Source: an uncultured Bacteroidales bacterium
GTDB lineage: Bacteria > Bacteroidota > Bacteroidia > Bacteroidales > F082
Direction: 5' to 3'
NCBI GenBank assembly: GCA_900317155.1
Contig: ONFO01000016.1
Location: 1 to 64,000 of the forward strand
DNA: 64,000 nt
Made by a program: the position numbers and the translations under genes. The notes below the pieces were generated by a model. It saw only the letters and a list, made by a program, of their open reading frames with translations, was not told the origin of the DNA and did no database searches. Positions 1-64,000 of the stretch are shown in pieces; position 1 is the first letter of the stretch; every line of letters starts with the position of its first letter.

Positions 1-114
1 AAGAACAGTCAACCAATATCAGTATTAATAACCAACAAGGTCAACTCCAACCAGCGATTAACGACATAAAACAGTCAACCTAAATCAGGAAATGACAAAG
101 CCGCCCAGTTTTCG

Positions 115-927
115 ATGTATATTGCGGGAAACACCGTATCGGAAGGGGAAAGCAATGCACAGGTCTCGCAACTTAACGAGTTGTTTCAGCAGCATCTACA
201 ATGGGAACAGGAACGGGCCGATGCCGAAAGGCAGGGGAAAGTCCGTGTCCAAAGAAACAGGATGATAATGGCAACAGGCATCCTTGTGGTGTTGGCCGCT
301 CTTACGGCTTGGCTGCTCCACAGGCGCAAGATGAAAGAGCAACGTGAAGAAGCCAACCAGCAGATAGAAGTTGAGCGTGAAGCACACCGGTTGGAGAGCC
401 AAAAATTGGAAGCCGAAAGGGAAGCCCATCGTTTGGAGAAAGCCTCGATGTCGGGTCGATTGAAAAAGAGCAACCAGGAGGTGAGGGAGCTAAAGGACCA
501 AATCAAACGACAAGAGGAAGTGAACGCGAAGCCCCAACAGGCTGAATCGTTCACCGATGAACCCATCTGCCGCCTCATCTTGGAGCGAGTGCATGAAGGG
601 CAGTTCAAGGCGCAGATGGACTGCAAGCTTTATAAGGATGCTGCCTTAAGCAAGGAACAGGTGACTGCGTTGCGCGATGCCGCCGACCGCCATTTCAATC
701 TGTTCACCGTCAGGCTGGCCAAAGCCTATCCCAACCTCACCAAGAACGACCTCGACTATTGCTGCCTCTATCTGCTTGGCCTTTCTGACGCCGACATCTC
801 TGCCCTGATGCAGCGGGCTTACACCACCGTGAACGACCGAGGCCGTAAAATGAAAGCCATTTTCGGCACCGAAGAACCCCTTTCGACCACCCTCAGAAGC
901 TTCGCAGAGGAATCCACATCTAATTGA
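115..927 (+). CDS. membrane-anchored LuxR-type regulator lacking its TPR sensor half
   Basis: The product resembles the C-terminal half of the Bacteroidetes sensors that run TPR repeats, one membrane helix, coiled coil, LuxR-like HTH. Visible are a single transmembrane segment at about residues 50-67 (ATGILVVLAALTAWLL), a long charged coiled coil at about 70-135 rich in EREAHRLE repeats, and a C-terminal helical domain with YCCLYLLGLSDADISALMQR followed by YTTVNDRGRKMKAIF, the HTH signature. The periplasmic TPR part is missing. The same frame opens only at 70, after a TAA at 67-69, and family-like sequence already precedes the ATG at 115, so the gene looks 5'-truncated or frameshifted. An 18-bp imperfect direct repeat (5-22 and 71-88, 16 of 18 identical) lies just upstream. 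It could regulate the receptor gene downstream. Function of the remnant is uncertain. Confidence 0.6.
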   Translation: MYIAGNTVSEGESNAQVSQLNELFQQHLQWEQERADAERQGKVRVQRNRMIMATGILVVLAALTAWLLHRRKMKEQREEANQQIEVEREAHRLESQKLEAEREAHRLEKASMSGRLKKSNQEVRELKDQIKRQEEVNAKPQQAESFTDEPICRLILERVHEGQFKAQMDCKLYKDAALSKEQVTALRDAADRHFNLFTVRLAKAYPNLTKNDLDYCCLYLLGLSDADISALMQRAYTTVNDRGRKMKAIFGTEEPLSTTLRSFAEESTSN

Positions 928-999
928 TTATCGGTACGATAGCGAAAAACCCGTACAAACCCGTACATGGTTTTGCTTGCCATGCGTGGGGGCTCGGTG

Positions 1000-1008
1000 T
1001 AGTTTTGC
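1000..1008 (+). promoter_or_regulatory. Bacteroidetes -7 box for the TonB receptor gene
   Basis: TAGTTTTGC fits the TAnnTTTGC -7 consensus. A TTG at 977-979 lies 20 bp upstream, as expected for the -33 element. The leader to the ATG at 1088 would be about 75 nt. Confidence 0.5.
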
Positions 1009-1087
1009 CGAAAAATTGTTAAAGCAAACAGTAACTTTTTCAGCGTAAGTCCGTATAACAGAAAATGAATTTAAACACAATAGCATT

Positions 1088-3418
1088 ATGAAAAGATTTA
1101 TTACTTTCACCTGCTGCATGACCCTTGTTTTGGGCATACAAGCGCAGAACATCAGCGGAAAGGTCGTTGATGAAACCAACCAATCCATTCCCTACGCCAA
1201 TGTAGTGCAGATGAGCCAGGACTCGGCCTTTTTAAGCGGCTGTGTTACTGATGAAAATGGAACTTTCCAAATGCAAAAGGCTCAAAACGCGGCCTTGCTG
1301 AAAGTGTCCTTCATTGGCTACAAGGATAAATGGCTACCTCTTTCAGGAAAGCAATCCAATTTGGGCACCATCCAGCTTGAACTTGATGCCGTCAGCCTTA
1401 GCGAAGTGACGGTCAGCGCGGGGCTGCCCGATGTTTACATTAAAGGTGACGCGCAAGTGACCACGGTCGAGAACAGCATCCTCGCCGATGTGGGTGCTGC
1501 TGACGATGTTTTGGGCAAGATTCCAGGCATCGTCAAGGACGACGACAAACTGACGGTGTTCGGCAAGGGTGAGCCGCTGGTTTACATCAACGGGCGACAG
1601 GTGCGTGACTTCAGCGAATTGGAGCAACTCAACGCCAAGGACATACAGCGCGTGGAGTTGGTCACCAACCCAGGGGCGCGGTACGATGCCACGGTCGGGG
1701 CGGTGGTGCGTATCGTCACCAAGAAAAACCCCAATGAGGGCTTGGGCGTGGATGTGCGCTCATCGGTTTATCAATCGGCGGCCAACACCGACCTGCGCGA
1801 CATCGTAAGCCTCAACTATCGCAAGAACGGCTGGCAACTGTTGGCCACCATCGATTACCGCAACATGAAGTCCTTGCAGCACTCCAACATCATCCAGGAA
1901 AACAAGGTGGAAAACGACTGGCTTCAGCAGAACACCTTACAAGAAGACACGCGGGATGCCCACATCTCCAGCGTGTTTGAGGCCAACTATTCCTTCAATC
2001 CCGACCACATCGTTGGCGTGCGCTACAGCCCTACTTTCTGGGCGGTGATGAGCGATTCCATTCATATCAACAGCGCGGTCAAGATGGACGGAGCCTATTA
2101 CGACCAATGGGAAAGCCGCCAACAGATGAAGTACGACTACGACATGGGGCATCGTGTCAATGCCTTCTATCTCGGTAAATTGGGAAACACCTCCATTGAC
2201 TTCAACGCCGATTACCTCAACAACGGCCACACCGTTTATAATAATGGCATTGAGCATAGCATCGAGTGGGACGACCGTGTCATCAAATCGGAAAACCCAG
2301 TCAAGAACAGACTTTTGGCCGGCAAACTGACCCTCAGCACACCACTTTGGGGTGGCGAGATTTCGTATGGCGGTCAGGCTTCGTTCACCTCGCGGCGCGA
2401 CGACTACATCAGCCATTCGGAGTATGCCGAAACTTCGTTCACACAGATTAAAGATAGAAATCTTGCCGCCTTTGTGGAATACAGCCGCATGGTGCCTTTC
2501 AGCGAGACATTGATGGGCATGTTCAGTGTGGGCTGCCGCTACGAGCACGCTGCCTACGACTATTTTGTGCAAGACCAGATCATCGATGGCCAAAGCCGCA
2601 AGTTCGACCATGTTTTCCCCAGTGCCTCGCTTTCGATGCAAATTGACAAGGTGCAACTCATGGCGAGTTATTCCGCGAAGACCAGCCGCCCGTCGTACCG
2701 TGACTTGCGCAACGCCGTGGAATACATCAACCGCTTCACGTTGCAGACGGGCAATCCCTTTCTTGAACCGAGCCTGACGCATGACTACTCGTTGGCTGCG
2801 TCATGGAAGTTCCTTCAGTGCTCCATTGGATTTCGGGATGAGCGCAATGTCATTATAGAATGGGCAGAGCCTTTGGACACCGACCCGAGCATTTCGGTAT
2901 TGAAGCCTCAAAACTTCGAGAGGATACCGAGGATGAATTTCATGCTGTCTGCGGCTCCAGAAATTGGGGTCTGGCACCCACAGTTGTCCCTTGGTTTCAA
3001 CAAGCAATGGTTTTCCGTCAGCAGCCAAACCGAAACGATTCCGTTGGACAAGATTTCCCCGTTTGGCGTCATCGACAACACTTTCGTTTTCTCAAAAGGT
3101 TGGAAGGCCAATCTTGAATTTGGCTGTGCGGGCAAGGGCTACATGGACAACTATTTCAGGTCCAAGAACATGTGGATTTGCAACATGTATGTGCAGAAAT
3201 CCTTGTTGGACAATGCCATGACGATTACTTTGGGTGTCAATGACCTGTTCAACCAGTCGGGTTATTATTATGACACTTATTATCCGACTTTGCGGATTTA
3301 CAAAAGCGGCACCTACGATTCCCGCGAAGTCTACCTGACTTTGCGTTACCGCCTGAAGGCCAAGACCAGCAAGTATCGCGGAAGTTTGGCGGGAGAGGAA
3401 GAAAGACAAAGGCTGTGA
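1088..3418 (+). CDS. TonB-dependent outer-membrane receptor (OMP beta-barrel family, carboxypeptidase-regulatory N-terminus)
   Basis: 776 residues. A signal peptide ends near residue 20 (GIQAQ). It is followed by a CarboxypepD_reg-like beta-sandwich (about 21-105, NISGKVVDETNQSIPYANV), a plug domain (about 115-215, with GKIPGIVKDDDKLTVFGKGE and YINGRQVRD), and a barrel rich in aromatic and alternating residues to the C-terminus. This is the outer membrane beta-barrel family common in Bacteroidetes. It probably imports an unidentified substrate with TonB energy, and no SusD partner is present. A small lipoprotein starts 3 nt after its stop, so the two are probably cotranscribed. The upstream LuxR-type remnant may once have controlled it. 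Confidence 0.85.
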   Translation: MKRFITFTCCMTLVLGIQAQNISGKVVDETNQSIPYANVVQMSQDSAFLSGCVTDENGTFQMQKAQNAALLKVSFIGYKDKWLPLSGKQSNLGTIQLELDAVSLSEVTVSAGLPDVYIKGDAQVTTVENSILADVGAADDVLGKIPGIVKDDDKLTVFGKGEPLVYINGRQVRDFSELEQLNAKDIQRVELVTNPGARYDATVGAVVRIVTKKNPNEGLGVDVRSSVYQSAANTDLRDIVSLNYRKNGWQLLATIDYRNMKSLQHSNIIQENKVENDWLQQNTLQEDTRDAHISSVFEANYSFNPDHIVGVRYSPTFWAVMSDSIHINSAVKMDGAYYDQWESRQQMKYDYDMGHRVNAFYLGKLGNTSIDFNADYLNNGHTVYNNGIEHSIEWDDRVIKSENPVKNRLLAGKLTLSTPLWGGEISYGGQASFTSRRDDYISHSEYAETSFTQIKDRNLAAFVEYSRMVPFSETLMGMFSVGCRYEHAAYDYFVQDQIIDGQSRKFDHVFPSASLSMQIDKVQLMASYSAKTSRPSYRDLRNAVEYINRFTLQTGNPFLEPSLTHDYSLAASWKFLQCSIGFRDERNVIIEWAEPLDTDPSISVLKPQNFERIPRMNFMLSAAPEIGVWHPQLSLGFNKQWFSVSSQTETIPLDKISPFGVIDNTFVFSKGWKANLEFGCAGKGYMDNYFRSKNMWICNMYVQKSLLDNAMTITLGVNDLFNQSGYYYDTYYPTLRIYKSGTYDSREVYLTLRYRLKAKTSKYRGSLAGEEERQRL

Positions 3419-3421
3419 TTT

Positions 3422-3604
3422 ATGAAAACGACAAAGATATTCGCCTTGATGGCGGTTTTGATTTTGGCTGGATGCCGGGAAGGAAGAGACAAGGAATTGC
3501 CGCAAATGCCTGCCAGTGTTGACACCTCTGAATTCGATGAGGCTTATTATGAACGGATGCGGGTGTTTGAGAGGTTGTGCCCGGATGTGGAGCTGGATAA
3601 GTGA
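3422..3604 (+). CDS. small lipoprotein, unknown function
   Basis: 60 residues: a hydrophobic signal segment ending in the lipobox LAGC at about residues 15-18, then a short acidic mature part. It is presumably anchored in the outer membrane or the periplasmic face of the inner membrane. It starts 3 nt after the TonB receptor stop and is probably translated with it. No domain is recognised. Small lipoproteins of this sort often accompany Bacteroidetes receptors, but a role here is only inferred. Confidence 0.6.
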   Translation: MKTTKIFALMAVLILAGCREGRDKELPQMPASVDTSEFDEAYYERMRVFERLCPDVELDK

Positions 3605-3665
3605 AGGGGGATTGGATTTTTTTTCGATATGTGTACTTACATGCTATCGTGCTTACGAAGGGGCT

Positions 3666-3905
3666 ATGAGTGAAACCAAGGATTCTGAATTATTCATTTA
3701 TCCCAATCCGGCAAAGGAAAAGGTGACGATAGAAGGTATTGAGGCTACCGAAGTGGAGGTGTATAATGCCCTTGGGCAGCTGGTGAAGACCGTGCGCGAT
3801 GCGAATGAAATCAATGTTATTGGTTTGCCAGAAGGGGTTTATTTGGTGAGGATTACGGATATTGAAGGGAAAAAGCATGTGGCACGGGTGGCGGTTAAGG
3901 AATAA
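3666..3905 (+). pseudogene. orphan T9SS type A sorting domain
   Basis: From the ATG at 3666 the frame encodes 79 residues that are almost entirely a Por/T9SS C-terminal sorting domain: FIYPNPAKEKVTIEG, then VEVYNALGQLVKT, then GLPEGVYLVRI and a lysine-rich end. Such domains normally close a large secreted protein. Here there is no cargo and no signal peptide. The frame is open further 5' but reads as non-family sequence. I read it as the surviving 3' end of a deleted secreted-protein gene. A short expressed peptide cannot be excluded. Confidence 0.6.
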
Positions 3906-3911
3906 ATCGCT

Positions 3912-3984
3912 AAAATTTGTATTTTTTCATACATTATTCGACAAAATTTGTATTTTTGCATCTGCAATTATAGAAAATTTGTAT
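3912..3984 (+). repeat. three 11-bp direct repeats spaced exactly 31 bp (candidate operator)
   Basis: AAAATTTGTAT occurs at 3912-3922, 3943-3953 and 3974-3984. Each start is 31 bp after the last, about three helical turns, so all three sites face the same side of the helix. The middle copy overlaps the -7 box and the third overlaps the ATG of the AbiEi-like/Fic gene. Autoregulation by the winged-helix N-terminus of that protein is the simplest reading. Confidence 0.65.
3951..3959 (+). promoter_or_regulatory. -7 box of the Fic gene
   Basis: TATTTTTGC is a perfect TAnnTTTGC match 24 bp before the ATG at 3983. It overlaps the second 31-bp-spaced repeat. No clear -33 TTTG lies at the usual distance. 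Confidence 0.6.
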
Positions 3985-5458
3985 GAAAGAACTGGATTTG
4001 GATAAGGAAATTGTTTTTGCATCGTCCGACCCAGATGTGTCGCACGCTATCGCCCGCCTCATAAAACAGGAGAAATTGCGCAAGATAGCGCCACGTCTCT
4101 ATACGACAAACCTGATTGACAGCCCGGAGAGTATCGTCAGGCGCAATATTATGAATATCCTTATGTGGCGTTTCCCGGGAACGATTATCAGCCACCGAAG
4201 TGCGCGTGAGATGCGTTTGACAGCTAACGGCTATTTCTTTTTGACAGGTTCTTTCAACAAAAAGGTGACCGACTTGCCTGGCGTAGTAGTTGTTGTGGGC
4301 AAAGGCCCGGGAAATGACAAGGACGATATTGTGTTCGGTCAGATGTTTATTGCAAGCGAACACCGCTGGATGCTTGAGAACATGCAGGAGTCGCGCAGGA
4401 CTGAGGGGGATTCGAAGGTGTTGCCTGTCGATGTGATAGAAAAGAAACTTGGCAGCGTGCTGATTGCCAGCGGCGAAGCGGGTTTGAACTCATATCGCGA
4501 CACCTTGCGCGAAACTTCCGAAAGACTTGGCATGGATAAGGAGTTCAAAAAAATCAATGTGCTGATTTCAGCATTGCTGGCGACACATGATACAACCGCA
4601 CTCGCAACCACCTACGCAAAAGCTCTGTCGGTGGGTTTGAGATACGACGAAAACAGGAAACGGCTGTTCGAGACCCTCTATGACGCTTTGCAGGAGCAGC
4701 ACTTCGTTTCACGACCCATACAGCCGCAGTCGGAAAACGAATACCGCGACATCGCATTTTTCGAGAGTTATTTCTCCAATTACATCGAGGGAACGGAATT
4801 CGAGGTAGATGAAGCCAAGCGGATTGTCGAGACAGGCATCCCGATAGCGAACAGAAGCGAGGATTCGCATGATATCTTGGGCACGTTCCAGCTGGTATCG
4901 AACCGAAGCGAGATGCAGCGTTATCCGAAAACTCCACAGGAATTGATTGATATTCTGCGCCGTCGTCATGCCATACTGCTTTCAGGCCGCCCCGACCTTA
5001 ACCCTGGACAATTCAAGCAGGTGAACAACCGTGCGGGAAACACCGAGTTTGTCGATGTCAAACTGGTTCAAGGAACACTGGAAGTCGGATTCGATTACTA
5101 TGCTGCGCTGACCTCGCCGTTGGCCAAAGCCATATACATGATGTTCCTCATCAGCGAGACGCATCCCTTCAACGATGGTAACGGACGTACCGCCCGAGTG
5201 ATGATGAACGCTGAATTGTTCCGCGCTGGCGAAGCCAAAATCATAGTGCCAACCGTGTATCGTGAAGACTATCTGCTGTCGCTACGCAAGCTGAGCCGCC
5301 AAGGGGACCCCGCAACTTACATCAAAGTGATGGAAAAGATGCACCATTTCGGCCAAACGCTATATGGCCGCTCATTCGACGACCTTTTGTCATATTTGAA
5401 AAGCTGCAATGCTTTCGAAGACCCTGACAATGCGAAATTAAAGTTCTTAAAGCCATAG
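3983..5458 (+). CDS. Fic-domain AMPylase with AbiEi-like N-terminal domain
   Basis: 491 residues, cytoplasmic. Residues 1 to about 150 resemble the N-terminus of AbiEi/DUF6088 antitoxins: a winged-helix start (DVSHAIARLIKQEKLRKIAP) and a beta-rich part containing SHRSAREM. The rest is a Fic protein with the catalytic loop HPFNDGNGRTAR at 394-405, whose His and Arg residues are intact. The class II inhibitory motif S265-xxx-E269-G270 precedes it. The protein should therefore transfer AMP or another nucleotide to a target and restrain itself through Glu269. The repeats over its promoter suggest DNA binding by its own N-terminus, giving toxin and antitoxin-like repressor in one chain. A housekeeping AMPylator is the alternative. 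Confidence 0.8.
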   Translation: MKELDLDKEIVFASSDPDVSHAIARLIKQEKLRKIAPRLYTTNLIDSPESIVRRNIMNILMWRFPGTIISHRSAREMRLTANGYFFLTGSFNKKVTDLPGVVVVVGKGPGNDKDDIVFGQMFIASEHRWMLENMQESRRTEGDSKVLPVDVIEKKLGSVLIASGEAGLNSYRDTLRETSERLGMDKEFKKINVLISALLATHDTTALATTYAKALSVGLRYDENRKRLFETLYDALQEQHFVSRPIQPQSENEYRDIAFFESYFSNYIEGTEFEVDEAKRIVETGIPIANRSEDSHDILGTFQLVSNRSEMQRYPKTPQELIDILRRRHAILLSGRPDLNPGQFKQVNNRAGNTEFVDVKLVQGTLEVGFDYYAALTSPLAKAIYMMFLISETHPFNDGNGRTARVMMNAELFRAGEAKIIVPTVYREDYLLSLRKLSRQGDPATYIKVMEKMHHFGQTLYGRSFDDLLSYLKSCNAFEDPDNAKLKFLKP

Positions 5459-5466
5459 CTTTTTTC

Positions 5467-5541
5467 GCCCGACACCTGACGGACGATGCGTGAGAGATAG
5501 GTGGTGGTGATGCCCTTCGCAATGGTGATGGCAGCTGCTGT
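5467..5541 (-). pseudogene. possible remnant of an AraC-family HTH
   Basis: The stretch 5459-5792 holds no intact gene. On the minus strand one frame reads ITTTYLSRIVRQVSG, which matches the second HTH of AraC regulators from Bacteroidales. Neighbouring frames carry the flanking sequence, so any gene is frameshifted and truncated. The rest of the gap shows nothing recognisable, and no consensus -7 box was found before the gene at 5793. Confidence 0.35.
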
Positions 5542-5792
5542 CGCCGAAGGTCAGCGTTCTGTTCAGGAAAAGTTTGATTACCTCAGTGACCTCCATCTCG
5601 GGTGGCGCATAAGAAAGAAGTGTAGGCCGGTAGGATTCCTTATTTATGGTTAATGAGCCTGACCTAAATACCTATCAATGGGGATTTCAGGGTTGAAGGA
5701 ATGGCCGTTACTTTGCGACTGATCTTCCTGCCGTTTTTGAATAATCGGCTGGCGGTATATAAATGGTAGAAAACTATAAAAGTATAATAGCA

Positions 5793-6362
5793 ATGAAAAA
5801 CGTATTAATAGTCCTTCTAATGGCGGTGGCCTATCTCGCCACATTCATCCTCGGTGCCTGCAGCGGAGCTATCCACCCTGCATGTTATGCGTATATCGGA
5901 GCTTTGCTGCCGCTGCTGACCGCGTTCATCTATCTCTTCACCTGCACCCGCATCCGCAGCTTCGGTGCGGCGACAGTTCTCAACGGATTCGTCTTCGTCC
6001 TGTTCTTGATAGCAGGCGAAGCTGATGTGGCTTACATCATCGGAACGGTTGTTTTGACTGCTTTGGCTGAGATACTCAGAAAAATCAAGGGATACGACAC
6101 GCTGAAGGGTGTCCGCTGGAGCTTCGTGCCCTTCGCTTTCTCGTTTTTCGCTTACACCGCCCATTGGTGGACGGACACAGAAGGCGCGCTTGCCGCTGCC
6201 GTCGAGGAAATGCCTACCGGATACGATGAGCTGATGAAACCTGTCATCGAGAACATTCCTGTGCTGATTGTTGTGTTGGTTTTGACCATTCTCGTTGCCA
6301 TCTTGGCTATGCGACTGGTCGAGCGTGCGATGAAAAAGCAGGCTGCTTTACTGAATCAATGA
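5793..6362 (+). CDS. MptD-family ECF transporter S component
   Basis: 189 residues from the ATG at 5793; an upstream in-frame ATG at 5763 would add 10 polar residues before the first helix. About six hydrophobic helices are visible, with the AEILRKIKGYDTLKGV loop and the C-terminal pattern of the MptD/Trep_Strep membrane family. These are substrate-binding S components of energy-coupling-factor importers. No EcfA or EcfT gene is in the window, so energising subunits must be shared from elsewhere. It begins a tight run: the methyltransferase starts 4 nt after its stop and the ATC-hydrolase-like gene follows. Substrate unknown. Confidence 0.7.
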   Translation: MKNVLIVLLMAVAYLATFILGACSGAIHPACYAYIGALLPLLTAFIYLFTCTRIRSFGAATVLNGFVFVLFLIAGEADVAYIIGTVVLTALAEILRKIKGYDTLKGVRWSFVPFAFSFFAYTAHWWTDTEGALAAAVEEMPTGYDELMKPVIENIPVLIVVLVLTILVAILAMRLVERAMKKQAALLNQ

Positions 6363-6366
6363 AATC

Positions 6367-7158
6367 ATGAAGCCTAACTATAAGAACTGGATGCCCAAAG
6401 GCATGATACTTGGGACTTTTGGAGGCGCGGTGGCCTGCCTGATATTGTTCCTGGTCTTTGGCGTGAGCGGATTGCTTGCCGCAGGAACGCTGAAGACTGT
6501 CCTGAAAATCGTTTTCCTTGTTCTCGCCATCGTGCTGGCTTTGGTGACACTTTGGATGTGGCTGTTGTATCGTGCTTTCTCCTACGACGGTAAACGGCAG
6601 ATGTCAAAACAGATCATTGACGGCGTTGCCGCTTATGTCATCCTTCCCGAAGGAGGCAAAGGTCTTGATGTTGGTTGTGGCAGCGGTGCACTGGCCATCG
6701 CCTGCGCCAAACGCAATCCTATGGCCAAGATGGTCGGCATTGACCGTTGGGGTATGGAATATGCCTCTTATAGCCTTGCCTTATGTGAACAAAATGCAAA
6801 AGCCGAGGGTGTGAGCAACACCAGTTTCGCCCAAGGCAACGCTGTGAAACTCGACTATGCCGACGAGACTTTCGATGCGGTGACCAGCAACTATGTCTAT
6901 CACAACATCCCGAGCCGTGACCGACAGACTATTTTGTTGGAAACGCTGCGTGTGCTGAAGAAGGGCGGTACCTTTGCCATCCATGACATTTTCTCCAAAG
7001 TCAACTATGGCGACATGAAAGCCTTCGTGCAGCGACTGAAAGACATGGGCTACGAAGAAGTGGAGCTCATCGACACCACCAACGGCATGTTCATGACCCC
7101 GTGGGAAGCCCGATGGATGGCTTTAAGCGGGTCGGCGATATTGAAAGGAAAGAAGTAA
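6367..7158 (+). CDS. membrane-associated class I SAM methyltransferase
   Basis: 263 residues. Two hydrophobic helices at about 14-37 and 43-66 precede a Rossmann methyltransferase domain with motif I LDVGCGSGALAIACA at about 100-114, GIDRWGMEY as motif II, an acidic VTSNYVYHNI region, and LKKGGTFAIHD. It would methylate a small molecule at the cytoplasmic face of the membrane. It sits 4 nt downstream of the MptD-type S component and 8 nt upstream of the next gene, so the three are probably one operon. The substrate may be what the transporter brings in; that is inference. Confidence 0.7.
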   Translation: MKPNYKNWMPKGMILGTFGGAVACLILFLVFGVSGLLAAGTLKTVLKIVFLVLAIVLALVTLWMWLLYRAFSYDGKRQMSKQIIDGVAAYVILPEGGKGLDVGCGSGALAIACAKRNPMAKMVGIDRWGMEYASYSLALCEQNAKAEGVSNTSFAQGNAVKLDYADETFDAVTSNYVYHNIPSRDRQTILLETLRVLKKGGTFAIHDIFSKVNYGDMKAFVQRLKDMGYEEVELIDTTNGMFMTPWEARWMALSGSAILKGKK

Positions 7159-7166
7159 CTACTGTT

Positions 7167-7796
7167 ATGAAGGAATACACGCCATTAAAGATGATTCGTG
7201 CTGGGCGTTATAAAGTTTGCTTTGCAGCACTGGTACCAGAATTACAACAGGAAGTGCTACGGCGTATGGAAACGCTGATATTGGAGAATGCAGAATGGTG
7301 TGACCGTGGTAATTACGGGCATCTATGTAATATTCTTCCTACTATCGCTATTGACGAGGTGTTACAGGCGCACGGCAAGACAGCGGAAGAAGCTTTTGAA
7401 ATCATTTCCACACACATGTGGGCTGCTCTCACGCCGGAGACATACATAAAACTCTCCCGACTACCGTTCTTCCTTACGGTTATGAGGAAGATTATCCCTT
7501 TGGGGTTCAGATACGGTTCAGGCGCAGGATGGAAATACGTATGGCATCCCGATGACCCCAAAGACCGCTATCATTTTGAGACACTGGAGTGTTTGTACTG
7601 GCACATCTTCACGAAATATGGCGTCTTGGAGCGGTTCGGCCCCATGTTCTGCCGCAGCGACATCATCAACTATGGCAATTTGTACAATATAGATTTCATC
7701 CGCACACAGACTCTTTGTCAGGGTGGTGACAAATGCGATTTCTGCTTTGTCCGCCACGGAAAGGATGAAGTATGGGAGCGGACGAAAAGTATCTGA
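7167..7796 (+). CDS. L-2-amino-thiazoline-4-carboxylic acid hydrolase-like protein
   Basis: 209 residues from the ATG at 7167; the frame is open further upstream inside the methyltransferase gene. The layout fits the ATC hydrolase family (PF14196): an N-terminal helical part, a central HPDDPKDRYHFETLECLYWHIF segment read in pieces, and the typical C-terminal GGDKCDFCFVRHG with clustered cysteines. Characterised members open the thiazoline ring of L-ATC on the way to cysteine, but most family members are untested. It is cytoplasmic, with no signal peptide. It is third in the run with the S component and methyltransferase, which suggests a shared small-molecule substrate. Confidence 0.6.
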   Translation: MKEYTPLKMIRAGRYKVCFAALVPELQQEVLRRMETLILENAEWCDRGNYGHLCNILPTIAIDEVLQAHGKTAEEAFEIISTHMWAALTPETYIKLSRLPFFLTVMRKIIPLGFRYGSGAGWKYVWHPDDPKDRYHFETLECLYWHIFTKYGVLERFGPMFCRSDIINYGNLYNIDFIRTQTLCQGGDKCDFCFVRHGKDEVWERTKSI

Positions 7797-8030
7797 TTAA
7801 ACCATAATACTGGAAATGACACAAAAGTTACTGCTCATCATCTTGTTTTGTCTTTCGACGAGCATTCAAGCTCAAAACCGTCAGCGTTTTGATGGCGGCA
7901 TGATGGTACACACGGGATATTTGCAGAATCATTTCAGCGTGTTGGAGGGCATGCATTGCAACCATTGCAAAGCTGCCTGTGAGCAGTCAGTCGGCAAAGT
8001 GAAAGGCGTCACCTCCTTGCGGCGGTTTTG

Positions 8031-8052
8031 TTTTTTCGGATTACCGAAAAAA
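8031..8052. promoter_or_regulatory. 22-bp perfect palindrome in the ZIP promoter
   Basis: TTTTTTCGG, a 4-nt ATTA centre, then CCGAAAAAA: two perfect 9-bp arms. It lies 4 bp upstream of the -7 box of the ZIP gene, in the -33/-7 spacer region, where a metal-responsive repressor would block transcription. It could also act as a hairpin ending transcription of the remnant upstream. Confidence 0.55.
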
Positions 8053-8055
8053 GCC

Positions 8056-8064
8056 TACCTTTGC
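8056..8064 (+). promoter_or_regulatory. -7 box of the ZIP gene
   Basis: TACCTTTGC matches the Bacteroidetes -7 consensus, 24 bp before the ATG at 8088. A TTTG at 8027-8030 lies 25 bp upstream, a little long for a -33 element. Confidence 0.55.
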
Positions 8065-8087
8065 AGTCTAAACTGTTACTTATCATT

Positions 8088-8864
8088 ATGGGCACTGCCA
8101 TCGGTTTATTGATTCCTTTGTTGGGCACCATGCTCGGTGCGGCTTTCGTCTTTTTCATGAAGAAAGACATGTCGCCGAGGTTACAGAAATCGCTGTTGGG
8201 TTTCGCATCTGGCGTGATGATAGCCGCTTCGGTTTGGTCGTTGCTCATCCCTGCCATTGAGATGCGGTCAGAGAGTGGAGGTTGGGCGGTATTGCCCGCT
8301 GCAATAGGCTTCCTTGCGGGTGTCGGTTTCTTGCTGCTTTTGGACGAACTCACACCACACCTGCACCTCGGCTCATCAAAGCCCGAGGGACCGCGATCCA
8401 AACTCTCCCGCACGGCGATGTTGGCTTTGGCCGTCACCCTCCACAACTTGCCCGAGGGCATGGCAGTGGGTGTGGTGTTTGCCGCTGCGTCGCAAGGTGC
8501 CGAAAGTGTTAATTTGGCCAGCGCTGTGGCGGTTTCACTCGGCATCGCCATCCAAAACATCCCCGAAGGGGCCATCATCTCCATGCCTATGTGTGCCGAG
8601 GGCAACAACAAGGCAAAGTCTTTCCTTATCGGCAGCCTGAGTGGGGTAGTGGAGCCACTTGGTGGTTTATTAGTTGTGTTGTTGGCTGCTTGGCTGACAC
8701 CCATTCTTCCTTATATGCTCGCCTTCGCCGCTGGTGCCATGTGCTATGTAGTCGTCGAGGAGCTGATTCCCGAGGCTTCATCGGGCGAGCATTCCAACCT
8801 CAGCACTATTGGTTTTGCCATAGGGTTTGTGCTGATGATGGTGTTGGATGTGGTGATGGGATAA
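8088..8864 (+). CDS. ZIP-family metal transporter
   Basis: 258 residues. The ATG at 8088 (MGTAIGLLIPLLGTMLGAAF) starts the first helix and lies just downstream of the -7 box. Eight helices are expected. The metal-site signatures HNLPEGMAVG (helix 4) and NIPEGAIIS (helix 5) are present, as in the GufA/ZupT/ZIP11 branch. It is an inner-membrane importer of zinc or another divalent metal; specificity cannot be read. Neighbours include an HMA remnant upstream and a zinc-type TonB receptor 0.9 kb downstream on the other strand. A broken second copy lies at 12891-13145. The palindrome in its promoter suggests metal regulation. Confidence 0.85.
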   Translation: MGTAIGLLIPLLGTMLGAAFVFFMKKDMSPRLQKSLLGFASGVMIAASVWSLLIPAIEMRSESGGWAVLPAAIGFLAGVGFLLLLDELTPHLHLGSSKPEGPRSKLSRTAMLALAVTLHNLPEGMAVGVVFAAASQGAESVNLASAVAVSLGIAIQNIPEGAIISMPMCAEGNNKAKSFLIGSLSGVVEPLGGLLVVLLAAWLTPILPYMLAFAAGAMCYVVVEELIPEASSGEHSNLSTIGFAIGFVLMMVLDVVMG

Positions 8865-8877
8865 TCGCCTTTTGTGC

Positions 8878-9504
8878 TTATTTCTCCGCCGTCACCATCA
8901 GCCAGTGTTTGGCTTCGTCTTTCCGAATATCGATGCCCTTGAAGCCAGCATTTGACAGATGCAACCTGATTTCCTCCGGTTTGTAGGTGTGCATTCCCTC
9001 GATGAGGCTTTCCCATTTGGCATCCATCGGTCCCGAGCCGTCCGACTCGTTGACGATGACAAATTGTCCACCGGGTTTGAGCACCCTTTTCACCTCACCA
9101 AAGCAATGCTCGATGTCGGGCCAGAAATAGATGGTCTCGAAGGCGGTGACGAGGTCGAAGGTGTTCTCTCCGAAAGGCAGTTTGACCACACTGGCCTCTT
9201 GCACCTTGCAGCGCCCCTCTGCGATGGCTTTGGCGTTCACTTTGGAAGACTTTGCCACCGACACAGATGAATAGTCGATGCCTTGCACCACGCCTTTCGG
9301 GGCGTGTTGCAACAGCCGAGCGATGTTGGCGCCACCGCCACAACCGATATCCAAGATTTGGTCGTCTTCCTTGATTTGCACTGACGACAAGGCCCAGTTG
9401 GCCATTTGGGCGTGACCGCCGCCGTTCATCCCGTTCACCATCATTTTGCCAAAGAAGCCTTCGGGCTTGCGCGTATTGCTGAAAATCTTACTAAGTAATC
9501 CCAT
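8878..9504 (-). CDS. class I SAM-dependent methyltransferase
   Basis: 208 residues: motif I ILDIGCGGGANIARLL at about 54-69, GIDYSSVSV as motif II, VKLPFGENTFDLVTAFETIY around motif IV, and LKPGGQFVIVNESDG. This is the UbiE/Methyltransf_11 fold acting on a small molecule. It converges with the ZIP gene, with 13 nt between the stops. A TAAATTTG box (complement of 9516-9523) could serve as -7, giving a very short leader. The substrate is not evident from sequence. Confidence 0.75.
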   Translation of the reverse strand: MGLLSKIFSNTRKPEGFFGKMMVNGMNGGGHAQMANWALSSVQIKEDDQILDIGCGGGANIARLLQHAPKGVVQGIDYSSVSVAKSSKVNAKAIAEGRCKVQEASVVKLPFGENTFDLVTAFETIYFWPDIEHCFGEVKRVLKPGGQFVIVNESDGSGPMDAKWESLIEGMHTYKPEEIRLHLSNAGFKGIDIRKDEAKHWLMVTAEK

Positions 9505-9518
9505 ATGTAACCAATCAA

Positions 9519-9686
9519 ATTTAAACTACATGTTTTTTGACGCTGGACACGGGACTTCAGGACTTTTTGACCATGACTATGACCGCTTTCACGGGAATGC
9601 TGAATTTTCAGCCCTTGGCCGAAACAATCATGGTCATAGTCACAAGTCATAGTCCCGTAATCTCGCGTCCAACATGTAAACTAAAT
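9519..9686. repeat. inverted-repeat element downstream of the zinc-type receptor gene
   Basis: Outer arms at 9519-9532 and 9673-9686 are imperfect complements, and an inner pair GACTATGACC (9575-9584) and GGTCATAGTC (9632-9641) is perfect. The element contains GACGC...GGAC and CATAGTCCCG...CGCGTC words shared with the element at 11893-12020. There is no coding capacity. It may act as a terminator for the receptor gene or be a non-autonomous mobile repeat. Confidence 0.5.
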
Positions 9687-9789
9687 AAACCCATTCACTT
9701 AATAAGTGCTGTGATTAATTCAGTTGCAAAAATCCGACGTTTTACCTTATCGCTACAATCCCAAGAAATAGTGATTTTTTCGACAAAAA

Positions 9790-11883
9790 TCACCCAATGG
9801 GCACCATCAGCTTGAAAACGATATTGCGCCCCATATTGAACACGCCTTGCCGTCCGGTCACCACATTCCAATCTGCATATTTCAGGCGGCTCAAATGGTC
9901 TTGGTAGCACGCATCCGTGAGGTTGTCGACAATCAAGGTCAGTTCGGCGACTTTCTTGCCTTTGATCAAGATTTCAGTTCCAGCCGAAAGCCCTAACAAA
10001 AGGTAAGATGGAGTGGCTGTCTCGGTATCGTAGGCTGCATAATAATGATTCTGTTCCAAGCACCAGTCCATGCGGGCCGCAAGATAGGCATTGTTGAATA
10101 CCTTGCCATCGTGTGTGAGCTCGTATTTCACGTCTGCCGAAAGGCGCGGTGCGGGCGTCATCGGGAGCCAACGCATCTCTTCGGGCTGGTGCAGCAACTG
10201 AGCATTGACGTATGAAAACGCCGCCCCGATATGAAGGGCATGGAACGGATGGATATCCACACCCGCTTCAAAACCCATCAGCATTGCCTCGCCCTGTGCG
10301 TATGCGAAAGTCATCAGGTCAGGCTCGACGATGCTGTCGATACGATGTAGGAAGATGTAGTTACTGATGTGGTTGGCAAACACTGCGGCATTCAACTCGA
10401 AAAAGCGCGTGGCATAATTGAGGCCCAAGTCGGCCTGTAAGCTGTATTCTGGCTTAAAGTTATGGTTGCCGATCTCATACCTCAACGAGCCTTCATGCTC
10501 TCCATTGGAAGCCAACTCACTGATGTTGGGTGCACGGTAACCTCGGGCAAGATTGATTTTCAGGTCAAGCCTTTCAGAGACTTCGCACGTCGCCCCCAAA
10601 CTACCTGTGATGCCCTGAAAATGTCGCGTAAAGTCCTCAAAGCGCACCTCGTCGTCCTCGATCATGCCCTTTGCGTCCAAATAACGGTAATCGAAGCGGA
10701 GTCCGCCGCTTATATTCCAACGACCCAATACTTTGGATGCCGTTGCATACACGCCTGCATCGAACAAGGCATAATCGGGGATAAGGTATTCCTCACCCAA
10801 ATTGATGGACTTCTGCCCCATGCCATTCAATCCCGTCGAAAACTTCCAGCCCGCTTTTTCTTCCGAGACATAGCGGACATCATAGTTCAGCGTGTGCAGT
10901 TGCAGATAAAGGCCACATTCGTCCGCCGACTCCTCAAACTCTTTGCGACGGTTCTGCTGATAGCCCGCAATCATCTTCAAATGTCCAGATGACAGGTTGA
11001 TGAAACTTTCCGAAACCGCCTTGTAGTGATATACCCGCTGATAAGGCAAGCCATGACGATAAGACAGCAGGTCGCCTTCCTCGGAGAGCAATTCGCCCGT
11101 CACTGTGTCGCGTTCGCCTTCCACGATGCTCGGAGTGAGGTTGTAATACCCGAACTTCAGGTTGGTGAAGCCCCAGTTGCGCATCAGTCCCGCTTTGAGC
11201 GAGAAGGCTCGCTCTCCGAATTGGGAGTTGGACACATAGCCGTCAAAACGGTTCCTGTAGGCATGGGCGTGTTTTTCGCTGAATCGGGCATCCCAAGTAA
11301 AACCTTTCTGGTTGCCAGCAAGATTGAAAGATGCGCCTAATAATCCGTTATTTGTTTGATATTCAGCATTTACCTTGCCTTTAATACTACCTTCAGGCAG
11401 GGTTGGCATTCCTTTGAACACCAACACGCCACCCATGGCATCAGAGCCATACATAAGGCTGGCGGGACCTTTCAGGATTTCCACCGAGCCGACCTCGTTG
11501 GCATCGATCTCAATGCCATGTTCGTCGCCCCATTGCTGGCCTTCCTGGCGAATGCCATCGTTGACAACCACAATGCGGTTGTAGCCCAGTCCACGGATGA
11601 CAGGTTTCGAGATGCCGCCACCCGTAGTGATTTGTGACACGCCCGGCTGTTTGGCGATGGCGTCAATCAGATTCGTGGACGACAGCTGATGCAGTTCCTT
11701 GGCTTGAAGCACCACGATAGGCATGGGCGTCTCTTTCATTCTCATATCGCCCACGGCACCTGTTACTGTCACTTCCTTTAATTCCATGTGCCTGAAAAAC
11801 ATATCGGTAGAGTCAGGCAAACTCTGAGCCGTCATCGGCAATACATACGCCAATGACAAGGCAATAAACAATGATTTTTTCAT
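9790..11883 (-). CDS. TonB-dependent receptor, probably for a metal or metallophore
   Basis: 697 residues with a signal peptide (cleavage near MTAQ, residue 20) and no N-terminal carboxypeptidase-like domain. A plug at about 45-160 holds VTVTGAVGDMR, ITTGGGISKPVIRGLGYNR and VEILKGPASLMYGSDAMGG, followed by a 22-strand-type barrel. The layout and the His-rich extracellular pieces (SEKHAHAYRNRFDGY, SYRHGLPYQRVYHY) resemble ZnuD-type zinc or haem receptors of the CirA class. A DUF2946-like gene lies upstream on the same strand and a ZIP transporter nearby, which fits uptake of zinc or another transition metal. Related inverted-repeat elements flank the gene on both sides. Confidence 0.75.
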   Translation of the reverse strand: MKKSLFIALSLAYVLPMTAQSLPDSTDMFFRHMELKEVTVTGAVGDMRMKETPMPIVVLQAKELHQLSSTNLIDAIAKQPGVSQITTGGGISKPVIRGLGYNRIVVVNDGIRQEGQQWGDEHGIEIDANEVGSVEILKGPASLMYGSDAMGGVLVFKGMPTLPEGSIKGKVNAEYQTNNGLLGASFNLAGNQKGFTWDARFSEKHAHAYRNRFDGYVSNSQFGERAFSLKAGLMRNWGFTNLKFGYYNLTPSIVEGERDTVTGELLSEEGDLLSYRHGLPYQRVYHYKAVSESFINLSSGHLKMIAGYQQNRRKEFEESADECGLYLQLHTLNYDVRYVSEEKAGWKFSTGLNGMGQKSINLGEEYLIPDYALFDAGVYATASKVLGRWNISGGLRFDYRYLDAKGMIEDDEVRFEDFTRHFQGITGSLGATCEVSERLDLKINLARGYRAPNISELASNGEHEGSLRYEIGNHNFKPEYSLQADLGLNYATRFFELNAAVFANHISNYIFLHRIDSIVEPDLMTFAYAQGEAMLMGFEAGVDIHPFHALHIGAAFSYVNAQLLHQPEEMRWLPMTPAPRLSADVKYELTHDGKVFNNAYLAARMDWCLEQNHYYAAYDTETATPSYLLLGLSAGTEILIKGKKVAELTLIVDNLTDACYQDHLSRLKYADWNVVTGRQGVFNMGRNIVFKLMVPIG

Positions 11884-11892
11884 TTTAGTCTT

Positions 11893-12020
11893 GTTGTAAA
11901 AAGAAAATAATTGAGACGATTTAGCTGTTTTGACGCGGGACTATGAGACGTGAGACACGGGACATTTCAAATCGTCTCGTGTCTTAAAGTCTCCTATCTC
12001 GTGTCGATTTTTTTTACAAC
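11893..12020. repeat. inverted-repeat element between the DUF2946-like gene and the receptor gene
   Basis: The ends are a perfect 10-bp inverted repeat (GTTGTAAAAA at 11893-11902, TTTTTACAAC at 12011-12020). An inner perfect pair is GAGACGATTT (11913-11922) and AAATCGTCTC (11969-11978). It shares GACGCGGGACTATG-type words with the element at 9519-9686. Its right end includes the stop codon of the DUF2946-like gene. It may be a terminator/attenuator or a small mobile repeat. Confidence 0.55.
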
Positions 12021-12328
12021 AAGGCAGGTGGGGCGCGCGATGAAAAGGTTTGTCCGAAAGCCGAAACGACATCTTGAACCATCAGAATGGATTCCACTTT
12101 GGTTTCCGGCAGGTTGACCGTCACCACCGCTTGTGGAGACTCCTCGTATGCAAGCTGCTGGAATTGACAAAGTAGGCACCCGTCTTCATCCGTTATTGAT
12201 GAATGCTGTTCCTCAGTAGCTTCGGCATTATCCGATGGATAAGCATGGACATGAAACGATGACAGCAACCACATCGGCAGATAGATTGCCAATAGGAATA
12301 ACGCTATCTTAGACTTGTATCGCTTCAT
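12014..12328 (-). CDS. small DUF2946-like membrane-anchored protein
   Basis: 104 residues from the ATG at 12328. The longer start at 12352 overlaps the -7 box and is rejected. There is one N-terminal hydrophobic segment (IALFLLAIYLPMWLLSSF), then HVHAYP, an acidic stretch, DGCLLCQFQQLAY with a CxxC, and the C-terminal SRAPPALL that is characteristic of DUF2946-type proteins. These small periplasm-facing proteins often precede TonB receptor genes and have a suspected metal role. Here the receptor gene follows on the same strand after an inverted-repeat element. Confidence 0.55.
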   Translation of the reverse strand: MKRYKSKIALFLLAIYLPMWLLSSFHVHAYPSDNAEATEEQHSSITDEDGCLLCQFQQLAYEESPQAVVTVNLPETKVESILMVQDVVSAFGQTFSSRAPPALL

Positions 12329-12349
12329 TTCTTCCAACTTTCGACGGGG

Positions 12350-12358
12350 CAAAGATAG
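12350..12358 (-). promoter_or_regulatory. -7 box of the DUF2946-like gene
   Basis: Read on the minus strand it is TATCTTTGC, 21 bp before the ATG at 12328. This decides the start: the upstream in-frame ATG at 12352 lies within this box. Confidence 0.55.
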
Positions 12359-12368
12359 AGTTTTTTGA

Positions 12369-12812
12369 TTAATCCTTACCCATCAGCATCACCCGGTCCT
12401 CTTTCTTGAAGCCGAATCTTTCATAGAAAGCGGGCAAGACACCTTCGCGAGCGGTAATCAGATGGAAACCAACAATGCCTTGTGCTTTAAGGTCGGTGAG
12501 GCATTTTTCCAACAAATGGCTGGCGATGCCTTTGCGTTGGTATTGGGGTGCCACGGCGAGGTCGTTGATCTCGAAGGTGCGGCCATAATGGAACAACATG
12601 GAAGTGCCCAAAATGAAGCCTGCCACTTCTCCGTCCACGATGCATTCTAAACCGTAATGATGTTGGCTTTCAAGTAGTTCACTGACATGGCTGGTGGCGT
12701 CTTCCACCGACCAGTCATCGTTCCACGGCTCGCCCGAAAACGCTGCCGCATAGATGGCGCCATATTGCTTCAAATGCTCAATAGTGATGGGGTTGATAAT
12801 GAGGTTTTGCAT
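12369..12812 (-). CDS. GNAT family N-acetyltransferase
   Basis: 147 residues with the GNAT fold: beta strands around GEVAGFILGTS, then NDLAVAPQYQRKGIASHLL, which is the acetyl-CoA binding A motif (Q/RxxGxA), and a C-terminal PAFYERFGF. It acetylates an unknown amine in the cytoplasm. A minus-strand TATCTTTGC (complement of 12829-12837) serves as its -7 box. The start of the broken ZIP copy lies 78 nt away in the divergent direction. Confidence 0.8.
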   Translation of the reverse strand: MQNLIINPITIEHLKQYGAIYAAAFSGEPWNDDWSVEDATSHVSELLESQHHYGLECIVDGEVAGFILGTSMLFHYGRTFEINDLAVAPQYQRKGIASHLLEKCLTDLKAQGIVGFHLITAREGVLPAFYERFGFKKEDRVMLMGKD

Positions 12813-12890
12813 ACATGGATTTTTTCTGCAAAGATACTGATTTGTTTGGAATATCCGTACTTCAGCACAATCACAAAATTAACCACTGTT

Positions 12891-13145
12891 ATGGGCATCA
12901 CCATTGGTTTATTAATCCCATTGCTAGGCACCATGCTCAGTGCGGCTTTTGTCTTTTTCATGAAGAAAGACATGTCGACGCAGTTGCAGAAGTCGCTGTT
13001 GGGTTTCGCTCGGCATCGACATCCAGAACATCCCCTGAAGGAGCCATCATCTCCATGCCCATGTGCGCCCAGTGCAACAGCAGGGCAAAGTCATTCCTCA
13101 TTGGTAGCTTGAATGGCATCTTGAAGCCTTTGGGCGGTTTATTAG
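12891..13145 (+). pseudogene. decayed second copy of the ZIP transporter gene
   Basis: The start reads MGITIGLLIPLLGTMLSAAF and continues to KSLLGFA, nearly the same as the intact ZIP at 8088. It then jumps to the sequence equivalent to IQNIPEGAIISMPMC, omitting about 330 bp. The parental copies of the junction carry short direct repeats (GGTTTCGC at 8199-8206, GGTTTCAC at 8531-8538, 332 bp apart), so a slipped deletion removed the middle and shifted the frame. An extra T after CATCCCC adds a second shift. Similarity ends at about 13145. Confidence 0.85.
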
Positions 13146-13218
13146 AGATAGTGCAGCACCATCCGCAATGTTTTTTAACAAAATTTTGATTTTCTGCGCT
13201 GAAAACCAAATTATTTCT

Positions 13219-13227
13219 TACCTTTGC
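13219..13227 (+). promoter_or_regulatory. -7 box of the giant secreted protein gene
   Basis: TACCTTTGC, 21 bp before the ATG at 13249; no consensus -33 TTTG at the usual distance. Confidence 0.5.
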
Positions 13228-13248
13228 CCATCATAAACCTTTGTCACC

Positions 13249-16200
13249 ATGAAAAAACTCGTCCTTATCCTCTCCATCCTCCTCGCCCTCCTGACCATCG
13301 GGCAGGCCAAGGCGCAAGGACTGTCGGGCTCGGGCACGACCGACGACCCGTATCTGATCAACAGCAACGCGGACTGGACCTCCTTCGCGCAAAGTGTCAC
13401 CAACGGCACGACCTACGCGGGCCAAACCGTGAAACTCACCGCCGACATTACCGCCAACGTCATGGCAGGCTCGCACACCGACGAGAGCAACTACCATGCT
13501 TTCAGCGGCACCTTCGACGGCGACGGACACGCCATCACCCTCGCCCTATCGGGTAGCGGAGAAGGCATAGCCCTCTTCTCCGACCTCAACGGCGCGACCC
13601 TAAAGAACCTGAAAGCGCAGGGCTCCGTAACCACTAACGACCGACGCCCCGCCACCTTTGCCATCATCGTTTTCGGCAACAGCTCCATCAGCAACTGCTG
13701 GAGCACCGTGGCCGTGTCGTCAACCAGGACCAGCGGCTGGATAGATGGCGGCGGCTTTGTGGGCCGTGTCAGTTCAAACGCCACGCTCAACATGACCGAC
13801 TGCGCCTTCCACGGCTCGGTGACCTTCGCCCCCGATGCCACCTCGGGCGGCGGCATGATAGGCTTCACGCAAACCAACGCAACGGTCAACCTCACCAACT
13901 GCCTCTACAGCCCCACCGCGCTCACGCTGAATGTCAGCGAATACAACCCCCGCGTCTTCGTCTCAGGCGAGGTATCAGGCAACCTCACCAACTGCTACTA
14001 CAACGCTGTGGCAGCGGCCTCGGTGCTCGCGAACCAAGGCATCGATGCCTCGGGGATGACCAACGAAGCTTTGGCTGCGGCCCTCGGCGTAGGCTGGCTC
14101 GTGTACGACGACATGGTGGTGCCCTTCTCCGACCAGTATAATATCAGTTCGGCGGCAGAGTGGAACGCTTTCGCAACGGCGTTGAACAACGGCATATCGT
14201 TCAGCGGCCGAACCGTGACTTTGACCGCCGACATCTCCGTCAGCACCATGGCAGGCGTCGAGGACAAGTGTTTTGCCGGCACCTTCGACGGACAAGGCCA
14301 CACCATCACCCTCAACATGACGGCCAGCATGCAATTCACCTCCCTCTTCTGCTATGCTGATGGTGCCACCTTCCAAAACCTGAAAGTGGACGGCACCATC
14401 AACACCTCGAAGAAGTTTTGCGCCGGTATCGTGGGAGCCGTCATTAACAACGGCTGCACCTTCACCAACTGCGTCAGCGATGTCACCATCAACTCCTCTA
14501 TCAACGGCGACGGCACTCACGGCGGACTTGTGGCGTATGTCGGAAAGGGTGACAGCACTTTCGAGGGCTGTGCCTTCACGGGCAAGCTGCTCGGTGCCAA
14601 CACCTATTACGTTGGCGGTCTCGTCGGCTTCACGGACAGCCGCAACAACGCCACGGTCTCCTTTACCAACTGCGTCTTCCATCCCCAGCAAGTCACCATG
14701 AGCGGCAGCGGTAGCCAGACTTTCGCACGCTGGTATGGCAACAACTCCGGCAGCGTCATCATCGGCGCCAACTGCTACTACTCGCAGACCCTCGGTGCAG
14801 CCCAAGGCAAGCAGATGCGCAGCATCACGGGCGGCGACTATGTCACCGTGGCCTTAAGCGGCAATGCCACCACTTATGAGCGGAGCGGCATCAGTGCCTA
14901 CGCTGTGGGCATCGTTTTCGACAGCATCCTTTATGCCGGTGACGGCGAGACGGTGAGTCTCAACCTTGGTTGCACACCGCCTTCGGGTTATTCCTTCAAT
15001 GGCTTCATTGCCAGTGCAGGCACCCTCAACGGTACAGGGAATCCCTACACGCTGACCATGCCCAATGAGAACGTGACCATTCAAGCGGTTCTGGTTAATA
15101 ATTCCATCGAATACATTGATGGGGATGGCAACACACACACTTGCAGCAACTATACCGTGCTCACGGGCAACGAAGCAATACTCCATGGGGGCTGGTATGT
15201 GGTGAACGACGACATCACTTACAACCGCACACTCACCCTCACCGATGATGTGAATCTCATCCTATGCAACGGCAATACGATGACGGTCAGCACTATCAAT
15301 GGGAGCAGAAACTTGGGCAACGGAAGCCTGATTGTTTACGGTCAGAGCCTCAATTCCGATGTGGCTGGCACCCTCAATGCTGGCTCCACCAGGTATCCCC
15401 AATTCAATTCCAGACATACAACGTCCACGCACAATGGGGGCATCAATGTGATCAACTACACCCAACACAGCGGCAACGTCGTAGCCAGCAACAACTCTTC
15501 GCATGGAGATGCCCTCTATGCCAACCACTTCACTATGAACGGTGGTACCATCATCATTCCTAATAACCGTTACGAAGGCAATATTTACACCGGCTTATCT
15601 GTCAACAACAATCTCGTCATCAACGGCGGCAAGATGGAGGCCTCCAGCATTTACGCTGGAGAAAGCATCACCCTCGGCTGGACCAACGCCGACGACTACA
15701 TCCTCGCTGGCCACTACGAGTCCGAAGAAGGCACCATCGCCGTCAAAAGCGGCCAAGCCTTATATTACGAAGATGACTGGGGTGAAAATGTCATCGTCAG
15801 CGGCATACTCGACGAGTACCAGATCGATGCCATTGGGGGCAAGACTCTGCGACCCCATTTCGTCAATTATATGGACGGGGACGGCGAGATGCACTATTGC
15901 AGTGACTATACCGTACTCACGGGTGAAGAAACAACGCTCACGGAGGGCTGGTATGTGGTGGACGATGACATCACTTACAACGGCATCCTCTCCCTCAACG
16001 GTGACGTGACCCTCATCCTCGGCAACAGCAAAACGATGACCATGGGAACCGACGATGAAGACAACGGCGGCATCAAGCAATCATCGACCGGAAACCTGAC
16101 TGTTTACGGTCAGAGCCTCAGCCCCGACGAGGCAGGCACCCTCAATGCCACCCAAAACAGGTTTCCCCAATTCGAATCAGGCTTCAATGTCATCACCGCA

Positions 16201-18915
16201 ACACCTACTGGCCGATGGCGCTCAATTAATGTGTCAAACTACACCCAACATAGTGGGAATGTCATTGCAGGTGCCGAAGCCGGCAAAGCCATTTCTGCTG
16301 ACTCCTTCGTCATTAACGGCGGCAGCATCAATGCCAACAGCAGTGACTTCGGCATCTTCTCCAACGGAAACATAACCATCAATGGTGGCAATGTCATTGC
16401 AGGTGTCGATTTCGGCAAAGCCATTTCTGCCAACTCCATCACCATCAATGGCGGCAGCATCAATGCCAACAGCAAAGACTATGGTATCTTCACCAACGGA
16501 GACATGAACATCAATGGTGGCAGCATCCATGTCACCAGCAATAACTTCGGCATCTATACCAAAGAAGACATGAACATCAATGGTGGCAATGTCACTGCAA
16601 GCGTCTACCATCCCTCTATGTTTTGGTGCGGCCTTTCAGGCGAAAACAACATAATCATCAATGGCGGTACAGTGGAATCCAATGGCATTTACACTTTTAA
16701 TAACATCATCCTCGGTTTTACGAAAATCAGCGACCATATCCATGCCAACTACTACACGGCCAGAGACGGCACCGTCAGCGTCAAGAACGGGGAGGCATTC
16801 TATTACGAAAACGGCAATGATACGGTCGTCATCAGCGACATACTCACCAGCGAGGAGATTGCGGCCATTGGAGGCAAGACGCTATGGCCTTACATCGGAC
16901 CTTGTACCCCTCCATACAATCTGGAGGTCACCGACATAGGACCCACCGAGGCCACCTTGCACTGGACTGGCTATTCCGAGAGCTACTATGTGAGCTACTA
17001 TTATAAGACCTTCTTCTTCGACAGTTTTGAAGAGGACCTCAGCCAATGGACCGTTTTCCATGAAGGCGATCCCGGATCGTGGGAGTGGGGCATTGAAAAC
17101 CCACACGATAACAGTGCTGACTTGAATGCCCACAGCGGTTATTATGCTGCTGTATCCTATGGCGATTATGGCATTCATGCCGACAACTGGCTCATCACTC
17201 CCCAGATTCAGTTCCCCAACCAAACCACGTTGAAGTTCTGGATCATGCGTTCCACTTACGATGATGCCCAAGACGAATATGAAGTGCGCCTTTCCACCAC
17301 GGGCAATGCCATCTCAGACTTTACCACCATCTTGAAGGAAAAGACTGCCGCCAACTCATACTGGACTGAGGTTTCCATCGACCTGAGCGAATATGATGGA
17401 CAACAAGGCTATATCGCCATCCGTCATGACTACACTGACGGTTTCTTCATCATGGTTGACGACTTCGGCATCTTCGGATGGTCTGAAGACATTGCCACCA
17501 CCGATAATAGCCTCCTTATCGAAGATTTGCTGCCCGAGACCGAATACCAATGGCGTGTGCGAGGTGTCGATGCACAATGCGAAGTTGGTATTACCGAATG
17601 GAGCGAAATGAGTTTCTTCACCACACTTATTTCCTGCTATCCTGTCGACTTGTTGAGTTACGACAACTTGACCTCCTTCTCAGTCAACCTGAGCTGGGTC
17701 TTGGAAGACGAAACCCAAACCGCTTGGCAGATTTGCCTCAATGGCGACGAGAGCAACCTCATCGATGCAAACACCAACGAAGGCTTCCTCTTGGATGGCC
17801 TTGAGCCTGATGTGGAGTACACAGTGAAAGTGCGTGCCTACTGCGATGAAAACGACTACAGCAGTTGGAGCGATACAGTAACCTTCACCACACCCGAAGT
17901 CTGCTTCACTCCTAAAAACTTAGCCGCCAACAACATCACTGCAGTCTCTGCCGACCTCAGCTGGACTGGAAGAGAAGATGTGGAAAGCTACACAGTGAGA
18001 TACAGAACAATGGCTGAACGCACTGGAGAATGGATAACAGAAACCACCAGTGAGACCGAGGCACAACTCACCGACCTCGATGGAGGCACCACGTATGAAG
18101 TCCAAGTGAGAAGCGACTGCAATCCAGATGGTTGGTGCAATATGATCACCTTCACCACGCTTGACGAGAACACCAAGGTCTTCGTCTTCGAGGGCGAATG
18201 GAGCGACGGAAACAATTGGGTGCCTGTTGGAGTTCCCACTATCGATAATGATGTCATCTTACGCGCCAACGCTACCGTCTTCGACGTTGCCGAGGCCAAC
18301 GTCATCACCATCGACGACTCAGGTGCCCTCATTATCGAGGATGGCGGCCAGCTGAAGACCAACGCCGACGTCGAAGCCACCATGAAGAAGTTCGTCATCG
18401 GCTACGGCATCGACTATGTGGAAACCGACAAAGGCTACTACCTCATGACACTTCCGACTGTCGCTTCCATCTCAGCCGCTGACGCTCATCTCTTGACCGA
18501 AGAGAGCGATTACGACCTCTACAGTTGGGACAGAACGGCCACTGACGAAGAATGGCAGAACAACCACAGTGGCATCGACTTGCAGAACGGCGTTGGCTTC
18601 CTCTATGCCAACCGCGACGACATAGAGATGCTCTTCACTGCCACGCTCCGCAACAGCAGCGAACCCGTCGTAGTGACGCTTTCCTACGATGAAGCGGAGT
18701 ACGGTGGCTGGAACCTCTGCGGCAACCCATTCCCATGCGAGGCCTACATCACCACCGAGGCCGAAGGAATGACCTTCTACCGCCTAGTCGACAACCAATT
18801 GGAGCTTTTCGAAGGTGCCATCTCCCCTATGGAAGGCTTCTTCGTTAAGGCAACGGCTGCCAACCAGACTTTCACCATCAGCAGAGAAGCACCGGACAAA
18901 CACGTTCAGCCATAG
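13249..18915 (+). CDS. 1888-residue secreted multidomain adhesin-like protein
   Basis: Signal peptide 1-22. Two GLUG-like units follow (about 25-300 and 300-540), each with W-FA---NG, TVxLTADI and a GTFDGxGHxITL core. An InlB-like segment (about 525-615) comes next, then two copies of a unit starting YxDGDGxxHxCSxYTVLTG at about 620 and 874. Short INGG-x-I/V beta-helix repeats lie at about 1020-1145. Next is an Fn3 domain interrupted by a choice-of-anchor-J/cleaved-adhesin domain (about 1255-1412, FDSFEEDLSQW to MVDDFGIFG), then two more Fn3 domains and a C-terminal domain from about 1648 (GEWSDGNNW). It probably acts at the surface or is secreted. No T9SS sorting tail follows SREAPDKHVQP, so the 3' end may be lost. 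Confidence 0.75.
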   Translation: MKKLVLILSILLALLTIGQAKAQGLSGSGTTDDPYLINSNADWTSFAQSVTNGTTYAGQTVKLTADITANVMAGSHTDESNYHAFSGTFDGDGHAITLALSGSGEGIALFSDLNGATLKNLKAQGSVTTNDRRPATFAIIVFGNSSISNCWSTVAVSSTRTSGWIDGGGFVGRVSSNATLNMTDCAFHGSVTFAPDATSGGGMIGFTQTNATVNLTNCLYSPTALTLNVSEYNPRVFVSGEVSGNLTNCYYNAVAAASVLANQGIDASGMTNEALAAALGVGWLVYDDMVVPFSDQYNISSAAEWNAFATALNNGISFSGRTVTLTADISVSTMAGVEDKCFAGTFDGQGHTITLNMTASMQFTSLFCYADGATFQNLKVDGTINTSKKFCAGIVGAVINNGCTFTNCVSDVTINSSINGDGTHGGLVAYVGKGDSTFEGCAFTGKLLGANTYYVGGLVGFTDSRNNATVSFTNCVFHPQQVTMSGSGSQTFARWYGNNSGSVIIGANCYYSQTLGAAQGKQMRSITGGDYVTVALSGNATTYERSGISAYAVGIVFDSILYAGDGETVSLNLGCTPPSGYSFNGFIASAGTLNGTGNPYTLTMPNENVTIQAVLVNNSIEYIDGDGNTHTCSNYTVLTGNEAILHGGWYVVNDDITYNRTLTLTDDVNLILCNGNTMTVSTINGSRNLGNGSLIVYGQSLNSDVAGTLNAGSTRYPQFNSRHTTSTHNGGINVINYTQHSGNVVASNNSSHGDALYANHFTMNGGTIIIPNNRYEGNIYTGLSVNNNLVINGGKMEASSIYAGESITLGWTNADDYILAGHYESEEGTIAVKSGQALYYEDDWGENVIVSGILDEYQIDAIGGKTLRPHFVNYMDGDGEMHYCSDYTVLTGEETTLTEGWYVVDDDITYNGILSLNGDVTLILGNSKTMTMGTDDEDNGGIKQSSTGNLTVYGQSLSPDEAGTLNATQNRFPQFESGFNVITATPTGRWRSINVSNYTQHSGNVIAGAEAGKAISADSFVINGGSINANSSDFGIFSNGNITINGGNVIAGVDFGKAISANSITINGGSINANSKDYGIFTNGDMNINGGSIHVTSNNFGIYTKEDMNINGGNVTASVYHPSMFWCGLSGENNIIINGGTVESNGIYTFNNIILGFTKISDHIHANYYTARDGTVSVKNGEAFYYENGNDTVVISDILTSEEIAAIGGKTLWPYIGPCTPPYNLEVTDIGPTEATLHWTGYSESYYVSYYYKTFFFDSFEEDLSQWTVFHEGDPGSWEWGIENPHDNSADLNAHSGYYAAVSYGDYGIHADNWLITPQIQFPNQTTLKFWIMRSTYDDAQDEYEVRLSTTGNAISDFTTILKEKTAANSYWTEVSIDLSEYDGQQGYIAIRHDYTDGFFIMVDDFGIFGWSEDIATTDNSLLIEDLLPETEYQWRVRGVDAQCEVGITEWSEMSFFTTLISCYPVDLLSYDNLTSFSVNLSWVLEDETQTAWQICLNGDESNLIDANTNEGFLLDGLEPDVEYTVKVRAYCDENDYSSWSDTVTFTTPEVCFTPKNLAANNITAVSADLSWTGREDVESYTVRYRTMAERTGEWITETTSETEAQLTDLDGGTTYEVQVRSDCNPDGWCNMITFTTLDENTKVFVFEGEWSDGNNWVPVGVPTIDNDVILRANATVFDVAEANVITIDDSGALIIEDGGQLKTNADVEATMKKFVIGYGIDYVETDKGYYLMTLPTVASISAADAHLLTEESDYDLYSWDRTATDEEWQNNHSGIDLQNGVGFLYANRDDIEMLFTATLRNSSEPVVVTLSYDEAEYGGWNLCGNPFPCEAYITTEAEGMTFYRLVDNQLELFEGAISPMEGFFVKATAANQTFTISREAPDKHVQP

Positions 18916-18942
18916 CAGTTAGAACGTGACAGTTTGTAATGA

Positions 18943-19080
18943 GTCGAGGACGCTGGAGTGTTCAGACACGTCCAGTTCCTCGACTACATCAACAGCCTTA
19001 ATCCCGAAGGCCTCAGCAATGCGCTGTTGAAGCTCTTCAATGTGCTTAACACGGGATCAAGATGTATCAGAAATTGGTGA
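18943..19080 (+). pseudogene. 45-codon open stretch, possible gene remnant
   Basis: Between the giant secreted protein and the ferredoxin gene one frame reads VFRHVQFLDYINSLNP and continues to NALLKLFNVLNTG before a stop at 19078-19080. It looks like genuine protein sequence, but there is no ATG and no family was recognised. It could be the 3' end of a deleted gene. The remaining bases to 19160 show nothing else. Confidence 0.3.
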
Positions 19081-19159
19081 AACAGCAGTAAAAACCATAT
19101 TTTTTTGCTTCTGCTGTAACAAAATCCGCTCTTCTCCGTATTACTGCAAAAGTAACCTG

Positions 19160-19978
19160 ATGAAAAACTACAAAACCCCTATCATCCTGTTCGCCGTATT
19201 CGAGATCATCGCCGTATCACTTTGGCTGGCAACAGGCAGTTTGTTCTATTTGCTCAACTTCAGTTATATCGGTACCATCATCGGTGTTGGACTGGCCTTG
19301 TCAAAGGCGGGATGGAAATATGCCAGAGAATTCATCCAGTTTGGCGTAGGCGCCTATATGCTGGTCTTTCTCGGACTGATATGCAGGGAAAACATTCAGA
19401 TCGAAGGCTTTTGGTATTATTTGTTCTCCGGAGTGGCGGGCGCAGGTGTGCTTCATTATCTCATCGCCAAAATCTTCGGGCCTCTCCTCTTCGGGCGCGG
19501 CTGGTGTGGCTATGCCTGTTGGACGGCCATGATCCTTGACCTCCTCCCCTACAAACAACCACAAGGTCCAAGAAAGAAGATTGGTTTCATCCGTTACGTC
19601 GTGTTCGCGTTGTCGCTAATCCTCGTCGTCCTGCTGTTCCATTTCGACAAAGCCAACAAGCACACCATGTTCATGCTGTTTCTCATCGGCAACTTGGTCT
19701 ATTATGTGGTGGGCATCCTTCTTGCCGTTGTGTTCAAGGATAATCGCGCCTTCTGCAAATACATCTGTCCCGTCACGGTCTTCCTCAAGCCGATGAGCCA
19801 CTTCTCCTTACTGCGCATCCATTGCGACGAGAGCAAATGCATCCAGTGTGGCAAATGCCTGAAAGTGTGTCCGATGGAAGTGGAAGTGAACAACGACTCA
19901 CGCAAACGCAAAAACGCCACCGAATGCATCCTCTGCCATAAATGCACCAAGGAATGTCCTGTGAAAGCTCTGAAATAA
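19160..19978 (+). CDS. membrane-bound 4Fe-4S ferredoxin (NapH/CcoG-like)
   Basis: 272 residues from the ATG at 19160; the longer frame upstream lacks helix-like sequence. Five or six transmembrane helices, with GRGWCGYACWTAM and FCKYICPVTVFLKP between them. Two C-terminal CxxCxxCxxxCP motifs follow (CIQCGKCLKVCP and CILCHKCTKECP), each binding a 4Fe-4S cluster. Such polyferredoxins pass electrons between a membrane quinol or redox protein and a partner. The next gene, 15 nt on, encodes a TlpA-like thioredoxin-fold lipoprotein, which fits a membrane redox relay. The natural partner is not visible. Confidence 0.8.
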   Translation: MKNYKTPIILFAVFEIIAVSLWLATGSLFYLLNFSYIGTIIGVGLALSKAGWKYAREFIQFGVGAYMLVFLGLICRENIQIEGFWYYLFSGVAGAGVLHYLIAKIFGPLLFGRGWCGYACWTAMILDLLPYKQPQGPRKKIGFIRYVVFALSLILVVLLFHFDKANKHTMFMLFLIGNLVYYVVGILLAVVFKDNRAFCKYICPVTVFLKPMSHFSLLRIHCDESKCIQCGKCLKVCPMEVEVNNDSRKRKNATECILCHKCTKECPVKALK

Positions 19979-19993
19979 CAAATACTAACTAAT

Positions 19994-21052
19994 ATGAAAA
20001 CAAAATTACTCTTATCTGTCGCACTATCACTGATGATATGCTTCAGCGGTTGCCATTCCAACCAAAAACAATCTGATTATTGCACCGTAAAGGGCACCGT
20101 AAAAGGCCTTTCCGACGGCACCAAACTCGAATTGCTGGATGCGTTCAACAATTGGGAGGTTGTAGGCACGGGAACGGTTAAAAAAGGTGCCTTTGAGATT
20201 CACCCTGATGTTTCGTCGCCCACCCATGGGTATCTATACGTACAAGAAGGCTTGCAACTGAAGGACTTCATTTTAGAGCCAGGAATGATACGCGTCGAAG
20301 TGGATGCCAACGATGAGGAGGACCTCGGCGCTGGTGCCAAAGGAACACCTTCCAACGAAATTGATTACAAATATATGGCACTTAGCCGTAGTGGGAATCA
20401 GGAAGCCGCCCAAGCCATAAAGGACTCTGTGCTTAATGCCGAGCAAACAGGAGCATTGGCTTTGGCAAATATCGAATATTGGTGCAAGTCATCCGTCCAA
20501 GCATTGGGTGTTCTGGATCGTCTGTCGCCCGAATTGGCAGCGTTACCCTATATCGACGAATTGAGGAAAGAACTGACGCAACGCATAAAGACCGAGCCTC
20601 GGACGGAAGGCAGTGATATTGTTCCTCTATTCATCGAAATGGAATATCCCGACGTGAATGGCAAACCGGTCACTCTAAGTTCGGTGGTGAATGCCCCTAG
20701 CAACCGCTATGTCCTTGTCGATTTCTGGGCTACTTGGTGTACTGGATGCGTGGAAGCCATACCTCAATTGAAAGAGATTTACGCCAAATACCACGAGAAA
20801 GGATTGGAAATCTACGGTCTCTCTGTGAATTCCGATCGCAAACTATGGGGGTCTTTTGTTGAAGAACGCCAACTTGCGTGGGTCAACGTATGCGATGGTA
20901 GCGGAGGAAGTAAAGAGGACAGCAAAGTCAGGCAAGATTACGCTCTTCGAGGCTATCCGACCACGCTGCTGATTGACTGTCAAAGCGGAGAGGTCATTGC
21001 CCGTGGCGAACTAGACGAAATAGATGCTATGCTTGCTGAATTGCTTAAATAA
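19994..21052 (+). CDS. TlpA/ResA-like thiol-disulfide lipoprotein with DUF4369-like N-terminus
   Basis: 352 residues. The signal peptide ends in the lipobox region CFSGC. An N-terminal beta domain (about 25-110, KGTVKGLSDGTKLELLD) matches DUF4369-type modules. A helical linker leads to a thioredoxin domain with FWATWCTGC (Cys249, Cys252) and the cis-Pro segment RGYPTTLL. It is a periplasmic thiol oxidoreductase typical of Bacteroidetes. It lies 15 nt after the ferredoxin gene and 5 nt before the serine hydrolase gene, so the three are probably an operon. Confidence 0.85.
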   Translation: MKTKLLLSVALSLMICFSGCHSNQKQSDYCTVKGTVKGLSDGTKLELLDAFNNWEVVGTGTVKKGAFEIHPDVSSPTHGYLYVQEGLQLKDFILEPGMIRVEVDANDEEDLGAGAKGTPSNEIDYKYMALSRSGNQEAAQAIKDSVLNAEQTGALALANIEYWCKSSVQALGVLDRLSPELAALPYIDELRKELTQRIKTEPRTEGSDIVPLFIEMEYPDVNGKPVTLSSVVNAPSNRYVLVDFWATWCTGCVEAIPQLKEIYAKYHEKGLEIYGLSVNSDRKLWGSFVEERQLAWVNVCDGSGGSKEDSKVRQDYALRGYPTTLLIDCQSGEVIARGELDEIDAMLAELLK

Positions 21053-21057
21053 ATGCC

Positions 21058-22245
21058 ATGAAATCCATCATCAAATACTTATCCTTCGTCATCTGTGCGT
21101 TTGCCTTTGCATCCTGTGCGATTGTCAGAGGCTATAGGGCTGATGGTTTGTATGGCCCAAATATTTTCAGCTTTGAACATTGTGAGCACGACACGATTGC
21201 CAATGGTGATAAAGTGTTTCATTTCCCCGTGGCAGAGAGACCTGTATGGATAGACACCTTGCATTTTTTCAACGATCCACCGCGTTATAATAACGCGACT
21301 TTTGTTGAAGCGATAGCCAGGGAAAGCAAAACACAAGGGGTGCTGATCATCCATAACGACAGCATCGTTTTTGAGCAGTACTGGGGCGATTTCTCTGCGG
21401 AACGCATGGCTACCGTTTTTTCTGTCTCCAAATCCATTACATCGTTGCTATGCGGCATTGCCGTTGACGATGGGTATATCCACAGTATCGACGATCCTGT
21501 CACAACCTATTTGCCGGAGTTGAAAGGAAAGGACCCGAGGTGGGGACGTCTCACCATCCGCCATCTACTAGATATGCAAAGTGGACTTGACTTCGATGAC
21601 ACCTACGAGTTCTCCATGAAGGGTTTGAAGCACGTTAATGCCATAGCAAGATTGAACTATGGACACGACATCATGAGGCAGATACGTGGTTTGAAATTCC
21701 GTTGTGAGCCAGGCACTGATTTTCGCTACGAGAGTATGACGTCAGCGATACTGGGGGTTGTCATTGAACGAGCCTCTGGGAAGCGCTATGCTGACTATCT
21801 CAGCGAGAAGGTCTGGAAGCCACTCGGTATGGAATCTTCGGCACTGGTGAATATCGACAGTCGTAAACACGATGTGGCTCATGCTTTTGGCGGCATCACA
21901 CTCACCATAAAAGACCTTGCCAAGATAGGACGACTATACCTGAACCATGGTGTATGGGATGGCAAACGCATCGTTAGTGAGGAATGGATACGCATGTCAT
22001 CGGAATATGATCCTAATAACTATGGCTATCATTTCAACTGGTATAACCTTAGATACGAAGGTTATGGTAAGTCACCTTATCCCGGTTACTACGCCTTAGG
22101 CATCTGCGAACAGGTGCTATACGTCAACCCATACCAAAACCTAATTATGGTAAGAATTGGAATGAGCAACAATGTTTCCACTGCAATTCCAGTGCTATTT
22201 GAAACTTTGTGTCATTATTGGATCAACACGCCGAAACAAAACTAA
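21058..22245 (+). CDS. beta-lactamase-fold serine hydrolase lipoprotein
   Basis: 395 residues with a signal peptide ending at CAFAFASC, a lipobox. The class C beta-lactamase/DD-peptidase fold is indicated by SVSKS (SxxK nucleophile and lysine), RYESM in the YxN-like position, and HAFGGITLTIKDLAKIG before the final strand. It is an extracytoplasmic hydrolase or esterase of the COG1680 group. Most such proteins are not true beta-lactamases, and the substrate is unknown. It closes the run with the TlpA-like and ferredoxin genes. Confidence 0.8.
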   Translation: MKSIIKYLSFVICAFAFASCAIVRGYRADGLYGPNIFSFEHCEHDTIANGDKVFHFPVAERPVWIDTLHFFNDPPRYNNATFVEAIARESKTQGVLIIHNDSIVFEQYWGDFSAERMATVFSVSKSITSLLCGIAVDDGYIHSIDDPVTTYLPELKGKDPRWGRLTIRHLLDMQSGLDFDDTYEFSMKGLKHVNAIARLNYGHDIMRQIRGLKFRCEPGTDFRYESMTSAILGVVIERASGKRYADYLSEKVWKPLGMESSALVNIDSRKHDVAHAFGGITLTIKDLAKIGRLYLNHGVWDGKRIVSEEWIRMSSEYDPNNYGYHFNWYNLRYEGYGKSPYPGYYALGICEQVLYVNPYQNLIMVRIGMSNNVSTAIPVLFETLCHYWINTPKQN

Positions 22246-22254
22246 TCTTTTTTT

Positions 22255-22263
22255 TATTTTTGC
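22255..22263 (+). promoter_or_regulatory. -7 box of the MATE gene
   Basis: TATTTTTGC, ten bases after the hydrolase stop and 66 bp before the MATE start. A short T-run precedes it. Confidence 0.5.
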
Positions 22264-22328
22264 AGCCGCTTATCAGAAGGAGTCGCCGAGATAGTCTTGC
22301 AGCCCTCGTTTAAGCTTCAGGATATGAA

Positions 22329-23654
22329 ATGAACAGCCTTCCTTCCAGAACCAAAGCCTTGATTGGCGTCAGTTTCCGTGAGTTTGCCAGATATGCCTTG
22401 CCGAGCATCATAGGGATGCTCATCGTGGGCTTGCAGACCATCATCGACGGGCTTTTCGTGGGCCGTGGCGTGGGCGCGCTAGGTCTTGCCGCTGTCAACA
22501 TCGCCATGCCGCTCATCAGCTCGATGCTGAGTGTGTCCATCATGATTATCTCAGGTGGCATCGTCATCACGGGCATCGCCAAAGGGCAGGGCGACGAAGC
22601 GCGGGCAAAAGGCTACACTTCCCTCACCTTTGTCACCTTGTTGGTCACCATCGCGGCACTTTCCATCTTGGTCGGTCTTTTTCTCAAGCCTTTATGCTAT
22701 TTCCTTGGCAGTAATGATGAGGTGTATCCTTTTGTCCGACAATATCTTGGCATCATCGGTTGTGGCTTCATCTTCTATTGTATCCCCAATTTCACAGAGG
22801 CCTTCACCCGCCTCAACGGGAAGCCTAACTGGGTGTTTGTCAGCGGGGTCATCTGTTGCGTGGTGAATATCGTCCTGGACTATTTCTTCGTGCTGCAGTT
22901 CGGATGGGGCGTGGCTGGCGCCGCCATAGCCACCTGTGTAGCCAACACTACGGCGGCTTTGGTGCTGTTTCGCTTTGTCCGCTTTGGCAAGATGATGGGT
23001 GGGCGCAAGGAGATCAAGAAAGTGTTTTTCAACGGCTCGTCTGAGATGCTGACCTCGGTTTCGGCTGCGGTCACGACCTATATCTTTAACCTTGTGCTGA
23101 TGCGTGAGATTGGCACCAAGGGTGTGGCGGCGTTCACCATCGTCTGCTACCTCAACTTCATCGTCAACATGTCGATTTTCGGGCTGTCGCAAGCCATGTA
23201 CCCCTTGATGTCGTACAGCGTTGGTGCCCAAAAACACAGAAGAGTCAAGTCGTTGTTGGCCAACGCCTTGCTTCTCGGAGGTGGCATCGGCATCGGGGTC
23301 TATCTGCTCGTTTTGGTTTTCAAGCACGGCATCGCGAGTGCCTTCAGCAACGGCGACCTGGAGTTGCAGACGCTGACCACTGTGGCGACCACCTACGTCA
23401 CGCTGCATTATCTGGTGTCGTTCATCAACATTGTGGCTTGCAGTTTCCACACTGCCATTGAACGACCTTTGGAGTCGGTGGTCATCGCCCTCTGCCGAAG
23501 CATCGTCTTTGTGCTGATTCCCATGTTTTTGCTCACTCCCATCATCGGTCAGAAAGGCATCTGGCTCAGTATGCCTATCGCTGAAGTAATGACGTTGATG
23601 GTCAGCATTCCGCTGGTGCTGGTTTCATTGAAACGATTGACACGAAAGGCTTAA
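22329..23654 (+). CDS. MATE family efflux transporter
   Basis: 441 residues, twelve predicted helices in two homologous halves, starting FREFARYALPSIIGMLIVGL with the typical QTIIDGLFVGRGVGALGLAA loop. It is an inner-membrane Na+ or H+ antiporter exporting cationic compounds. The ATG at 22324 runs into a stop, so 22329 is the start. It has its own promoter about 66 bp upstream. Confidence 0.85.
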   Translation: MNSLPSRTKALIGVSFREFARYALPSIIGMLIVGLQTIIDGLFVGRGVGALGLAAVNIAMPLISSMLSVSIMIISGGIVITGIAKGQGDEARAKGYTSLTFVTLLVTIAALSILVGLFLKPLCYFLGSNDEVYPFVRQYLGIIGCGFIFYCIPNFTEAFTRLNGKPNWVFVSGVICCVVNIVLDYFFVLQFGWGVAGAAIATCVANTTAALVLFRFVRFGKMMGGRKEIKKVFFNGSSEMLTSVSAAVTTYIFNLVLMREIGTKGVAAFTIVCYLNFIVNMSIFGLSQAMYPLMSYSVGAQKHRRVKSLLANALLLGGGIGIGVYLLVLVFKHGIASAFSNGDLELQTLTTVATTYVTLHYLVSFINIVACSFHTAIERPLESVVIALCRSIVFVLIPMFLLTPIIGQKGIWLSMPIAEVMTLMVSIPLVLVSLKRLTRKA

Positions 23655-23693
23655 ACCTATTTTATAAAGTAATAATAAACAAAGTGTTATAAC

Positions 23694-23924
23694 ATGATGA
23701 CCCTCGACACCACCAATATGTGCTCGCATTTGCAGAAAAAGCTGTTCGATGAGAATGGCGAATACCATCGTCTTTGGCTGGCCATGCAAGATGACGCGGA
23801 ACTGACGGCTGTGGTTCGCTCACGGCAGCTCCACATCTATCGTAATGGCAAGAAAGTGTTGGTATTGGCTGGAAAGTCTGCTCCGAAGATTATTAGGGAG
23901 GATCCTATTTGTGGGATGATATAG
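23694..23924 (+). CDS. short protein of unknown function, probably truncated
   Basis: 76 residues, cytoplasmic. HRLWLAMQDDAELTAVVRSR is followed by LHIYRNGKKVLVLAGKSAPK and IIREDP, which reads as the N-terminal region of a longer Bacteroidales protein I cannot name. The last residues (ICGMI) and the early stop suggest the gene is cut off. It has no clear promoter and is separated from the converging transporter gene by 49 nt. Confidence 0.45.
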   Translation: MMTLDTTNMCSHLQKKLFDENGEYHRLWLAMQDDAELTAVVRSRQLHIYRNGKKVLVLAGKSAPKIIREDPICGMI

Positions 23925-23973
23925 ACGACTCGAGTAAGGCCATGGAATTACAATTCCTTTGTGGACGGTTGGA

Positions 23974-25650
23974 TTATGCGAAACTCCTAATGCTCTTACC
24001 TACGTTGATGAAATGGTCGGCCACACGCTCGGCGTTTTGCGCCAGTGAGATGTATTCTGCCCCAACTTGAGGCGTGCATTGCCCCGCCACAAGACGCTGG
24101 ATGTGTTGCGATTCCATAGTCTCCGTGAAGCTATCAATCTGTTCCTCAATCTGATAAGCGTATTCAAGTGCCGTAAAGTCAAGGTCGTGGTAGGCTTTCA
24201 TGACTTCGTGGTAGAGTGCCGTGATCTTCCGCTCCATTTCCTTGATTTCCAGCACGGCAGGCGCAGAGAACGTTTCGTTTTGTGTTTTAAGACTTTCCGC
24301 ATATTCCACGATGTTTTCGGCATAGTCGCCGATGCGCTCCAGGTCGCTCACGCTTTTCACGCTGCAACTGAGGTACTTACTATCCGTTTGGCTAAGCGAT
24401 TTTGCTGAAAGCACCGCCACATATCGGGTCAACTCGCTATTCAGGAAGTTGAGTTCGTTTTCGGTCTTCTTGAACTTTTCCAAGTCACTGAAATCCAATG
24501 TAGTGACGATATGGATGGCACGGCAGAAGTTGTCGTGGGCCAACGCGCCCATGTTTTCGACTTCGGCCTTCAACTGCCTGACCGCCAAGGCGGGTGTCAC
24601 CAACATGGAGTCATCAAGGAAATGCAGATGGAACTTGTCGTCGCGAAGCTCGTAGACATCGTCAGGAATAATACGGCACACCAAGCGTACCAGACCATTG
24701 GTCAGCGGCAGTGCGACCAAGGTGGTGCAGACATTGAACACGGTATGGAACATGGCCAATTGCACTTGCGGGGCGTGTGGGAACATAGCCTCAAACAGCT
24801 TACCGAACCCCCAATCCCCTTGGGTGAAAAGATGAAGAACCAACGCGATGAGCAAGAACAATACGACACCCATAACATTGAAAAACAAATGGATAAGTGC
24901 AGTGCGTTTGGCGTTTCGGCCACTGGTCATGCCCGCCAGAATCGCCACCACGCATGAACCGATGTTGGAACCCATCGTGAGGAAGATGCCTTGGTCGAGC
25001 GAGAGCAGTCCCGCCACCACCATGGTGATGGCGATGGACGTCAGCACCGATGACGACTGGATGATGGCTGTCAGCAAAGCGCCGATGAAAACAATCAGCA
25101 AGGGGTTACTGATGGTAGCCAAAAACTGTTTCACCGAATCCAAGGCAGCGAATTCATCCATGGCACCCGACATGATGCCGAGGCCGACAAACAGCAAGCC
25201 GAAACCCGCCAGGATGCTTCCGGTTTGTTTCCATTTATCGCGTTTCGAGAACATCATCACGAAGGCTCCGATGCCAGCCAAGGCCGAGAAGAGCACCGTT
25301 GTGGAGATGCCGTTGCCGCCAAACATGCCCAAGGCCACTAATTGCGCCGTGACCGTGGTACCGATATTAGCGCCATAGATGACCGTGGCGGCCTGTGCGA
25401 GCGACATGATGCCCACGTTCACGAAGCCGATGACCATCACCGTCACCGCGCCGGAACTTTGGATGGCTGCCGTGCCCACCGTGCCGACGCCCACGCCGAG
25501 CCATTTGTTATTTCCCATCTTGGCGAACAGCCGCTTCAAGCCCGCACTGCTTGCACTTTCAAGACTGGTACTCAACATTTTGCAGGCTACTAAAAACACC
25601 CCGATGCCTGCAATTAGGGTTAAAATTGCGATAGCAATGAGCATAAGCAT
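23974..25650 (-). CDS. Na/Pi cotransporter family protein with PhoU-like C-terminus
   Basis: 558 residues. The membrane half (about 1-310) has the two inverted QSS signature repeats of NptA-type symporters, AAIQSSGAVTVMVIG and IIQSSSVLTSIAITM. The cytoplasmic tail (about 340-550) is helical and PhoU-like. It imports phosphate with sodium, or a related anion. The start ATG at 25650 lies 8 nt after a strong hairpin, and a terminator-like hairpin lies further upstream, hinting at control of the leader. Confidence 0.85.
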   Translation of the reverse strand: MLMLIAIAILTLIAGIGVFLVACKMLSTSLESASSAGLKRLFAKMGNNKWLGVGVGTVGTAAIQSSGAVTVMVIGFVNVGIMSLAQAATVIYGANIGTTVTAQLVALGMFGGNGISTTVLFSALAGIGAFVMMFSKRDKWKQTGSILAGFGLLFVGLGIMSGAMDEFAALDSVKQFLATISNPLLIVFIGALLTAIIQSSSVLTSIAITMVVAGLLSLDQGIFLTMGSNIGSCVVAILAGMTSGRNAKRTALIHLFFNVMGVVLFLLIALVLHLFTQGDWGFGKLFEAMFPHAPQVQLAMFHTVFNVCTTLVALPLTNGLVRLVCRIIPDDVYELRDDKFHLHFLDDSMLVTPALAVRQLKAEVENMGALAHDNFCRAIHIVTTLDFSDLEKFKKTENELNFLNSELTRYVAVLSAKSLSQTDSKYLSCSVKSVSDLERIGDYAENIVEYAESLKTQNETFSAPAVLEIKEMERKITALYHEVMKAYHDLDFTALEYAYQIEEQIDSFTETMESQHIQRLVAGQCTPQVGAEYISLAQNAERVADHFINVGKSIRSFA

Positions 25651-26129
25651 AAAATTGTGAAAGCGGCCAACGATGACGCATCGACCGCTTTCGTTATAAA
25701 GAAAAAGGTTGACTTATCGGAGAAAAAAAGATGGTCCGAACCGTAGTCCGCACCATCTTTTATGTTTTTCATAATGATATAGTTATGGCTGTCAGCCAAG
25801 TTTTTCCTAGGGGCGTAACGCCTCACCTGTCCAAGACGCAAAGCTGCAGAGCATAGATTTTCATCTTGTTCGTCACCTAAGGTTAGAATTGGGCAAAGCT
25901 GGCATCTACTTTGGAAACTTTCCGATGGACTATTGAGCAAAAACTCCGAATCCTCGTCTTCGTCAAATTCATCACCATCGAATGACATGTTGGACAGAAT
26001 TTCAGTTTGTTCCATGACAATCACATCCTCTTGGGCCGTGTTGGTAAGGTCAAGAAGGAACAGCCCCATCAGGATGAGGGCGACGACAGAAACGTATTTT
26101 CGGAAAAAGTCAATCATGGTTTTGTACAT
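25620..26129 (-). CDS. hypothetical single-pass protein, 3' end uncertain
   Basis: From the ATG at 26129 the frame encodes 169 residues: a transmembrane helix at about 14-27 (VVALILMGLFLL), an acidic Asp/Glu stretch (DGDEFDEDEDSEF), a CxxC (CQLCP), and then low-quality sequence. The reading frame runs straight through the terminator at 25723-25760 and overlaps the Na/Pi gene start by 31 nt. The true gene therefore probably ends earlier, perhaps through a frameshift, or the frame is only a leader. No family recognised. Confidence 0.35.
   Translation of the reverse strand: MYKTMIDFFRKYVSVVALILMGLFLLDLTNTAQEDVIVMEQTEILSNMSFDGDEFDEDEDSEFLLNSPSESFQSRCQLCPILTLGDEQDENLCSAALRLGQVRRYAPRKNLADSHNYIIMKNIKDGADYGSDHLFFSDKSTFFFITKAVDASSLAAFTILCLCSLLSQF
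25659..25692 (-). promoter_or_regulatory. leader hairpin just before the Na/Pi transporter start
   Basis: Arms GAAAGCGG (25659-25666) and CCGCTTTC (25685-25692) are perfect complements, and CGATG/CATCG within the loop adds a second stem. On the minus strand it ends 8 nt before the ATG and has no U-run, so it is more likely a translation or stability element than a terminator. Confidence 0.45.
25723..25760 (-). terminator. Rho-independent terminator
   Basis: On the minus strand AAAGATGGT pairs with ACCATCTTT around a 16-nt loop and is followed by TTTT and more. It should stop transcripts of the hypothetical gene upstream before the Na/Pi transporter, or act as an attenuator. Confidence 0.6.
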
Positions 26130-26179
26130 AGAATAACTGATTAGTTTTGGAATTATTGTCTTTGTAGGCAAAAAAAACG

Positions 26180-26188
26180 TACTTTTGC
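26180..26188 (+). promoter_or_regulatory. promoter of the thioesterase gene
   Basis: TACTTTTGC, with TTG at 26156-26158 at a 21-bp spacing, matches the Bacteroidetes -33/-7 arrangement. The ATG at 26204 follows 15 bp later. Confidence 0.6.
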
Positions 26189-26203
26189 CGAAAATCAGAA
26201 TTT

Positions 26204-26908
26204 ATGTACAGTCTAAACTACAAAGTAACCACCAGCACCTGCGACAGAGAGGGCAAACTCAAACTGTTTTCCGCCCTTCAGATGATGCAGGACTGCTCGG
26301 AGATGTGGATCGACAGTGAGCCACAGGTAAAGGAATACTTCGCTCGCGAGAATATGGCGCAACTGCTGGCCTCAAGACAGGTTGAGATCATGCGCGTGCC
26401 CGATTTTAAGGAAGAGCTGACCGTGACCACCTCGGTGTATGGCATGAAGCCCATGTTCGGCTTCCGCAACACCTTTATTTATGATGCCGAAGGCAAGCCT
26501 TGCTACCGCACTTGGAGCATGGGTGCTTTTGTCGACAAGGCCAACGGCAAGCTGAAGCGTGTGGACGATGCCGTGGCCAACTCGCTGCTCATCGAGCCGC
26601 AGCTGGAGATGAACTACAAAGATCGCCGCATCATCTTGCCAAAGGAAGGGGGCAAGGCCTTCGCACCTGTCCCAGTGATGCGTGCCGACATCGACTACAA
26701 CCGCCATGTCAACAACGCCAACTACATCCGCATGGCGATGGAACTGCTGCCCGAGGATTTCATTATCAAAGATCTTCGCGTGGAATACCGAGTGGCCGCC
26801 AAATTGGGCGATGTTCTTATTCCAACTGTATTTGAGATCGAAAACGGTTCTATCATCGAGCTTGCCATTGGGAACGAAGCGAGTGCTATTGTGGAGTTTA
26901 CGAAATGA
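26204..26908 (+). CDS. acyl-ACP thioesterase
   Basis: 234 residues, cytoplasmic, two hotdog domains. The first holds the N-terminal YKVTTSTCDREGKLKLF and the helix SALQMMQDCSEMW. The second contains DIDYNRHVNNANYIRMAMEL, the catalytic Asp/His/Asn region of the FatA-like family (PF01643). It hydrolyses acyl-ACP to free fatty acid, ending chain elongation. It has its own promoter, and the -7 box of the next gene begins 14 bp after its stop. Confidence 0.9.
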   Translation: MYSLNYKVTTSTCDREGKLKLFSALQMMQDCSEMWIDSEPQVKEYFARENMAQLLASRQVEIMRVPDFKEELTVTTSVYGMKPMFGFRNTFIYDAEGKPCYRTWSMGAFVDKANGKLKRVDDAVANSLLIEPQLEMNYKDRRIILPKEGGKAFAPVPVMRADIDYNRHVNNANYIRMAMELLPEDFIIKDLRVEYRVAAKLGDVLIPTVFEIENGSIIELAIGNEASAIVEFTK

Positions 26909-26921
26909 ATGGTTTTTTTTG

Positions 26922-26930
26922 TATTTTTGT
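26922..26930 (+). promoter_or_regulatory. -7 box of the BspA-like gene
   Basis: TATTTTTGT (TAnnTTTG) lies 41 bp before the ATG at 26971, right behind the thioesterase stop and an eight-T run. Confidence 0.45.
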
Positions 26931-26970
26931 CGCTAAACTGAAATACAACGTCAAACCAAACTCATTCATC

Positions 26971-28992
26971 ATGAAAAAGTATTTACAACTGGCTTTGCTA
27001 ATCCTCGTATTCGCAGGCATCGCCAAGGCGCAAGGCCCCGCATCAACCGCCAACTGGTTTGGATACATCTTGCCTCCCAGTCCGTCAGAATACAAGTATA
27101 TCTCTTTTACCATGCAGGATTTGGGGTCGGTGTCCGTTGCGTCGGAAGAGCAACCTACAGTTACGACAGCCACCTTTGCCGAGGGTTATGTGTGGAGTGT
27201 GAATAACAACAACGGCTATAGCATTTGCAGATCAAGATATGATGCTGCCAATAACCTTATTGAAGAACCTGAGGTGATGATTGCAAGCATTCCCTACGTC
27301 AACGATATGGCTTACAATCCCGCCGACGGATTGATTTATCTCATCACAGAAGAGCACTTAAAATGCTTCAATCCAGCTGACCCTGGCAATATCCAAGACC
27401 ATGGCGTGATCGCGCATGATGGCTTCAATTTGGCTATTAACATGGAGGGTAACGCTTATATGATAAGTTCTTGGGGTGAGTTCGGTATGCTGAATCTTTC
27501 CAATGCACAATTGAATGTAATCAACTCGATTGATTTGCCGATAAAAATGGCTTTCGACATGATGACCGGCGAATTGTTTGGCGTTCATTATGGCAATTTA
27601 TATCAGCTTGACCCCAATACTGGAGCATATACTGTATTGGGCCCTCTCCATGATGCAAGCAACAGCTATGACCCGACCTGCTTGTTTATGACCTACGGCT
27701 CCACTCCGTCGGAATTCACGGTCGGTGATCTAATCTATCGTGTCAATGACGACCAAGTTTCCGTGACGGTCATTGGCCATGTTGACGGTTATAATGCACA
27801 AGGGGCGTTGGTCATTCCTGAATCGGTGAGTTACGAGGGCCATGACTATGCCGTGACGGTCATAGGAAACGCTGCATTTATGTATTGTTTCTATCTTACA
27901 AGTTTGACCATTCCAAACTCAGCAAACACCATCGAAGAGGCAGCATTTGCCTATTGTTCAGGTTTCACCGGCGATTTGGTGATTCCTAATTCTGTTAACA
28001 CCATCGAGGCAAGTGCCTTCCACACATGCTATGGTTTTGACGGAACACTGATATTGGGTAGCGGAGTCACGAGCATAGATGCCTGGGCTTTCAATTCATG
28101 CGATGGTTTGACAGGCGTGTTGAACATTCCGAGCAATGTGGCATCCATTGGCGAAGACGCTTTCGTGTATTGTAAATTCGATGGCATTGTGGTCGACCCT
28201 GAAAACCCAAATTATGACTCCAGAAACGACTGCAACGCCATCATTGAGACAAGCACCAACGAATTGACCGCAGGATGCAAGAATACGGTTATTCCTAACA
28301 CGGTCACTGCCATCGGCGACAACGCATTCAAGGGCATCACAGGAATGACTTCGATTGAGATACCGGATTCGGTGGTTTCCATAGGAGATAACGCCTTCGC
28401 TTTTTGCTTCGATTTGACGGGTGACTTGGTGATTCCGAATTCGGTGACCCATATTGGTGAGAGCGCTTTCTTCCAGTGCGAAGGACTAGACGGGAAACTG
28501 GTTATAGGCGAATCCGTTTCTTCCATCGGCGACTGGGCCTTCAGAAAGTGTTCACACATTTCGGAGGCAGTGTCATTAGCTACCACACCTGCTACGCTTG
28601 GAAACGAATTGGGAGGGACGGCGTTCGCCGAATTTGGCATCCAAACACTTACCGTTCCTTGCGGATGCATCGAAGCCTATCAAAACTCCAGCTGGTACGA
28701 CCCATACGGATTAGTCGGTTTTTCTGAGTTCATTGAAGATTGCACTGCGATTTCGGAAGTCGATGCCGTTGTTACAGCGGTTTATCCGAATCCGACATAC
28801 GGCAAGGTGAGAATCGAGGCTGAAAGCATCCAAAGCATCAGCATTTTCAATATGCTTGGAGAAAAAGTATTTGAAGGCTCCGCCTATGGCGACACCTTTG
28901 AATATGACTTCAGCCAGCAAAAAGCCGGCATGTACTTCATCAAGGTGGAGACTGCGAAAGGCTTTGAGATTATTAAGGTAACAGTAAGGTAA
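26971..28992 (+). CDS. BspA-like leucine-rich-repeat protein with T9SS sorting tail
   Basis: 673 residues from the ATG at 26971, with signal peptide MKKYLQLALLILVFAGIAKA. The N-terminal part (about 25-250) resembles a propeller or cell-surface module. LRR_5 repeats at about 260-580 carry the pattern IPNSVxxIxxxAFxxC repeated about eight times. The tail from about 600 (AVYPNPTYGKVRIEA, FNMLGEKVFEG, KAGMYFIKV) is a T9SS type A sorting domain. It should be exported across the outer membrane and anchored at the surface; BspA relatives bind host or bacterial ligands. Confidence 0.85.
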   Translation: MKKYLQLALLILVFAGIAKAQGPASTANWFGYILPPSPSEYKYISFTMQDLGSVSVASEEQPTVTTATFAEGYVWSVNNNNGYSICRSRYDAANNLIEEPEVMIASIPYVNDMAYNPADGLIYLITEEHLKCFNPADPGNIQDHGVIAHDGFNLAINMEGNAYMISSWGEFGMLNLSNAQLNVINSIDLPIKMAFDMMTGELFGVHYGNLYQLDPNTGAYTVLGPLHDASNSYDPTCLFMTYGSTPSEFTVGDLIYRVNDDQVSVTVIGHVDGYNAQGALVIPESVSYEGHDYAVTVIGNAAFMYCFYLTSLTIPNSANTIEEAAFAYCSGFTGDLVIPNSVNTIEASAFHTCYGFDGTLILGSGVTSIDAWAFNSCDGLTGVLNIPSNVASIGEDAFVYCKFDGIVVDPENPNYDSRNDCNAIIETSTNELTAGCKNTVIPNTVTAIGDNAFKGITGMTSIEIPDSVVSIGDNAFAFCFDLTGDLVIPNSVTHIGESAFFQCEGLDGKLVIGESVSSIGDWAFRKCSHISEAVSLATTPATLGNELGGTAFAEFGIQTLTVPCGCIEAYQNSSWYDPYGLVGFSEFIEDCTAISEVDAVVTAVYPNPTYGKVRIEAESIQSISIFNMLGEKVFEGSAYGDTFEYDFSQQKAGMYFIKVETAKGFEIIKVTVR

Positions 28993-29023
28993 TCAACAAT
29001 TTATACATATAATTTTTTTCAAT

Positions 29024-29557
29024 ATGCCCAATCCAACCAACAAACAAGAACTTGTAGCCGCCATGGCTGACGGCTATGCCAAACTCAACGAACAGATAGC
29101 CAAGATGAGCGAAGAAGCCATATCAGCTCCTTTCGACTTCGCCGCCGACCCGAAGAAATGCGGTGTGCGTTGGCAGTACGACCGCTGCCTCCGCGACCTT
29201 TTGATCCACCTTCATGAGTGGCAGGTGCTGATGCGCGAGTTTGTGAACAACATCCGCGAAGGTCACCCGCGTGACTATCTGCCCGATGAGTACCGCAAGA
29301 ACTACCACGAGATGGACAAGATGCTAGCGGAGAAGCATCAAAACACGCCTTTGGAGGAGGCTAAGCTGCTGCTGCAAGAGACCCATGAGGAGATGCTCCG
29401 CCTCGTCGAGAGCTTCACCGAAGAGGAACTCTTCACCAAAGGCTACTACAAAAACACCTACACCACCGACATGGCGGCTTACTTCGTGAGCGTCACCTCA
29501 AGTCCCTACGGACAGGCGGTGAAGTTGCTGAAGACGCACCAGAAAAACCACAAATAG
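29024..29557 (+). CDS. ClbS/DfsB family four-helix-bundle protein
   Basis: 177 residues, cytoplasmic. MPNPTNKQELVAAMADGYAK, then RWQYDRCLRDLLIHLHEW and a final SPYGQAVKLLKTHQK match the DUF1706 family. The E. coli member ClbS hydrolyses the colibactin cyclopropane and DfsB is related to DinB-like bundles, but most members are uncharacterised. A role in handling an electrophile would fit the redox genes downstream; this is inference. No consensus promoter was found in the 31 bp after the BspA-like gene. Confidence 0.75.
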   Translation: MPNPTNKQELVAAMADGYAKLNEQIAKMSEEAISAPFDFAADPKKCGVRWQYDRCLRDLLIHLHEWQVLMREFVNNIREGHPRDYLPDEYRKNYHEMDKMLAEKHQNTPLEEAKLLLQETHEEMLRLVESFTEEELFTKGYYKNTYTTDMAAYFVSVTSSPYGQAVKLLKTHQKNHK

Positions 29558-29614
29558 TGTTTTTATTCATGAAAAGTTGTATTAATGCAGCGCTTCTTGA
29601 ATAAAACGACTTAA

Positions 29615-29956
29615 ATGAAAGACCACATATCTTCTAGACCCATGAACGCCAAACCCATTGAAAACCCTGATGTCAGCAGCAATGCGCTGTATGAATTTGA
29701 TGCCGTCATCATCCAAAACAAGGATATGGATGCCGCATACGTGGAGGTGCCTTTCGACATCAAGGCGATCTTCGGCAAAGGTCGGTTAGCGGTTCACGCT
29801 ACCTTTGACGGCATGCCTTATGACGGTCAAATCGTCAAAATGGGAACGCCTTGCTTCATCATCGGTGTGCGGAAGGACATCAGGAAACAGATTTGCAAGA
29901 GTTTTGGCGACAGGGTACATGTAACTTTTTGTGAACGACAATTAAAACAACAATAA
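29615..29956 (+). CDS. DUF1905 domain protein
   Basis: 113 residues from 29615; the ATG at 29642 is an alternative start. [40 protein letters not shown] and [11 protein letters not shown] are the DUF1905 beta-barrel signature. Function is unknown; in other bacteria the domain is often fused to YdeI/OmpD-like helices. Its stop lies 1 nt before the first DUF362 gene, so they are probably cotranscribed. Confidence 0.75.
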
Positions 29957-29957
29957 A

Positions 29958-30947
29958 ATGACTAAAACAACTATCATTATGGCATTGATTTGCACTTTAG
30001 GAATGGCTTCGTGCCAAGCACAAACATATCAACCCGCCCCGCCCACGACTGAAGGTGAGGCTGCAACAGTTTATATGACCACCGACATCAGCCCTGAAGG
30101 GTTGGTGCGTATTTATGAAGCCTTGGGCGTAGAGGCTCAAGGTCGTGTGGCGGTGAAAATCTCCACTGGCGAATCATCGAAGAGCAATCACCTGCGTCCC
30201 GAGCTGATTAAAAACCTAGTGCAAAAGGTGAATGGCACCCTCGTGGAGTGCAACACGGCTTACGGCGGTAACCGTAGCAATACAGAAAAGCACCGCCAAG
30301 CTATCGCTGAACGCGGCTACAACGACATCGCCACCGTCGACATCATGGACGAGGAGGGCGAGATCCAGTTGCCCGTCAAGGACACCAAGCATCTGCAATA
30401 CGACATCGTAGGCTCGCACTTGCAGAACTACGACTTTATGATTAATCTGGCCCATTTCAAAGGTCACGCTATGGGCGGCTTTGGCGGCGTACTGAAAAAC
30501 CAGTCGATAGGTGCGGCATCGAGTGCCGGAAAACTCTACATCCATTCTGCTGGCAAAAGCCAGACGCATTGGACGATTGCCAACCAAGATGCTTTCCTTG
30601 AGTCGATGGCAGCGGCGGCACAGGCCGTACACGACTATTTCAAGCAGGAAGGCAAGGACATCGTGTACATCAACGTGATGAATAACATGTCGGTGGATTG
30701 CGATTGCGATGGTCATCCTGCCGCGCCGCGCATCAAAGACATCGGCATTCTGGCCTCCACCGACCCCGTGGCCCTTGACCAAGCCTGCCTCGACCTCGTG
30801 TTCAACCATGTCAGCAGCCAGGGAGACGACGCCAAGCCGCTGCAAGATCGCATCAACAAGAAACACGGCACTCATACCGTGGAATACGCCGAACAGATTG
30901 GACTTGGGACGCGGAAATATACCATCGTGAATATTGATGATAAGTAA
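29958..30947 (+). CDS. exported DUF362 protein, copy 1
   Basis: 329 residues. The signal peptide ends in a lipobox-like MASC, so it is probably a lipoprotein. The DUF362 fold is shown by GRVAVKISTGE, ECNTAYGGNR, HLQNYDFMINLAHFKGHAMG and DIGILASTDPVALDQACLD. The motif DCDC at 247-250 is shared by all three copies in the window and could bind metal. No ferredoxin tail is present. The family is uncharacterised, though some members carry Fe-S clusters. It is cotranscribed with the DUF1905 gene. Copies 2 and 3 lie at 35449 and 57674, and a 3' scar of another at 43347. Confidence 0.8.
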   Translation: MTKTTIIMALICTLGMASCQAQTYQPAPPTTEGEAATVYMTTDISPEGLVRIYEALGVEAQGRVAVKISTGESSKSNHLRPELIKNLVQKVNGTLVECNTAYGGNRSNTEKHRQAIAERGYNDIATVDIMDEEGEIQLPVKDTKHLQYDIVGSHLQNYDFMINLAHFKGHAMGGFGGVLKNQSIGAASSAGKLYIHSAGKSQTHWTIANQDAFLESMAAAAQAVHDYFKQEGKDIVYINVMNNMSVDCDCDGHPAAPRIKDIGILASTDPVALDQACLDLVFNHVSSQGDDAKPLQDRINKKHGTHTVEYAEQIGLGTRKYTIVNIDDK

Positions 30948-31099
30948 ACAATCAATATGAAATAACTGAAAGAAGGAAACTGCTGTATCGTTTCGAAGAC
31001 ACCATGTATGGAACGCTGGACCCCGTTAATTCGGAATATGACGACAGCTACACTGAAAGTGACTGGAATGAAGCGTACAAATCGCTGACTCAAAAATAA
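30944..31099 (+). pseudogene. 51-codon fragment without a start codon
   Basis: Between DUF362 copy 1 and the acetyltransferase a frame reads YRFEDTMYGTLDPVNSEYDD and ends NEAYKSLTQK at a TAA (31097-31099). It is acidic and protein-like, with no ATG until its middle. I take it to be the 3' end of a deleted gene. The family was not recognised. Confidence 0.35.
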
Positions 31100-31103
31100 C
31101 ACT

Positions 31104-31667
31104 ATGACGAATCTGGAAAAATGCAATGCTGGAATAGAGTATTCGTATGCCGATGAGGAACTGATTGCCCTCAAAACCGAAGCCATCCGACAATGCGAGA
31201 TCTTCAATGCCATCGACGGGCGCGACTATATGGCACAGTACCGCCACCTGCAGCAGATGCTGGGTGGGGTGGGGGAGCGCGTGTGGATTGCCAAGACCTT
31301 CAATTGCGACCGTGGCAAGAACATCTTCGTCGGCGACGACTTCACCGGCAACCACAACCTCACCATCCTCGACATTCGCGAGGTCTATATCGGTAACCAT
31401 GTGATGATTGGCCCGAACACGTTGATTACCACCGTCGGGCATCCGCTTTCGCCCAAAGGTAGCAGGGAGTATCACGCCTTGGCCAAGCCCGTGCGCATCG
31501 GCAACGACGTGTGGATTGGCGGCAACGTCACCATCCTTCCCGGTGTGACAATTGGCAACAACGTGGTGGTTGCTGCTGGCGCCGTGATTAACAAAGACGT
31601 TCCTGACAACACTTTGGTCGGTGGCGTGCCAGTGAGGGTTATTAAGACAATTGAGGATGATCTTTGA
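31104..31667 (+). CDS. maltose/sugar O-acetyltransferase (hexapeptide), copy 1
   Basis: 187 residues with the Mac N-terminal helix (YSYADEELIALKTEAI) and a left-handed beta-helix of [LIV]GxxxxI repeats. ITTVGHPLSP carries the catalytic His, and the C-terminal GNDVWIGGNVTILPGVTIG and VVAAGAVINKDVPDNTLVGG are diagnostic. It transfers acetyl from acetyl-CoA to a sugar or similar hydroxyl. Two other hexapeptide acyltransferases sit in this island (42214, 52276). Confidence 0.85.
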   Translation: MTNLEKCNAGIEYSYADEELIALKTEAIRQCEIFNAIDGRDYMAQYRHLQQMLGGVGERVWIAKTFNCDRGKNIFVGDDFTGNHNLTILDIREVYIGNHVMIGPNTLITTVGHPLSPKGSREYHALAKPVRIGNDVWIGGNVTILPGVTIGNNVVVAAGAVINKDVPDNTLVGGVPVRVIKTIEDDL

Positions 31668-31747
31668 ATGGCACTTACCTCTGATGTAACGATATCCCCT
31701 CCACCTGGCCTTTACTGTTGAGAGTATAATATTTTGACGAAATTCCC

Positions 31748-31756
31748 TATCTTTGC
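31748..31756 (+). promoter_or_regulatory. -7 box of the flavodoxin-acting operon
   Basis: TATCTTTGC, 25 bp before the ATG at 31781. It probably drives the flavodoxin-fold gene and the four genes behind it. Confidence 0.55.
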
Positions 31757-31780
31757 ATTTTCACAAATACCACATCATAA

Positions 31781-32428
31781 ATGAAAAAAATCATCATCAT
31801 CGACGGAGGTCCACGCGCCACTTTCAACACGGCCTCCATGCTTAAGAAATTCGCTGAAGGAGCCAGTTCCGTCAGCGACGAAATTGAGGTGAAGACCATA
31901 CGCCTCTATGCCCTCGACTACAAAGGCTGCATGTCGTGCATGGCCTGCAAGATCAAGGGCAAAGCCTCGAATGTATGTAAATTCAAGGATGCTTTGACTC
32001 CTGTCTTGGAGGAGATTGCGCAAGCTGATGGCTTGGTATTAGGCTCGCCCAACTATTTCGGTGAAATCACTGGCCAAATGCGGGCTTTCTTGGAGCGTTT
32101 GGCCTTCCCTTGGCTCTCCTACAACGACTACAGCATCACCGCCCCGAAGCGTATGCCCGTGGTGCTGGTGGAGACGCAAAACGGTGGCGTGGGAGGCAGT
32201 AACTGCAACGGTTACGGCACGATGGAGCCTTGTATCGCCAAAGCCCTCGGACAACCAGAGAAACTGTTCGCCAACAACACCTACCAAGTGAAGAACTACG
32301 CCAATTTCGAGTTGGGAGGATTCTCGGAGGAAGCCAAACGCAGATATCGCGAGGAGCATTGGGAAGAAGACCTGCAAAAGGCCTTTGATGCCGGAAGACG
32401 GATGGCGGAAACGATTATTAGGGCGTGA
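31781..32428 (+). CDS. NADPH-dependent FMN reductase / flavodoxin-fold protein
   Basis: 215 residues, cytoplasmic. KKIIIIDGGPRATFNTASML is the phosphate-binding loop for FMN, GCMSCMACKIKG supplies two CxxC-type cysteines, and GLVLGSPNYFGEITGQMRAF is the second flavin loop. It belongs to the iron-sulfur-flavoprotein/WrbA-like group and would reduce quinones or other acceptors. First gene of a run in which the next start overlaps its stop (TGATG at 32426-32430). Confidence 0.8.
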   Translation: MKKIIIIDGGPRATFNTASMLKKFAEGASSVSDEIEVKTIRLYALDYKGCMSCMACKIKGKASNVCKFKDALTPVLEEIAQADGLVLGSPNYFGEITGQMRAFLERLAFPWLSYNDYSITAPKRMPVVLVETQNGGVGGSNCNGYGTMEPCIAKALGQPEKLFANNTYQVKNYANFELGGFSEEAKRRYREEHWEEDLQKAFDAGRRMAETIIRA

Positions 32429-33027
32429 TGAGAAAACTTTTACTGATATTAGCCTTGGCTTGTTCGTTCAGCCTCTTCGGGCAATCCATCGACACGATAG
32501 CGATGCGCTCGGCCATCGAGAGGCAGTTGGTGACCTATCCTGAATCCACCTTGCAGGACATCTACAAGAGTTTCTACCAAGAGCATTTCGGTCCGGGCCA
32601 TATCATCAGCGACACGACCTCGACTCGACGCTATCTGATGCGTGAACTCTCGGAAATGGGCAAAACCCAATCGCCTTATTTTGAGCCTACGGGCAGCCAA
32701 GGCTATTACATTCGCGTCTATCTCTCCGCCGTCTCCGACAGCCTTATTACCGCCGAGCAACTCTTGGATGCCTTCGTCAGAAGTGCCAATTTGTGGCAAG
32801 AACCGACCTTCAGTTGGATGGAAAAATGGGAAGCCATCGTCAGTTTCATCCAAGCGAACAAGATTGAATTAGAAGGCTTTGAAACCGACCTTCCTTTGTT
32901 GACCGAAGCCGCCCGAAACAGCCAAGCCGTTCACCACAGCCGCCGCTATAACGAGGCCTATCACCCGCATTACCGCATTGTGGAACGCAGCATTTTTGAA
33001 CAAGAATTAAAACCAACCTTACAATAG
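32428..33027 (+). CDS. secreted protein of unknown function
   Basis: 199 residues from the ATG overlapping the preceding stop. Signal peptide MRKLLLILALACSFSLFGQ; the mature protein is largely helical with the motif SFYQEHFGPGHI, the segment YYIRVYLSAVSDSLI and a conserved-looking HHSRRYNEAYHPHYRI near the C-terminus. Similar proteins occur across Bacteroidales without a named domain. The His-rich end might bind metal. Its position between FMN-dependent genes suggests a linked extracytoplasmic role, which is only inference. Confidence 0.6.
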   Translation: MRKLLLILALACSFSLFGQSIDTIAMRSAIERQLVTYPESTLQDIYKSFYQEHFGPGHIISDTTSTRRYLMRELSEMGKTQSPYFEPTGSQGYYIRVYLSAVSDSLITAEQLLDAFVRSANLWQEPTFSWMEKWEAIVSFIQANKIELEGFETDLPLLTEAARNSQAVHHSRRYNEAYHPHYRIVERSIFEQELKPTLQ

Positions 33028-33052
33028 TATCAAATCTAATTATCAATTTATT

Positions 33053-33616
33053 ATGAAACAACCCATTAAAGTAACAGAAGCCATCTTCCCGATGCCCGTT
33101 TTGCTCGTGGCTACTTACAACGAAGATGGCACCATCGACGTGATGAACGCCGCTTGGGGCACCATGCTCGACCGCGAGCGCGTGGCCCTCAACCTGACCG
33201 AAACCCACAAGACCGTGGAGAACATCAAGCAACGCAAAGGCTTTGTCGTCCATATCGCCGATGCCGCCCACATGGTGGAAGCCGACTATTTCGGCGTCGT
33301 TTCGGGCAAGACCGAGAAGGACAAGTTCGCCAAGAGCGGTCTCACCGCAACCAAATCCTCATTGGTAGACGCTCCCATCATCAACGAGCTGCCTATCGCT
33401 ATGGAGTGCGAGTTCATTGAATACCAAAGCGACGACACAGGTCTTGGCGTCATCGGCAAGGTGCTGCAAACCTCCGTCGAGGCCGACAAGATGAAGGACG
33501 GCAAGGTGGACGTGGAAGCCCTGCAAGCCATCACTTTCGACCCTTACACGCACGGTTATTACCAAGTCTCGAAGCGCGTTGGCGAGGCCTTCAAGGACGG
33601 CTTGAAACTGAAGTAA
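33053..33616 (+). CDS. flavin reductase-like FMN-binding protein
   Basis: 187 residues, cytoplasmic, split-barrel fold. PMPVLLVATYNEDGTIDVMNA-type start, then WGTMLDRERVALNLTETHKT, which contacts FMN, and SGLTATKSSLVDAPIINELP are typical of the RutF/HpaC-like flavin reductase domain. It would use NAD(P)H to reduce FMN or a small substrate. Twenty-five nt separate it from the gene before; it precedes an amidohydrolase and a cupin protein. Confidence 0.8.
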   Translation: MKQPIKVTEAIFPMPVLLVATYNEDGTIDVMNAAWGTMLDRERVALNLTETHKTVENIKQRKGFVVHIADAAHMVEADYFGVVSGKTEKDKFAKSGLTATKSSLVDAPIINELPIAMECEFIEYQSDDTGLGVIGKVLQTSVEADKMKDGKVDVEALQAITFDPYTHGYYQVSKRVGEAFKDGLKLK

Positions 33617-33647
33617 TCATCAGTCAGTAACCAGACCAAACAACACC

Positions 33648-34652
33648 ATGCGTAAAATCCTGATTGTTTTAGCCTTTATGACCCTTTCAGCATTGCCAAG
33701 CATGGCTCAAATCGACCTCCACAGCCACGCCATCACGAAAGGTTACCTCGATTACATCAAGGCCAACGGTGCCGAGATGGATGAAGGTTTTCCCATCCCC
33801 GCTTGGGATGCGGAACAACATATTGCCTTTATGGACAAGGCTGGCATTCAGACCGCTGTGCTGACTATGCCCGCACCACAACCTTGGTTTGGCGACGTGA
33901 AGGCTTCGTCAGCGGTTTGCCGTAGCTACAATGAAGAGTGCGCTGCACTCAAGGCACGCTATCCTGGCCGTTTCATGTTTTGTGCCGCTCTACCTTTGCC
34001 CGATGTCGATGCTGCCATTCGCGAAGCCGTCTACGCCCTCGACACACTGAAGGCCGATGGCATAAAGTTAGCAACCAATGTCAATGGTCAGTATCTCGGT
34101 GTGCCCGAACTTGACACGCTCTTTTCCGTGCTCAACGAGCGTGGTGCTGTGGTTATCCTGCATCCACATCGTCCTGAACCAGTCAATCGGCAGGTGATGC
34201 AGCAAACGCCATTGGCCATGCAGGAATACCTATCGGAAACCACTCGAGCCGTGGCCAATATGATCAGTCGAAACGTGTTGGCGCGTTATCCTCAGGTGAA
34301 GGTGGTCGTGCCCCATTGCGGAGCCTACCTGCCTTTGGCTGTCCCTCGTATGAAGTCGCTGACCGCCGTGATGCAAGCCAACAAGATGGTGGGTGAAATC
34401 GACTGGCAAGCCAATCTGAATTCGCTTTACTACGACTTGGCCGGTGCCCACAGTCCCGAGGTCATCCGAATGATGCTCACCATTACCACACCCGACCATT
34501 TGCTCTATGGCTCCGACTATCCCTACGTCGCCCCTCAAGTGCTTGTGAATGGCCTTCAACGGATGCAGCAATACCTGACGGACGAGCCCGATTTGAAGCC
34601 ATACAAAGAGATGATCCTTTACAAAAACGCATTAAAACTATTCCATAAATGA
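33648..34652 (+). CDS. exported amidohydrolase-2 family protein
   Basis: 334 residues with signal peptide (cleavage near SMAQ). The TIM-barrel metal ligands are visible: IDLHSH (His25, His27), ILHPHRPEP, VVPHCGAYLP and LYGSDYPY. This is the ACMSD/6-methylsalicylate-decarboxylase-like branch, which decarboxylates or hydrolyses aromatic or cyclic acids. Acting outside the cytoplasm is unusual for the family. It overlaps the cupin gene by 4 nt (ATGA), so the two are translationally coupled. Confidence 0.8.
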   Translation: MRKILIVLAFMTLSALPSMAQIDLHSHAITKGYLDYIKANGAEMDEGFPIPAWDAEQHIAFMDKAGIQTAVLTMPAPQPWFGDVKASSAVCRSYNEECAALKARYPGRFMFCAALPLPDVDAAIREAVYALDTLKADGIKLATNVNGQYLGVPELDTLFSVLNERGAVVILHPHRPEPVNRQVMQQTPLAMQEYLSETTRAVANMISRNVLARYPQVKVVVPHCGAYLPLAVPRMKSLTAVMQANKMVGEIDWQANLNSLYYDLAGAHSPEVIRMMLTITTPDHLLYGSDYPYVAPQVLVNGLQRMQQYLTDEPDLKPYKEMILYKNALKLFHK

Positions 34653-35404
34653 AGAAATTAACCTTTTTACTCAGTGTTTTCCTTATATCCTTAACTACCA
34701 TGGCACAACAAACCATTTTTCCAGCACAACATATTGCTCCTGAGGAGTTTAATACGGGTACGGTCCACATCTCCGTCGTCAGTCACAGCGACCATCAGAT
34801 GACCACCAATTTCCTTTTCGAAAAGGGTAGCCGCAACTCGTGGCATTACCACCCCAACGCCACCCAAGTGCTGATGGTGCTTGATGGCGAAGGCTATTAT
34901 CAAGAGGAAGGAAAAGACAAGCAACTCATCCGCAAAGGCGATGTGATCGTCACAGCACCCAACACCCGCCACTGGAACGGTGCCACCCCTGACAGCAGCA
35001 TCGAGTGCCTCACCGTGACAGACATCGTGCCAGGCGAGGAACACGCCGTTCAGCTCCAAAAAGTGACTGACGAAGAGTTTGCCTCATCAGTGAAAGTTGG
35101 CGAAAAGCTTATCCGCCTCGCCGAAATCGAAGTGGTGCCCGAGTTTTTGGAGGAATATATGGCCTTCGCCAAAGAAGTCGGCGAGACCTCTGTGAAGGTG
35201 GAGCCTGGCGTGCTGACCCTCTTCTCGATGCAAGTCAAGGAAGACCCTTGTAAGATCTACATTCTCGAAATCTATGCCAACCAAGAGGCTTACCAAAGCC
35301 ACATCCAGACCGCTCATTTCAAGAAATACAAGGAAGGCACGGCCCAAATGGTGAAGAGTCTGAAACTGATTGATGTCAACCCGTTGGCGGGGATGGTGCG
35401 GTGA
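34649..35404 (+). CDS. exported cupin plus quinol-monooxygenase-like (ABM) fusion
   Basis: 251 residues with signal peptide (TTMAQ). A cupin at about 30-130 has the ligands WHYHPNATQVLMVLDGEG and the second motif APNTRHWNGA. An ABM/YgiN-like domain at about 150-245 has RLAEIEVVPEFLEEYMAFAK and QTAHFKKYKEGTAQM. YgiN-type domains oxidise quinols, and cupins often carry a metal. The fusion suggests oxidation or detoxification of a quinone-like compound in the periplasm. Coupled to the amidohydrolase gene by a 4-nt overlap. Confidence 0.8.
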   Translation: MKKLTFLLSVFLISLTTMAQQTIFPAQHIAPEEFNTGTVHISVVSHSDHQMTTNFLFEKGSRNSWHYHPNATQVLMVLDGEGYYQEEGKDKQLIRKGDVIVTAPNTRHWNGATPDSSIECLTVTDIVPGEEHAVQLQKVTDEEFASSVKVGEKLIRLAEIEVVPEFLEEYMAFAKEVGETSVKVEPGVLTLFSMQVKEDPCKIYILEIYANQEAYQSHIQTAHFKKYKEGTAQMVKSLKLIDVNPLAGMVR

Positions 35405-35419
35405 ATTGAGATTTTTTAC

Positions 35420-35428
35420 TATTTTTGC
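35420..35428 (+). promoter_or_regulatory. -7 box of DUF362 copy 2
   Basis: TATTTTTGC, 20 bp before the ATG at 35449, so this gene has its own start site within the island. Confidence 0.55.
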
Positions 35429-35448
35429 GACCATAAATAATCAAAACA

Positions 35449-36483
35449 ATGAAGAGAATAGCAATAACCCTTTTGTGCGCTTTGGCCTTTGCCGCCTGCA
35501 CTAACAACCAACCTGAAGACAATCAAATCAATCAAACTAACACGAATATGGAAAACACAGCAAAAGTCTATCTGACTCGTAACATCAGCCCTGAAGCTTT
35601 GGTGAACATCTACAAGGCTTTGGGCGTGGAAGCCAAAGGCCGCGTGGCCGTGAAAATCTCGACAGGGGAGGGGAGTAACCCCAACTACCTGAAGCCCGAA
35701 CTTATCAAAGACCTTGTGCATGAAGTAGATGGCACCATCGTGGAGTGCAACACCGCCTATGGTAACGGTCCTGGTGACGAGAAGGACGAGCGCAACAACT
35801 CGGCCGTTCACTGGGAAGTCATCCGCAGGCATGGTTTCACTGACTACTTCCCTGTCGATATCATGGACGAGTACGATGAAATCCGCATTCCTGTGAAGGA
35901 CCAAAGGCACATCAAATACGACATCGTGGGTGGACACATGGCCAACTACGACTTCATGATTGCCCTCAACCACTTCAAAGGTCACCCAATGGGCGGCTAC
36001 GGCGGTGCCCTGAAGAACCTCAGCATCGGTTGCGCCAGCAGCAACGGCAAGGCTTATATCCACTCTTCGGGCAAGATGGAAAAACTCGACATGGCCAAAC
36101 TTTGGACGCCCGAGTTCATCGGCGACCAGGACGGCTTCCTTGAAAGCATGGCGGCAGCTGCCCAAGCCGTGACGAACTACTTCCAAAAGAGACAAGGCAT
36201 CATCTATATCAGTGTGATGAACAACATGAGTATCGACTGCGACTGCGTCGACCATCCCGCCCCCGTGAAACTTGAAGACTACGGCATCCTCGCCAGCACC
36301 GACCCCGTCGCCCTCGACCAAGCCTGCGTCGACATCATCAACAACCAGCAGGTGACCGCCACCAACGACCCCACCGACCTGCTCAGCCGCATCGACAAGC
36401 AACACGGCACCCACACCATTGAGCATGCTGAAGCCATCGGACTGGGAACCAGGAAATACACCATTGTCAGCATTGACAAATAA
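35449..36483 (+). CDS. exported DUF362 lipoprotein, copy 2
   Basis: 344 residues. The signal peptide ends in a lipobox (LAFAAC) and is followed by an Asn/Gln-rich linker. It shares with copy 1 the blocks GRVAVKISTGEG, VECNTAYG, FMIALNHFKGHPMGGYGG, the DCDC motif at 263-266, and the C-terminal GLGTRKYTIVSIDK. It carries an extra segment after the second block. An MBL-fold gene starts with GTG immediately after its stop. The C-terminal residues are the ones found as a scar at 43347-43415. Confidence 0.8.
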   Translation: MKRIAITLLCALAFAACTNNQPEDNQINQTNTNMENTAKVYLTRNISPEALVNIYKALGVEAKGRVAVKISTGEGSNPNYLKPELIKDLVHEVDGTIVECNTAYGNGPGDEKDERNNSAVHWEVIRRHGFTDYFPVDIMDEYDEIRIPVKDQRHIKYDIVGGHMANYDFMIALNHFKGHPMGGYGGALKNLSIGCASSNGKAYIHSSGKMEKLDMAKLWTPEFIGDQDGFLESMAAAAQAVTNYFQKRQGIIYISVMNNMSIDCDCVDHPAPVKLEDYGILASTDPVALDQACVDIINNQQVTATNDPTDLLSRIDKQHGTHTIEHAEAIGLGTRKYTIVSIDK

Positions 36484-37533
36484 GTGAAGCCATCTGACCT
36501 TATCAAACAATTTGGACGGACCGCTCGTGGCGAACGCCTCGAACGCATCCGAAAGTCGCCTCATTTTGTGAACGATAAGTTCCAGAATGAGGAACCGACC
36601 ACGCTGTTCACGGGTCAAGGTGGCATGCTGAAGAATCTTGGGAAGTTCCTCTTTGGGAAAAAGCCGAAGAACAGAATTCCAAAACTGGGTGAAATATCCG
36701 TTATCAAGACTGACTTGAATTGTTTGCCCGAATCTGGCGATTTCTATCTATGGTTCGGGCATAGCTCCTTTTTGCTTCGCTTGGACGGAAAGACCATCCT
36801 TGCCGACCCCGTGTTTTACAATGGATCGCCCGTTTCGTTCGTCAATCGGGCCTTCCCTGGGACGGACCTCTACAAACCCCATGACATGCCCAAGGAAATC
36901 GACTTTCTCCTCATCTCACACGACCATTGGGATCACTTGGATTACCAGACAGTCATCGAGCTGAAAGACCGAGTGAAGAAGGTGGTCTGTCCCTTGGGTG
37001 TGGGCGAGAACTTTGAATACTGGGGCTACGACAAGCACCAACTCATTGAATTGGATTGGAACGAGAGTGCCACCTTCGAGGGCTTGACCTTCCATTGTCT
37101 GCCCACCCAACATTTCTCTGGACGCGGCTTTTGGAAAGCCAAGACGATGCCTGCCTCATGGCTGATGGAATCGTCATCGAGAAAGGCCTTTTTCTCTGGC
37201 GATGGTGGCTACAGCAGTCGTTTCAAGCGCTTTGGAGAACAGTTTCCCGATATCGACCTCGCCATCATGGAGAATGGCCAATACGATACCAACTGGAGCC
37301 AAATCCACACCATGCCCGAGCAATTGGGGAAAGCAGCGTCTGAACTTGGTGCAAACCGTTTCACCACCATCCACCATTCCAAGTTCTGCCTCTCGAACCA
37401 CCCTTGGGACGAGCCACGGAAAAACGAGCGCAAGGCGGCGGAGCAATACGGGCTTCAGTTGGTCACTTGTCAGATAGGCGAATTATTCCTTTTTGATCGT
37501 ATCTTTGCATCAACAAAAAAAATAGATAAATGA
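36484..37533 (+). CDS. MBL-fold metallohydrolase, NAPE-PLD-like
   Basis: 349 residues. The start is a GTG directly abutting the previous stop codon, with no gap. The metallo-beta-lactamase motif HDHWDH is at 146-151, preceded by WFGHSSFLLRLDGKTILADP. Later ligands are in FSGDGGY and the final IHHSKFCLSNHPWDEP. It matches N-acyl-phosphatidylethanolamine-hydrolysing phospholipase D-like and UlaG-like proteins that cleave phosphodiesters of lipids or sugars. It overlaps the next gene by 4 nt (ATGA). Confidence 0.8.
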   Translation: MKPSDLIKQFGRTARGERLERIRKSPHFVNDKFQNEEPTTLFTGQGGMLKNLGKFLFGKKPKNRIPKLGEISVIKTDLNCLPESGDFYLWFGHSSFLLRLDGKTILADPVFYNGSPVSFVNRAFPGTDLYKPHDMPKEIDFLLISHDHWDHLDYQTVIELKDRVKKVVCPLGVGENFEYWGYDKHQLIELDWNESATFEGLTFHCLPTQHFSGRGFWKAKTMPASWLMESSSRKAFFSGDGGYSSRFKRFGEQFPDIDLAIMENGQYDTNWSQIHTMPEQLGKAASELGANRFTTIHHSKFCLSNHPWDEPRKNERKAAEQYGLQLVTCQIGELFLFDRIFASTKKIDK

Positions 37534-38015
37534 CCTTTTTCATCGAATCCCTCATCGCGTGCGCCTTGTTCACGTTGTTTGTGTTCCTGATGTCAAGAAA
37601 CCCCATCAAGACCATCTTCAACTACCCTCCTGCCATCATCGAGCGATGCGACCAGTTAGGTTTGGTTGACGCCAGCAACCGTCCTGGTGGGCTGTCGTTC
37701 TACATCAAAAAGGTTGTGGCCATGATGGCCTTTGGTGTTTTGCTAGGCTTGTTGGTTAGGTATATCAACGGCTGTGAAACCTTTTGGTGCGGTGCCTTGA
37801 CGGCTTACGCCTTATGGGTGGTGGTCAATTGGTTTGATGCGCTGGTGCTCGACTGCCTATGGTTTTGCCACGACAAACAATTCATCATCCCTGGTACAGA
37901 GGACATGACTGCCGCCTACCACGACTACTGGTTCCACATCAAAGGAGCGCTTATCGGGATGCTGCTGGGCCTTCCCGCTGCTTTGGTTGCTGGAGGAATT
38001 GTGACTTTATTATGA
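37530..38015 (+). CDS. integral membrane protein, unknown function
   Basis: 161 residues, four hydrophobic helices (about 5-22, 62-82, 93-112, 136-158) with the loop ALVLDCLWFCHDKQFIIPGT. No domain name recognised. Translationally coupled to the MBL gene. The first 66 bases, including the ATGA overlap context, are duplicated at 40403. It converges with tcdA, with only 5 nt between the stops. Confidence 0.6.
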   Translation: MTFFIESLIACALFTLFVFLMSRNPIKTIFNYPPAIIERCDQLGLVDASNRPGGLSFYIKKVVAMMAFGVLLGLLVRYINGCETFWCGALTAYALWVVVNWFDALVLDCLWFCHDKQFIIPGTEDMTAAYHDYWFHIKGALIGMLLGLPAALVAGGIVTLL

Positions 38016-38020
38016 TTTCT

Positions 38021-38770
38021 TTATCCGTTAGCATACAAGTCATTCATCACCAATCCGGCGAGTGTGAAGCCGAAGATGGCCGTGATATGAGCCGATGAGC
38101 CATTGATTTGGGCCTTCGACGAACAATTTTCTTGATTGACGAGGTCGGGGTTGCCAGCTCCTTTGTTGGGTAGCACCTCAGGCGAAAACACGCAGAGGAA
38201 CTTTTTCTTCGGAAAGGTTTTCGCTTTTCTGATTCGCTTGCGGATCATGCTGGCCAAAGGACAGCCAATCACCTCCCAAAACTCGGCCACCTGAATCTTG
38301 GTCGGATCCATTTTGAGTGCAGCACCCATGGCAGAGAACAACTTGCCTGGACATTCAGTGGCGTGCAAAATGAGGTGTATCTTGTCCTTGAGGCTGTCGA
38401 TGGCATCGATGATGTAGTCGTAAGTCTCGAGTTGGAACATCTCGGCGTTCTCAGCAGAATAAATCTCCTGCACTGCATTGATTTCGGCCTTTGGATTGAT
38501 TTCCAAAAGGCGTTCCTTCAGCACCTCCACCTTGACCATTCCCACCGTCTTGGTGGTGGCTTGCAACTGCCGGTTGACATTGGTGATACACACGCGGTCG
38601 CTGTCCACAATGGTGAGGTGACTGATGCCGCTTCGCACCAGACTCTCGGCACACCAACTGCCCACGCCCCCTACACCAAAGATGATGACGCGCTTGCTTA
38701 TGACACGCTCCATCGTCTCCTCGCCCAAAAGCAGGTTCAAACGGTTGAATATGGGGTTTTGTGCACTCAT
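38021..38770 (-). CDS. tcdA: tRNA threonylcarbamoyladenosine dehydratase
   Basis: 249 residues. ThiF/MoeB/E1-like fold with the nucleotide loop GVGGVGSWCAESLVRSGI, DSDRVCITNVNRQLQA for ATP contact, and the TcdA-specific middle FSAMGAALKMDPTKI. It cyclises t6A37 to ct6A in tRNAs using ATP. It is a housekeeping gene and its presence suggests core chromosome around this point. Confidence 0.9.
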   Translation of the reverse strand: MSAQNPIFNRLNLLLGEETMERVISKRVIIFGVGGVGSWCAESLVRSGISHLTIVDSDRVCITNVNRQLQATTKTVGMVKVEVLKERLLEINPKAEINAVQEIYSAENAEMFQLETYDYIIDAIDSLKDKIHLILHATECPGKLFSAMGAALKMDPTKIQVAEFWEVIGCPLASMIRKRIRKAKTFPKKKFLCVFSPEVLPNKGAGNPDLVNQENCSSKAQINGSSAHITAIFGFTLAGLVMNDLYANG

Positions 38771-38928
38771 AATAGGATTATTGAGGCGGCAAAGATAGTG
38801 GTTTTAGGTGAATCTCCCCTTTTTGTGAAATTATTTCCGTTATTCTTACTTGTCCATTCTGTCCTTGGTTAGACGGCCTTAGTGACCGGTGCTTGTAATA
38901 TTTAGTTCTATTCGAACGGAAAAACCAG

Positions 38929-38937
38929 TACTTTTGC
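38929..38937 (+). promoter_or_regulatory. -7 box of the GNAT gene at 38961
   Basis: TACTTTTGC, 23 bp before the ATG at 38961. It rules out the longer in-frame extension to 38889. Confidence 0.6.
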
Positions 38938-38960
38938 ATCCGAAACGAAATGAAAGAGTA

Positions 38961-39629
38961 ATGAACATCAGATTAGAGCAACCGCAAGACTGGAGTGAGG
39001 CGGAAAACCTGACACGCGAGGCATTCTGGAACGTCTATCGCCCAGGATGCACAGAGCATTATGTGCTCAACCAATATAGACACAATCCCTACTTCATTCC
39101 AGAATTAGATTTCGTGATGGAAGAGGATGGCAAAATCATCGGCCATGTAATGTTTTCGAAAGCAGAGATCATCCTTAACGATGGCAGCCACTTCCCTTCA
39201 TGGACCTTTGGCCCAATCAGTATTCACCCTGACTACAAACGCAAAGGCTACGGGTTGAAACTCCTAAACTATGCGTTGGAGAAGGCCCGTGAGATAGGCA
39301 TCGGCATGCTACAAATGGAGGGCAACATTGACTTCTACCGTCACGCAGGCTTCGACCTCGCCAGCAAGCTTCACATCCATTACCATGATATGCCGCACGA
39401 CGAAGAGGTGCCTTTCTTCCTCGCCCAAGAACTGATTCCTGGCTATTGGGGCAATCGCGAGGGTACTTATTGTCCACCCAAAGGATATTTCGTGGCCGAC
39501 GAGAACCCAGAAGCTTTCGAAGCCTACGAAAAGCATTTCCCCAAAAAGGTCAAGGCTTACAACGAGGGACAGTTACCGCCTTTCGCTGAAAAGGCAAAGT
39601 TGATGTTGCATGGCTTATCAGAGTGCTGA
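38961..39629 (+). CDS. GNAT family N-acetyltransferase
   Basis: 222 residues. RLEQPQDWSEAENLTREAF is a typical GNAT start, and SIHPDYKRKGYGLKLLNYAL is the acetyl-CoA binding motif with GLKL. The C-terminal half matches the YhbS-like group. Cytoplasmic; substrate unknown. The start is fixed by the -7 box 23 bp upstream. A zinc-ribbon gene follows 26 nt after the stop. Confidence 0.8.
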   Translation: MNIRLEQPQDWSEAENLTREAFWNVYRPGCTEHYVLNQYRHNPYFIPELDFVMEEDGKIIGHVMFSKAEIILNDGSHFPSWTFGPISIHPDYKRKGYGLKLLNYALEKAREIGIGMLQMEGNIDFYRHAGFDLASKLHIHYHDMPHDEEVPFFLAQELIPGYWGNREGTYCPPKGYFVADENPEAFEAYEKHFPKKVKAYNEGQLPPFAEKAKLMLHGLSEC

Positions 39630-39655
39630 TACTATTTATAAAGCAAATATAAAAA

Positions 39656-39988
39656 ATGGAACAAAAATTCTGTCAAAGTTGCGGAATGCCGCTCACCGAT
39701 GAAATTCGCGGCACTAATACCGATGGCAGCAAAAACGAAGATTATTGCATCTATTGTTACAAAGACGGCAAGTTCTTGCAAGACTGCACGATGGATGAGA
39801 TGATCGAACACTGCGCTCAGTTTGTGGACGATGTCAACAAAGGAATGTCACAACCCATTACTAAGGAAGAGTACATCGGCCAAATGAAGATGTATTTCCC
39901 ACATTTGAGACGCTGGCGCAAAGAGATGACAATCAATGAAAACACACCGGAAAACCCGGCCTTGATGGGTGTCTTTTCATACTTTTGA
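39656..39988 (+). CDS. putative zinc-ribbon protein (zf-ribbon_2 type)
   Basis: 110 residues. FCQSCGMPLTDE and YCIYCYKDG give four cysteines for one zinc, followed by the family's DCTMDEMIEHCAQFVDDV and a C-terminal LRRWR. The family (PF12674) is widespread and uncharacterised; in many Bacteroidetes it neighbours GNAT genes, as here. Probably cotranscribed with the genes on both sides. Confidence 0.8.
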   Translation: MEQKFCQSCGMPLTDEIRGTNTDGSKNEDYCIYCYKDGKFLQDCTMDEMIEHCAQFVDDVNKGMSQPITKEEYIGQMKMYFPHLRRWRKEMTINENTPENPALMGVFSYF

Positions 39989-40010
39989 AGCAATAGAATA
40001 GTGTCATGAC

Positions 40011-40406
40011 ATGGAAACAAGAAAACAAATAGCAGCAGAGAAGTTGCAATGCGGTTCGCACAACTGTGCCCAAGCTATCGTGAGCACTTATGCCGACATT
40101 ATCGGTATCGACGAAACGACTGCCAAAAACCTAGCCAGTGCCTTTGGCGGAGGCATGGGCACCATGGAAGGAACCTGTGGAGCTCTTGTTGGGGCAGGCA
40201 TTGTCCTGGGAATGGTCACACAAGACAGGGCGAAAGCGAGAACGGGAATGAGGCAAATCATGACCCGCTTCCAGCAAAAGAACGGTGCCACCCAATGCAA
40301 ACTGCTGAAAGGCGTGGGCACTCATGTCGTGTTGCGCGAGTGCTCAGGCTGTGTGGCTGATGCAGCAGAGTTTTTGGAAGAACAATTGAATAAAAAAGAT
40401 GAATGA
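40011..40406 (+). CDS. C-GCAxxG-C-C family protein
   Basis: 131 residues. CGSHNCAQAIVSTYAD, then GGGMGTMEGTCGALVGAGIV with the family name motif, and late cysteines in QCKLL and ECSGCV. The conserved cysteines suggest a redox-active or metal-bound membrane-associated protein (PF09719); function is unproven. Its stop overlaps by 4 nt the ATG of a duplicated 5' fragment of the membrane gene at 37530. Confidence 0.8.
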   Translation: METRKQIAAEKLQCGSHNCAQAIVSTYADIIGIDETTAKNLASAFGGGMGTMEGTCGALVGAGIVLGMVTQDRAKARTGMRQIMTRFQQKNGATQCKLLKGVGTHVVLRECSGCVADAAEFLEEQLNKKDE

Positions 40407-40510
40407 CCTTTTTCATCGAATCCCTCATCGCGTGCGCTTTGTTCACGCTTTTAGTGTTCCTATTGGGCCATCATAAAAATCGTAATGTTTACAATTATGG
40501 AGTACATTAG
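40403..40510 (+). pseudogene. duplicated 5' end of the membrane gene at 37530
   Basis: The frame reads MTFFIESLIACALFTLLVFL and then diverges, ending at a TAG (40508-40510) after 35 codons. The first 60 or so bases are nearly identical to 37530-37595, including the ATGA overlap with the gene before. Only the first helix is kept. It is a scar of a partial duplication; a 35-residue membrane peptide could still be made. Confidence 0.75.
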
Positions 40511-41243
40511 AATTACAAAAGACAATTTGAATAAGGAGCATATTTGCTGTGCCATTTCAAACAATAATGATGTCCAGGTGTCATCAAAAAAGTCGTGGCT
40601 TTTGGATAGGTTTGATGATGGACTGGTATTCTTGAAGAGTGCAGAACGAGGAAAGTGCTTTATAGAATACATCCCTGCGGAAAATGCGTGGAATCCTATT
40701 GCTGCTGAGGGTTATATGTACATCGACTGTTTGTGGGTTTCTGGTTCCCTGAAGGGGCACGGGTATTCAAACGATCTTTTGGATAAATGCATCCAAGATA
40801 GCAAAGCGAAAGGGAAAAAAGGCTTATGTATCCTTTCGTCTGCCAAGAAAAAGCCTTTTCTTTCGGATCCTAAGTTCCTTGCACATAAAGGATTCATGGT
40901 ATGTGATGAAGCCGATAATGGTATCCAACTATGGTATCTGCCTTTTGCCAAAGAAACCGATACTCCTACATTCAAAGAATGCGCCAGACATCCACACATT
41001 GAAGAGAAGGGATATGTGCTATTTTACACCAACCAGTGTCCGTTCAATGGTAAGTATGTCCCAATTATCGAAGCTTTGGCAAAAGAAAACGGTATAACTT
41101 TCAAAGCCTATCATCTTCAGAGTAAGGAAAAAGCCCAAAATGCGCCAACTCCTGTTACTACTTATGCGGTTTTTCATGATGGCGAGTATATCACCAATGA
41201 ACAGATGAATGACAAAAGATTCTTGAAGATGATAGGTAAATAG
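40497..41243 (+). CDS. YoaP-like GNAT acetyltransferase with thioredoxin-like tail
   Basis: 248 residues from the ATG at 40497, which overlaps the scar frame. The N-terminal GNAT half has YIDCLWVSGSLKGHGYSNDLL for acetyl-CoA binding. The C-terminal part, with VLFYTNQCPFNGKYVPI and a YAVFHDGEYIT ending, matches the YoaP domain. B. subtilis YoaP-like proteins are uncharacterised acetyltransferases. It converges with the AraC gene, 18 nt apart. Confidence 0.8.
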   Translation: MEYIRITKDNLNKEHICCAISNNNDVQVSSKKSWLLDRFDDGLVFLKSAERGKCFIEYIPAENAWNPIAAEGYMYIDCLWVSGSLKGHGYSNDLLDKCIQDSKAKGKKGLCILSSAKKKPFLSDPKFLAHKGFMVCDEADNGIQLWYLPFAKETDTPTFKECARHPHIEEKGYVLFYTNQCPFNGKYVPIIEALAKENGITFKAYHLQSKEKAQNAPTPVTTYAVFHDGEYITNEQMNDKRFLKMIGK

Positions 41244-41261
41244 GTGCAGATTTCTATGCCA

Positions 41262-42080
41262 TCACCCCTTAGGTTGCAGACTTCGCCGATATTCACTAGG
41301 CGACTGCCCGAGGTGCTTGGTGCAGTAGCGGCTGAAATAGGATAACGAGGTGAAGTTCATGCGGTCGGCGATCTGGGTGAGCGAGAGGCGCTCGTCGTCT
41401 AAAAAGCCTTTTAGGATGGGCACGGTGGCACGGTTGATGTAACTGCTGACGCTATGGCCCGTCACGCGTTTGACTGTGGCGGAGAGATATTTCGGCGAGA
41501 CGTTCAGCCGCTCGGCATAATAGCTCACTTCGCGCTCGGTACGATTGATGCCGGTGGCGAGCAGGTCGGTCAGCTGACGGACGATATAGGCCGTTCGGTC
41601 GCTATGGGTGTCGGTGGCATCACGTTGTGCATGAGGCTCGAAGATGTCATACATCATCGTTAGGCAGAGACTCCCCATCAATTCACGGTAAAACAGCAGA
41701 TGGCGGTCGTTGAGGCGATCACGGAGACGGTGGAAGTCGGCAAGCATGATAGCTGCCTGCTCATCGGTGAGTTTGATGACGGGATCTTGGTTGAGGGAGA
41801 TGCTTCCACCAATACTGTAATTGTTCGATGGCAGCAAGCCCGCAAGGAATTTGTTGTCGGCGGCGAACCACTCTACCTTCATTCCTGAAGCGGCGACAAG
41901 GCTCTTTGCGCGACTCGGATTTGTCATCACCACCAAATCGTTTTTCACAATGTGGTAGCATTTCGCGTTAAACACAAAGCTGCCTTCGCCTTCCGTGCAC
42001 AGCAGATGCATGCAAGTGTGGCTCCATCTGGGGTCGTTCATCCCAAGGAAGTCCGTAGCGTACTGAAAATCAATCTTCAT
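41262..42080 (-). CDS. AraC family transcriptional regulator, island copy 1
   Basis: 272 residues from the ATG at 42080; the ATG at 42095 lies upstream of the -7 box and is rejected. There is an N-terminal cupin-like sensor part and a C-terminal double HTH with LNVSPKYLSATVKRVTGHSV and MNFTSLSYFSRYCTKHLGQSP. It stands divergently from the acyltransferase-flavodoxin operon (42214 on) and is its likely activator. Ligand unknown; electrophilic or quinone compounds would fit the genes controlled. Confidence 0.85.
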   Translation of the reverse strand: MKIDFQYATDFLGMNDPRWSHTCMHLLCTEGEGSFVFNAKCYHIVKNDLVVMTNPSRAKSLVAASGMKVEWFAADNKFLAGLLPSNNYSIGGSISLNQDPVIKLTDEQAAIMLADFHRLRDRLNDRHLLFYRELMGSLCLTMMYDIFEPHAQRDATDTHSDRTAYIVRQLTDLLATGINRTEREVSYYAERLNVSPKYLSATVKRVTGHSVSSYINRATVPILKGFLDDERLSLTQIADRMNFTSLSYFSRYCTKHLGQSPSEYRRSLQPKG

Positions 42081-42083
42081 GGT

Positions 42084-42189
42084 GCAAAAATACACTTTAT
42101 TTCTCTCACTAGCACAAAAAAGATGGATTTTGTAAAAATAGTGATGCTTTTTGTGAAACTAATATCCCAGTAAGTCGCTGTATTTTTGC
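42084..42189. promoter_or_regulatory. divergent promoter region with inverted-repeat operator
   Basis: The minus-strand -7 box is TATTTTTGC (complement of 42084-42092) with TTTG (complement of 42114-42117) at a 21-bp spacing. The plus-strand -7 box is TATTTTTGC at 42181-42189. Between them CACTA (42108-42112) and TAGTG (42139-42143) enclose CAAAA/TTTTG, a candidate site for the AraC protein. Confidence 0.5.
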
Positions 42190-42213
42190 ATCGTAATCCA
42201 AAACCTGACAACG

Positions 42214-42747
42214 ATGCAAGAACAAAGAGTTGACCCCAGGCTGACCACGGCCGAAGAACATGCGGAAGGCGTGCGCCAAGCACAAATCCTTTTCAAACTG
42301 AACCACACGATGCCCTACACCGACGAGTACAATGCCCTCGTACGCGAGCTCTTCGGCGACAACCTCGATGAAGGCGGCTGGGTGATGCCAGGCCTCACAG
42401 GTGTCTGCTTCGACCGTGTACACATCGGGAAGAACGTGATGATCATGAACAACTGCCTGATGATGGCCCGCGGCGGCATCACCATCGACGACGGCGCCAT
42501 GATTGCTGCTAATGCCCAACTCATCTCCAACAACCACGACCTTTACGACCGTCAGATTCTCCTCTGCAAGCCTGTCCACATCTGCGAAAACGCTTGGATA
42601 GGTGCTGGCGCCACCATCTTGCCTGGAGTGACCGTTGGCAAGAACGCTGTCGTGGCCGCTGGTGCCGTGGTCACCAAGGACGTGGAACCCAATACAATCG
42701 TGGGCGGCAATCCTGCAAAATTCATCAAAAACATTGTAGAACTATGA
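42214..42747 (+). CDS. hexapeptide-repeat acyltransferase, copy 2
   Basis: 177 residues with left-handed beta-helix repeats. RVHIGKNVMIMNNCLMMAR, ISNNHDLYD with the catalytic His, and the ending NAWIGAGATILPGVTVG plus AAGAVVTKDVEPNTIVGG place it with sugar O-acetyltransferases, without the Mac helix. It is first in a divergent operon under the AraC gene, and its stop overlaps the flavodoxin start by 4 nt. Confidence 0.8.
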   Translation: MQEQRVDPRLTTAEEHAEGVRQAQILFKLNHTMPYTDEYNALVRELFGDNLDEGGWVMPGLTGVCFDRVHIGKNVMIMNNCLMMARGGITIDDGAMIAANAQLISNNHDLYDRQILLCKPVHICENAWIGAGATILPGVTVGKNAVVAAGAVVTKDVEPNTIVGGNPAKFIKNIVEL

Positions 42748-43343
42748 AAAGAATCATTACCGCAGTCCTGGCACTCCTCATGGCCACTGGCTGCAATGCA
42801 CAAAACAAACAAGAAGTCAAATCATCAAATAAGGACACCATGAGCAAATCCATCGTCATTTTCTTCTCCCATGCGGGCGACAACTACAGCGTGGGCAACA
42901 TCGAGGTCGGCAACACCAAGATCGTGGCCGACTACATCACTGAAATCAAAGGTGCCGACCAGTTTGAGATCGTCACACACAAGTACGACGGCATGGCCTA
43001 TATGCCACTCATCGAATTGGCCAAGGAAGAAGTCAACAAGGGCGAACTTCCGCCTTACGAAGGCACAGCCCCCGACCTCAGCCAATACGACACTGTCTTC
43101 ATCGGCGGTCCTGTGTGGTGGGGCACCTACCCTCAGGTGATGTTCACCCTCTTCAAGGACATCAACCTCGACGGCAAGACCGTCATCCCCTTTACTACTC
43201 ACGAAGGCAGCGGCCTCGCCTCCTGCGCCAGTGATGTAAAGAAAGCCTTCCCGAAAGCCAAAGTCACGGGCGAGTTCAGCATCTATGGGCACGAAGTCCG
43301 CACGGGCAAAGCGAAGGTTGAAAAATGGTTGAAAGGTCTTTGA
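42744..43343 (+). CDS. exported flavodoxin-fold lipoprotein
   Basis: 199 residues from the ATG overlapping the previous stop. The lipobox is MATGC. Flavodoxin fold: KSIVIFFSHAGDNYSVGN (FMN phosphate loop), YDTVFIGGPVWWGTYPQV (second flavin loop) and GKTVIPFTTHEGSG. An extracytoplasmic flavodoxin is notable, since most are soluble in the cytoplasm. It ends VEKWLKGL. The 3' scar of a DUF362 gene begins 4 nt later, and a broken flavodoxin end sits beyond the next gene. Confidence 0.8.
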   Translation: MKRIITAVLALLMATGCNAQNKQEVKSSNKDTMSKSIVIFFSHAGDNYSVGNIEVGNTKIVADYITEIKGADQFEIVTHKYDGMAYMPLIELAKEEVNKGELPPYEGTAPDLSQYDTVFIGGPVWWGTYPQVMFTLFKDINLDGKTVIPFTTHEGSGLASCASDVKKAFPKAKVTGEFSIYGHEVRTGKAKVEKWLKGL

Positions 43344-43346
43344 AAA

Positions 43347-43415
43347 CACGTTGAACACGCCGAAAAGATTGGCCTCGGTAGCCGCAAGTACACTATCGTC
43401 AGCATTGATAAATAA
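43347..43415 (+). pseudogene. 3' scar of a fourth DUF362 gene
   Basis: The frame reads HVEHAEKIGLGSRKYTIVSI and DK then stop. This is the extreme C-terminus of DUF362 copy 2 (IEHAEAIGLGTRKYTIVSID), with 18 of 22 residues the same. Nothing else of the gene remains. It follows the flavodoxin stop by 3 nt, so a DUF362 gene once stood after this flavodoxin. Confidence 0.85.
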
Positions 43416-43432
43416 ATAAAAACAAAAGAATA

Positions 43433-44278
43433 ATGTATTTCGACAGAAACGAGCATAAACAAGTAGTGGCACTTTTAGGTGCCGGTAGTATGGGAACCGC
43501 CATCGTGCGCCGCATTGGTGCAGGCAAGAAAATCCTTTTGGGTGACATTAGCGAGAAGGCATTGGAGCGCGTCGGTGAGGATTTCAGCCGTTGTGGTTAT
43601 GATGTGGAAACAATGCAGGTGAACGCTTTGCAGAAAGACAGTATAGAGGCTTTTGCAAATAAGGCCGCTGAATTGGGCCCTGTGATGTACTTCATCGATA
43701 CGGCTGGTGCATCGCCCAATCAGGCCAACCCCGAGCATATCGTCGACCTCGACATGGTCGGCACGGGTTATGCCGTCGATGCTTTCGGTGAAGTGATGGC
43801 CGAGGGTGGAGCTGGACTCATCATCAGCAGCCAGGCAGCCTATATGTACCCCATCCCCAATGACATCGAACTGCAATTGGTGCAGACACCGACCGCCAAA
43901 CTGAAAGAGGTGAAATTCATTCAAGAGGTGGCTATGCAGAACAGCGGCTTCGCTTATATGATAGCCAAACGATTGAACCACCTGCAGGCGCAGCGTGCCG
44001 CCGCCACCAGTTGGCGCATACGTCGTGCCCGCATCAACACCATCTCGCCAGGTGTCGTCGTCACCCCGTTGGCCTACGACGAGTTCAACGCCAACGGCGA
44101 AGGCTACCAGCGCATGATTGATGCTTCAGCCGCCCAACGCACTGGCACCAGCGACGAGATTGCCGAAGCCGCAGCTTTCTTGCTCGGTGAACATGCCAAG
44201 TTTATCACAGGCACCGACCTGCTCATCGATGGTGGTGTCATCGCTGCCATTCGTGCTGGTGAATATCAATTAGGATAA
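43433..44278 (+). CDS. short-chain dehydrogenase/reductase family oxidoreductase
   Basis: 281 residues, cytoplasmic. A Rossmann fold starts VVALLGAGSMGTAIVRRIG, with GAGSMG in place of the usual TGxxxGIG, then LLGDISEKALERV. The catalytic pattern YMIAKR (YxxxK) and SPGVVVTPLAYDEF agree with SDRs, and FITGTDLLIDGG ends it. NAD(P)-dependent; substrate unknown. It follows the DUF362 scar by 17 nt and is the third working gene of the divergent operon. Confidence 0.75.
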   Translation: MYFDRNEHKQVVALLGAGSMGTAIVRRIGAGKKILLGDISEKALERVGEDFSRCGYDVETMQVNALQKDSIEAFANKAAELGPVMYFIDTAGASPNQANPEHIVDLDMVGTGYAVDAFGEVMAEGGAGLIISSQAAYMYPIPNDIELQLVQTPTAKLKEVKFIQEVAMQNSGFAYMIAKRLNHLQAQRAAATSWRIRRARINTISPGVVVTPLAYDEFNANGEGYQRMIDASAAQRTGTSDEIAEAAAFLLGEHAKFITGTDLLIDGGVIAAIRAGEYQLG

Positions 44279-44340
44279 TAAAAATGTAAAGAAAGCCTTT
44301 CCACTTTGACCTCCAACCTTTCCCGAATGGCAATACACCT

Positions 44341-44667
44341 TTGAATATTACGGATAAATGTAATGCATCACATAATCAACGTAGTAGCTCTGATAGTAAC
44401 TCTGATAGTAACTCTGATAGTAACTCTGATAGTAGCTCTGATAGTAACTTGCTTTTATCTGACAGACAAAAAGAAGTATTGTTATACTGTATATTTCCGA
44501 GAACGAGTAGAGAAATTCTTGAACACATCAACGTAACATATCAAAAATGGAACATTGACAAGTTTATCAACACCTTGATAGATGCAGGGTTACTTGAACG
44601 AACCATCCCAAATACGCCCAATTTCCCCAACCAAAAGTATGTCGTAAAAAGGTCGAGAAATGGTTGA
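44341..44667 (+). pseudogene. winged-helix C-terminal fragment with Ser-Asp-rich repeat
   Basis: A 108-codon frame without an in-frame ATG; the only possible start is a TTG at 44341. After four SDSN/SDSS repeats it reads LSDRQKEVLLYCIFPRTSRE and FINTLIDAGLLERTIPNTPN, ending NQKYVVK. This is the C-terminal winged helix seen in AlbA_2/Schlafen-like ATP-binding proteins and some Fic proteins. It is an inserted 3' gene end inside a flavodoxin remnant. Confidence 0.55.
44383..44450 (+). repeat. 12-bp tandem repeat, five units plus a partial
   Basis: Units AGTARCTCTGAT begin at 44383, 44395, 44407, 44419 and 44431, with a partial sixth from 44443. They are in frame with the surrounding fragment and encode Ser-Asp-Ser-Asn. 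Twelve-bp units keep the frame whatever the copy number. Confidence 0.85.
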
Positions 44668-44700
44668 AGGGGCTGAAATAAGGCTCGTTTCAGTTTTAGG

Positions 44701-44742
44701 AAAAATCCGCAATTCAGGCAAAGGCTTGGATTGCGGATTTTT
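44701..44742. terminator. hairpin terminator, repeat family copy 1
   Basis: AAAAATCCGCAAT (44701-44713) pairs perfectly with ATTGCGGATTTTT (44730-44742) around a 16-nt loop; terminal A and T runs make it bidirectional. Nearly the same hairpin recurs at 52832-52872 and 59933-59975. Confidence 0.85.
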
Positions 44743-44823
44743 CATCTCTCTACCTGTTATTTCCCGTAAAATTTGTGAAACCGCCCATTTCGCAAATTGA
44801 AAGTTGGATTTCAAAATATTTTG

Positions 44824-44832
44824 TACCTTTGC
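44824..44832 (+). promoter_or_regulatory. -7 box of the YhcG-type nuclease gene
   Basis: TACCTTTGC, 15 bp before the ATG at 44848; this excludes the longer in-frame start at 44797. Confidence 0.6.
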
Positions 44833-44847
44833 AAGGTTCAAAACAAT

Positions 44848-45876
44848 ATGTCAGACTTGACCTTACATAGCAACACGGAATCCTTCATTGGCGACATCAA
44901 GCGGCTGGTGGAACAAGGGCGCAATGCGGCATACGGAGCCGTGAACGCCGTGATGATTGAGACCTATTGGCGCATAGGACAACGTATCGTGGAGCAAGAG
45001 CAAAAAGGCAAGGAACGCGCCGAATATGGAACGCAGTTGATTGAAATGCTTTCCGAGGAACTCACTAAAACATACGGTAAAGGATTCAGCAAACGTAATC
45101 TTCAGTATTTTAGAAGTTTCTATCTGACTTTCAATAACTTAGAAATTGTGCAAACGCGTTTGCACAATTTGAAGTGGTCTCATATCCTGACTACCTTGCG
45201 TGTAGAAGACCCCGTTGCGGCAAGGTGGTATTTGCAAACCGCTTCGCAGGAAATGTGGAGCGTACGCACCCTCGACCGTAACATCAGCACACAATATTTT
45301 GAACGTCATTTCAAGCAACCGCAGATTTTGGAAAACCCTGAAAACAAGGTGGTCCCTGACAAATTGGAGATTCTGAAAAGCCCCATCATGGCTGAATTTC
45401 TCGGCTTCAAGCATGACACCGACTTTTCGGAAACGGAGTTGGAAAAAGGCCTGATTTCGCATTTGCAGGATTTCTTGGTTGAGATGGGGCGTGGATTCGC
45501 GTTTGTGGCCCGTCAGCAGCATATCTTCACCGACATGGGCGACTTCTACATCGACCTTGTTTTCTACAACTATCTCTTGAAGTGCTTTGTCCTCATCGAC
45601 TTGAAGAAGGGACAAATCACCCACCAAGACGTGGGACAAATGGACATGTATGTGCGGATGTATGACGACCTGAAGCGCACCGAGGGCGACAACCCAACCA
45701 TTGGCATCGTGTTGTGCAGCGAGACCAGCAAGGACATTGCCCGTTACTCGATTCTGCACGACAGCGACAATCTTTTTGCCGCCAAATACATGCCGCTGAT
45801 GCCCACCGAGGAAGAACTGCGCCGCGAGATAGAGCAGCAAAAGGAATTGTATAGATTGCAACAAGAAAATAAATAA
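44848..45876 (+). CDS. YhcG-type PDDEXK nuclease domain protein (DUF1016)
   Basis: 342 residues, cytoplasmic. The N-terminal DUF1016_N helical domain (about 10-140) has NAVMIETYWRIGQRIVEQE and FSKRNLQYFRSFY. The C-terminal nuclease domain carries FLGFKHDTDFSETELEKGLI, GRGFAFVARQQHI, DFYIDLVFYNYLLKCFVLID and LKKGQITHQDVGQM, the E/D-xK-type core of the PDDEXK fold. Family members associate with restriction and mobile elements. Here it stands alone with its own promoter, after a terminator. The host target is unknown. Confidence 0.85.
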   Translation: MSDLTLHSNTESFIGDIKRLVEQGRNAAYGAVNAVMIETYWRIGQRIVEQEQKGKERAEYGTQLIEMLSEELTKTYGKGFSKRNLQYFRSFYLTFNNLEIVQTRLHNLKWSHILTTLRVEDPVAARWYLQTASQEMWSVRTLDRNISTQYFERHFKQPQILENPENKVVPDKLEILKSPIMAEFLGFKHDTDFSETELEKGLISHLQDFLVEMGRGFAFVARQQHIFTDMGDFYIDLVFYNYLLKCFVLIDLKKGQITHQDVGQMDMYVRMYDDLKRTEGDNPTIGIVLCSETSKDIARYSILHDSDNLFAAKYMPLMPTEEELRREIEQQKELYRLQQENK

Positions 45877-45968
45877 TTGAATATCAAAACAATAAAAACG
45901 AACTAAACAAAGAAAAGTAGCTAATCTAACATATTAAAAATCATAGCGTTTGCTATTTATTCGGCACT

Positions 45969-46087
45969 GCTCTGAAATCTGCAAATTCCAAAGAAGTGTA
46001 CTAATTTTGAATAAGTCGGCAAATGCTCGTGCGTTAGCGCGGGCATTGACTTATCAATTAGTACGGGCATTGCAGAGCCTCAGAGCG
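45969..46087. ncRNA. large imperfect hairpin, possible structured RNA or mobile-element end
   Basis: The outer arms GCTCTGAAATCTGCAAAT (45969-45986) and ATTGCAGAGCCTCAGAGC (about 46069-46087) pair with few mismatches. The inner arms GTACTAATT...ATAAGTC (45998-46016) pair with GACTTAT..AATTAGTAC (46048-46064), with AATGC/GGCATT between. Together they form a stem-loop of about 119 nt. A T8 run follows near 46113, which could end a transcript. No protein is encoded. It lies directly before a run of unrecognised genes. Confidence 0.45.
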
Positions 46088-46157
46088 TGGATAAGAAGAT
46101 GTTTCGCGCTTTTTTTTGTTAGAAAGAAAGTAAGTAATCATCAAAGTTATACCAACA

Positions 46158-46772
46158 ATGAAAACAATGCAAGAAATAGAACACATGCTCATGAGGGACT
46201 TCACCATTGAGTCCATGATGGGAAACACAATCGATTTGCAAGAGATGCCGAGTTACAGCGAGGATATTAATCTTCGGATGATGCAGGAGCAATACGCCCA
46301 TTGGTGCGTCGCCACAAAGAAGTTATTCATTAGCGATATGGTTGAACCGCACTCGATGCAAGGCCGCTTCTCCAGCATGATGAAATCATATATTGTTAAT
46401 TATGCCAATGATGCGGAAAACCAAACCAATAAGGCGATGAAGTATCTATATGACGAATCGAACAGCGATATCCTTGTTCAGCAAATATCTATGCTGGCTA
46501 AGTTCTCTCACTACAAAGATGCATATGATTTCCACGACATACCACAAGAGATGCAGAGGAAATCTCTCAATCCTGAAAGCGTTTCGGTGAGCATAGCCCT
46601 CTATGTTATATTTACCATACTGGTGAATTCAAGTGTAACTGTCAACCAATACAATGAATTGTTCACCCATGCGTGGTTCAACTACTACGAGAACTGGATG
46701 GCGCGAGAACTCATGTTCAAGATGCGTGGCAATGCCACAAAGCAAGATTTCGCCGACGTCTTGCTCATCTAG
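46158..46772 (+). CDS. protein of unknown function, first of an AT-rich run
   Basis: 204 residues, cytoplasmic, mostly helical, Met-rich at the start (MKTMQEIEHMLMRDF). It includes YAHWCVATKKLFISDM and a moderately hydrophobic VSIALYVIFTILVNSSV near residue 155. No family recognised. The run 46158-49410 is visibly richer in A+T than its surroundings and all genes point the same way, which suggests transfer as a block. A large hairpin lies just upstream. Confidence 0.55.
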   Translation: MKTMQEIEHMLMRDFTIESMMGNTIDLQEMPSYSEDINLRMMQEQYAHWCVATKKLFISDMVEPHSMQGRFSSMMKSYIVNYANDAENQTNKAMKYLYDESNSDILVQQISMLAKFSHYKDAYDFHDIPQEMQRKSLNPESVSVSIALYVIFTILVNSSVTVNQYNELFTHAWFNYYENWMARELMFKMRGNATKQDFADVLLI

Positions 46773-46805
46773 CAATTCACATTCATCAATTTAACAATAA
46801 TCATT

Positions 46806-46958
46806 ATGGACTTTTTTAGAAATCTTAAACAGACAATATGGCTTGGTAGCAATAATCACATCAATATCAAACCGATGGTTGATTCAAGCATTAATGCTTT
46901 TGAAAACGGTAATATTGCCTTTACCAACAACATATTAATTAAAACAATAAAATTCTAA
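46806..46958 (+). CDS. 50-residue small protein
   Basis: MDFFRNLKQTIWLGSNNHIN followed by KPMVDSSINAFENGNIAFT and a lysine-rich end, stop at 46956-46958. It starts 34 nt after the previous gene and ends 5 nt before the next, and its composition matches both. The start MDFFRN resembles the MGIFDFF start of the next protein. Function unknown. Confidence 0.45.
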   Translation: MDFFRNLKQTIWLGSNNHINIKPMVDSSINAFENGNIAFTNNILIKTIKF

Positions 46959-46963
46959 CAATC

Positions 46964-47764
46964 ATGGGAATATTCGATTTTTTCAACAACAAAAAGAAAG
47001 AACGTGAACAACAAGAACAACTTCGTATAAAACAGGAGGCCGAACGCAAACGCCAAGAGCAACAGAGACTGCAACAGGAGCAAGCAAGGCGTAATACAAC
47101 TACAACAACTAATGTATCAAGTCTTAAAATACTTGTTGACAAATGCGTTGAACTTGAAAGCAAAGGAAAGATTACCGAATTGCAGAATTGTTTATTTCAA
47201 CTTTATAACCAGTTTAACAAACCTGGTGCAGGTAAAAAGTTAATTTCATATCCAGAAAAAGATAATCTTACCTTATGTTTTGCTTTTATGCTTCAATATG
47301 ACTGGGTCCATGACTCTGACATTAGAGAGGTGTGGGCAGAAAATGGTTTTTATTGTATTATGGAATATATTGACCACCAGCCATATGGAAGACAAGGACA
47401 AGTCGAAGCTATGATAATATTGTTTACACTTCTTTGTGTTGGTAGAGATTCGCTCAAACCAAAAGTACAAGATATTCTAAATAAAGCAAAAAAAATGGGT
47501 AATCCCGTGTTCCACCAAGATGATTACACTATCGGTGCACAAAATGTAATTGACCAAATATCTCTATTAGCAGTAAGCGGAATCAGAGATATAGGCCAGA
47601 AAGCGATTCCTGTTATGACGCAAATAGTTACACGATATAATGGAGCAAGTTTCTTTGAATCAACAATAAAAAGAACTGACCTTATGAAATATGATGTGAT
47701 GGATGTCATTGCAAAAGCTCGATTCATTAGGGATGTGATAGGCTCTATCCTAAACGACCTGTAA
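46964..47764 (+). CDS. protein of unknown function with charged coiled-coil N-terminus
   Basis: 266 residues. MGIFDFFNNKKKEREQQEQL opens a Glu/Gln/Arg coiled coil to about residue 45, then a Thr-rich hinge, then a globular alpha-helical domain of about 215 residues (LKILVDKCVELESKGKITEL; IREVWAENGFYCIMEYID; FESTIKRTDLMKYDVMDVIA). No catalytic motif is visible. The coiled coil suggests oligomerisation or a membrane-proximal scaffold. It is 5 nt downstream of the small protein gene. Confidence 0.55.
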   Translation: MGIFDFFNNKKKEREQQEQLRIKQEAERKRQEQQRLQQEQARRNTTTTTNVSSLKILVDKCVELESKGKITELQNCLFQLYNQFNKPGAGKKLISYPEKDNLTLCFAFMLQYDWVHDSDIREVWAENGFYCIMEYIDHQPYGRQGQVEAMIILFTLLCVGRDSLKPKVQDILNKAKKMGNPVFHQDDYTIGAQNVIDQISLLAVSGIRDIGQKAIPVMTQIVTRYNGASFFESTIKRTDLMKYDVMDVIAKARFIRDVIGSILNDL

Positions 47765-47874
47765 ATCCATAACACATATCAAACATATGAAAACCAATAA
47801 CATATCGGAACATGCGATTGTGGTATAAGATAATAGAAGAACAAAGCCATTCATACAGAACATGAATTCGAACA

Positions 47875-49410
47875 ATGAAAGCAAAAACAAATACACCCAA
47901 GCGAGTTGCGAAAGACATGCGCAAGTTGTTGAGGAATGATGTAGAATTAACCAATGAGGATAGAAAACTGCGTTTGTCAGAGTACAACTATTTCTTCAAT
48001 ACGAATTATACTCATGAAGATGTATTCGGGGACAAGAATATCAAGGAAGCAACGAAAGAAAAACTTGCCTACTATGAAGATTATCCACTGTTATACATTG
48101 ATATAGAGGATTATTTGCCAGACGATAATTATAAAAAGGCTGCTCTGACATTTATTGTAAACTTCCTATATAATGATTTTTCAGAGTTTGAAGAAATGCT
48201 TGACGATGACGTTTCAATGGTGATATTCAAGCAAAAAAGCATCATCGGCAAACAGGCAGTAATGGAGTATTGGAAAGATTATAGGTATCGGATAAAGAAG
48301 GAGATAGTCAGGAGGTTTGAAGTGAAGTTTTGCCCTTATTATTCGGCAACTGGACTATATTTGGAAATAAGAGGCTACGCACCTGTTTGTTTGCTTTATA
48401 GTATTGATGAAGGCAAAATCAAAAACATGGTGTATTATTTCCCAACCGATGAAACAAGCCGCGCGCCTGATGAGATAGTGAAATCGCTTCCATATACCTT
48501 AGAAGAAGCGAGTAGACATATTGTGTGGGATGCAAAGACGGAGGCTAACCGATTGCCTTGTTTCCATTGCGGCAAGCCATCGGAGCAACTTGAATGGCAT
48601 TGGGCAAAGTATTATGAAGACCCAGATTCAATAATAAAACAGGTTTCAGTTTGCCCTGAATGCCATTGTGTTGTTGAAACCAGAGTGGAAAAACGGTTTG
48701 ATAGAGGGATGGAACTGGAAGAAATCTCACTAGAAGAAATGGCAGAAATCGAGCATAACGAAGGAATCAAAATTGTGAAAACTGACGAGACCGATGAGTT
48801 TGCTCGAATGGGAAATGAATATCGAAGCGAACTGGAAAAGATTGCCAGAGGCTCAGATGAAAGCAAAAACGCATTGTTTGGATTATTGCCTGAATTGCAT
48901 TTGCGAGACAGTTACAAGGTAGGTTTTGCGGGAAAAGATTTGGATGACATTGATGGATTTTACTATTTCTATGTGTTTGATTCTGTACTTAACATGGAAA
49001 AGCCCGTGTATCATTATGTAGATGTCAATCCAACTCCAATGGGTGTTTGGCAACTGTATTTGTTGATGAATAGCGAAGCTTTTATTGATTTCAACAATCA
49101 GCGGCGTTTGGTGAAGCCTTCCCGCCATGTTTTTGACAGATGTGATTTGGAAAAGTTGCCCGAACTGAAGAAAAGAGACATTCGACGATTAGAGCAACGC
49201 AATTATTTGTTTCCAAAGGTTAGCATCAAGAAGATGCAAGATGATGGAGAGAAATACCTTGGAGAAGTGTTTTGCACTTTTTGGCGGAGGGATGCGCTAT
49301 GGCTAGACTATCGGCGTTATATGATTGATAACAACGGAAAGGTGGATTGGAAGCACAGTGATTCATCCAATATGTTGTTGCATAGGGATCCTGGACCTGA
49401 TATTTACTAA
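47875..49410 (+). CDS. large protein of unknown function with zinc ribbon
   Basis: 511 residues. Residues about 80-200 (DFSEFEEMLDDDVSMVIFKQ, GKQAVMEYWKDYRYR) look like a SnoaL/NTF2-type domain. At about 220-265 CFHCG and CPECH form a zinc ribbon, followed by an acidic helical linker and a C-terminal domain with YVFDSVLNMEKPVYHYVDVN. No known nuclease or NTPase motif. It is the last gene of the unknown run, 110 nt after the coiled-coil gene. Confidence 0.55.
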   Translation: MKAKTNTPKRVAKDMRKLLRNDVELTNEDRKLRLSEYNYFFNTNYTHEDVFGDKNIKEATKEKLAYYEDYPLLYIDIEDYLPDDNYKKAALTFIVNFLYNDFSEFEEMLDDDVSMVIFKQKSIIGKQAVMEYWKDYRYRIKKEIVRRFEVKFCPYYSATGLYLEIRGYAPVCLLYSIDEGKIKNMVYYFPTDETSRAPDEIVKSLPYTLEEASRHIVWDAKTEANRLPCFHCGKPSEQLEWHWAKYYEDPDSIIKQVSVCPECHCVVETRVEKRFDRGMELEEISLEEMAEIEHNEGIKIVKTDETDEFARMGNEYRSELEKIARGSDESKNALFGLLPELHLRDSYKVGFAGKDLDDIDGFYYFYVFDSVLNMEKPVYHYVDVNPTPMGVWQLYLLMNSEAFIDFNNQRRLVKPSRHVFDRCDLEKLPELKKRDIRRLEQRNYLFPKVSIKKMQDDGEKYLGEVFCTFWRRDALWLDYRRYMIDNNGKVDWKHSDSSNMLLHRDPGPDIY

Positions 49411-49515
49411 TGAACTTAAATGTAGGCAGAATTAAAGGAGAATAGCAGAAAAATATTGGAATCCACGAAAAAAAGTGGTGATTTTTGCAAAACAATCCTC
49501 AATTCAGTCATAGTC

Positions 49516-50409
49516 TTATTTCCCCAAATACTCGCTAGGCGTGAGCCCCGTCATCTTCTTGAAGAGGCGGGTGAAATGATGGGGAAAATCGAAACCGAGG
49601 AGGCGCGAGGTCTCGCTGATGTTGTGACCGTTCATGAGCAGGCTCTTGGCTTGGTTGATGACATAGTTGTGGATGTAGCCGATTGCCGTTCCTCCTGTCG
49701 CCTTGTGGACGATGTCGCCGAAATAACGCGGCGAATAAGCCAGCTCTGAGGCGCAATAGGCAACGGTGGGCAGGCCTTGCGTCAGTTGCCGATTCTCGCG
49801 GAAATACTGTTGCAGCAGGTCGTGAAAGCGTTTCAAGAGGTCGCTGCTACCATTGTCTTCCTCGGAAAGTTGACGCAAATAGATTCGGTTGCAGTATTCC
49901 AGTATCAGGTGCAGATAGCCCAACAAGATGCTTCTGAGCGAGGGCGAGTCATCGTGTGTTATCAACTCTTGCCGCATCTGGGCGAGCAGTTGTGTGATGC
50001 TGAGCCATTCATCAGGCTCCATCCGCAGTGAGCCGGTGAAGAAATATGAGAAATATTGGTAGCGATCTATTTGGCGTTCCAGTTCAGAACCGTGTAGCAG
50101 TTCGGGCGACCACAACAGCACCCATCCGCTCAGCGAGATGCGCTCCCCATTGTCCTCCAAGCCGCCAATCTGTCCTGGCTCTACGGCAATAATCGAGGCA
50201 TCGCTCGCCTGCAAGGTCTTCATGCCATACGAGAGATCTTTGGGAAACTGGCGTTGGATAAACAGCCCATAGACACCGTAGTTGTTCAGGCTATGACGGA
50301 TGGGAGCCAATTCGTCGAAGTGGATGATGCTGATCAGCGGATGCAGCACAGGAGCCTCTACGAATCGGGCAAAATCGTTGGGACTATCAACTTTCAGAAT
50401 TTTCTTCAT
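49516..50409 (-). CDS. AraC family transcriptional regulator, island copy 2
   Basis: 297 residues from the ATG at 50409, just after its -7 box. The N-terminal sensor domain (about 1-170) is the type seen in Bacteroidetes AraC proteins regulating oxidoreductases. The C-terminal HTHs have LAYSPRYFGDIVHKATGG and LLGFDFPHHFTRLFKKMTGL, ending TPSEYLGK. It is divergent from the operon beginning at 50574 and probably activates it. Confidence 0.85.
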   Translation of the reverse strand: MKKILKVDSPNDFARFVEAPVLHPLISIIHFDELAPIRHSLNNYGVYGLFIQRQFPKDLSYGMKTLQASDASIIAVEPGQIGGLEDNGERISLSGWVLLWSPELLHGSELERQIDRYQYFSYFFTGSLRMEPDEWLSITQLLAQMRQELITHDDSPSLRSILLGYLHLILEYCNRIYLRQLSEEDNGSSDLLKRFHDLLQQYFRENRQLTQGLPTVAYCASELAYSPRYFGDIVHKATGGTAIGYIHNYVINQAKSLLMNGHNISETSRLLGFDFPHHFTRLFKKMTGLTPSEYLGK

Positions 50410-50415
50410 CGCGAG

Positions 50416-50550
50416 GCAAAGGTACAAAGAATATGAATAATGAGATAAAAATGGTACTTTTTTACATGATAATTATATATTTTCTGCGAAATTGGTAAAT
50501 ATTTAGCCAATTTGTGTAATACCTTTTTTAAGTAACGAGTGTACTTTTGC
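50416..50550. promoter_or_regulatory. divergent promoter region with 25-bp imperfect palindrome
   Basis: The minus-strand -7 box is TACCTTTGC (complement of 50416-50424) and the plus-strand -7 box is TACTTTTGC (50542-50550). Between them AAATTGG (50489-50495) and CCAATTT (50507-50513) enclose TAAATATTTA, itself a palindrome. The site lies about 30-50 bp before the plus-strand -7 box, a usual position for AraC-type activation. Confidence 0.55.
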
Positions 50551-50573
50551 CAACGAAATTAGAATTAGGCCAA

Positions 50574-51152
50574 ATGAAAAAGATGCTTTGGTTATTTGCA
50601 GCACTACTGATTACGGGTTGCTCGAAGAACAGCGAGACTTTTGCACAGACAATGGAAGAGAAAATATATATCACTATTGGCGAGGAGACGAATACCGTCA
50701 CGCTTGAAGACAATGTTGGCACACGTGCCTTGGTCGCTGCATTGCAAACGGACAACATCACATACGTGGCACACGACTACGGCAACTTTGAGAAGGTGGG
50801 TTATGTCGGGCAGTCGTTCCCCACAGCAGACCACCAAACCACCACTTCTGCGGGCGACCTTGTCTTATACAACGGCGACAACATCTGCATCTTCTATGGT
50901 AGCAACTCATGGTCCTATACACGCATTGGAAAACTTGACAACTTGTCGGCTGACGAGGTGCGTCGGTTCGTCAAGGCAGGTGAAGGTGAAGTGACCATTA
51001 CGCTTTCATTGCAGCCCATCTATACAGGGATCCAAGAACTATCACCTGACGAAAACAGGGAAGGAACAACCTACACCATTACTGGACAGATTGCACCCAA
51101 AGGCTATAAAGGCATTGTGATTCAAAACGGGAAAAAAAGAATAAACTATTGA
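50574..51152 (+). CDS. lipoprotein with cyclophilin-like fold domain
   Basis: 192 residues from the ATG at 50574; a longer start at 50547 falls in the -7 box. The lipobox is LLITGC. The domain at about 30-140 (KIYITIGEETNTVTLEDN, VGYVGQSFPTADH, GDLVLYNGDNICIFYGSNSW) matches the Cyclophil_like2 family (PF18050). The ending GQIAPKGYKGIVIQNGKK resembles the last strands of T9SS-type tails, without the YPNP start. The family has no proven isomerase activity. First gene of the operon facing AraC copy 2. Confidence 0.75.
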   Translation: MKKMLWLFAALLITGCSKNSETFAQTMEEKIYITIGEETNTVTLEDNVGTRALVAALQTDNITYVAHDYGNFEKVGYVGQSFPTADHQTTTSAGDLVLYNGDNICIFYGSNSWSYTRIGKLDNLSADEVRRFVKAGEGEVTITLSLQPIYTGIQELSPDENREGTTYTITGQIAPKGYKGIVIQNGKKRINY

Positions 51153-51156
51153 TACC

Positions 51157-52269
51157 ATGAAAAAAACAATCATCCTGGCAGCAGTGGTAGCACTCATGAC
51201 CGCCTGCAACAACCAACCGCAAACAACAGAAGCAACAAAAACAAAAGAAGAAATGAAACAAGAACTGAACCTCACGCAGGAGTGGGACAAGGTGTTCCCG
51301 CTGAGCGAGAAAGTGAACCACCGCAAGGTGACATTTGAAACACAATACGGTCTGACATTGGCAGCAGACCTTTATACACCAAAGGATACCGAAGGCAAAT
51401 TGGCGGCAATTGCCGTGAGCGGACCTTTTGGCGCCGTCAAGGAACAGTCGAGCGGCCTCTATGCCATGCGGATGGCAGAGCGCGGCTTTGTGGCATTGGC
51501 TTTCGACCCTTCCTATACTGGCGAAAGCAGCGGTGAGCCTCGTCGTACAGCCTCGCCCGACATCAACACAGAAGACTTCATGGCTGCCGTTGATTTCCTC
51601 TCAAAACAAGACAATGTCGATGCCGAACGTATCGGCATCATCGGTATCTGTGGCTGGGGTGGCATCGCCCTCAACGCTGCCGCTGCCGACACCCGCATCA
51701 AGGCCACCGTGGCCAGCACGATGTACGACATGACCCGTATCAGCGGTAACGGCTATTACGAGTCCAACGACAACGAGGCCGATCGCCATGCTGCCCGTGA
51801 AGCCCTCGCCAAACAGCGTCTTGCCGATCCCCTGGCAATGGCAGGCGGTGTCGTCGATCCCCTTCCTGAGGATGCCCCGCAGTTTGTGAAGGATTACCAT
51901 GCTTATTACAAGACCCCACGCGGTTATCATGCTCGCTCTGGCAACTCGAACGACGGCTGGCGCGTCATCGGAACACAGGCCTACGCCAACAGCCGTTTCC
52001 TCTATTATATCAACGAGATCCGCTCTGCCGTCCTCGTGATGCATGGCTCGGAAGCCCACTCGCGCTATTTCGGCGAGGCCGCTTACAAATATATGGTTGA
52101 GGGTCAGGCAGAAGGCTACAACTTCATTGGCAAACCCAATCCCAACCCTGAAAACAAGCAACTGCTCATCATCCCAGGTGCCACCCACTGCGACCTTTAC
52201 GACGGTGGCGAGGGCAATTACATTCCTTGGGATAAGTTGACGGAGTTTTTCACCAAAAACCTGAAATAA
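51157..52269 (+). CDS. alpha/beta hydrolase lipoprotein with Cys nucleophile elbow
   Basis: 370 residues with lipobox ALMTAC and a low-complexity linker. Alpha/beta hydrolase of the dienelactone-hydrolase/YcjY-like group: GPFGAVKEQSSG (oxyanion region), IIGICGWGGIALNA with Cys165 where Ser is usual, LVMHGSEAHSRYFGE near the acid, and IPGATHCDLYDG with the catalytic His. A cysteine nucleophile is as in dienelactone hydrolase. It sits 4 nt after the cyclophilin-like gene and 6 nt before the acyltransferase. Confidence 0.8.
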   Translation: MKKTIILAAVVALMTACNNQPQTTEATKTKEEMKQELNLTQEWDKVFPLSEKVNHRKVTFETQYGLTLAADLYTPKDTEGKLAAIAVSGPFGAVKEQSSGLYAMRMAERGFVALAFDPSYTGESSGEPRRTASPDINTEDFMAAVDFLSKQDNVDAERIGIIGICGWGGIALNAAAADTRIKATVASTMYDMTRISGNGYYESNDNEADRHAAREALAKQRLADPLAMAGGVVDPLPEDAPQFVKDYHAYYKTPRGYHARSGNSNDGWRVIGTQAYANSRFLYYINEIRSAVLVMHGSEAHSRYFGEAAYKYMVEGQAEGYNFIGKPNPNPENKQLLIIPGATHCDLYDGGEGNYIPWDKLTEFFTKNLK

Positions 52270-52275
52270 TACAAA

Positions 52276-52812
52276 ATGAACGAACAACCCACTGGGAAGA
52301 CCTACGTCGGCAGTGATGAGCTTTATGCCGATGTGCAGCGTTGCATGAAACTGGTTGCCGAGATGAACACCGGCTACCACACCGAGGCCGAGGTGCGCGA
52401 GTATCTGCGACAAATAACAGGCTCCGACATCGACGAAACCGTGCGTGTGTTTCCGCCGTTCAACATCAACTATGGCAAGAAGACCACCTTCGGCAAGGGC
52501 AGTTTCGTCAACTTCGGCTGCACCTTCCTGGCACTTGGTGGCATCACGATTGAAGAAGGCGTGTTCATTGCGCCTCATGTGGTTTTGGCCACAGAATACC
52601 ATCCCGAAGACCCGGTAACAAGACATTCCTTGCTCACCAAACCCATCGTCATCAAGAAGAACGCTTGGATTGGTGCCAACGCCACGATATTGGCGGGTGT
52701 CACTATCGGAGAGAACGCCATCGTGGCCGCCGGTGCCGTGGTAGGAAAGGATGTCCCCGACAACACCATTGTGGGCGGCGTCCCTGCCAAGGTGATTAGA
52801 ATGATCAGATAA
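52276..52812 (+). CDS. hexapeptide-repeat acyltransferase, copy 3
   Basis: 178 residues. [51 protein letters not shown] with the catalytic His, then [20 protein letters not shown] and [20 protein letters not shown]. Sugar O-acetyltransferase type. Last gene of the operon controlled by AraC copy 2, followed by terminator copy 2. Confidence 0.8.
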
Positions 52813-52831
52813 GAGACGAAATGAAATGATG

Positions 52832-52872
52832 AAATCCGCAATTCAGGCGAAAGGTTTGAATTGCGGATTTTT
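52832..52872. terminator. hairpin terminator, repeat family copy 2
   Basis: AAATCCGCAATT (52832-52843) pairs with AATTGCGGATTT (52859-52870), followed by TT. It ends the operon upstream and runs directly into the -7 box of the AraC gene. Confidence 0.8.
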
Positions 52873-52873
52873 G

Positions 52874-52882
52874 TAACTTTGC
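52874..52882 (+). promoter_or_regulatory. -7 box of AraC copy 3
   Basis: TAACTTTGC begins 2 bp after the terminator hairpin. The GTG proposed as start codon is only 4 bp further, so initiation would lie at or before the start codon. Confidence 0.5.
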
Positions 52883-52885
52883 ACC

Positions 52886-53695
52886 GTGGAACTCAACGAG
52901 CGAAATATCATCATCGACAATAGTCTTAATCGCATCGCGGAGGCGGGTATGGAAAGCTATATCACCCATGCCTACTGCTTGGCGGGCGAGTGTGAGGTGT
53001 GGTACGGTGGCAGCCAGCTTCACTTCCGGAAGGGCGACTGCATGATTGTGGTAGCCAATCGGCAAGTGACACGAATGAAGCCATCAGTGGACTTTCGTGT
53101 GAATGTCGTCTATGTGGATTTTGACTTCATCAACGTCTGCGCCACACATTCCAACTACGGCACACGTGGCGGCATGTCGCTCTACATCGACCCCATCATG
53201 CATCTCAACGAGGAGGAGCAACAGCTATGCGAACGCGACTTCGATGAGGTGTTCCGTCGCATGAGGCATCCGCACAAGTATTTTCACGGCGACGAGATGA
53301 TTTCCGTGCTTCAGATGCTTTTTATCGACTTCTTCGAATTCCACTCGCGCATCTACGGCGAGGCGGATCTGTCGGCGCAGACGGCTTCGGTGATGGACCG
53401 CTTCGTGGCGATGCTGGAGCGCAGCGACTACCGCGAGCACCGCGATGTGGCATGGTATGCCAGCGAGCTGTGTGTCACGCCCAAATACCTCTCTGAAATC
53501 TGTAAGCGCGTCAGCGGCCAGTCGGCCAACTACTGGATCAACCGCTACGCCGCCATGGAACTCTCGCACCTGCTCAAAGACCGCAGCCTCACGCTCACCG
53601 ACATCGCCGACCGCTTCAACTTCGCCTCTCTCAGCCACTTCTCGCGCTACGTCCAGAACAACCTTGGGGCTTCGCCGAGTTCGTTTAGGGAGTGA
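52886..53695 (+). CDS. AraC family transcriptional regulator, island copy 3
   Basis: 269 residues if the GTG at 52886 is the start. The -7 box ends at 52882, so the mRNA would start at about this codon; either it is leaderless or translation begins at Met22 (52949). A cupin-type sensor (LAGECEVWYGGSQLHFRKGD) precedes the C-terminal HTHs with LCVTPKYLSEICKRVSGQSA and FNFASLSHFSRYVQNNLGAS. Its target may be the aldo/keto reductase operon at 56186, whose promoter carries a palindrome; this is inferred. Confidence 0.8.
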   Translation: MELNERNIIIDNSLNRIAEAGMESYITHAYCLAGECEVWYGGSQLHFRKGDCMIVVANRQVTRMKPSVDFRVNVVYVDFDFINVCATHSNYGTRGGMSLYIDPIMHLNEEEQQLCERDFDEVFRRMRHPHKYFHGDEMISVLQMLFIDFFEFHSRIYGEADLSAQTASVMDRFVAMLERSDYREHRDVAWYASELCVTPKYLSEICKRVSGQSANYWINRYAAMELSHLLKDRSLTLTDIADRFNFASLSHFSRYVQNNLGASPSSFRE

Positions 53696-53743
53696 AAATG
53701 AACCGTTTTTTCTTCCAAATACCTATAGTTGTGAAAAAAACAC

Positions 53744-53752
53744 TACCTTTGC
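53744..53752 (+). promoter_or_regulatory. -7 box of the type IIG gene
   Basis: TACCTTTGC, 28 bp before the ATG at 53781. Confidence 0.55.
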
Positions 53753-53780
53753 GAGGTTAAAAAAATAGAATTATTCGAAT

Positions 53781-56039
53781 ATGGCAAATGCTGCTTACAC
53801 GGAAGACCAGGTTCGCGATTTGGCTCGAACAAAGCTCCATCTTGAAGAAACGGAATCGGCACAAGCTGGCGTTGGTCAACTTACTTCGTTCAATCAATTG
53901 GGCTTTCGGGGAGTAAAGGATCGTCCTGACGGATGGTATTTGCCAAACGAAACACACTATCCCGCTCTTATCCTTGAAGTTAAAGGCAGTAACATCAAGT
54001 TGGGTGAAAAGGAGCGCGAGGAACTTCAGAAAAACATTCGTATAGTTCAAACCCGATACAAACATGTAGTTGGGTTACTTTACAACGGGTACGAGTTAGA
54101 GGTTTATAAAGATGGCGAGTTGGTTGAAGGAGAGAACGAGTTGATGGACAAGGAACACTATTTGGGGCTGTTCTCCACCAACCGCATCAACAAAATGCTC
54201 ATTTATTCACTGACACACAGCATCAATGACACATTGCATTTCGATTTCCTCATCAAGAACCTCTATCACCGAATGATATTCACCGCTTGTGCATTGGTGG
54301 CCAAACGTTATGGTGCCGTGTTGGTGAAAGGCATGTCTTTTAGGCTGTTTACCACCGCCATTCGTGAAACCTTGGAGAGTTCTTTGTCGGAGGATTTGGC
54401 AAAGAATCAGAAACTTCAAATATTGATAGACGTTTTTTCAGAAATCAAACTGAACACACAATGCAAACAAGATGCTATCAATCAGTTCATTGAAGATGTT
54501 TCAAAGATTTCTGACAACATCAATTCTGATTTTTGGAATGGTGAGGACGTGATGGCCATTTTCTTCAACGAGTTTAACCGCTATAAAGCCAAATCGGAGT
54601 CAGGACAGGTGTTCACTCCTGATCACATCACATCCTTCATGTATCAGATTACCGATACGACAAAACAAGACACTGTGCTTGATGCGGCTTGTGGCAGTGG
54701 CGCTTTTCTTGTGAAAGCAATGTGCAATATGATCAAGGAGGCTGGTGGTGTCCGCACCCAAGAAGCCCGAGAGATTGCCCAAACACAACTTTACGGTATC
54801 GAATTCGACCGTGAAATATTCGCATTGGCCTGTGCCAATATGTTGATACACAAGGACGGGAAGACCAATCTGGAACACATGGACAGCCGTTCGGTGGATG
54901 CTGGATGGTGGATGCGCGACAAACCTATCACAAGAGTGCTGATGAATCCGCCATTCGAGAACAAATATGGATGTTTGGATATTGTGGAGAATGTGCTTTT
55001 CAATGTGCCTGCGGGAACAGTGTGTGCGTTCATTCTTCCCGATAACAAGCTTGAAAAAGCTCGTGGGCGTGTGCGCCGTTGGATGCAATTCCATAGACTG
55101 ACAAAGATTATCAAATTGCCGAAAGAAATCTTTTCAGGGGTTACCACAAGTATCTTCATGTTTACGGTGGGCACACCCCAACGCAAGCAGGAAATCTTCA
55201 CCTGCTATATGGCCGAGGACGGTTTGGAGACCATCAAGAACCAAGGCCGTCACGACATTCGTGGTCGGTGGGAAGCCATTGAGCAACAGTGGGTGGACAT
55301 CGTCCGCAAACAGGCAGGTAGCGACACTATCAAATGGATAAGCCCCGATGAACATCTGAGCTATCAAGAGGATATTGAAGTGCCGATGCCCACTCGTGCC
55401 GATTTTATGAAGCGCACATTGGCATACGCTCTGTTCAAGCAAGAAATTGAGGAACAGGAGTTTTTCGAAAACGCAAAGGATCACATGTTATATGGCACTC
55501 CTTTGGCCGAAGAGTACGAACCATTTTTTGAGTCTGTCAAGGAAAACGAGATTCCGCTCAATACTGAACATTGGAAAAGTTTCCGCATTGGAGGCAAAGA
55601 GGGCCTCTTTACCATTGCAAAAGGTAGTCGCCTGACCAAAGCTGACCAACGTGATGGACGCATCAATTATGTGGGTGCATCGGCCTTCAACAATGGTATC
55701 ACCAACCATATAGGCAACGACGACCAACTCTGTCAGGCTGGCACCATTTCGGTTTGTTACAATGGCTCCATCGGCGAAGCATTCTATCAAGATGAACCCT
55801 ACTGGGCTACAGACGATGTAAATGTGTTGATGCCCAAATTCCAAATTACGCCGCATATTGCCATTTTCATCGCCACGGTCATCAAGAACGAAAGCGTGAA
55901 ATATGCCTTTAACAACAAGTGGACCAAGGAATTGATGGAGCAATCTGAAATAGTCCTACCCGCAAAAGCAGACGGAACACCAGACTTTGAATTTATGGAG
56001 CACTATATCCAGTCATTGCCTTATTCGAGATTTTTCTAA
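53781..56039 (+). CDS. single-chain type IIG restriction-modification enzyme
   Basis: 752 residues, cytoplasmic. The N-terminal nuclease region has PALILEVKGSN with E66-V-K68 of a PDDEXK-like core. A helical linker follows. The N6-adenine methylase domain has motif I VLDAACGSGAF (301-309 region) and catalytic motif IV NPPF (389-392). The C-terminal part (about 610-750, NYVGASAFNNGITNHIGNDD, SVCYNGSIGEAFYQDEP) is a single S-subunit-like target-recognition half. Cutting, methylation and recognition would therefore lie in one chain, as in BcgI/HaeIV-like or type IIG enzymes; no separate S or R gene is adjacent. If the nuclease were inactive it would be an orphan methylase. Confidence 0.8.
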   Translation: MANAAYTEDQVRDLARTKLHLEETESAQAGVGQLTSFNQLGFRGVKDRPDGWYLPNETHYPALILEVKGSNIKLGEKEREELQKNIRIVQTRYKHVVGLLYNGYELEVYKDGELVEGENELMDKEHYLGLFSTNRINKMLIYSLTHSINDTLHFDFLIKNLYHRMIFTACALVAKRYGAVLVKGMSFRLFTTAIRETLESSLSEDLAKNQKLQILIDVFSEIKLNTQCKQDAINQFIEDVSKISDNINSDFWNGEDVMAIFFNEFNRYKAKSESGQVFTPDHITSFMYQITDTTKQDTVLDAACGSGAFLVKAMCNMIKEAGGVRTQEAREIAQTQLYGIEFDREIFALACANMLIHKDGKTNLEHMDSRSVDAGWWMRDKPITRVLMNPPFENKYGCLDIVENVLFNVPAGTVCAFILPDNKLEKARGRVRRWMQFHRLTKIIKLPKEIFSGVTTSIFMFTVGTPQRKQEIFTCYMAEDGLETIKNQGRHDIRGRWEAIEQQWVDIVRKQAGSDTIKWISPDEHLSYQEDIEVPMPTRADFMKRTLAYALFKQEIEEQEFFENAKDHMLYGTPLAEEYEPFFESVKENEIPLNTEHWKSFRIGGKEGLFTIAKGSRLTKADQRDGRINYVGASAFNNGITNHIGNDDQLCQAGTISVCYNGSIGEAFYQDEPYWATDDVNVLMPKFQITPHIAIFIATVIKNESVKYAFNNKWTKELMEQSEIVLPAKADGTPDFEFMEHYIQSLPYSRFF

Positions 56040-56116
56040 CCCGTAAAGTTTGTATTTTGGCTGTGGATTATTCAAATTTATCCGCAAAATGTGAAACTTT
56101 TCCCGAAAAATCCATA

Positions 56117-56148
56117 ACAACCATGATGAATGATGGTTGTAGTTTTGC
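56117..56148 (+). promoter_or_regulatory. operator-like inverted repeat overlapping the aldo/keto reductase promoter
   Basis: ACAACCAT (56117-56124) and ATGGTTGT (56133-56140) are perfect 8-bp arms around an 8-nt spacer. The second arm shares its last base with the -7 box TAGTTTTGC (56140-56148). The position favours repression, or very close activation, of the reductase-flavodoxin operon. Confidence 0.6.
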
Positions 56149-56185
56149 ATTGTCAAACAGTTAGAAATCATAAAACATCAAAACT

Positions 56186-57031
56186 ATGCAAAACATCAGA
56201 CTATACAACGGCGTTGAGATGCCGATTTTGGGCTACGGCGTGTTCCAAGTGCCTCCACAAGAGGCGGAGCGTTGCGTGAGCGATGCATTGAGTGTGGGCT
56301 ATCGCTTAATTGATACCGCACAAGCCTATTTCAACGAGGAAGGCGTGGGCGAGGCCGTCGCCAAGTCGGGCATCAAGCGCGAGGACCTGTTCCTCGTCAC
56401 CAAGGTATGGATCAGCAACAACGGCGAAGAGAAGGCCGCCCGCAGCATCGACGAGAGCCTGCGCAAGCTGAAAACGGACTACATCGACTTGCTACTCATA
56501 CACCAGGCATACGGCGATGTGTTCGGCACCTGGCGTGCAATGGAGGACGCCTACCGCGACGGCAAAGTGCGCGCCATCGGCGTGAGCAACTTCCAACAAG
56601 CCCGTTTCTTCGACTTTGCCCACTATGTGGATATGAAGCCGATGGTGAACCAGCTGCAATGCAACGCGATGATTCAGCAACGCGAAATCGAGCATACGCT
56701 CAACGAGTTCGGCACCAAGATGATGGCATGGGGACCGCTGGGCGGACAAGGTGTGGACGGCATCATCAAGAGCGACCTGCTGGCCGGCATTGGTGCAAAG
56801 TACGGCAAGACCGCCTCGCAGGTGGCCCTCCGCTGGCTCACGCAACGCGGCATCGTGGCCATCCCGAAATCCACTCACAAGGAGCGTATGCAGCAAAACC
56901 TCGACATCTTCGACTTTGCCCTCACCGACGACGACATGGCCCAAATTGCAACAATGAACCAGCACGATACCGGCACCGTCAATTTCAATGACATGAACTT
57001 TGTGAAGTATCTGATTGAAAACTACGGATAA
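56186..57031 (+). CDS. aldo/keto reductase
   Basis: 281 residues, TIM barrel. NGVEMPILGYGVFQVP start; the catalytic tetrad lies in DTAQAYFNEEGVG (Asp, Tyr), LFLVTKVW (Lys) and LLLIHQAYGD (His). IGVSNFQQARF follows, and the NADPH loop is IPKSTHKERMQQNLD. It reduces aldehydes or ketones. It heads an operon with a flavodoxin-fold lipoprotein 10 nt downstream. Confidence 0.9.
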   Translation: MQNIRLYNGVEMPILGYGVFQVPPQEAERCVSDALSVGYRLIDTAQAYFNEEGVGEAVAKSGIKREDLFLVTKVWISNNGEEKAARSIDESLRKLKTDYIDLLLIHQAYGDVFGTWRAMEDAYRDGKVRAIGVSNFQQARFFDFAHYVDMKPMVNQLQCNAMIQQREIEHTLNEFGTKMMAWGPLGGQGVDGIIKSDLLAGIGAKYGKTASQVALRWLTQRGIVAIPKSTHKERMQQNLDIFDFALTDDDMAQIATMNQHDTGTVNFNDMNFVKYLIENYG

Positions 57032-57041
57032 ACTAATGACT

Positions 57042-57629
57042 ATGAAAAAAACACTCATCATTGCGACATTGGCCATTATGAGCCTTTTCGGCACCATGGC
57101 CTGCGCACAAAAGAAAGGAGAAAACATGAACAGTTTGAACAACAAGAAAGTGCTGGTGGCCTATTTCTCGTGGAGCGGCAACACCAAGGCGGCTGCCGAC
57201 TACATCGCGCAGAAACTCAACGCCGACCAGTTTGAAATCGTCCGTGAGGCCGACTACCCCACCGACTACGACGAGTGCGCCAACGAAGCCAAGGCCGAGA
57301 AAGATGCCAACACACATCCCGCCATCAAAGGCACGGTGAGCGACATGGCTCAATATGACGTAGTTCTCATCTGTGTCCCCTGCTGGTGGTACACTGCCCC
57401 GATGCCCGTCTTCACCTTCCTGGAACAATACGACTTCAGCGGCAAGACCGTCATCCCGTTCTGCACGGCTTACACCGCAGAATATGAGACCCTCAAAGAC
57501 ATCGTCAAGGCCACGCCCAAGAGCGACCACCGCGACGGCATCTGTGTCGTCACCAAAGAGATGAACGGTGTCGGCATTGACAAGAAGTTCGGACAAATCG
57601 ACAAGTGGCTAAAAGAAATCGGTTTCTAA
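57042..57629 (+). CDS. exported flavodoxin-fold lipoprotein
   Basis: 195 residues from the ATG at 57042. The signal segment ends GTMAC, a lipobox. NKKVLVAYFSWSGNTKAAAD is the FMN loop, YDVVLICVPCWWYTAPMPVF the second flavin loop, and it ends IDKWLKEIGF, like the other island flavodoxins. It follows the aldo/keto reductase gene closely and probably carries electrons outside the cytoplasm; partners are unknown. Confidence 0.8.
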   Translation: MKKTLIIATLAIMSLFGTMACAQKKGENMNSLNNKKVLVAYFSWSGNTKAAADYIAQKLNADQFEIVREADYPTDYDECANEAKAEKDANTHPAIKGTVSDMAQYDVVLICVPCWWYTAPMPVFTFLEQYDFSGKTVIPFCTAYTAEYETLKDIVKATPKSDHRDGICVVTKEMNGVGIDKKFGQIDKWLKEIGF

Positions 57630-57632
57630 CGC

Positions 57633-57649
57633 TAACTTTGTATATTTGC
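57633..57649 (+). promoter_or_regulatory. overlapping -7 boxes for DUF362 copy 3
   Basis: TAACTTTG (57633-57640) and TATATTTGC (57641-57649) lie back to back just after the flavodoxin stop and 24 bp before the ATG at 57674. Confidence 0.5.
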
Positions 57650-57673
57650 AGAAAATATCAAAACATTGGATCT

Positions 57674-58780
57674 ATGAAAAAAACACTCGTCATGATCGCA
57701 ATGGTTGCCCTGGGCCTCTCGGCATCGGCACAGAGCAATGTCTATTTCACCAACGAAATCACATCCGAATCGCTGGTGAAAATCTATCAGGCTTTGGGCG
57801 TTAATGCCACAGGCAATGTCGCCTTGAAAATCTCCACGGGAGAATCGGCGCAAAGCAACTATCTCCGTCCCGAGTTCATCGTTGATTTGGTCAACCTGAC
57901 CAACGCCACCATCGTGGAGTGCAACACGGCCTACGGCGGCAATCGCAGCACGACGGCATCGCACCTGCAAGCCATCGCCGAACGTGGTTTCAACGAAATC
58001 GCCAATGTTGACATCATGGACGCGGAAGGCGAAACCAACATTCCTGTCACCGACACAAAATGGCTACAACACGACATCGTTGGCTCGCATTTAACCAACT
58101 ACGACTTCATGATCAACCTGGCCCACTTCAAGGGTCACGCCATGGGCGGATTTGGTGGCGTGCTGAAAAACCAGAGCATCGGCGTGGCTTCGAAGAGCGG
58201 AAAATGCTATATCCACTCGGCAGGAACAAGCACCACAAACCCTTGGGGTAACAACAACCAAGACTCGTTTCTCGAATCGATGGCCGCTGCCGCACAAGCT
58301 GTCCACAACTATTTTAAGCAGGAGGGCAAGGACATCGTTTACATCAACGTGATGAACAACCTCTCAGTGGATTGCGACTGTGACGGACATCCTGCCGCCC
58401 CGCAGATGAACGACATCGGAATCCTTGCCTCCATCGACCCCGTGGCTTTGGACAAGGCCTGTCTCGACCTGATTTTCAACTATGAGTCCACTCCAGGCGA
58501 CAATGCCGTTCCGCTCCAAAATCGGATCACACAACGCCACGGTACCCACACAGTGGAATATGCTGAGGAAATCGGCCTAGGCACACAAGCCTATAACCTC
58601 ATCGACATCAACACCACGGGTCTTCAGGAGTTTGACCCACAGCATCCCGCTCCCGAGAGTCTGCGCTACAACGTCTTCAGCATCGACGGTAAAAAGGTGC
58701 TAAACAACGCTACAAGTCTAGAGTCTTTGCCGGCAGGGATTTACATTATCAACGGGAAAAAACAGGTCATCACAAAATAA
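57674..58780 (+). CDS. exported DUF362 protein with T9SS-like tail, copy 3
   Basis: 368 residues from the ATG at 57674; signal peptide ends SASAQ. The DUF362 blocks are the same as in copies 1 and 2: VALKISTGES, VECNTAYGGNRS, HLTNYDFMINLAHFKGHAMG, and DCDC at 233-236. Unlike them it continues for about 50 residues with RYNVFSIDGKKVLNNATS and GIYIINGKKQV, the last half of a T9SS type A tail without the YPNP start. It may thus be surface-directed. The cupin/CMD gene follows 10 nt later. Confidence 0.8.
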   Translation: MKKTLVMIAMVALGLSASAQSNVYFTNEITSESLVKIYQALGVNATGNVALKISTGESAQSNYLRPEFIVDLVNLTNATIVECNTAYGGNRSTTASHLQAIAERGFNEIANVDIMDAEGETNIPVTDTKWLQHDIVGSHLTNYDFMINLAHFKGHAMGGFGGVLKNQSIGVASKSGKCYIHSAGTSTTNPWGNNNQDSFLESMAAAAQAVHNYFKQEGKDIVYINVMNNLSVDCDCDGHPAAPQMNDIGILASIDPVALDKACLDLIFNYESTPGDNAVPLQNRITQRHGTHTVEYAEEIGLGTQAYNLIDINTTGLQEFDPQHPAPESLRYNVFSIDGKKVLNNATSLESLPAGIYIINGKKQVITK

Positions 58781-58790
58781 CCAACAAATA

Positions 58791-59915
58791 ATGATGAAAA
58801 AGAAGACAATGATGATATTCGCCATCGCATTGACAATGGCCGCCTGTGGAACGCAATCCACTAAAGAAAACGCAAAAGAAATGAACACACTCACCTTTAC
58901 TACCGAGCAGGCAGCCTTCATGTCGGCCATCGCCTGCAACGAGGCCAAAGCCGACTATACCGCCTTGGCCGAGGCCATCAACGGCGGTTTGGATGCCGAC
59001 TTGACGGTCAGCCAAATCAAGGAAGCCCTGTCGCAACTCTATGCCTACACAGGATTCCCGCGCTCACTGAATGCGCTTGGCACTTTGCAGAAGGTTTTGG
59101 AACAACGCCAGAGCGAAGGCAAAACCACTGAAGAAGGTATGGATGCCTCTCCCCTGCCTGCCAGCTACGGCGCCTTGAAACAAGGCACCGAGGTGCAGAC
59201 CCAACTCAGCGGTCGCCCTTTCAGCTATGACTTCTGCCCTGCCGAGGACTATTATCTGAAAGCCCATCTTTTCGGCGACATCTTCGCCCGCGACAACCTC
59301 ACCCATGCTGACCGCGAACTCATCACCGTGAGTGCGTTGAGCGGCTTGGAAAACGTGATGCCGCAGCTGCAGGCGCATGTGCGTGGTGCATTGAATATGG
59401 GTGTCACTGAGGAGCAGTTGCGCAACATCCCAGTGGCATTGAAAGCCGCAGGGCTGCAAGCCGAGGCTTTGCGTTGCGAGGCTGCCATCGCTGCCGCTGT
59501 CGACGGCAAGAGCGATGTGGTGTGCGCACAGTCGCCCTGGCCCATCGGGGAGCCCAACACAGCATACGCACAGTATTTCATTGGCAACAGCTATCTCGCC
59601 GTCCTCGATCCCGCGAGCGGTCTCTGCAACGTCAGCTTCGAACCCGGCTGCCGCAACAACTGGCATGTTCACCACGGTGCCGTGCAGATGTTGATCTGCG
59701 TGAGCGGTCGCGGCTGGTATCAGGAATGGGGCAAGGAAGCCGTTCCGTTGGTGCCCGGCACCGTCATCGCCGTTCCCGAGGGCGTGAAGCATTGGCACGG
59801 CGCAGCCAAGGACAGCTGGATGCAGCACCTCACCTATCATGCTGATGCCCAACCTGGCAACAGCAACGAGTGGCTGGAGCCTGTCAGCGACGAACAGTAT
59901 GACACTTTGAAATAA
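58791..59915 (+). CDS. lipoprotein with two carboxymuconolactone decarboxylase domains and a cupin
   Basis: 374 residues with lipobox-like TMAAC. The first CMD-like unit (about 30-105) has AIACNEAKADYTALAEAING. The second (about 140-235) has HLFGDIFARDNLTHADREL and AHVRGALNMGVTEEQLRNI. The C-terminal cupin has NNWHVHHGAVQMLICVSGRG and PEGVKHWHGAAKD with metal-binding His. The same combination occurs widely in Bacteroidetes next to AraC regulators and reductases. It probably processes a quinone- or lactone-like compound with peroxide-type chemistry. Terminator copy 3 follows. Confidence 0.85.
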   Translation: MMKKKTMMIFAIALTMAACGTQSTKENAKEMNTLTFTTEQAAFMSAIACNEAKADYTALAEAINGGLDADLTVSQIKEALSQLYAYTGFPRSLNALGTLQKVLEQRQSEGKTTEEGMDASPLPASYGALKQGTEVQTQLSGRPFSYDFCPAEDYYLKAHLFGDIFARDNLTHADRELITVSALSGLENVMPQLQAHVRGALNMGVTEEQLRNIPVALKAAGLQAEALRCEAAIAAAVDGKSDVVCAQSPWPIGEPNTAYAQYFIGNSYLAVLDPASGLCNVSFEPGCRNNWHVHHGAVQMLICVSGRGWYQEWGKEAVPLVPGTVIAVPEGVKHWHGAAKDSWMQHLTYHADAQPGNSNEWLEPVSDEQYDTLK

Positions 59916-59932
59916 TTGGACAAGGTCCAACG

Positions 59933-59975
59933 AAAAATCCGCAATCTGAGCGAGGGCTTGGGTTGCGGATTTTTT
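59933..59975. terminator. hairpin terminator, repeat family copy 3
   Basis: AAAAATCCGCAA (59933-59944) pairs with TTGCGGATTTTT (59963-59974), with a loop like the other two copies. Transcription of the cupin gene ends here, and the next -7 box starts 2 bp on. Confidence 0.85.
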
Positions 59976-59976
59976 G

Positions 59977-59985
59977 TACCTTTGC
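59977..59985 (+). promoter_or_regulatory. -7 box of the CAT-like gene
   Basis: TACCTTTGC directly behind the terminator T-run, 15 bp before the ATG at 60001. Confidence 0.6.
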
Positions 59986-60000
59986 AGCAAAACAACAGCA

Positions 60001-60624
60001 ATGAAGAAAGAGATTGATCCTAAAGAATCACCTCGCGGACGGGCGTTTGAACTGTGGAAAACGGCTGGCATGCCGAAAGTGACGATAGTCAAAACCTTTA
60101 ATGTCAAAAGACTGATCAGGGTTGCCAAACGAAACGGGATGAAGACGAACATGCTGATGTGCTGGTGTATCGGTCAAGCGGCCAGTGGCATTCAGGAGTT
60201 CTATACACTGCCTACCGGAGAGCACTTATGGCAGTACGACCGTCTGGCAGTGATGACTGTCGTGAAGACCATGAACGGTGACGCCCACCTTTGTGACATC
60301 CCGTTTTCAGCGGATCTTCGCCAGTTCAATGAAGACTATTTGCGCCTGACGCGTCAGGTCCACGAAACAAACGAAGACCACCTTCTTGGCGACGACTATA
60401 TGGCTATTGACACCTCGGCCTTGGCAGAATGCGAGATTGACGGTGTGGTGAGTGTCTATTCCGAGCTGTTCACCAATCCCTTCTTGGCTTGGGGCAAATA
60501 CCATCAAGGGCTGTTCAAAACGACTTTGCCCATCTCGTTCCAGTTTCATCATGCCCAGATGGACGGCTTCGAAGCCGTCCGTTTCCTCAATGGCCTTCAG
60601 GAGGTAATCGACAAGCTTTCTTGA
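60001..60624 (+). CDS. chloramphenicol acetyltransferase-like protein
   Basis: 207 residues from the ATG at 60001. CAT fold with the catalytic HHAQMDG at 183-189, the Asp-Gly of the family, and FSADLRQFNEDYLRLT. It is the CatA-like group of Bacteroidetes acyltransferases; a His general base acetylates a hydroxyl with acetyl-CoA. Some residues of classical CAT enzymes cannot be matched by eye, so resistance to chloramphenicol is not implied. Confidence 0.8.
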   Translation: MKKEIDPKESPRGRAFELWKTAGMPKVTIVKTFNVKRLIRVAKRNGMKTNMLMCWCIGQAASGIQEFYTLPTGEHLWQYDRLAVMTVVKTMNGDAHLCDIPFSADLRQFNEDYLRLTRQVHETNEDHLLGDDYMAIDTSALAECEIDGVVSVYSELFTNPFLAWGKYHQGLFKTTLPISFQFHHAQMDGFEAVRFLNGLQEVIDKLS

Positions 60625-60671
60625 ATGAGAGGATTACTGCTTCTGTTTTGAGGAGAGGGTCGGTGGGTTAG

Positions 60672-61928
60672 TTACATGTCTAAACTATCCTCCTTGAGGA
60701 GAAAATCGAACAGCCCAATAGTGAGTATCCCATCTTCGTTTCTGCGCGGCATGATGTGCTCTTTGACAACAATAACCTTCTTGAATGAATCATTGATGTT
60801 TGTTAGCGAACGGGATTCTTGTATTTCCTTTTCTCTATCAGGGATTGACAAAGCCGATTGCACATAATACTTTTTGCTTCCGAGGTTGGCAATAAAATCG
60901 ACTTCAAGCTGGACACGAATCCATTTCCCATCCTTGTCCTGCTTTTTTATCTCTACCATCCCGACATCCACATTGTAACCACGGGTAATCAGTTCGTTGT
61001 AAATGATATTCTCCATGATATGCGATTCCTCCTGTTGGCGCATATTGAGAATGGCATTTCTCAAACCTATGTCAGAAAAATAATACTTTGAAAGCGTGTT
61101 GATATACTTTTTGCCTTTGATATCATAGCGAATGGCCTTGTTTACAAGGAATGATTCCAACAGATAGCCAAGGTAATTAGAAATAGTCTTGTTGGTGATA
61201 TTTAACTTCTTTATGCTTTTGAAAGTATTCGATAGTTTTGTTGGGTTGCAAGGTGAGCCAATGGATGAGGCCAAAATATGCACTAACTCACGCATTTCAT
61301 GTTCATTCTGTACTTTATGTCGCTCAATGATGTCTGCCAGATAAACGGTCTCGAACAAATCCTGCAAATAGTTCACTTTCTTTTGTTCAGTGTCAAAAGA
61401 TTGGACAAGTGGCAATCCGCCGTAAGTATAGTATTCGCGCCAAGCTTCTTGTTTGTCTCCGCCTTTTGCTGAATAGAATTCCGCAAACGAAAGTGGATTC
61501 ACGTGAATTGTTTCGCCTCGACCGCGAAACTCGGTCGGAATGTCGGATGAAAGGAAGTGTGAGTTGCTCCCAGTCACGTAAGTGTCGGCGTTGTCAATAT
61601 GCCGGAAACTATTCAGAACATCAACGAATTCATCCATCAGCTGAACCTCATCGATAATGATATAGTAAAGCTCCTTGTCCTTGATTTTGCTGTGGACATA
61701 ATGAAGCATCGCATCTGGATTCCTTAATTCTTTGTTCATGCGGTCTTCAAGGTCAACACGAATAATGTGGTCTTCAGCCACACCATTTTCCAACAGAAAG
61801 CGATAAAACAGAACGTTCAGGAGATACGATTTGCCACACCTGCGGATTCCCGTAACCACTTTGACGAGACCGTTCTGACGGCTTTCTATCAGCTGTTGAA
61901 GATATCTGTCTCTTTTAATTTCCACCAT
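60672..61928 (-). CDS. AAA_14/DUF4143 ATP-binding protein
   Basis: 418 residues, cytoplasmic. Walker A GIRRCGKS at 27-34, Walker B YYIIIDEVQ near residue 95, sensor region VTGSNSHFLSSD, and FRGRGETIHVNPLSFAEFY typical of the AAA_14 family. The C-terminal DUF4143 region has a PDDEXK-like strand LEVDFIANLGSKKYYVQ. The family is common, often in defence or mobile contexts, with no settled function. Its promoter lies between two inverted copies of a 14-bp palindrome, suggesting tight control, perhaps by itself. Confidence 0.85.
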   Translation of the reverse strand: MVEIKRDRYLQQLIESRQNGLVKVVTGIRRCGKSYLLNVLFYRFLLENGVAEDHIIRVDLEDRMNKELRNPDAMLHYVHSKIKDKELYYIIIDEVQLMDEFVDVLNSFRHIDNADTYVTGSNSHFLSSDIPTEFRGRGETIHVNPLSFAEFYSAKGGDKQEAWREYYTYGGLPLVQSFDTEQKKVNYLQDLFETVYLADIIERHKVQNEHEMRELVHILASSIGSPCNPTKLSNTFKSIKKLNITNKTISNYLGYLLESFLVNKAIRYDIKGKKYINTLSKYYFSDIGLRNAILNMRQQEESHIMENIIYNELITRGYNVDVGMVEIKKQDKDGKWIRVQLEVDFIANLGSKKYYVQSALSIPDREKEIQESRSLTNINDSFKKVIVVKEHIMPRRNEDGILTIGLFDFLLKEDSLDM

Positions 61929-61943
61929 CTCATTCCTAAATTA

Positions 61944-62032
61944 TGCCATTATTGGCAATTATTGGTAATGCAAAAGTAATAAATAATTTCAATCGACCAA
62001 CTGCTTATGACTAAAAAGTGCCAATAATGGCA
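61944..62032 (-). promoter_or_regulatory. ATPase promoter flanked by two inverted 14-bp palindromes
   Basis: TGCCATTATTGGCA (61944-61957) and TGCCAATAATGGCA (62019-62032) are exact complements of each other; each has TGCCA/TGGCA arms. Between them lies a consensus minus-strand promoter: -7 TACTTTTGC (complement of 61970-61978) with -33 TTG (complement of 61998-62000) at 19 bp. One site is in the leader and one upstream, a layout suited to looping repression. Confidence 0.7.
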
Positions 62033-62040
62033 ATTTTTAG

Positions 62041-62199
62041 TTCAAAAACCTAAAACCAGGTTACGACGACGACCCCAATTTAAGGGTGAAAAAGGAGTTG
62101 GGAAAACTGAAAGTGGAGTTGGAAGAGGTGGTGACTGAGCGTTTTGTTTTTAAACAAGGATTGATACAAAAGGAATCAGAAAGAAAGCCAGCTTACTAA
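62041..62199 (+). pseudogene. 52-codon gene-end fragment without start codon
   Basis: Immediately after a TAG at 62038-62040 the frame reads GYDDDPNLRVKKELGKLKVE and FVFKQGLIQKESERKPAY, ending at 62199. It is highly charged and probably helical. No ATG opens it, so it is likely the 3' end of a deleted gene. Family not recognised. Confidence 0.4.
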
Positions 62200-62279
62200 G
62201 TAGTCTTTAAAATTCTTCTATGACGCATTACACAACTGTCTATTGTTTTTTTTTCGTCAGTGTTTTCAAAGATAATAAG

Positions 62280-62288
62280 TATTTTTGC
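62280..62288 (+). promoter_or_regulatory. -7 box of the trypsin-like protease gene
   Basis: TATTTTTGC, 14 bp before the ATG at 62303. No other signal is visible between the charged fragment and this box. Confidence 0.6.
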
Positions 62289-62302
62289 AGAAAATAAACA
62301 CT

Positions 62303-63325
62303 ATGGAATTACTGGTACCAAAACTATATGATTTCTTTGATTATCAAAATGATGGCAATTTAGGCAGGACTCTGTTCGAGTTTGTAGAATCACGCCAAGA
62401 TTGTTTCTTCGATGATAAGTATGGCTATCGAAACATCAACATGGGAAAAGTCTCATACATTTCTTCCATTTGTCGGAAAATGGCCGAAGATAATTTACTG
62501 ATACGATTAAAAACGAATGGTGTTGAATGTTTTAACGATGTTTATTTTGTCAATTTACGGCCAGACAATTTCCAATATCCCGAACTGTTTAGTTCTCAAC
62601 TTGCTTATGGTTATTATGATTTCGCATACAATGGATTTCCTTTTACTCGGGCTCATTTCACGAATTCAGTCGTCCCAGTAATTGGAATAAACAAAAAGGG
62701 AGATTATGATATAGGAACAGCCTATTATATAGATGACAATGAATTTGTCACTGCAGCCCATTGTATAACAGGCTTGAACAAGTTTTCTTTACAATATCAG
62801 AATGGCAAGCGGATAAAAGTGTCGGCAGTACTATTTCCTGACAATGACAATATTGACCTTGCTATCATCAAATCAGAGGAAGACATCCAGTTAACACCAT
62901 TTATGTTAGGAGAACCTGGTGTTTTAGATGATATACTTGTTATGGGTTACCCTCCTATCCCCGGAATGGACACTGTATTAATATCAGAGACGGGGACAGT
63001 CAATACTTTTATAACGCCAGCTCAAAAAGCTTCAGACGGACAAATTATTGCCGAAACAAAGTCGTATTTACCTCCGATGGATTACTTTATGATTAATTGT
63101 CGAGTTAAAGGCGGTAATAGCGGTGGTCCTGTAATTAATAAACATGGATTAGTTATTGGCACAGTCGTTTCTTTAGTTTTTGATTCCAAAGGAGGTTCCG
63201 ATGGTGGTCGTTATGATCTTATGGGGTTTGGAACTTGTATTTCATCAGAGCACATACCTAAAATACATGAAAATCACACAAAGAAAGAATTTGGTTATGA
63301 TGGGGATTTTTATTTTTTGAAATAG
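62303..63325 (+). CDS. cytoplasmic trypsin-like serine protease with N-terminal winged-helix-like domain
   Basis: 340 residues and no signal peptide. The N-terminal 100 residues (LYDFFDYQNDGNLGRTLFEF; SYISSICRKMAEDNLLIRLK) look helical with a winged-helix-like end. The chymotrypsin-fold domain has all three catalytic residues: TAAHC (His153), NIDLAII (Asp185) and GGNSGGP (Ser273). A secreted HtrA-type protease would carry a signal peptide and PDZ; both are absent. Cytoplasmic trypsin domains in bacteria are often effectors or sensors of defence systems. The next gene, 212 nt on, encodes a STAS/HATPase-like protein. AT-rich relative to the window. Confidence 0.75.
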   Translation: MELLVPKLYDFFDYQNDGNLGRTLFEFVESRQDCFFDDKYGYRNINMGKVSYISSICRKMAEDNLLIRLKTNGVECFNDVYFVNLRPDNFQYPELFSSQLAYGYYDFAYNGFPFTRAHFTNSVVPVIGINKKGDYDIGTAYYIDDNEFVTAAHCITGLNKFSLQYQNGKRIKVSAVLFPDNDNIDLAIIKSEEDIQLTPFMLGEPGVLDDILVMGYPPIPGMDTVLISETGTVNTFITPAQKASDGQIIAETKSYLPPMDYFMINCRVKGGNSGGPVINKHGLVIGTVVSLVFDSKGGSDGGRYDLMGFGTCISSEHIPKIHENHTKKEFGYDGDFYFLK

Positions 63326-63454
63326 CAACTGCTCGATTATTGTAATTGAATGAAGGCGTACAATAAAGTATTTAATCAAACCTCAAACAGGTTCTCAGGA
63401 GGATTTTATCGAATTCGTCATTGGTCATCATTGTACAATTCAATTGATATCCCA

Positions 63455-63486
63455 TTTGATAGTTTCCAAATAATGTGTATTTTTGC
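63455..63486 (+). promoter_or_regulatory. consensus -33/-7 promoter of the last gene
   Basis: TTTG at 63455-63458 and TATTTTTGC at 63478-63486 at a 19-bp spacing, a full match to the Bacteroidetes promoter. The leader to the ATG at 63538 is about 45 nt. Confidence 0.65.
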
Positions 63487-63537
63487 ACTCTGAACGAATA
63501 CAAAGAATGTGAATTTACGCAAAGGAGGAAACTAATA

Positions 63538-64000
63538 ATGTATGTGTTGAAGATTCCACCTACGCTAAGAGCAGACTTAGAAGGATTTGAATTTCTCTCT
63601 GGTTTTCTTCCCAATGTGAATGAAAATGTTACAAAGGGAAAAGAGCTTTTTGTGGATTTTTCAGATTGTACTAGTATTGATGGGAACCTTGCAGCTGTTT
63701 TGGGGGCTCTTCTTGACAAGTCAGTACCGATTTCAAAAAGAGTGATGATAGGAACTCCCCGTAATAAAACCGTCAAAAAAGTGTTAGCACGTAATCACTT
63801 TCTTAGAGCATGGAGAGTTGATACCAAAGTGGAGGAACGGGAAAACTATGTTGAATATGCGAGATTTAAAAGCGATGTGTCGGCTATAGAATTCAAGTCA
63901 TATATTCAAGAGGGTTTGATAAAAAAGCAAAAGTTTCCGCAACATACTGATTTGGCAGGCGAAAAAATTGTCGAAAGTATATACGAAATTTATGCAAATG
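63538..64000 (+). CDS. STAS-like/HATPase-like protein, runs off the window
   Basis: Partial: 154 codons from the ATG at 63538 to the right edge with no stop. The first 80 residues (FLPNVNENVTKGKELFVDFS, TSIDGNLAAVLGALLDKSVP) resemble a STAS-like domain. The visible end (HTDLAGEKIVESIYEIYAN) looks like the first helix of a GHKL/histidine-kinase ATPase, whose N box usually reads ExxxNAxxH. A strong Shine-Dalgarno AGGAGG (63523-63528) lies 9 nt before the ATG, rare in this phylum. It probably signals together with the protease gene before it. Confidence 0.6.
   Translation, partial: MYVLKIPPTLRADLEGFEFLSGFLPNVNENVTKGKELFVDFSDCTSIDGNLAAVLGALLDKSVPISKRVMIGTPRNKTVKKVLARNHFLRAWRVDTKVEERENYVEYARFKSDVSAIEFKSYIQEGLIKKQKFPQHTDLAGEKIVESIYEIYAN

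Follow-up and report, generated by a model that had tools for sequence, protein, structure and literature searches.

An apparent protease-ATPase pair in an uncultured Bacteroidales bacterium is probably a vapKSC operon beside an independent protease gene

Our analysis indicates that the gene cut off at the edge of the window (the whole 64,000-nt stretch analyzed here, positions 1-64000 of an 82,116-base contig) is vapK, the opening gene of a vapKSC operon encoding a toxin-antitoxin/anti-phage system under kinase control, and that the trypsin-like serine protease gene ahead of it is an independent, probably horizontally acquired neighbor, a reading to which we assign a probability of roughly 0.9. 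The kinase's true partners are predicted to be an antitoxin of the STAS type and a PIN-domain toxin, encoded directly 3', past the window edge, and the gene was misread because the window ends within the first gene of the operon. This result settles the identity of the gene at the window edge and removes a tempting protease module. The operon adds an unremarkable but well-defined member to VapKSC, a kind of system published in 2026.

The gene content and order of the operon were obtained directly, as were the conserved residues of its kinase, its phospho-acceptor site and its PIN domain and, from the structure model, the predicted fold of the kinase. Reading was continued past position 64000, which completed the second gene as the first-pass annotation had proposed: vapK (63538..64000 in the window, 63538-64440 of the contig, plus strand) begins at ATG 63538, preceded by AAGGAGG, and encodes 300 aa with a STAS-like N-terminal part and a SpoIIAB-like GHKL kinase. 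It is followed beyond the window, on the same strand, by vapS (contig 64440-64793; 117 aa, DUF4325/STAS), which overlaps both of its neighbors, and by vapC (contig 64780-65313; 177 aa, PIN), which overlaps vapS. The ATPase domain read from the truncated gene is present in the complete one, so that the GHKL half of the proposed STAS-GHKL architecture stands, with a Pfam HATPase_c score under the cut-off. For the STAS-like half the matches are weak: STAS_2 (13.0 bits) is likewise under the cut-off, and the STAS proteins RsbS (E 0.034 and 0.066) and TM1442 (E 0.3) match the same N-terminal region. A Foldseek search with VapK ranked the topoisomerase subunit 1mu5 first (E 3.1e-4) and SpoIIAB right behind it (4.0e-4); TM-scores normalized to the query length were low for all matches. 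The modeled kinase fold is SpoIIAB-like. Profiles of VapS and VapC matched PDB 9z7o, which holds the Escherichia VapS and VapC, at E 2.8e-32 and 2.7e-28, respectively. Thr52 of VapS is the candidate phospho-acceptor, and Ser or Thr occupies this column in 91/92 rows; window VapS was aligned to chain A of 9z7o, in which the position of S48, the corresponding Escherichia residue, was deduced by subtracting an 18-residue tag. Asp20 of VapC (D28 in Escherichia, by alignment to chain C of 9z7o) and the other PIN acids are likewise conserved.

The three-gene order proved to be widespread. A survey of 395 genomes of the phylum found a kinase relative in 24, the window's own genome included, and a genome-wide scan by peptide pattern yielded 80 kinase loci, to which other searches added 28 (the two sets have at least seven contigs in common). 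The order kinase, DUF4325, PIN on one strand was present in 75 of the 80 scan loci, and the same order in 22 of the 28 (21 of 27 with the window excluded). A complete operon was not recognized in 5/80 and 6/28 loci: L105 and L144 stop at a contig edge, L141 and L145 consist of ATPase pieces only, L084 and L051 show no PIN gene, and L060 and L062-L065 are divergent. The 80 scan loci comprise 33 from Bacteroidota and others from many further phyla, including four that are archaeal by title, an assignment that rests on MAG labels; matches to the DUF4325 family were also found in the named control Methanosarcina acetivorans. Four scans of viral contigs gave no confirmed relative, and two phage records contain a vapKSC operon. 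The first, Streptococcus phage Javan172 (L151 3001-4793), carries a complete vapKSC adjoining an integrase gene, with a PIN ORF (4263-4793) that bears no PIN annotation in its record, and the second, MT837343 (L067 1420-3192), is an unverified 7-kb human fecal "Bacteriophage sp." scaffold that also carries the complete operon. In L114, a full vapKSC is accompanied by a second, divergent ATPase-DUF4325 pair in back-to-back arrangement (6015-7264 on the minus strand and 7959-9756 on the plus strand). DUF4325 also occurs within open frames of about 345-360 aa in many genomes (for example, L164-L171 and L174-L181), most of them from one genus of the phylum sample; VapS has 117 aa.

The operon was found in the literature only in the work of Chambers et al. 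on Escherichia sp. E4736 (EMBO J 2026, PMC13373217; PDB 9z7o), among the matches listed from titles and abstracts, with most subscription papers and preprints out of reach. The accessible part of that paper reports, for Escherichia only, that VapS inhibits VapC, that phosphorylation frees VapC, and that the system protects against phage. By the published model, VapS would keep the VapC PIN RNase inactive at rest (PMC13373217, as far as its accessible text goes). A stress signal would activate the SpoIIAB-like kinase VapK, which would then phosphorylate VapS at Thr52; VapS would release VapC, and free VapC would cut RNA, so that growth stops and phage spread is limited. For this copy, we infer by analogy all of the steps that go beyond the sequence evidence, including kinase activity, VapC release, and phage protection.

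The branch to which the window belongs may differ from the published system in the putative sensor. In the portion of PMC13373217 available, ssDNA sensing is assigned to F54 of VapK (equivalent to W68 of CapK) and is required for protection; VapK itself was insoluble and hence beyond testing there. We matched window column 54 to Escherichia F54 indirectly, via the relatives L052-L054 and not from Escherichia VapK. The Escherichia VapS is 52-53% identical to the VapS of L052-L054 and L057 and 30% identical to window VapS, and the L052-L054 kinases, the readable ones of this group, combine Arg at column 48 with Phe where the window has Val54. Because the scan pattern spans VapK columns 47-56, which biases residue counts over the 80 loci toward the window's type, the contrast was drawn from loci found without the motif, 14 of the window's type and 7 others. 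Column 54 held V, I, P, T or L in all 14 window-type loci, with no aromatic residue, and column 48 was acidic in 13, whereas all 7 other loci, Escherichia-like ones among them, combined an aromatic at column 54 with Arg at column 48. Excluded from this contrast were the divergent L060 (E48, S54), L062 (D48, V54), L063 (Y48, P54), L064 (D48, F54) and L065 (H48, P54), together with L057 (gap) and L049 (duplicate). Among 13 scan loci that matched only a second, distant pattern, column 54 was filled in 12, none of them with an aromatic, and column 48 was acidic in 11 of the 12. A FastTree tree, from which six rows that were broken or short (L057, L141, L143-L146) had been removed, placed the window within a supported 32-row set of the V/I/L type, nested in an 82-row set (support 97) that contains no aromatic, and the aromatic rows split into two other groups, not one. 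The Javan172 kinase, read by eye, has Tyr at column 54 and Asn at column 48; the automatic call of Val at column 54 is taken to be a misplaced row.

The residue credited with DNA-damage sensing thus seems to be missing from a whole kinase branch of the system, suggesting that ssDNA sensing works differently there or that the branch senses something else. Since VapK of this branch seems not to have the residue to which ssDNA stacking was attributed, ssDNA is not assured as the trigger. We considered that the branch could keep the same switch and be fired by something other than ssDNA through a changed sensing groove. The opposed residue patterns at columns 54 and 48 point that way. However, the column match is an indirect one, ssDNA could bind via other residues of the groove, the seven aromatic loci form two separate tree groups, and the divergent L064 has Phe54 together with Asp48, so that the link between the two residues is not a strict one. 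On balance, we regard a different trigger as possible but rather doubtful and, because column 54 was matched to F54 through relatives, offer it as a hypothesis. Put tentatively, VapKSC might comprise at least two types, with the window in a large and widespread branch (Bacteroidota, many other phyla, and loci titled as archaeal) that would combine a rebuilt groove and a signal other than ssDNA with the same VapS/VapC switch.

The first-pass annotation had paired vapK with the protease gene (62303..63325, plus strand; 340 aa; outside vapKSC) as a two-gene signaling or defense module, in which the ATPase would sense and the protease would act as effector. The two genes are adjacent on the same strand and share a low G+C content and similar promoter-like boxes, and several of the claims made about them held up. 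The protease has a Trypsin_2 domain (Pfam, E 2.4e-15), and its His153/Asp185/Ser273 triad is intact in the 340-aa translation; at its N terminus, where a winged helix had been suggested, the structure model is of poor quality. The box TATTTTTGC, which we take to be a Bacteroidetes-type -7 promoter element, lies before both genes as described, at 62280..62288 ahead of the protease gene and at 63478..63486, 3' of the protease stop and ahead of vapK (both plus strand). Both regions are AT-rich, with 36.3% G+C for the protease gene and 36.7% for vapK to vapC against 48.8% for the window. This low G+C content, together with rarity in the family (the own genome plus one weak match among 173 same-family genomes), suggests horizontal arrival.

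The shared features are outweighed by the neighborhoods, and we consider such a protease-kinase module very improbable. No protease relative was found in the 80 + 27 kinase loci (window aside), which span up to about 8 kb in either direction, or less where the contig stops; three weak matches, in L042, L080 and L081 (the latter two titled Flavobacterium), are full-length Peptidase_S46 proteins. The conserved co-occurrence that would have marked a module is thus absent from these loci, and the protease is ruled out as a partner on this ground; the signaling/defense idea holds for the second gene, whose constant partners are vapS and vapC. The box after the protease stop is a putative promoter of the operon's own. 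From the side of the protease, relatives occur in 14 plasmid records, and no match to VapK, VapS or VapC was found at the four plasmid loci whose neighborhoods were compared; Deinococcus gobiensis carries a protease relative and a kinase relative on separate plasmids. Protease relatives are rare, found at E <= 1e-5 in 6/173 same-family genomes, among which the window's own and a truncated copy in G066 score far above the others, and at E <= 1e-9 in 3/395 phylum genomes, own included. Trypsin proteins of about 330-346 aa like that of the window lie on Chryseobacterium, Klebsiella and Deinococcus plasmids (L012, L013, L014), with no common neighbor in the annotation seen. PADLOC matched the protease to RT-Protease_XI (59.4 bits), LmuA (38.8) and PDC-M35A (28.7), all over the trypsin part. 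RT-Protease_XI, presumably a reverse transcriptase domain fused to a trypsin domain, was rejected as an identity: the match is confined to profile positions 334-484 of 506, and the 340-aa protein has no reverse transcriptase family in Pfam.

The surrounding DNA holds several further genes. The AAA_14 ATPase noted beside the protease is indeed there, as an AAA_14/DUF4143 gene on the opposite strand (60672..61928, minus; PADLOC candidate PDC-S01, 385 bits), and the archaeal-titled contig L133 likewise has an AAA_14/DUF4143 gene (3046-4374, plus) a few genes 5' of vapKSC, which may be chance. An inverted repeat, TGCCAATAATGGCA, lies at 62019-62032 and is terminator-like on both strands; its reverse complement was seen by eye at 61944-61957, directly ahead of the AAA_14 gene start, and the two copies could be an operator pair. 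About 7.5 kb 5' of vapK, positions 53781-56039 (plus) encode a restriction-modification protein resembling Type IIG (PADLOC scores of 115 bits for REase_MTase_IIG and 99 bits for type II specificity), and 44839-45873 (plus) encode a protein matching PADLOC candidate PDC-S02 (440 bits). Past the window, a 438-aa ORF at contig 66020-67336 (L002 6020-7336) has an AAA_30-like start (24.5 bits) and a weakly lipoprotein-like middle (15.1 bits), both below cut-off, and may be a two-gene fusion scar. An ORF6N-domain protein matching PADLOC candidate PDC-S05 (328 bits) is encoded at contig 70537-71508 (minus; L002 10537-11508).

Among named systems, CapK/CapS resembles the window genes in having a GHKL kinase with a STAS part (weakly matched in the window protein) that acts on a STAS substrate. 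In the accessible text of PMC13373217 it differs by an N-terminal HTH in CapK and a wHTH in CapS, neither of which was found here, and by its output, which is a promoter and not a bound toxin. That the genes are themselves CapK/CapS, in which the kinase and a STAS repressor that binds DNA would control a neighboring immune operon, is very improbable despite this shared logic, given that the 300-aa kinase has no HTH ahead of its STAS-like part and the 117-aa STAS protein no wHTH (Pfam matches to E 1 include neither family), and that a PIN gene matching VapC of 9z7o comes next. VapBC type II toxin-antitoxin systems share the PIN-domain toxin; their antitoxin is VapB, in contrast to the STAS protein under kinase control here, and VapBC was rejected as an identity with the DUF4325/STAS partner of the window PIN gene. 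Compared with partner switching by SpoIIAB/SpoIIAA and RsbW/RsbV, VapK bears a STAS-like part of its own, and the switch acts on a PIN nuclease where those act on a sigma factor. The likeness to Escherichia VapKSC, as described in the accessible part of PMC13373217, extends to the same three-gene order, a GHKL kinase with a STAS-like N-terminal part (weakly matched in the window protein), a STAS antitoxin with a conserved Ser/Thr, and a PIN toxin with conserved acids. Set against this, window VapS, at 30% identity to that of Escherichia, has Thr as its candidate acceptor in place of Ser, and window VapK has Val at the presumed ssDNA column and Asp at column 48, where the Escherichia-like relatives have Arg.
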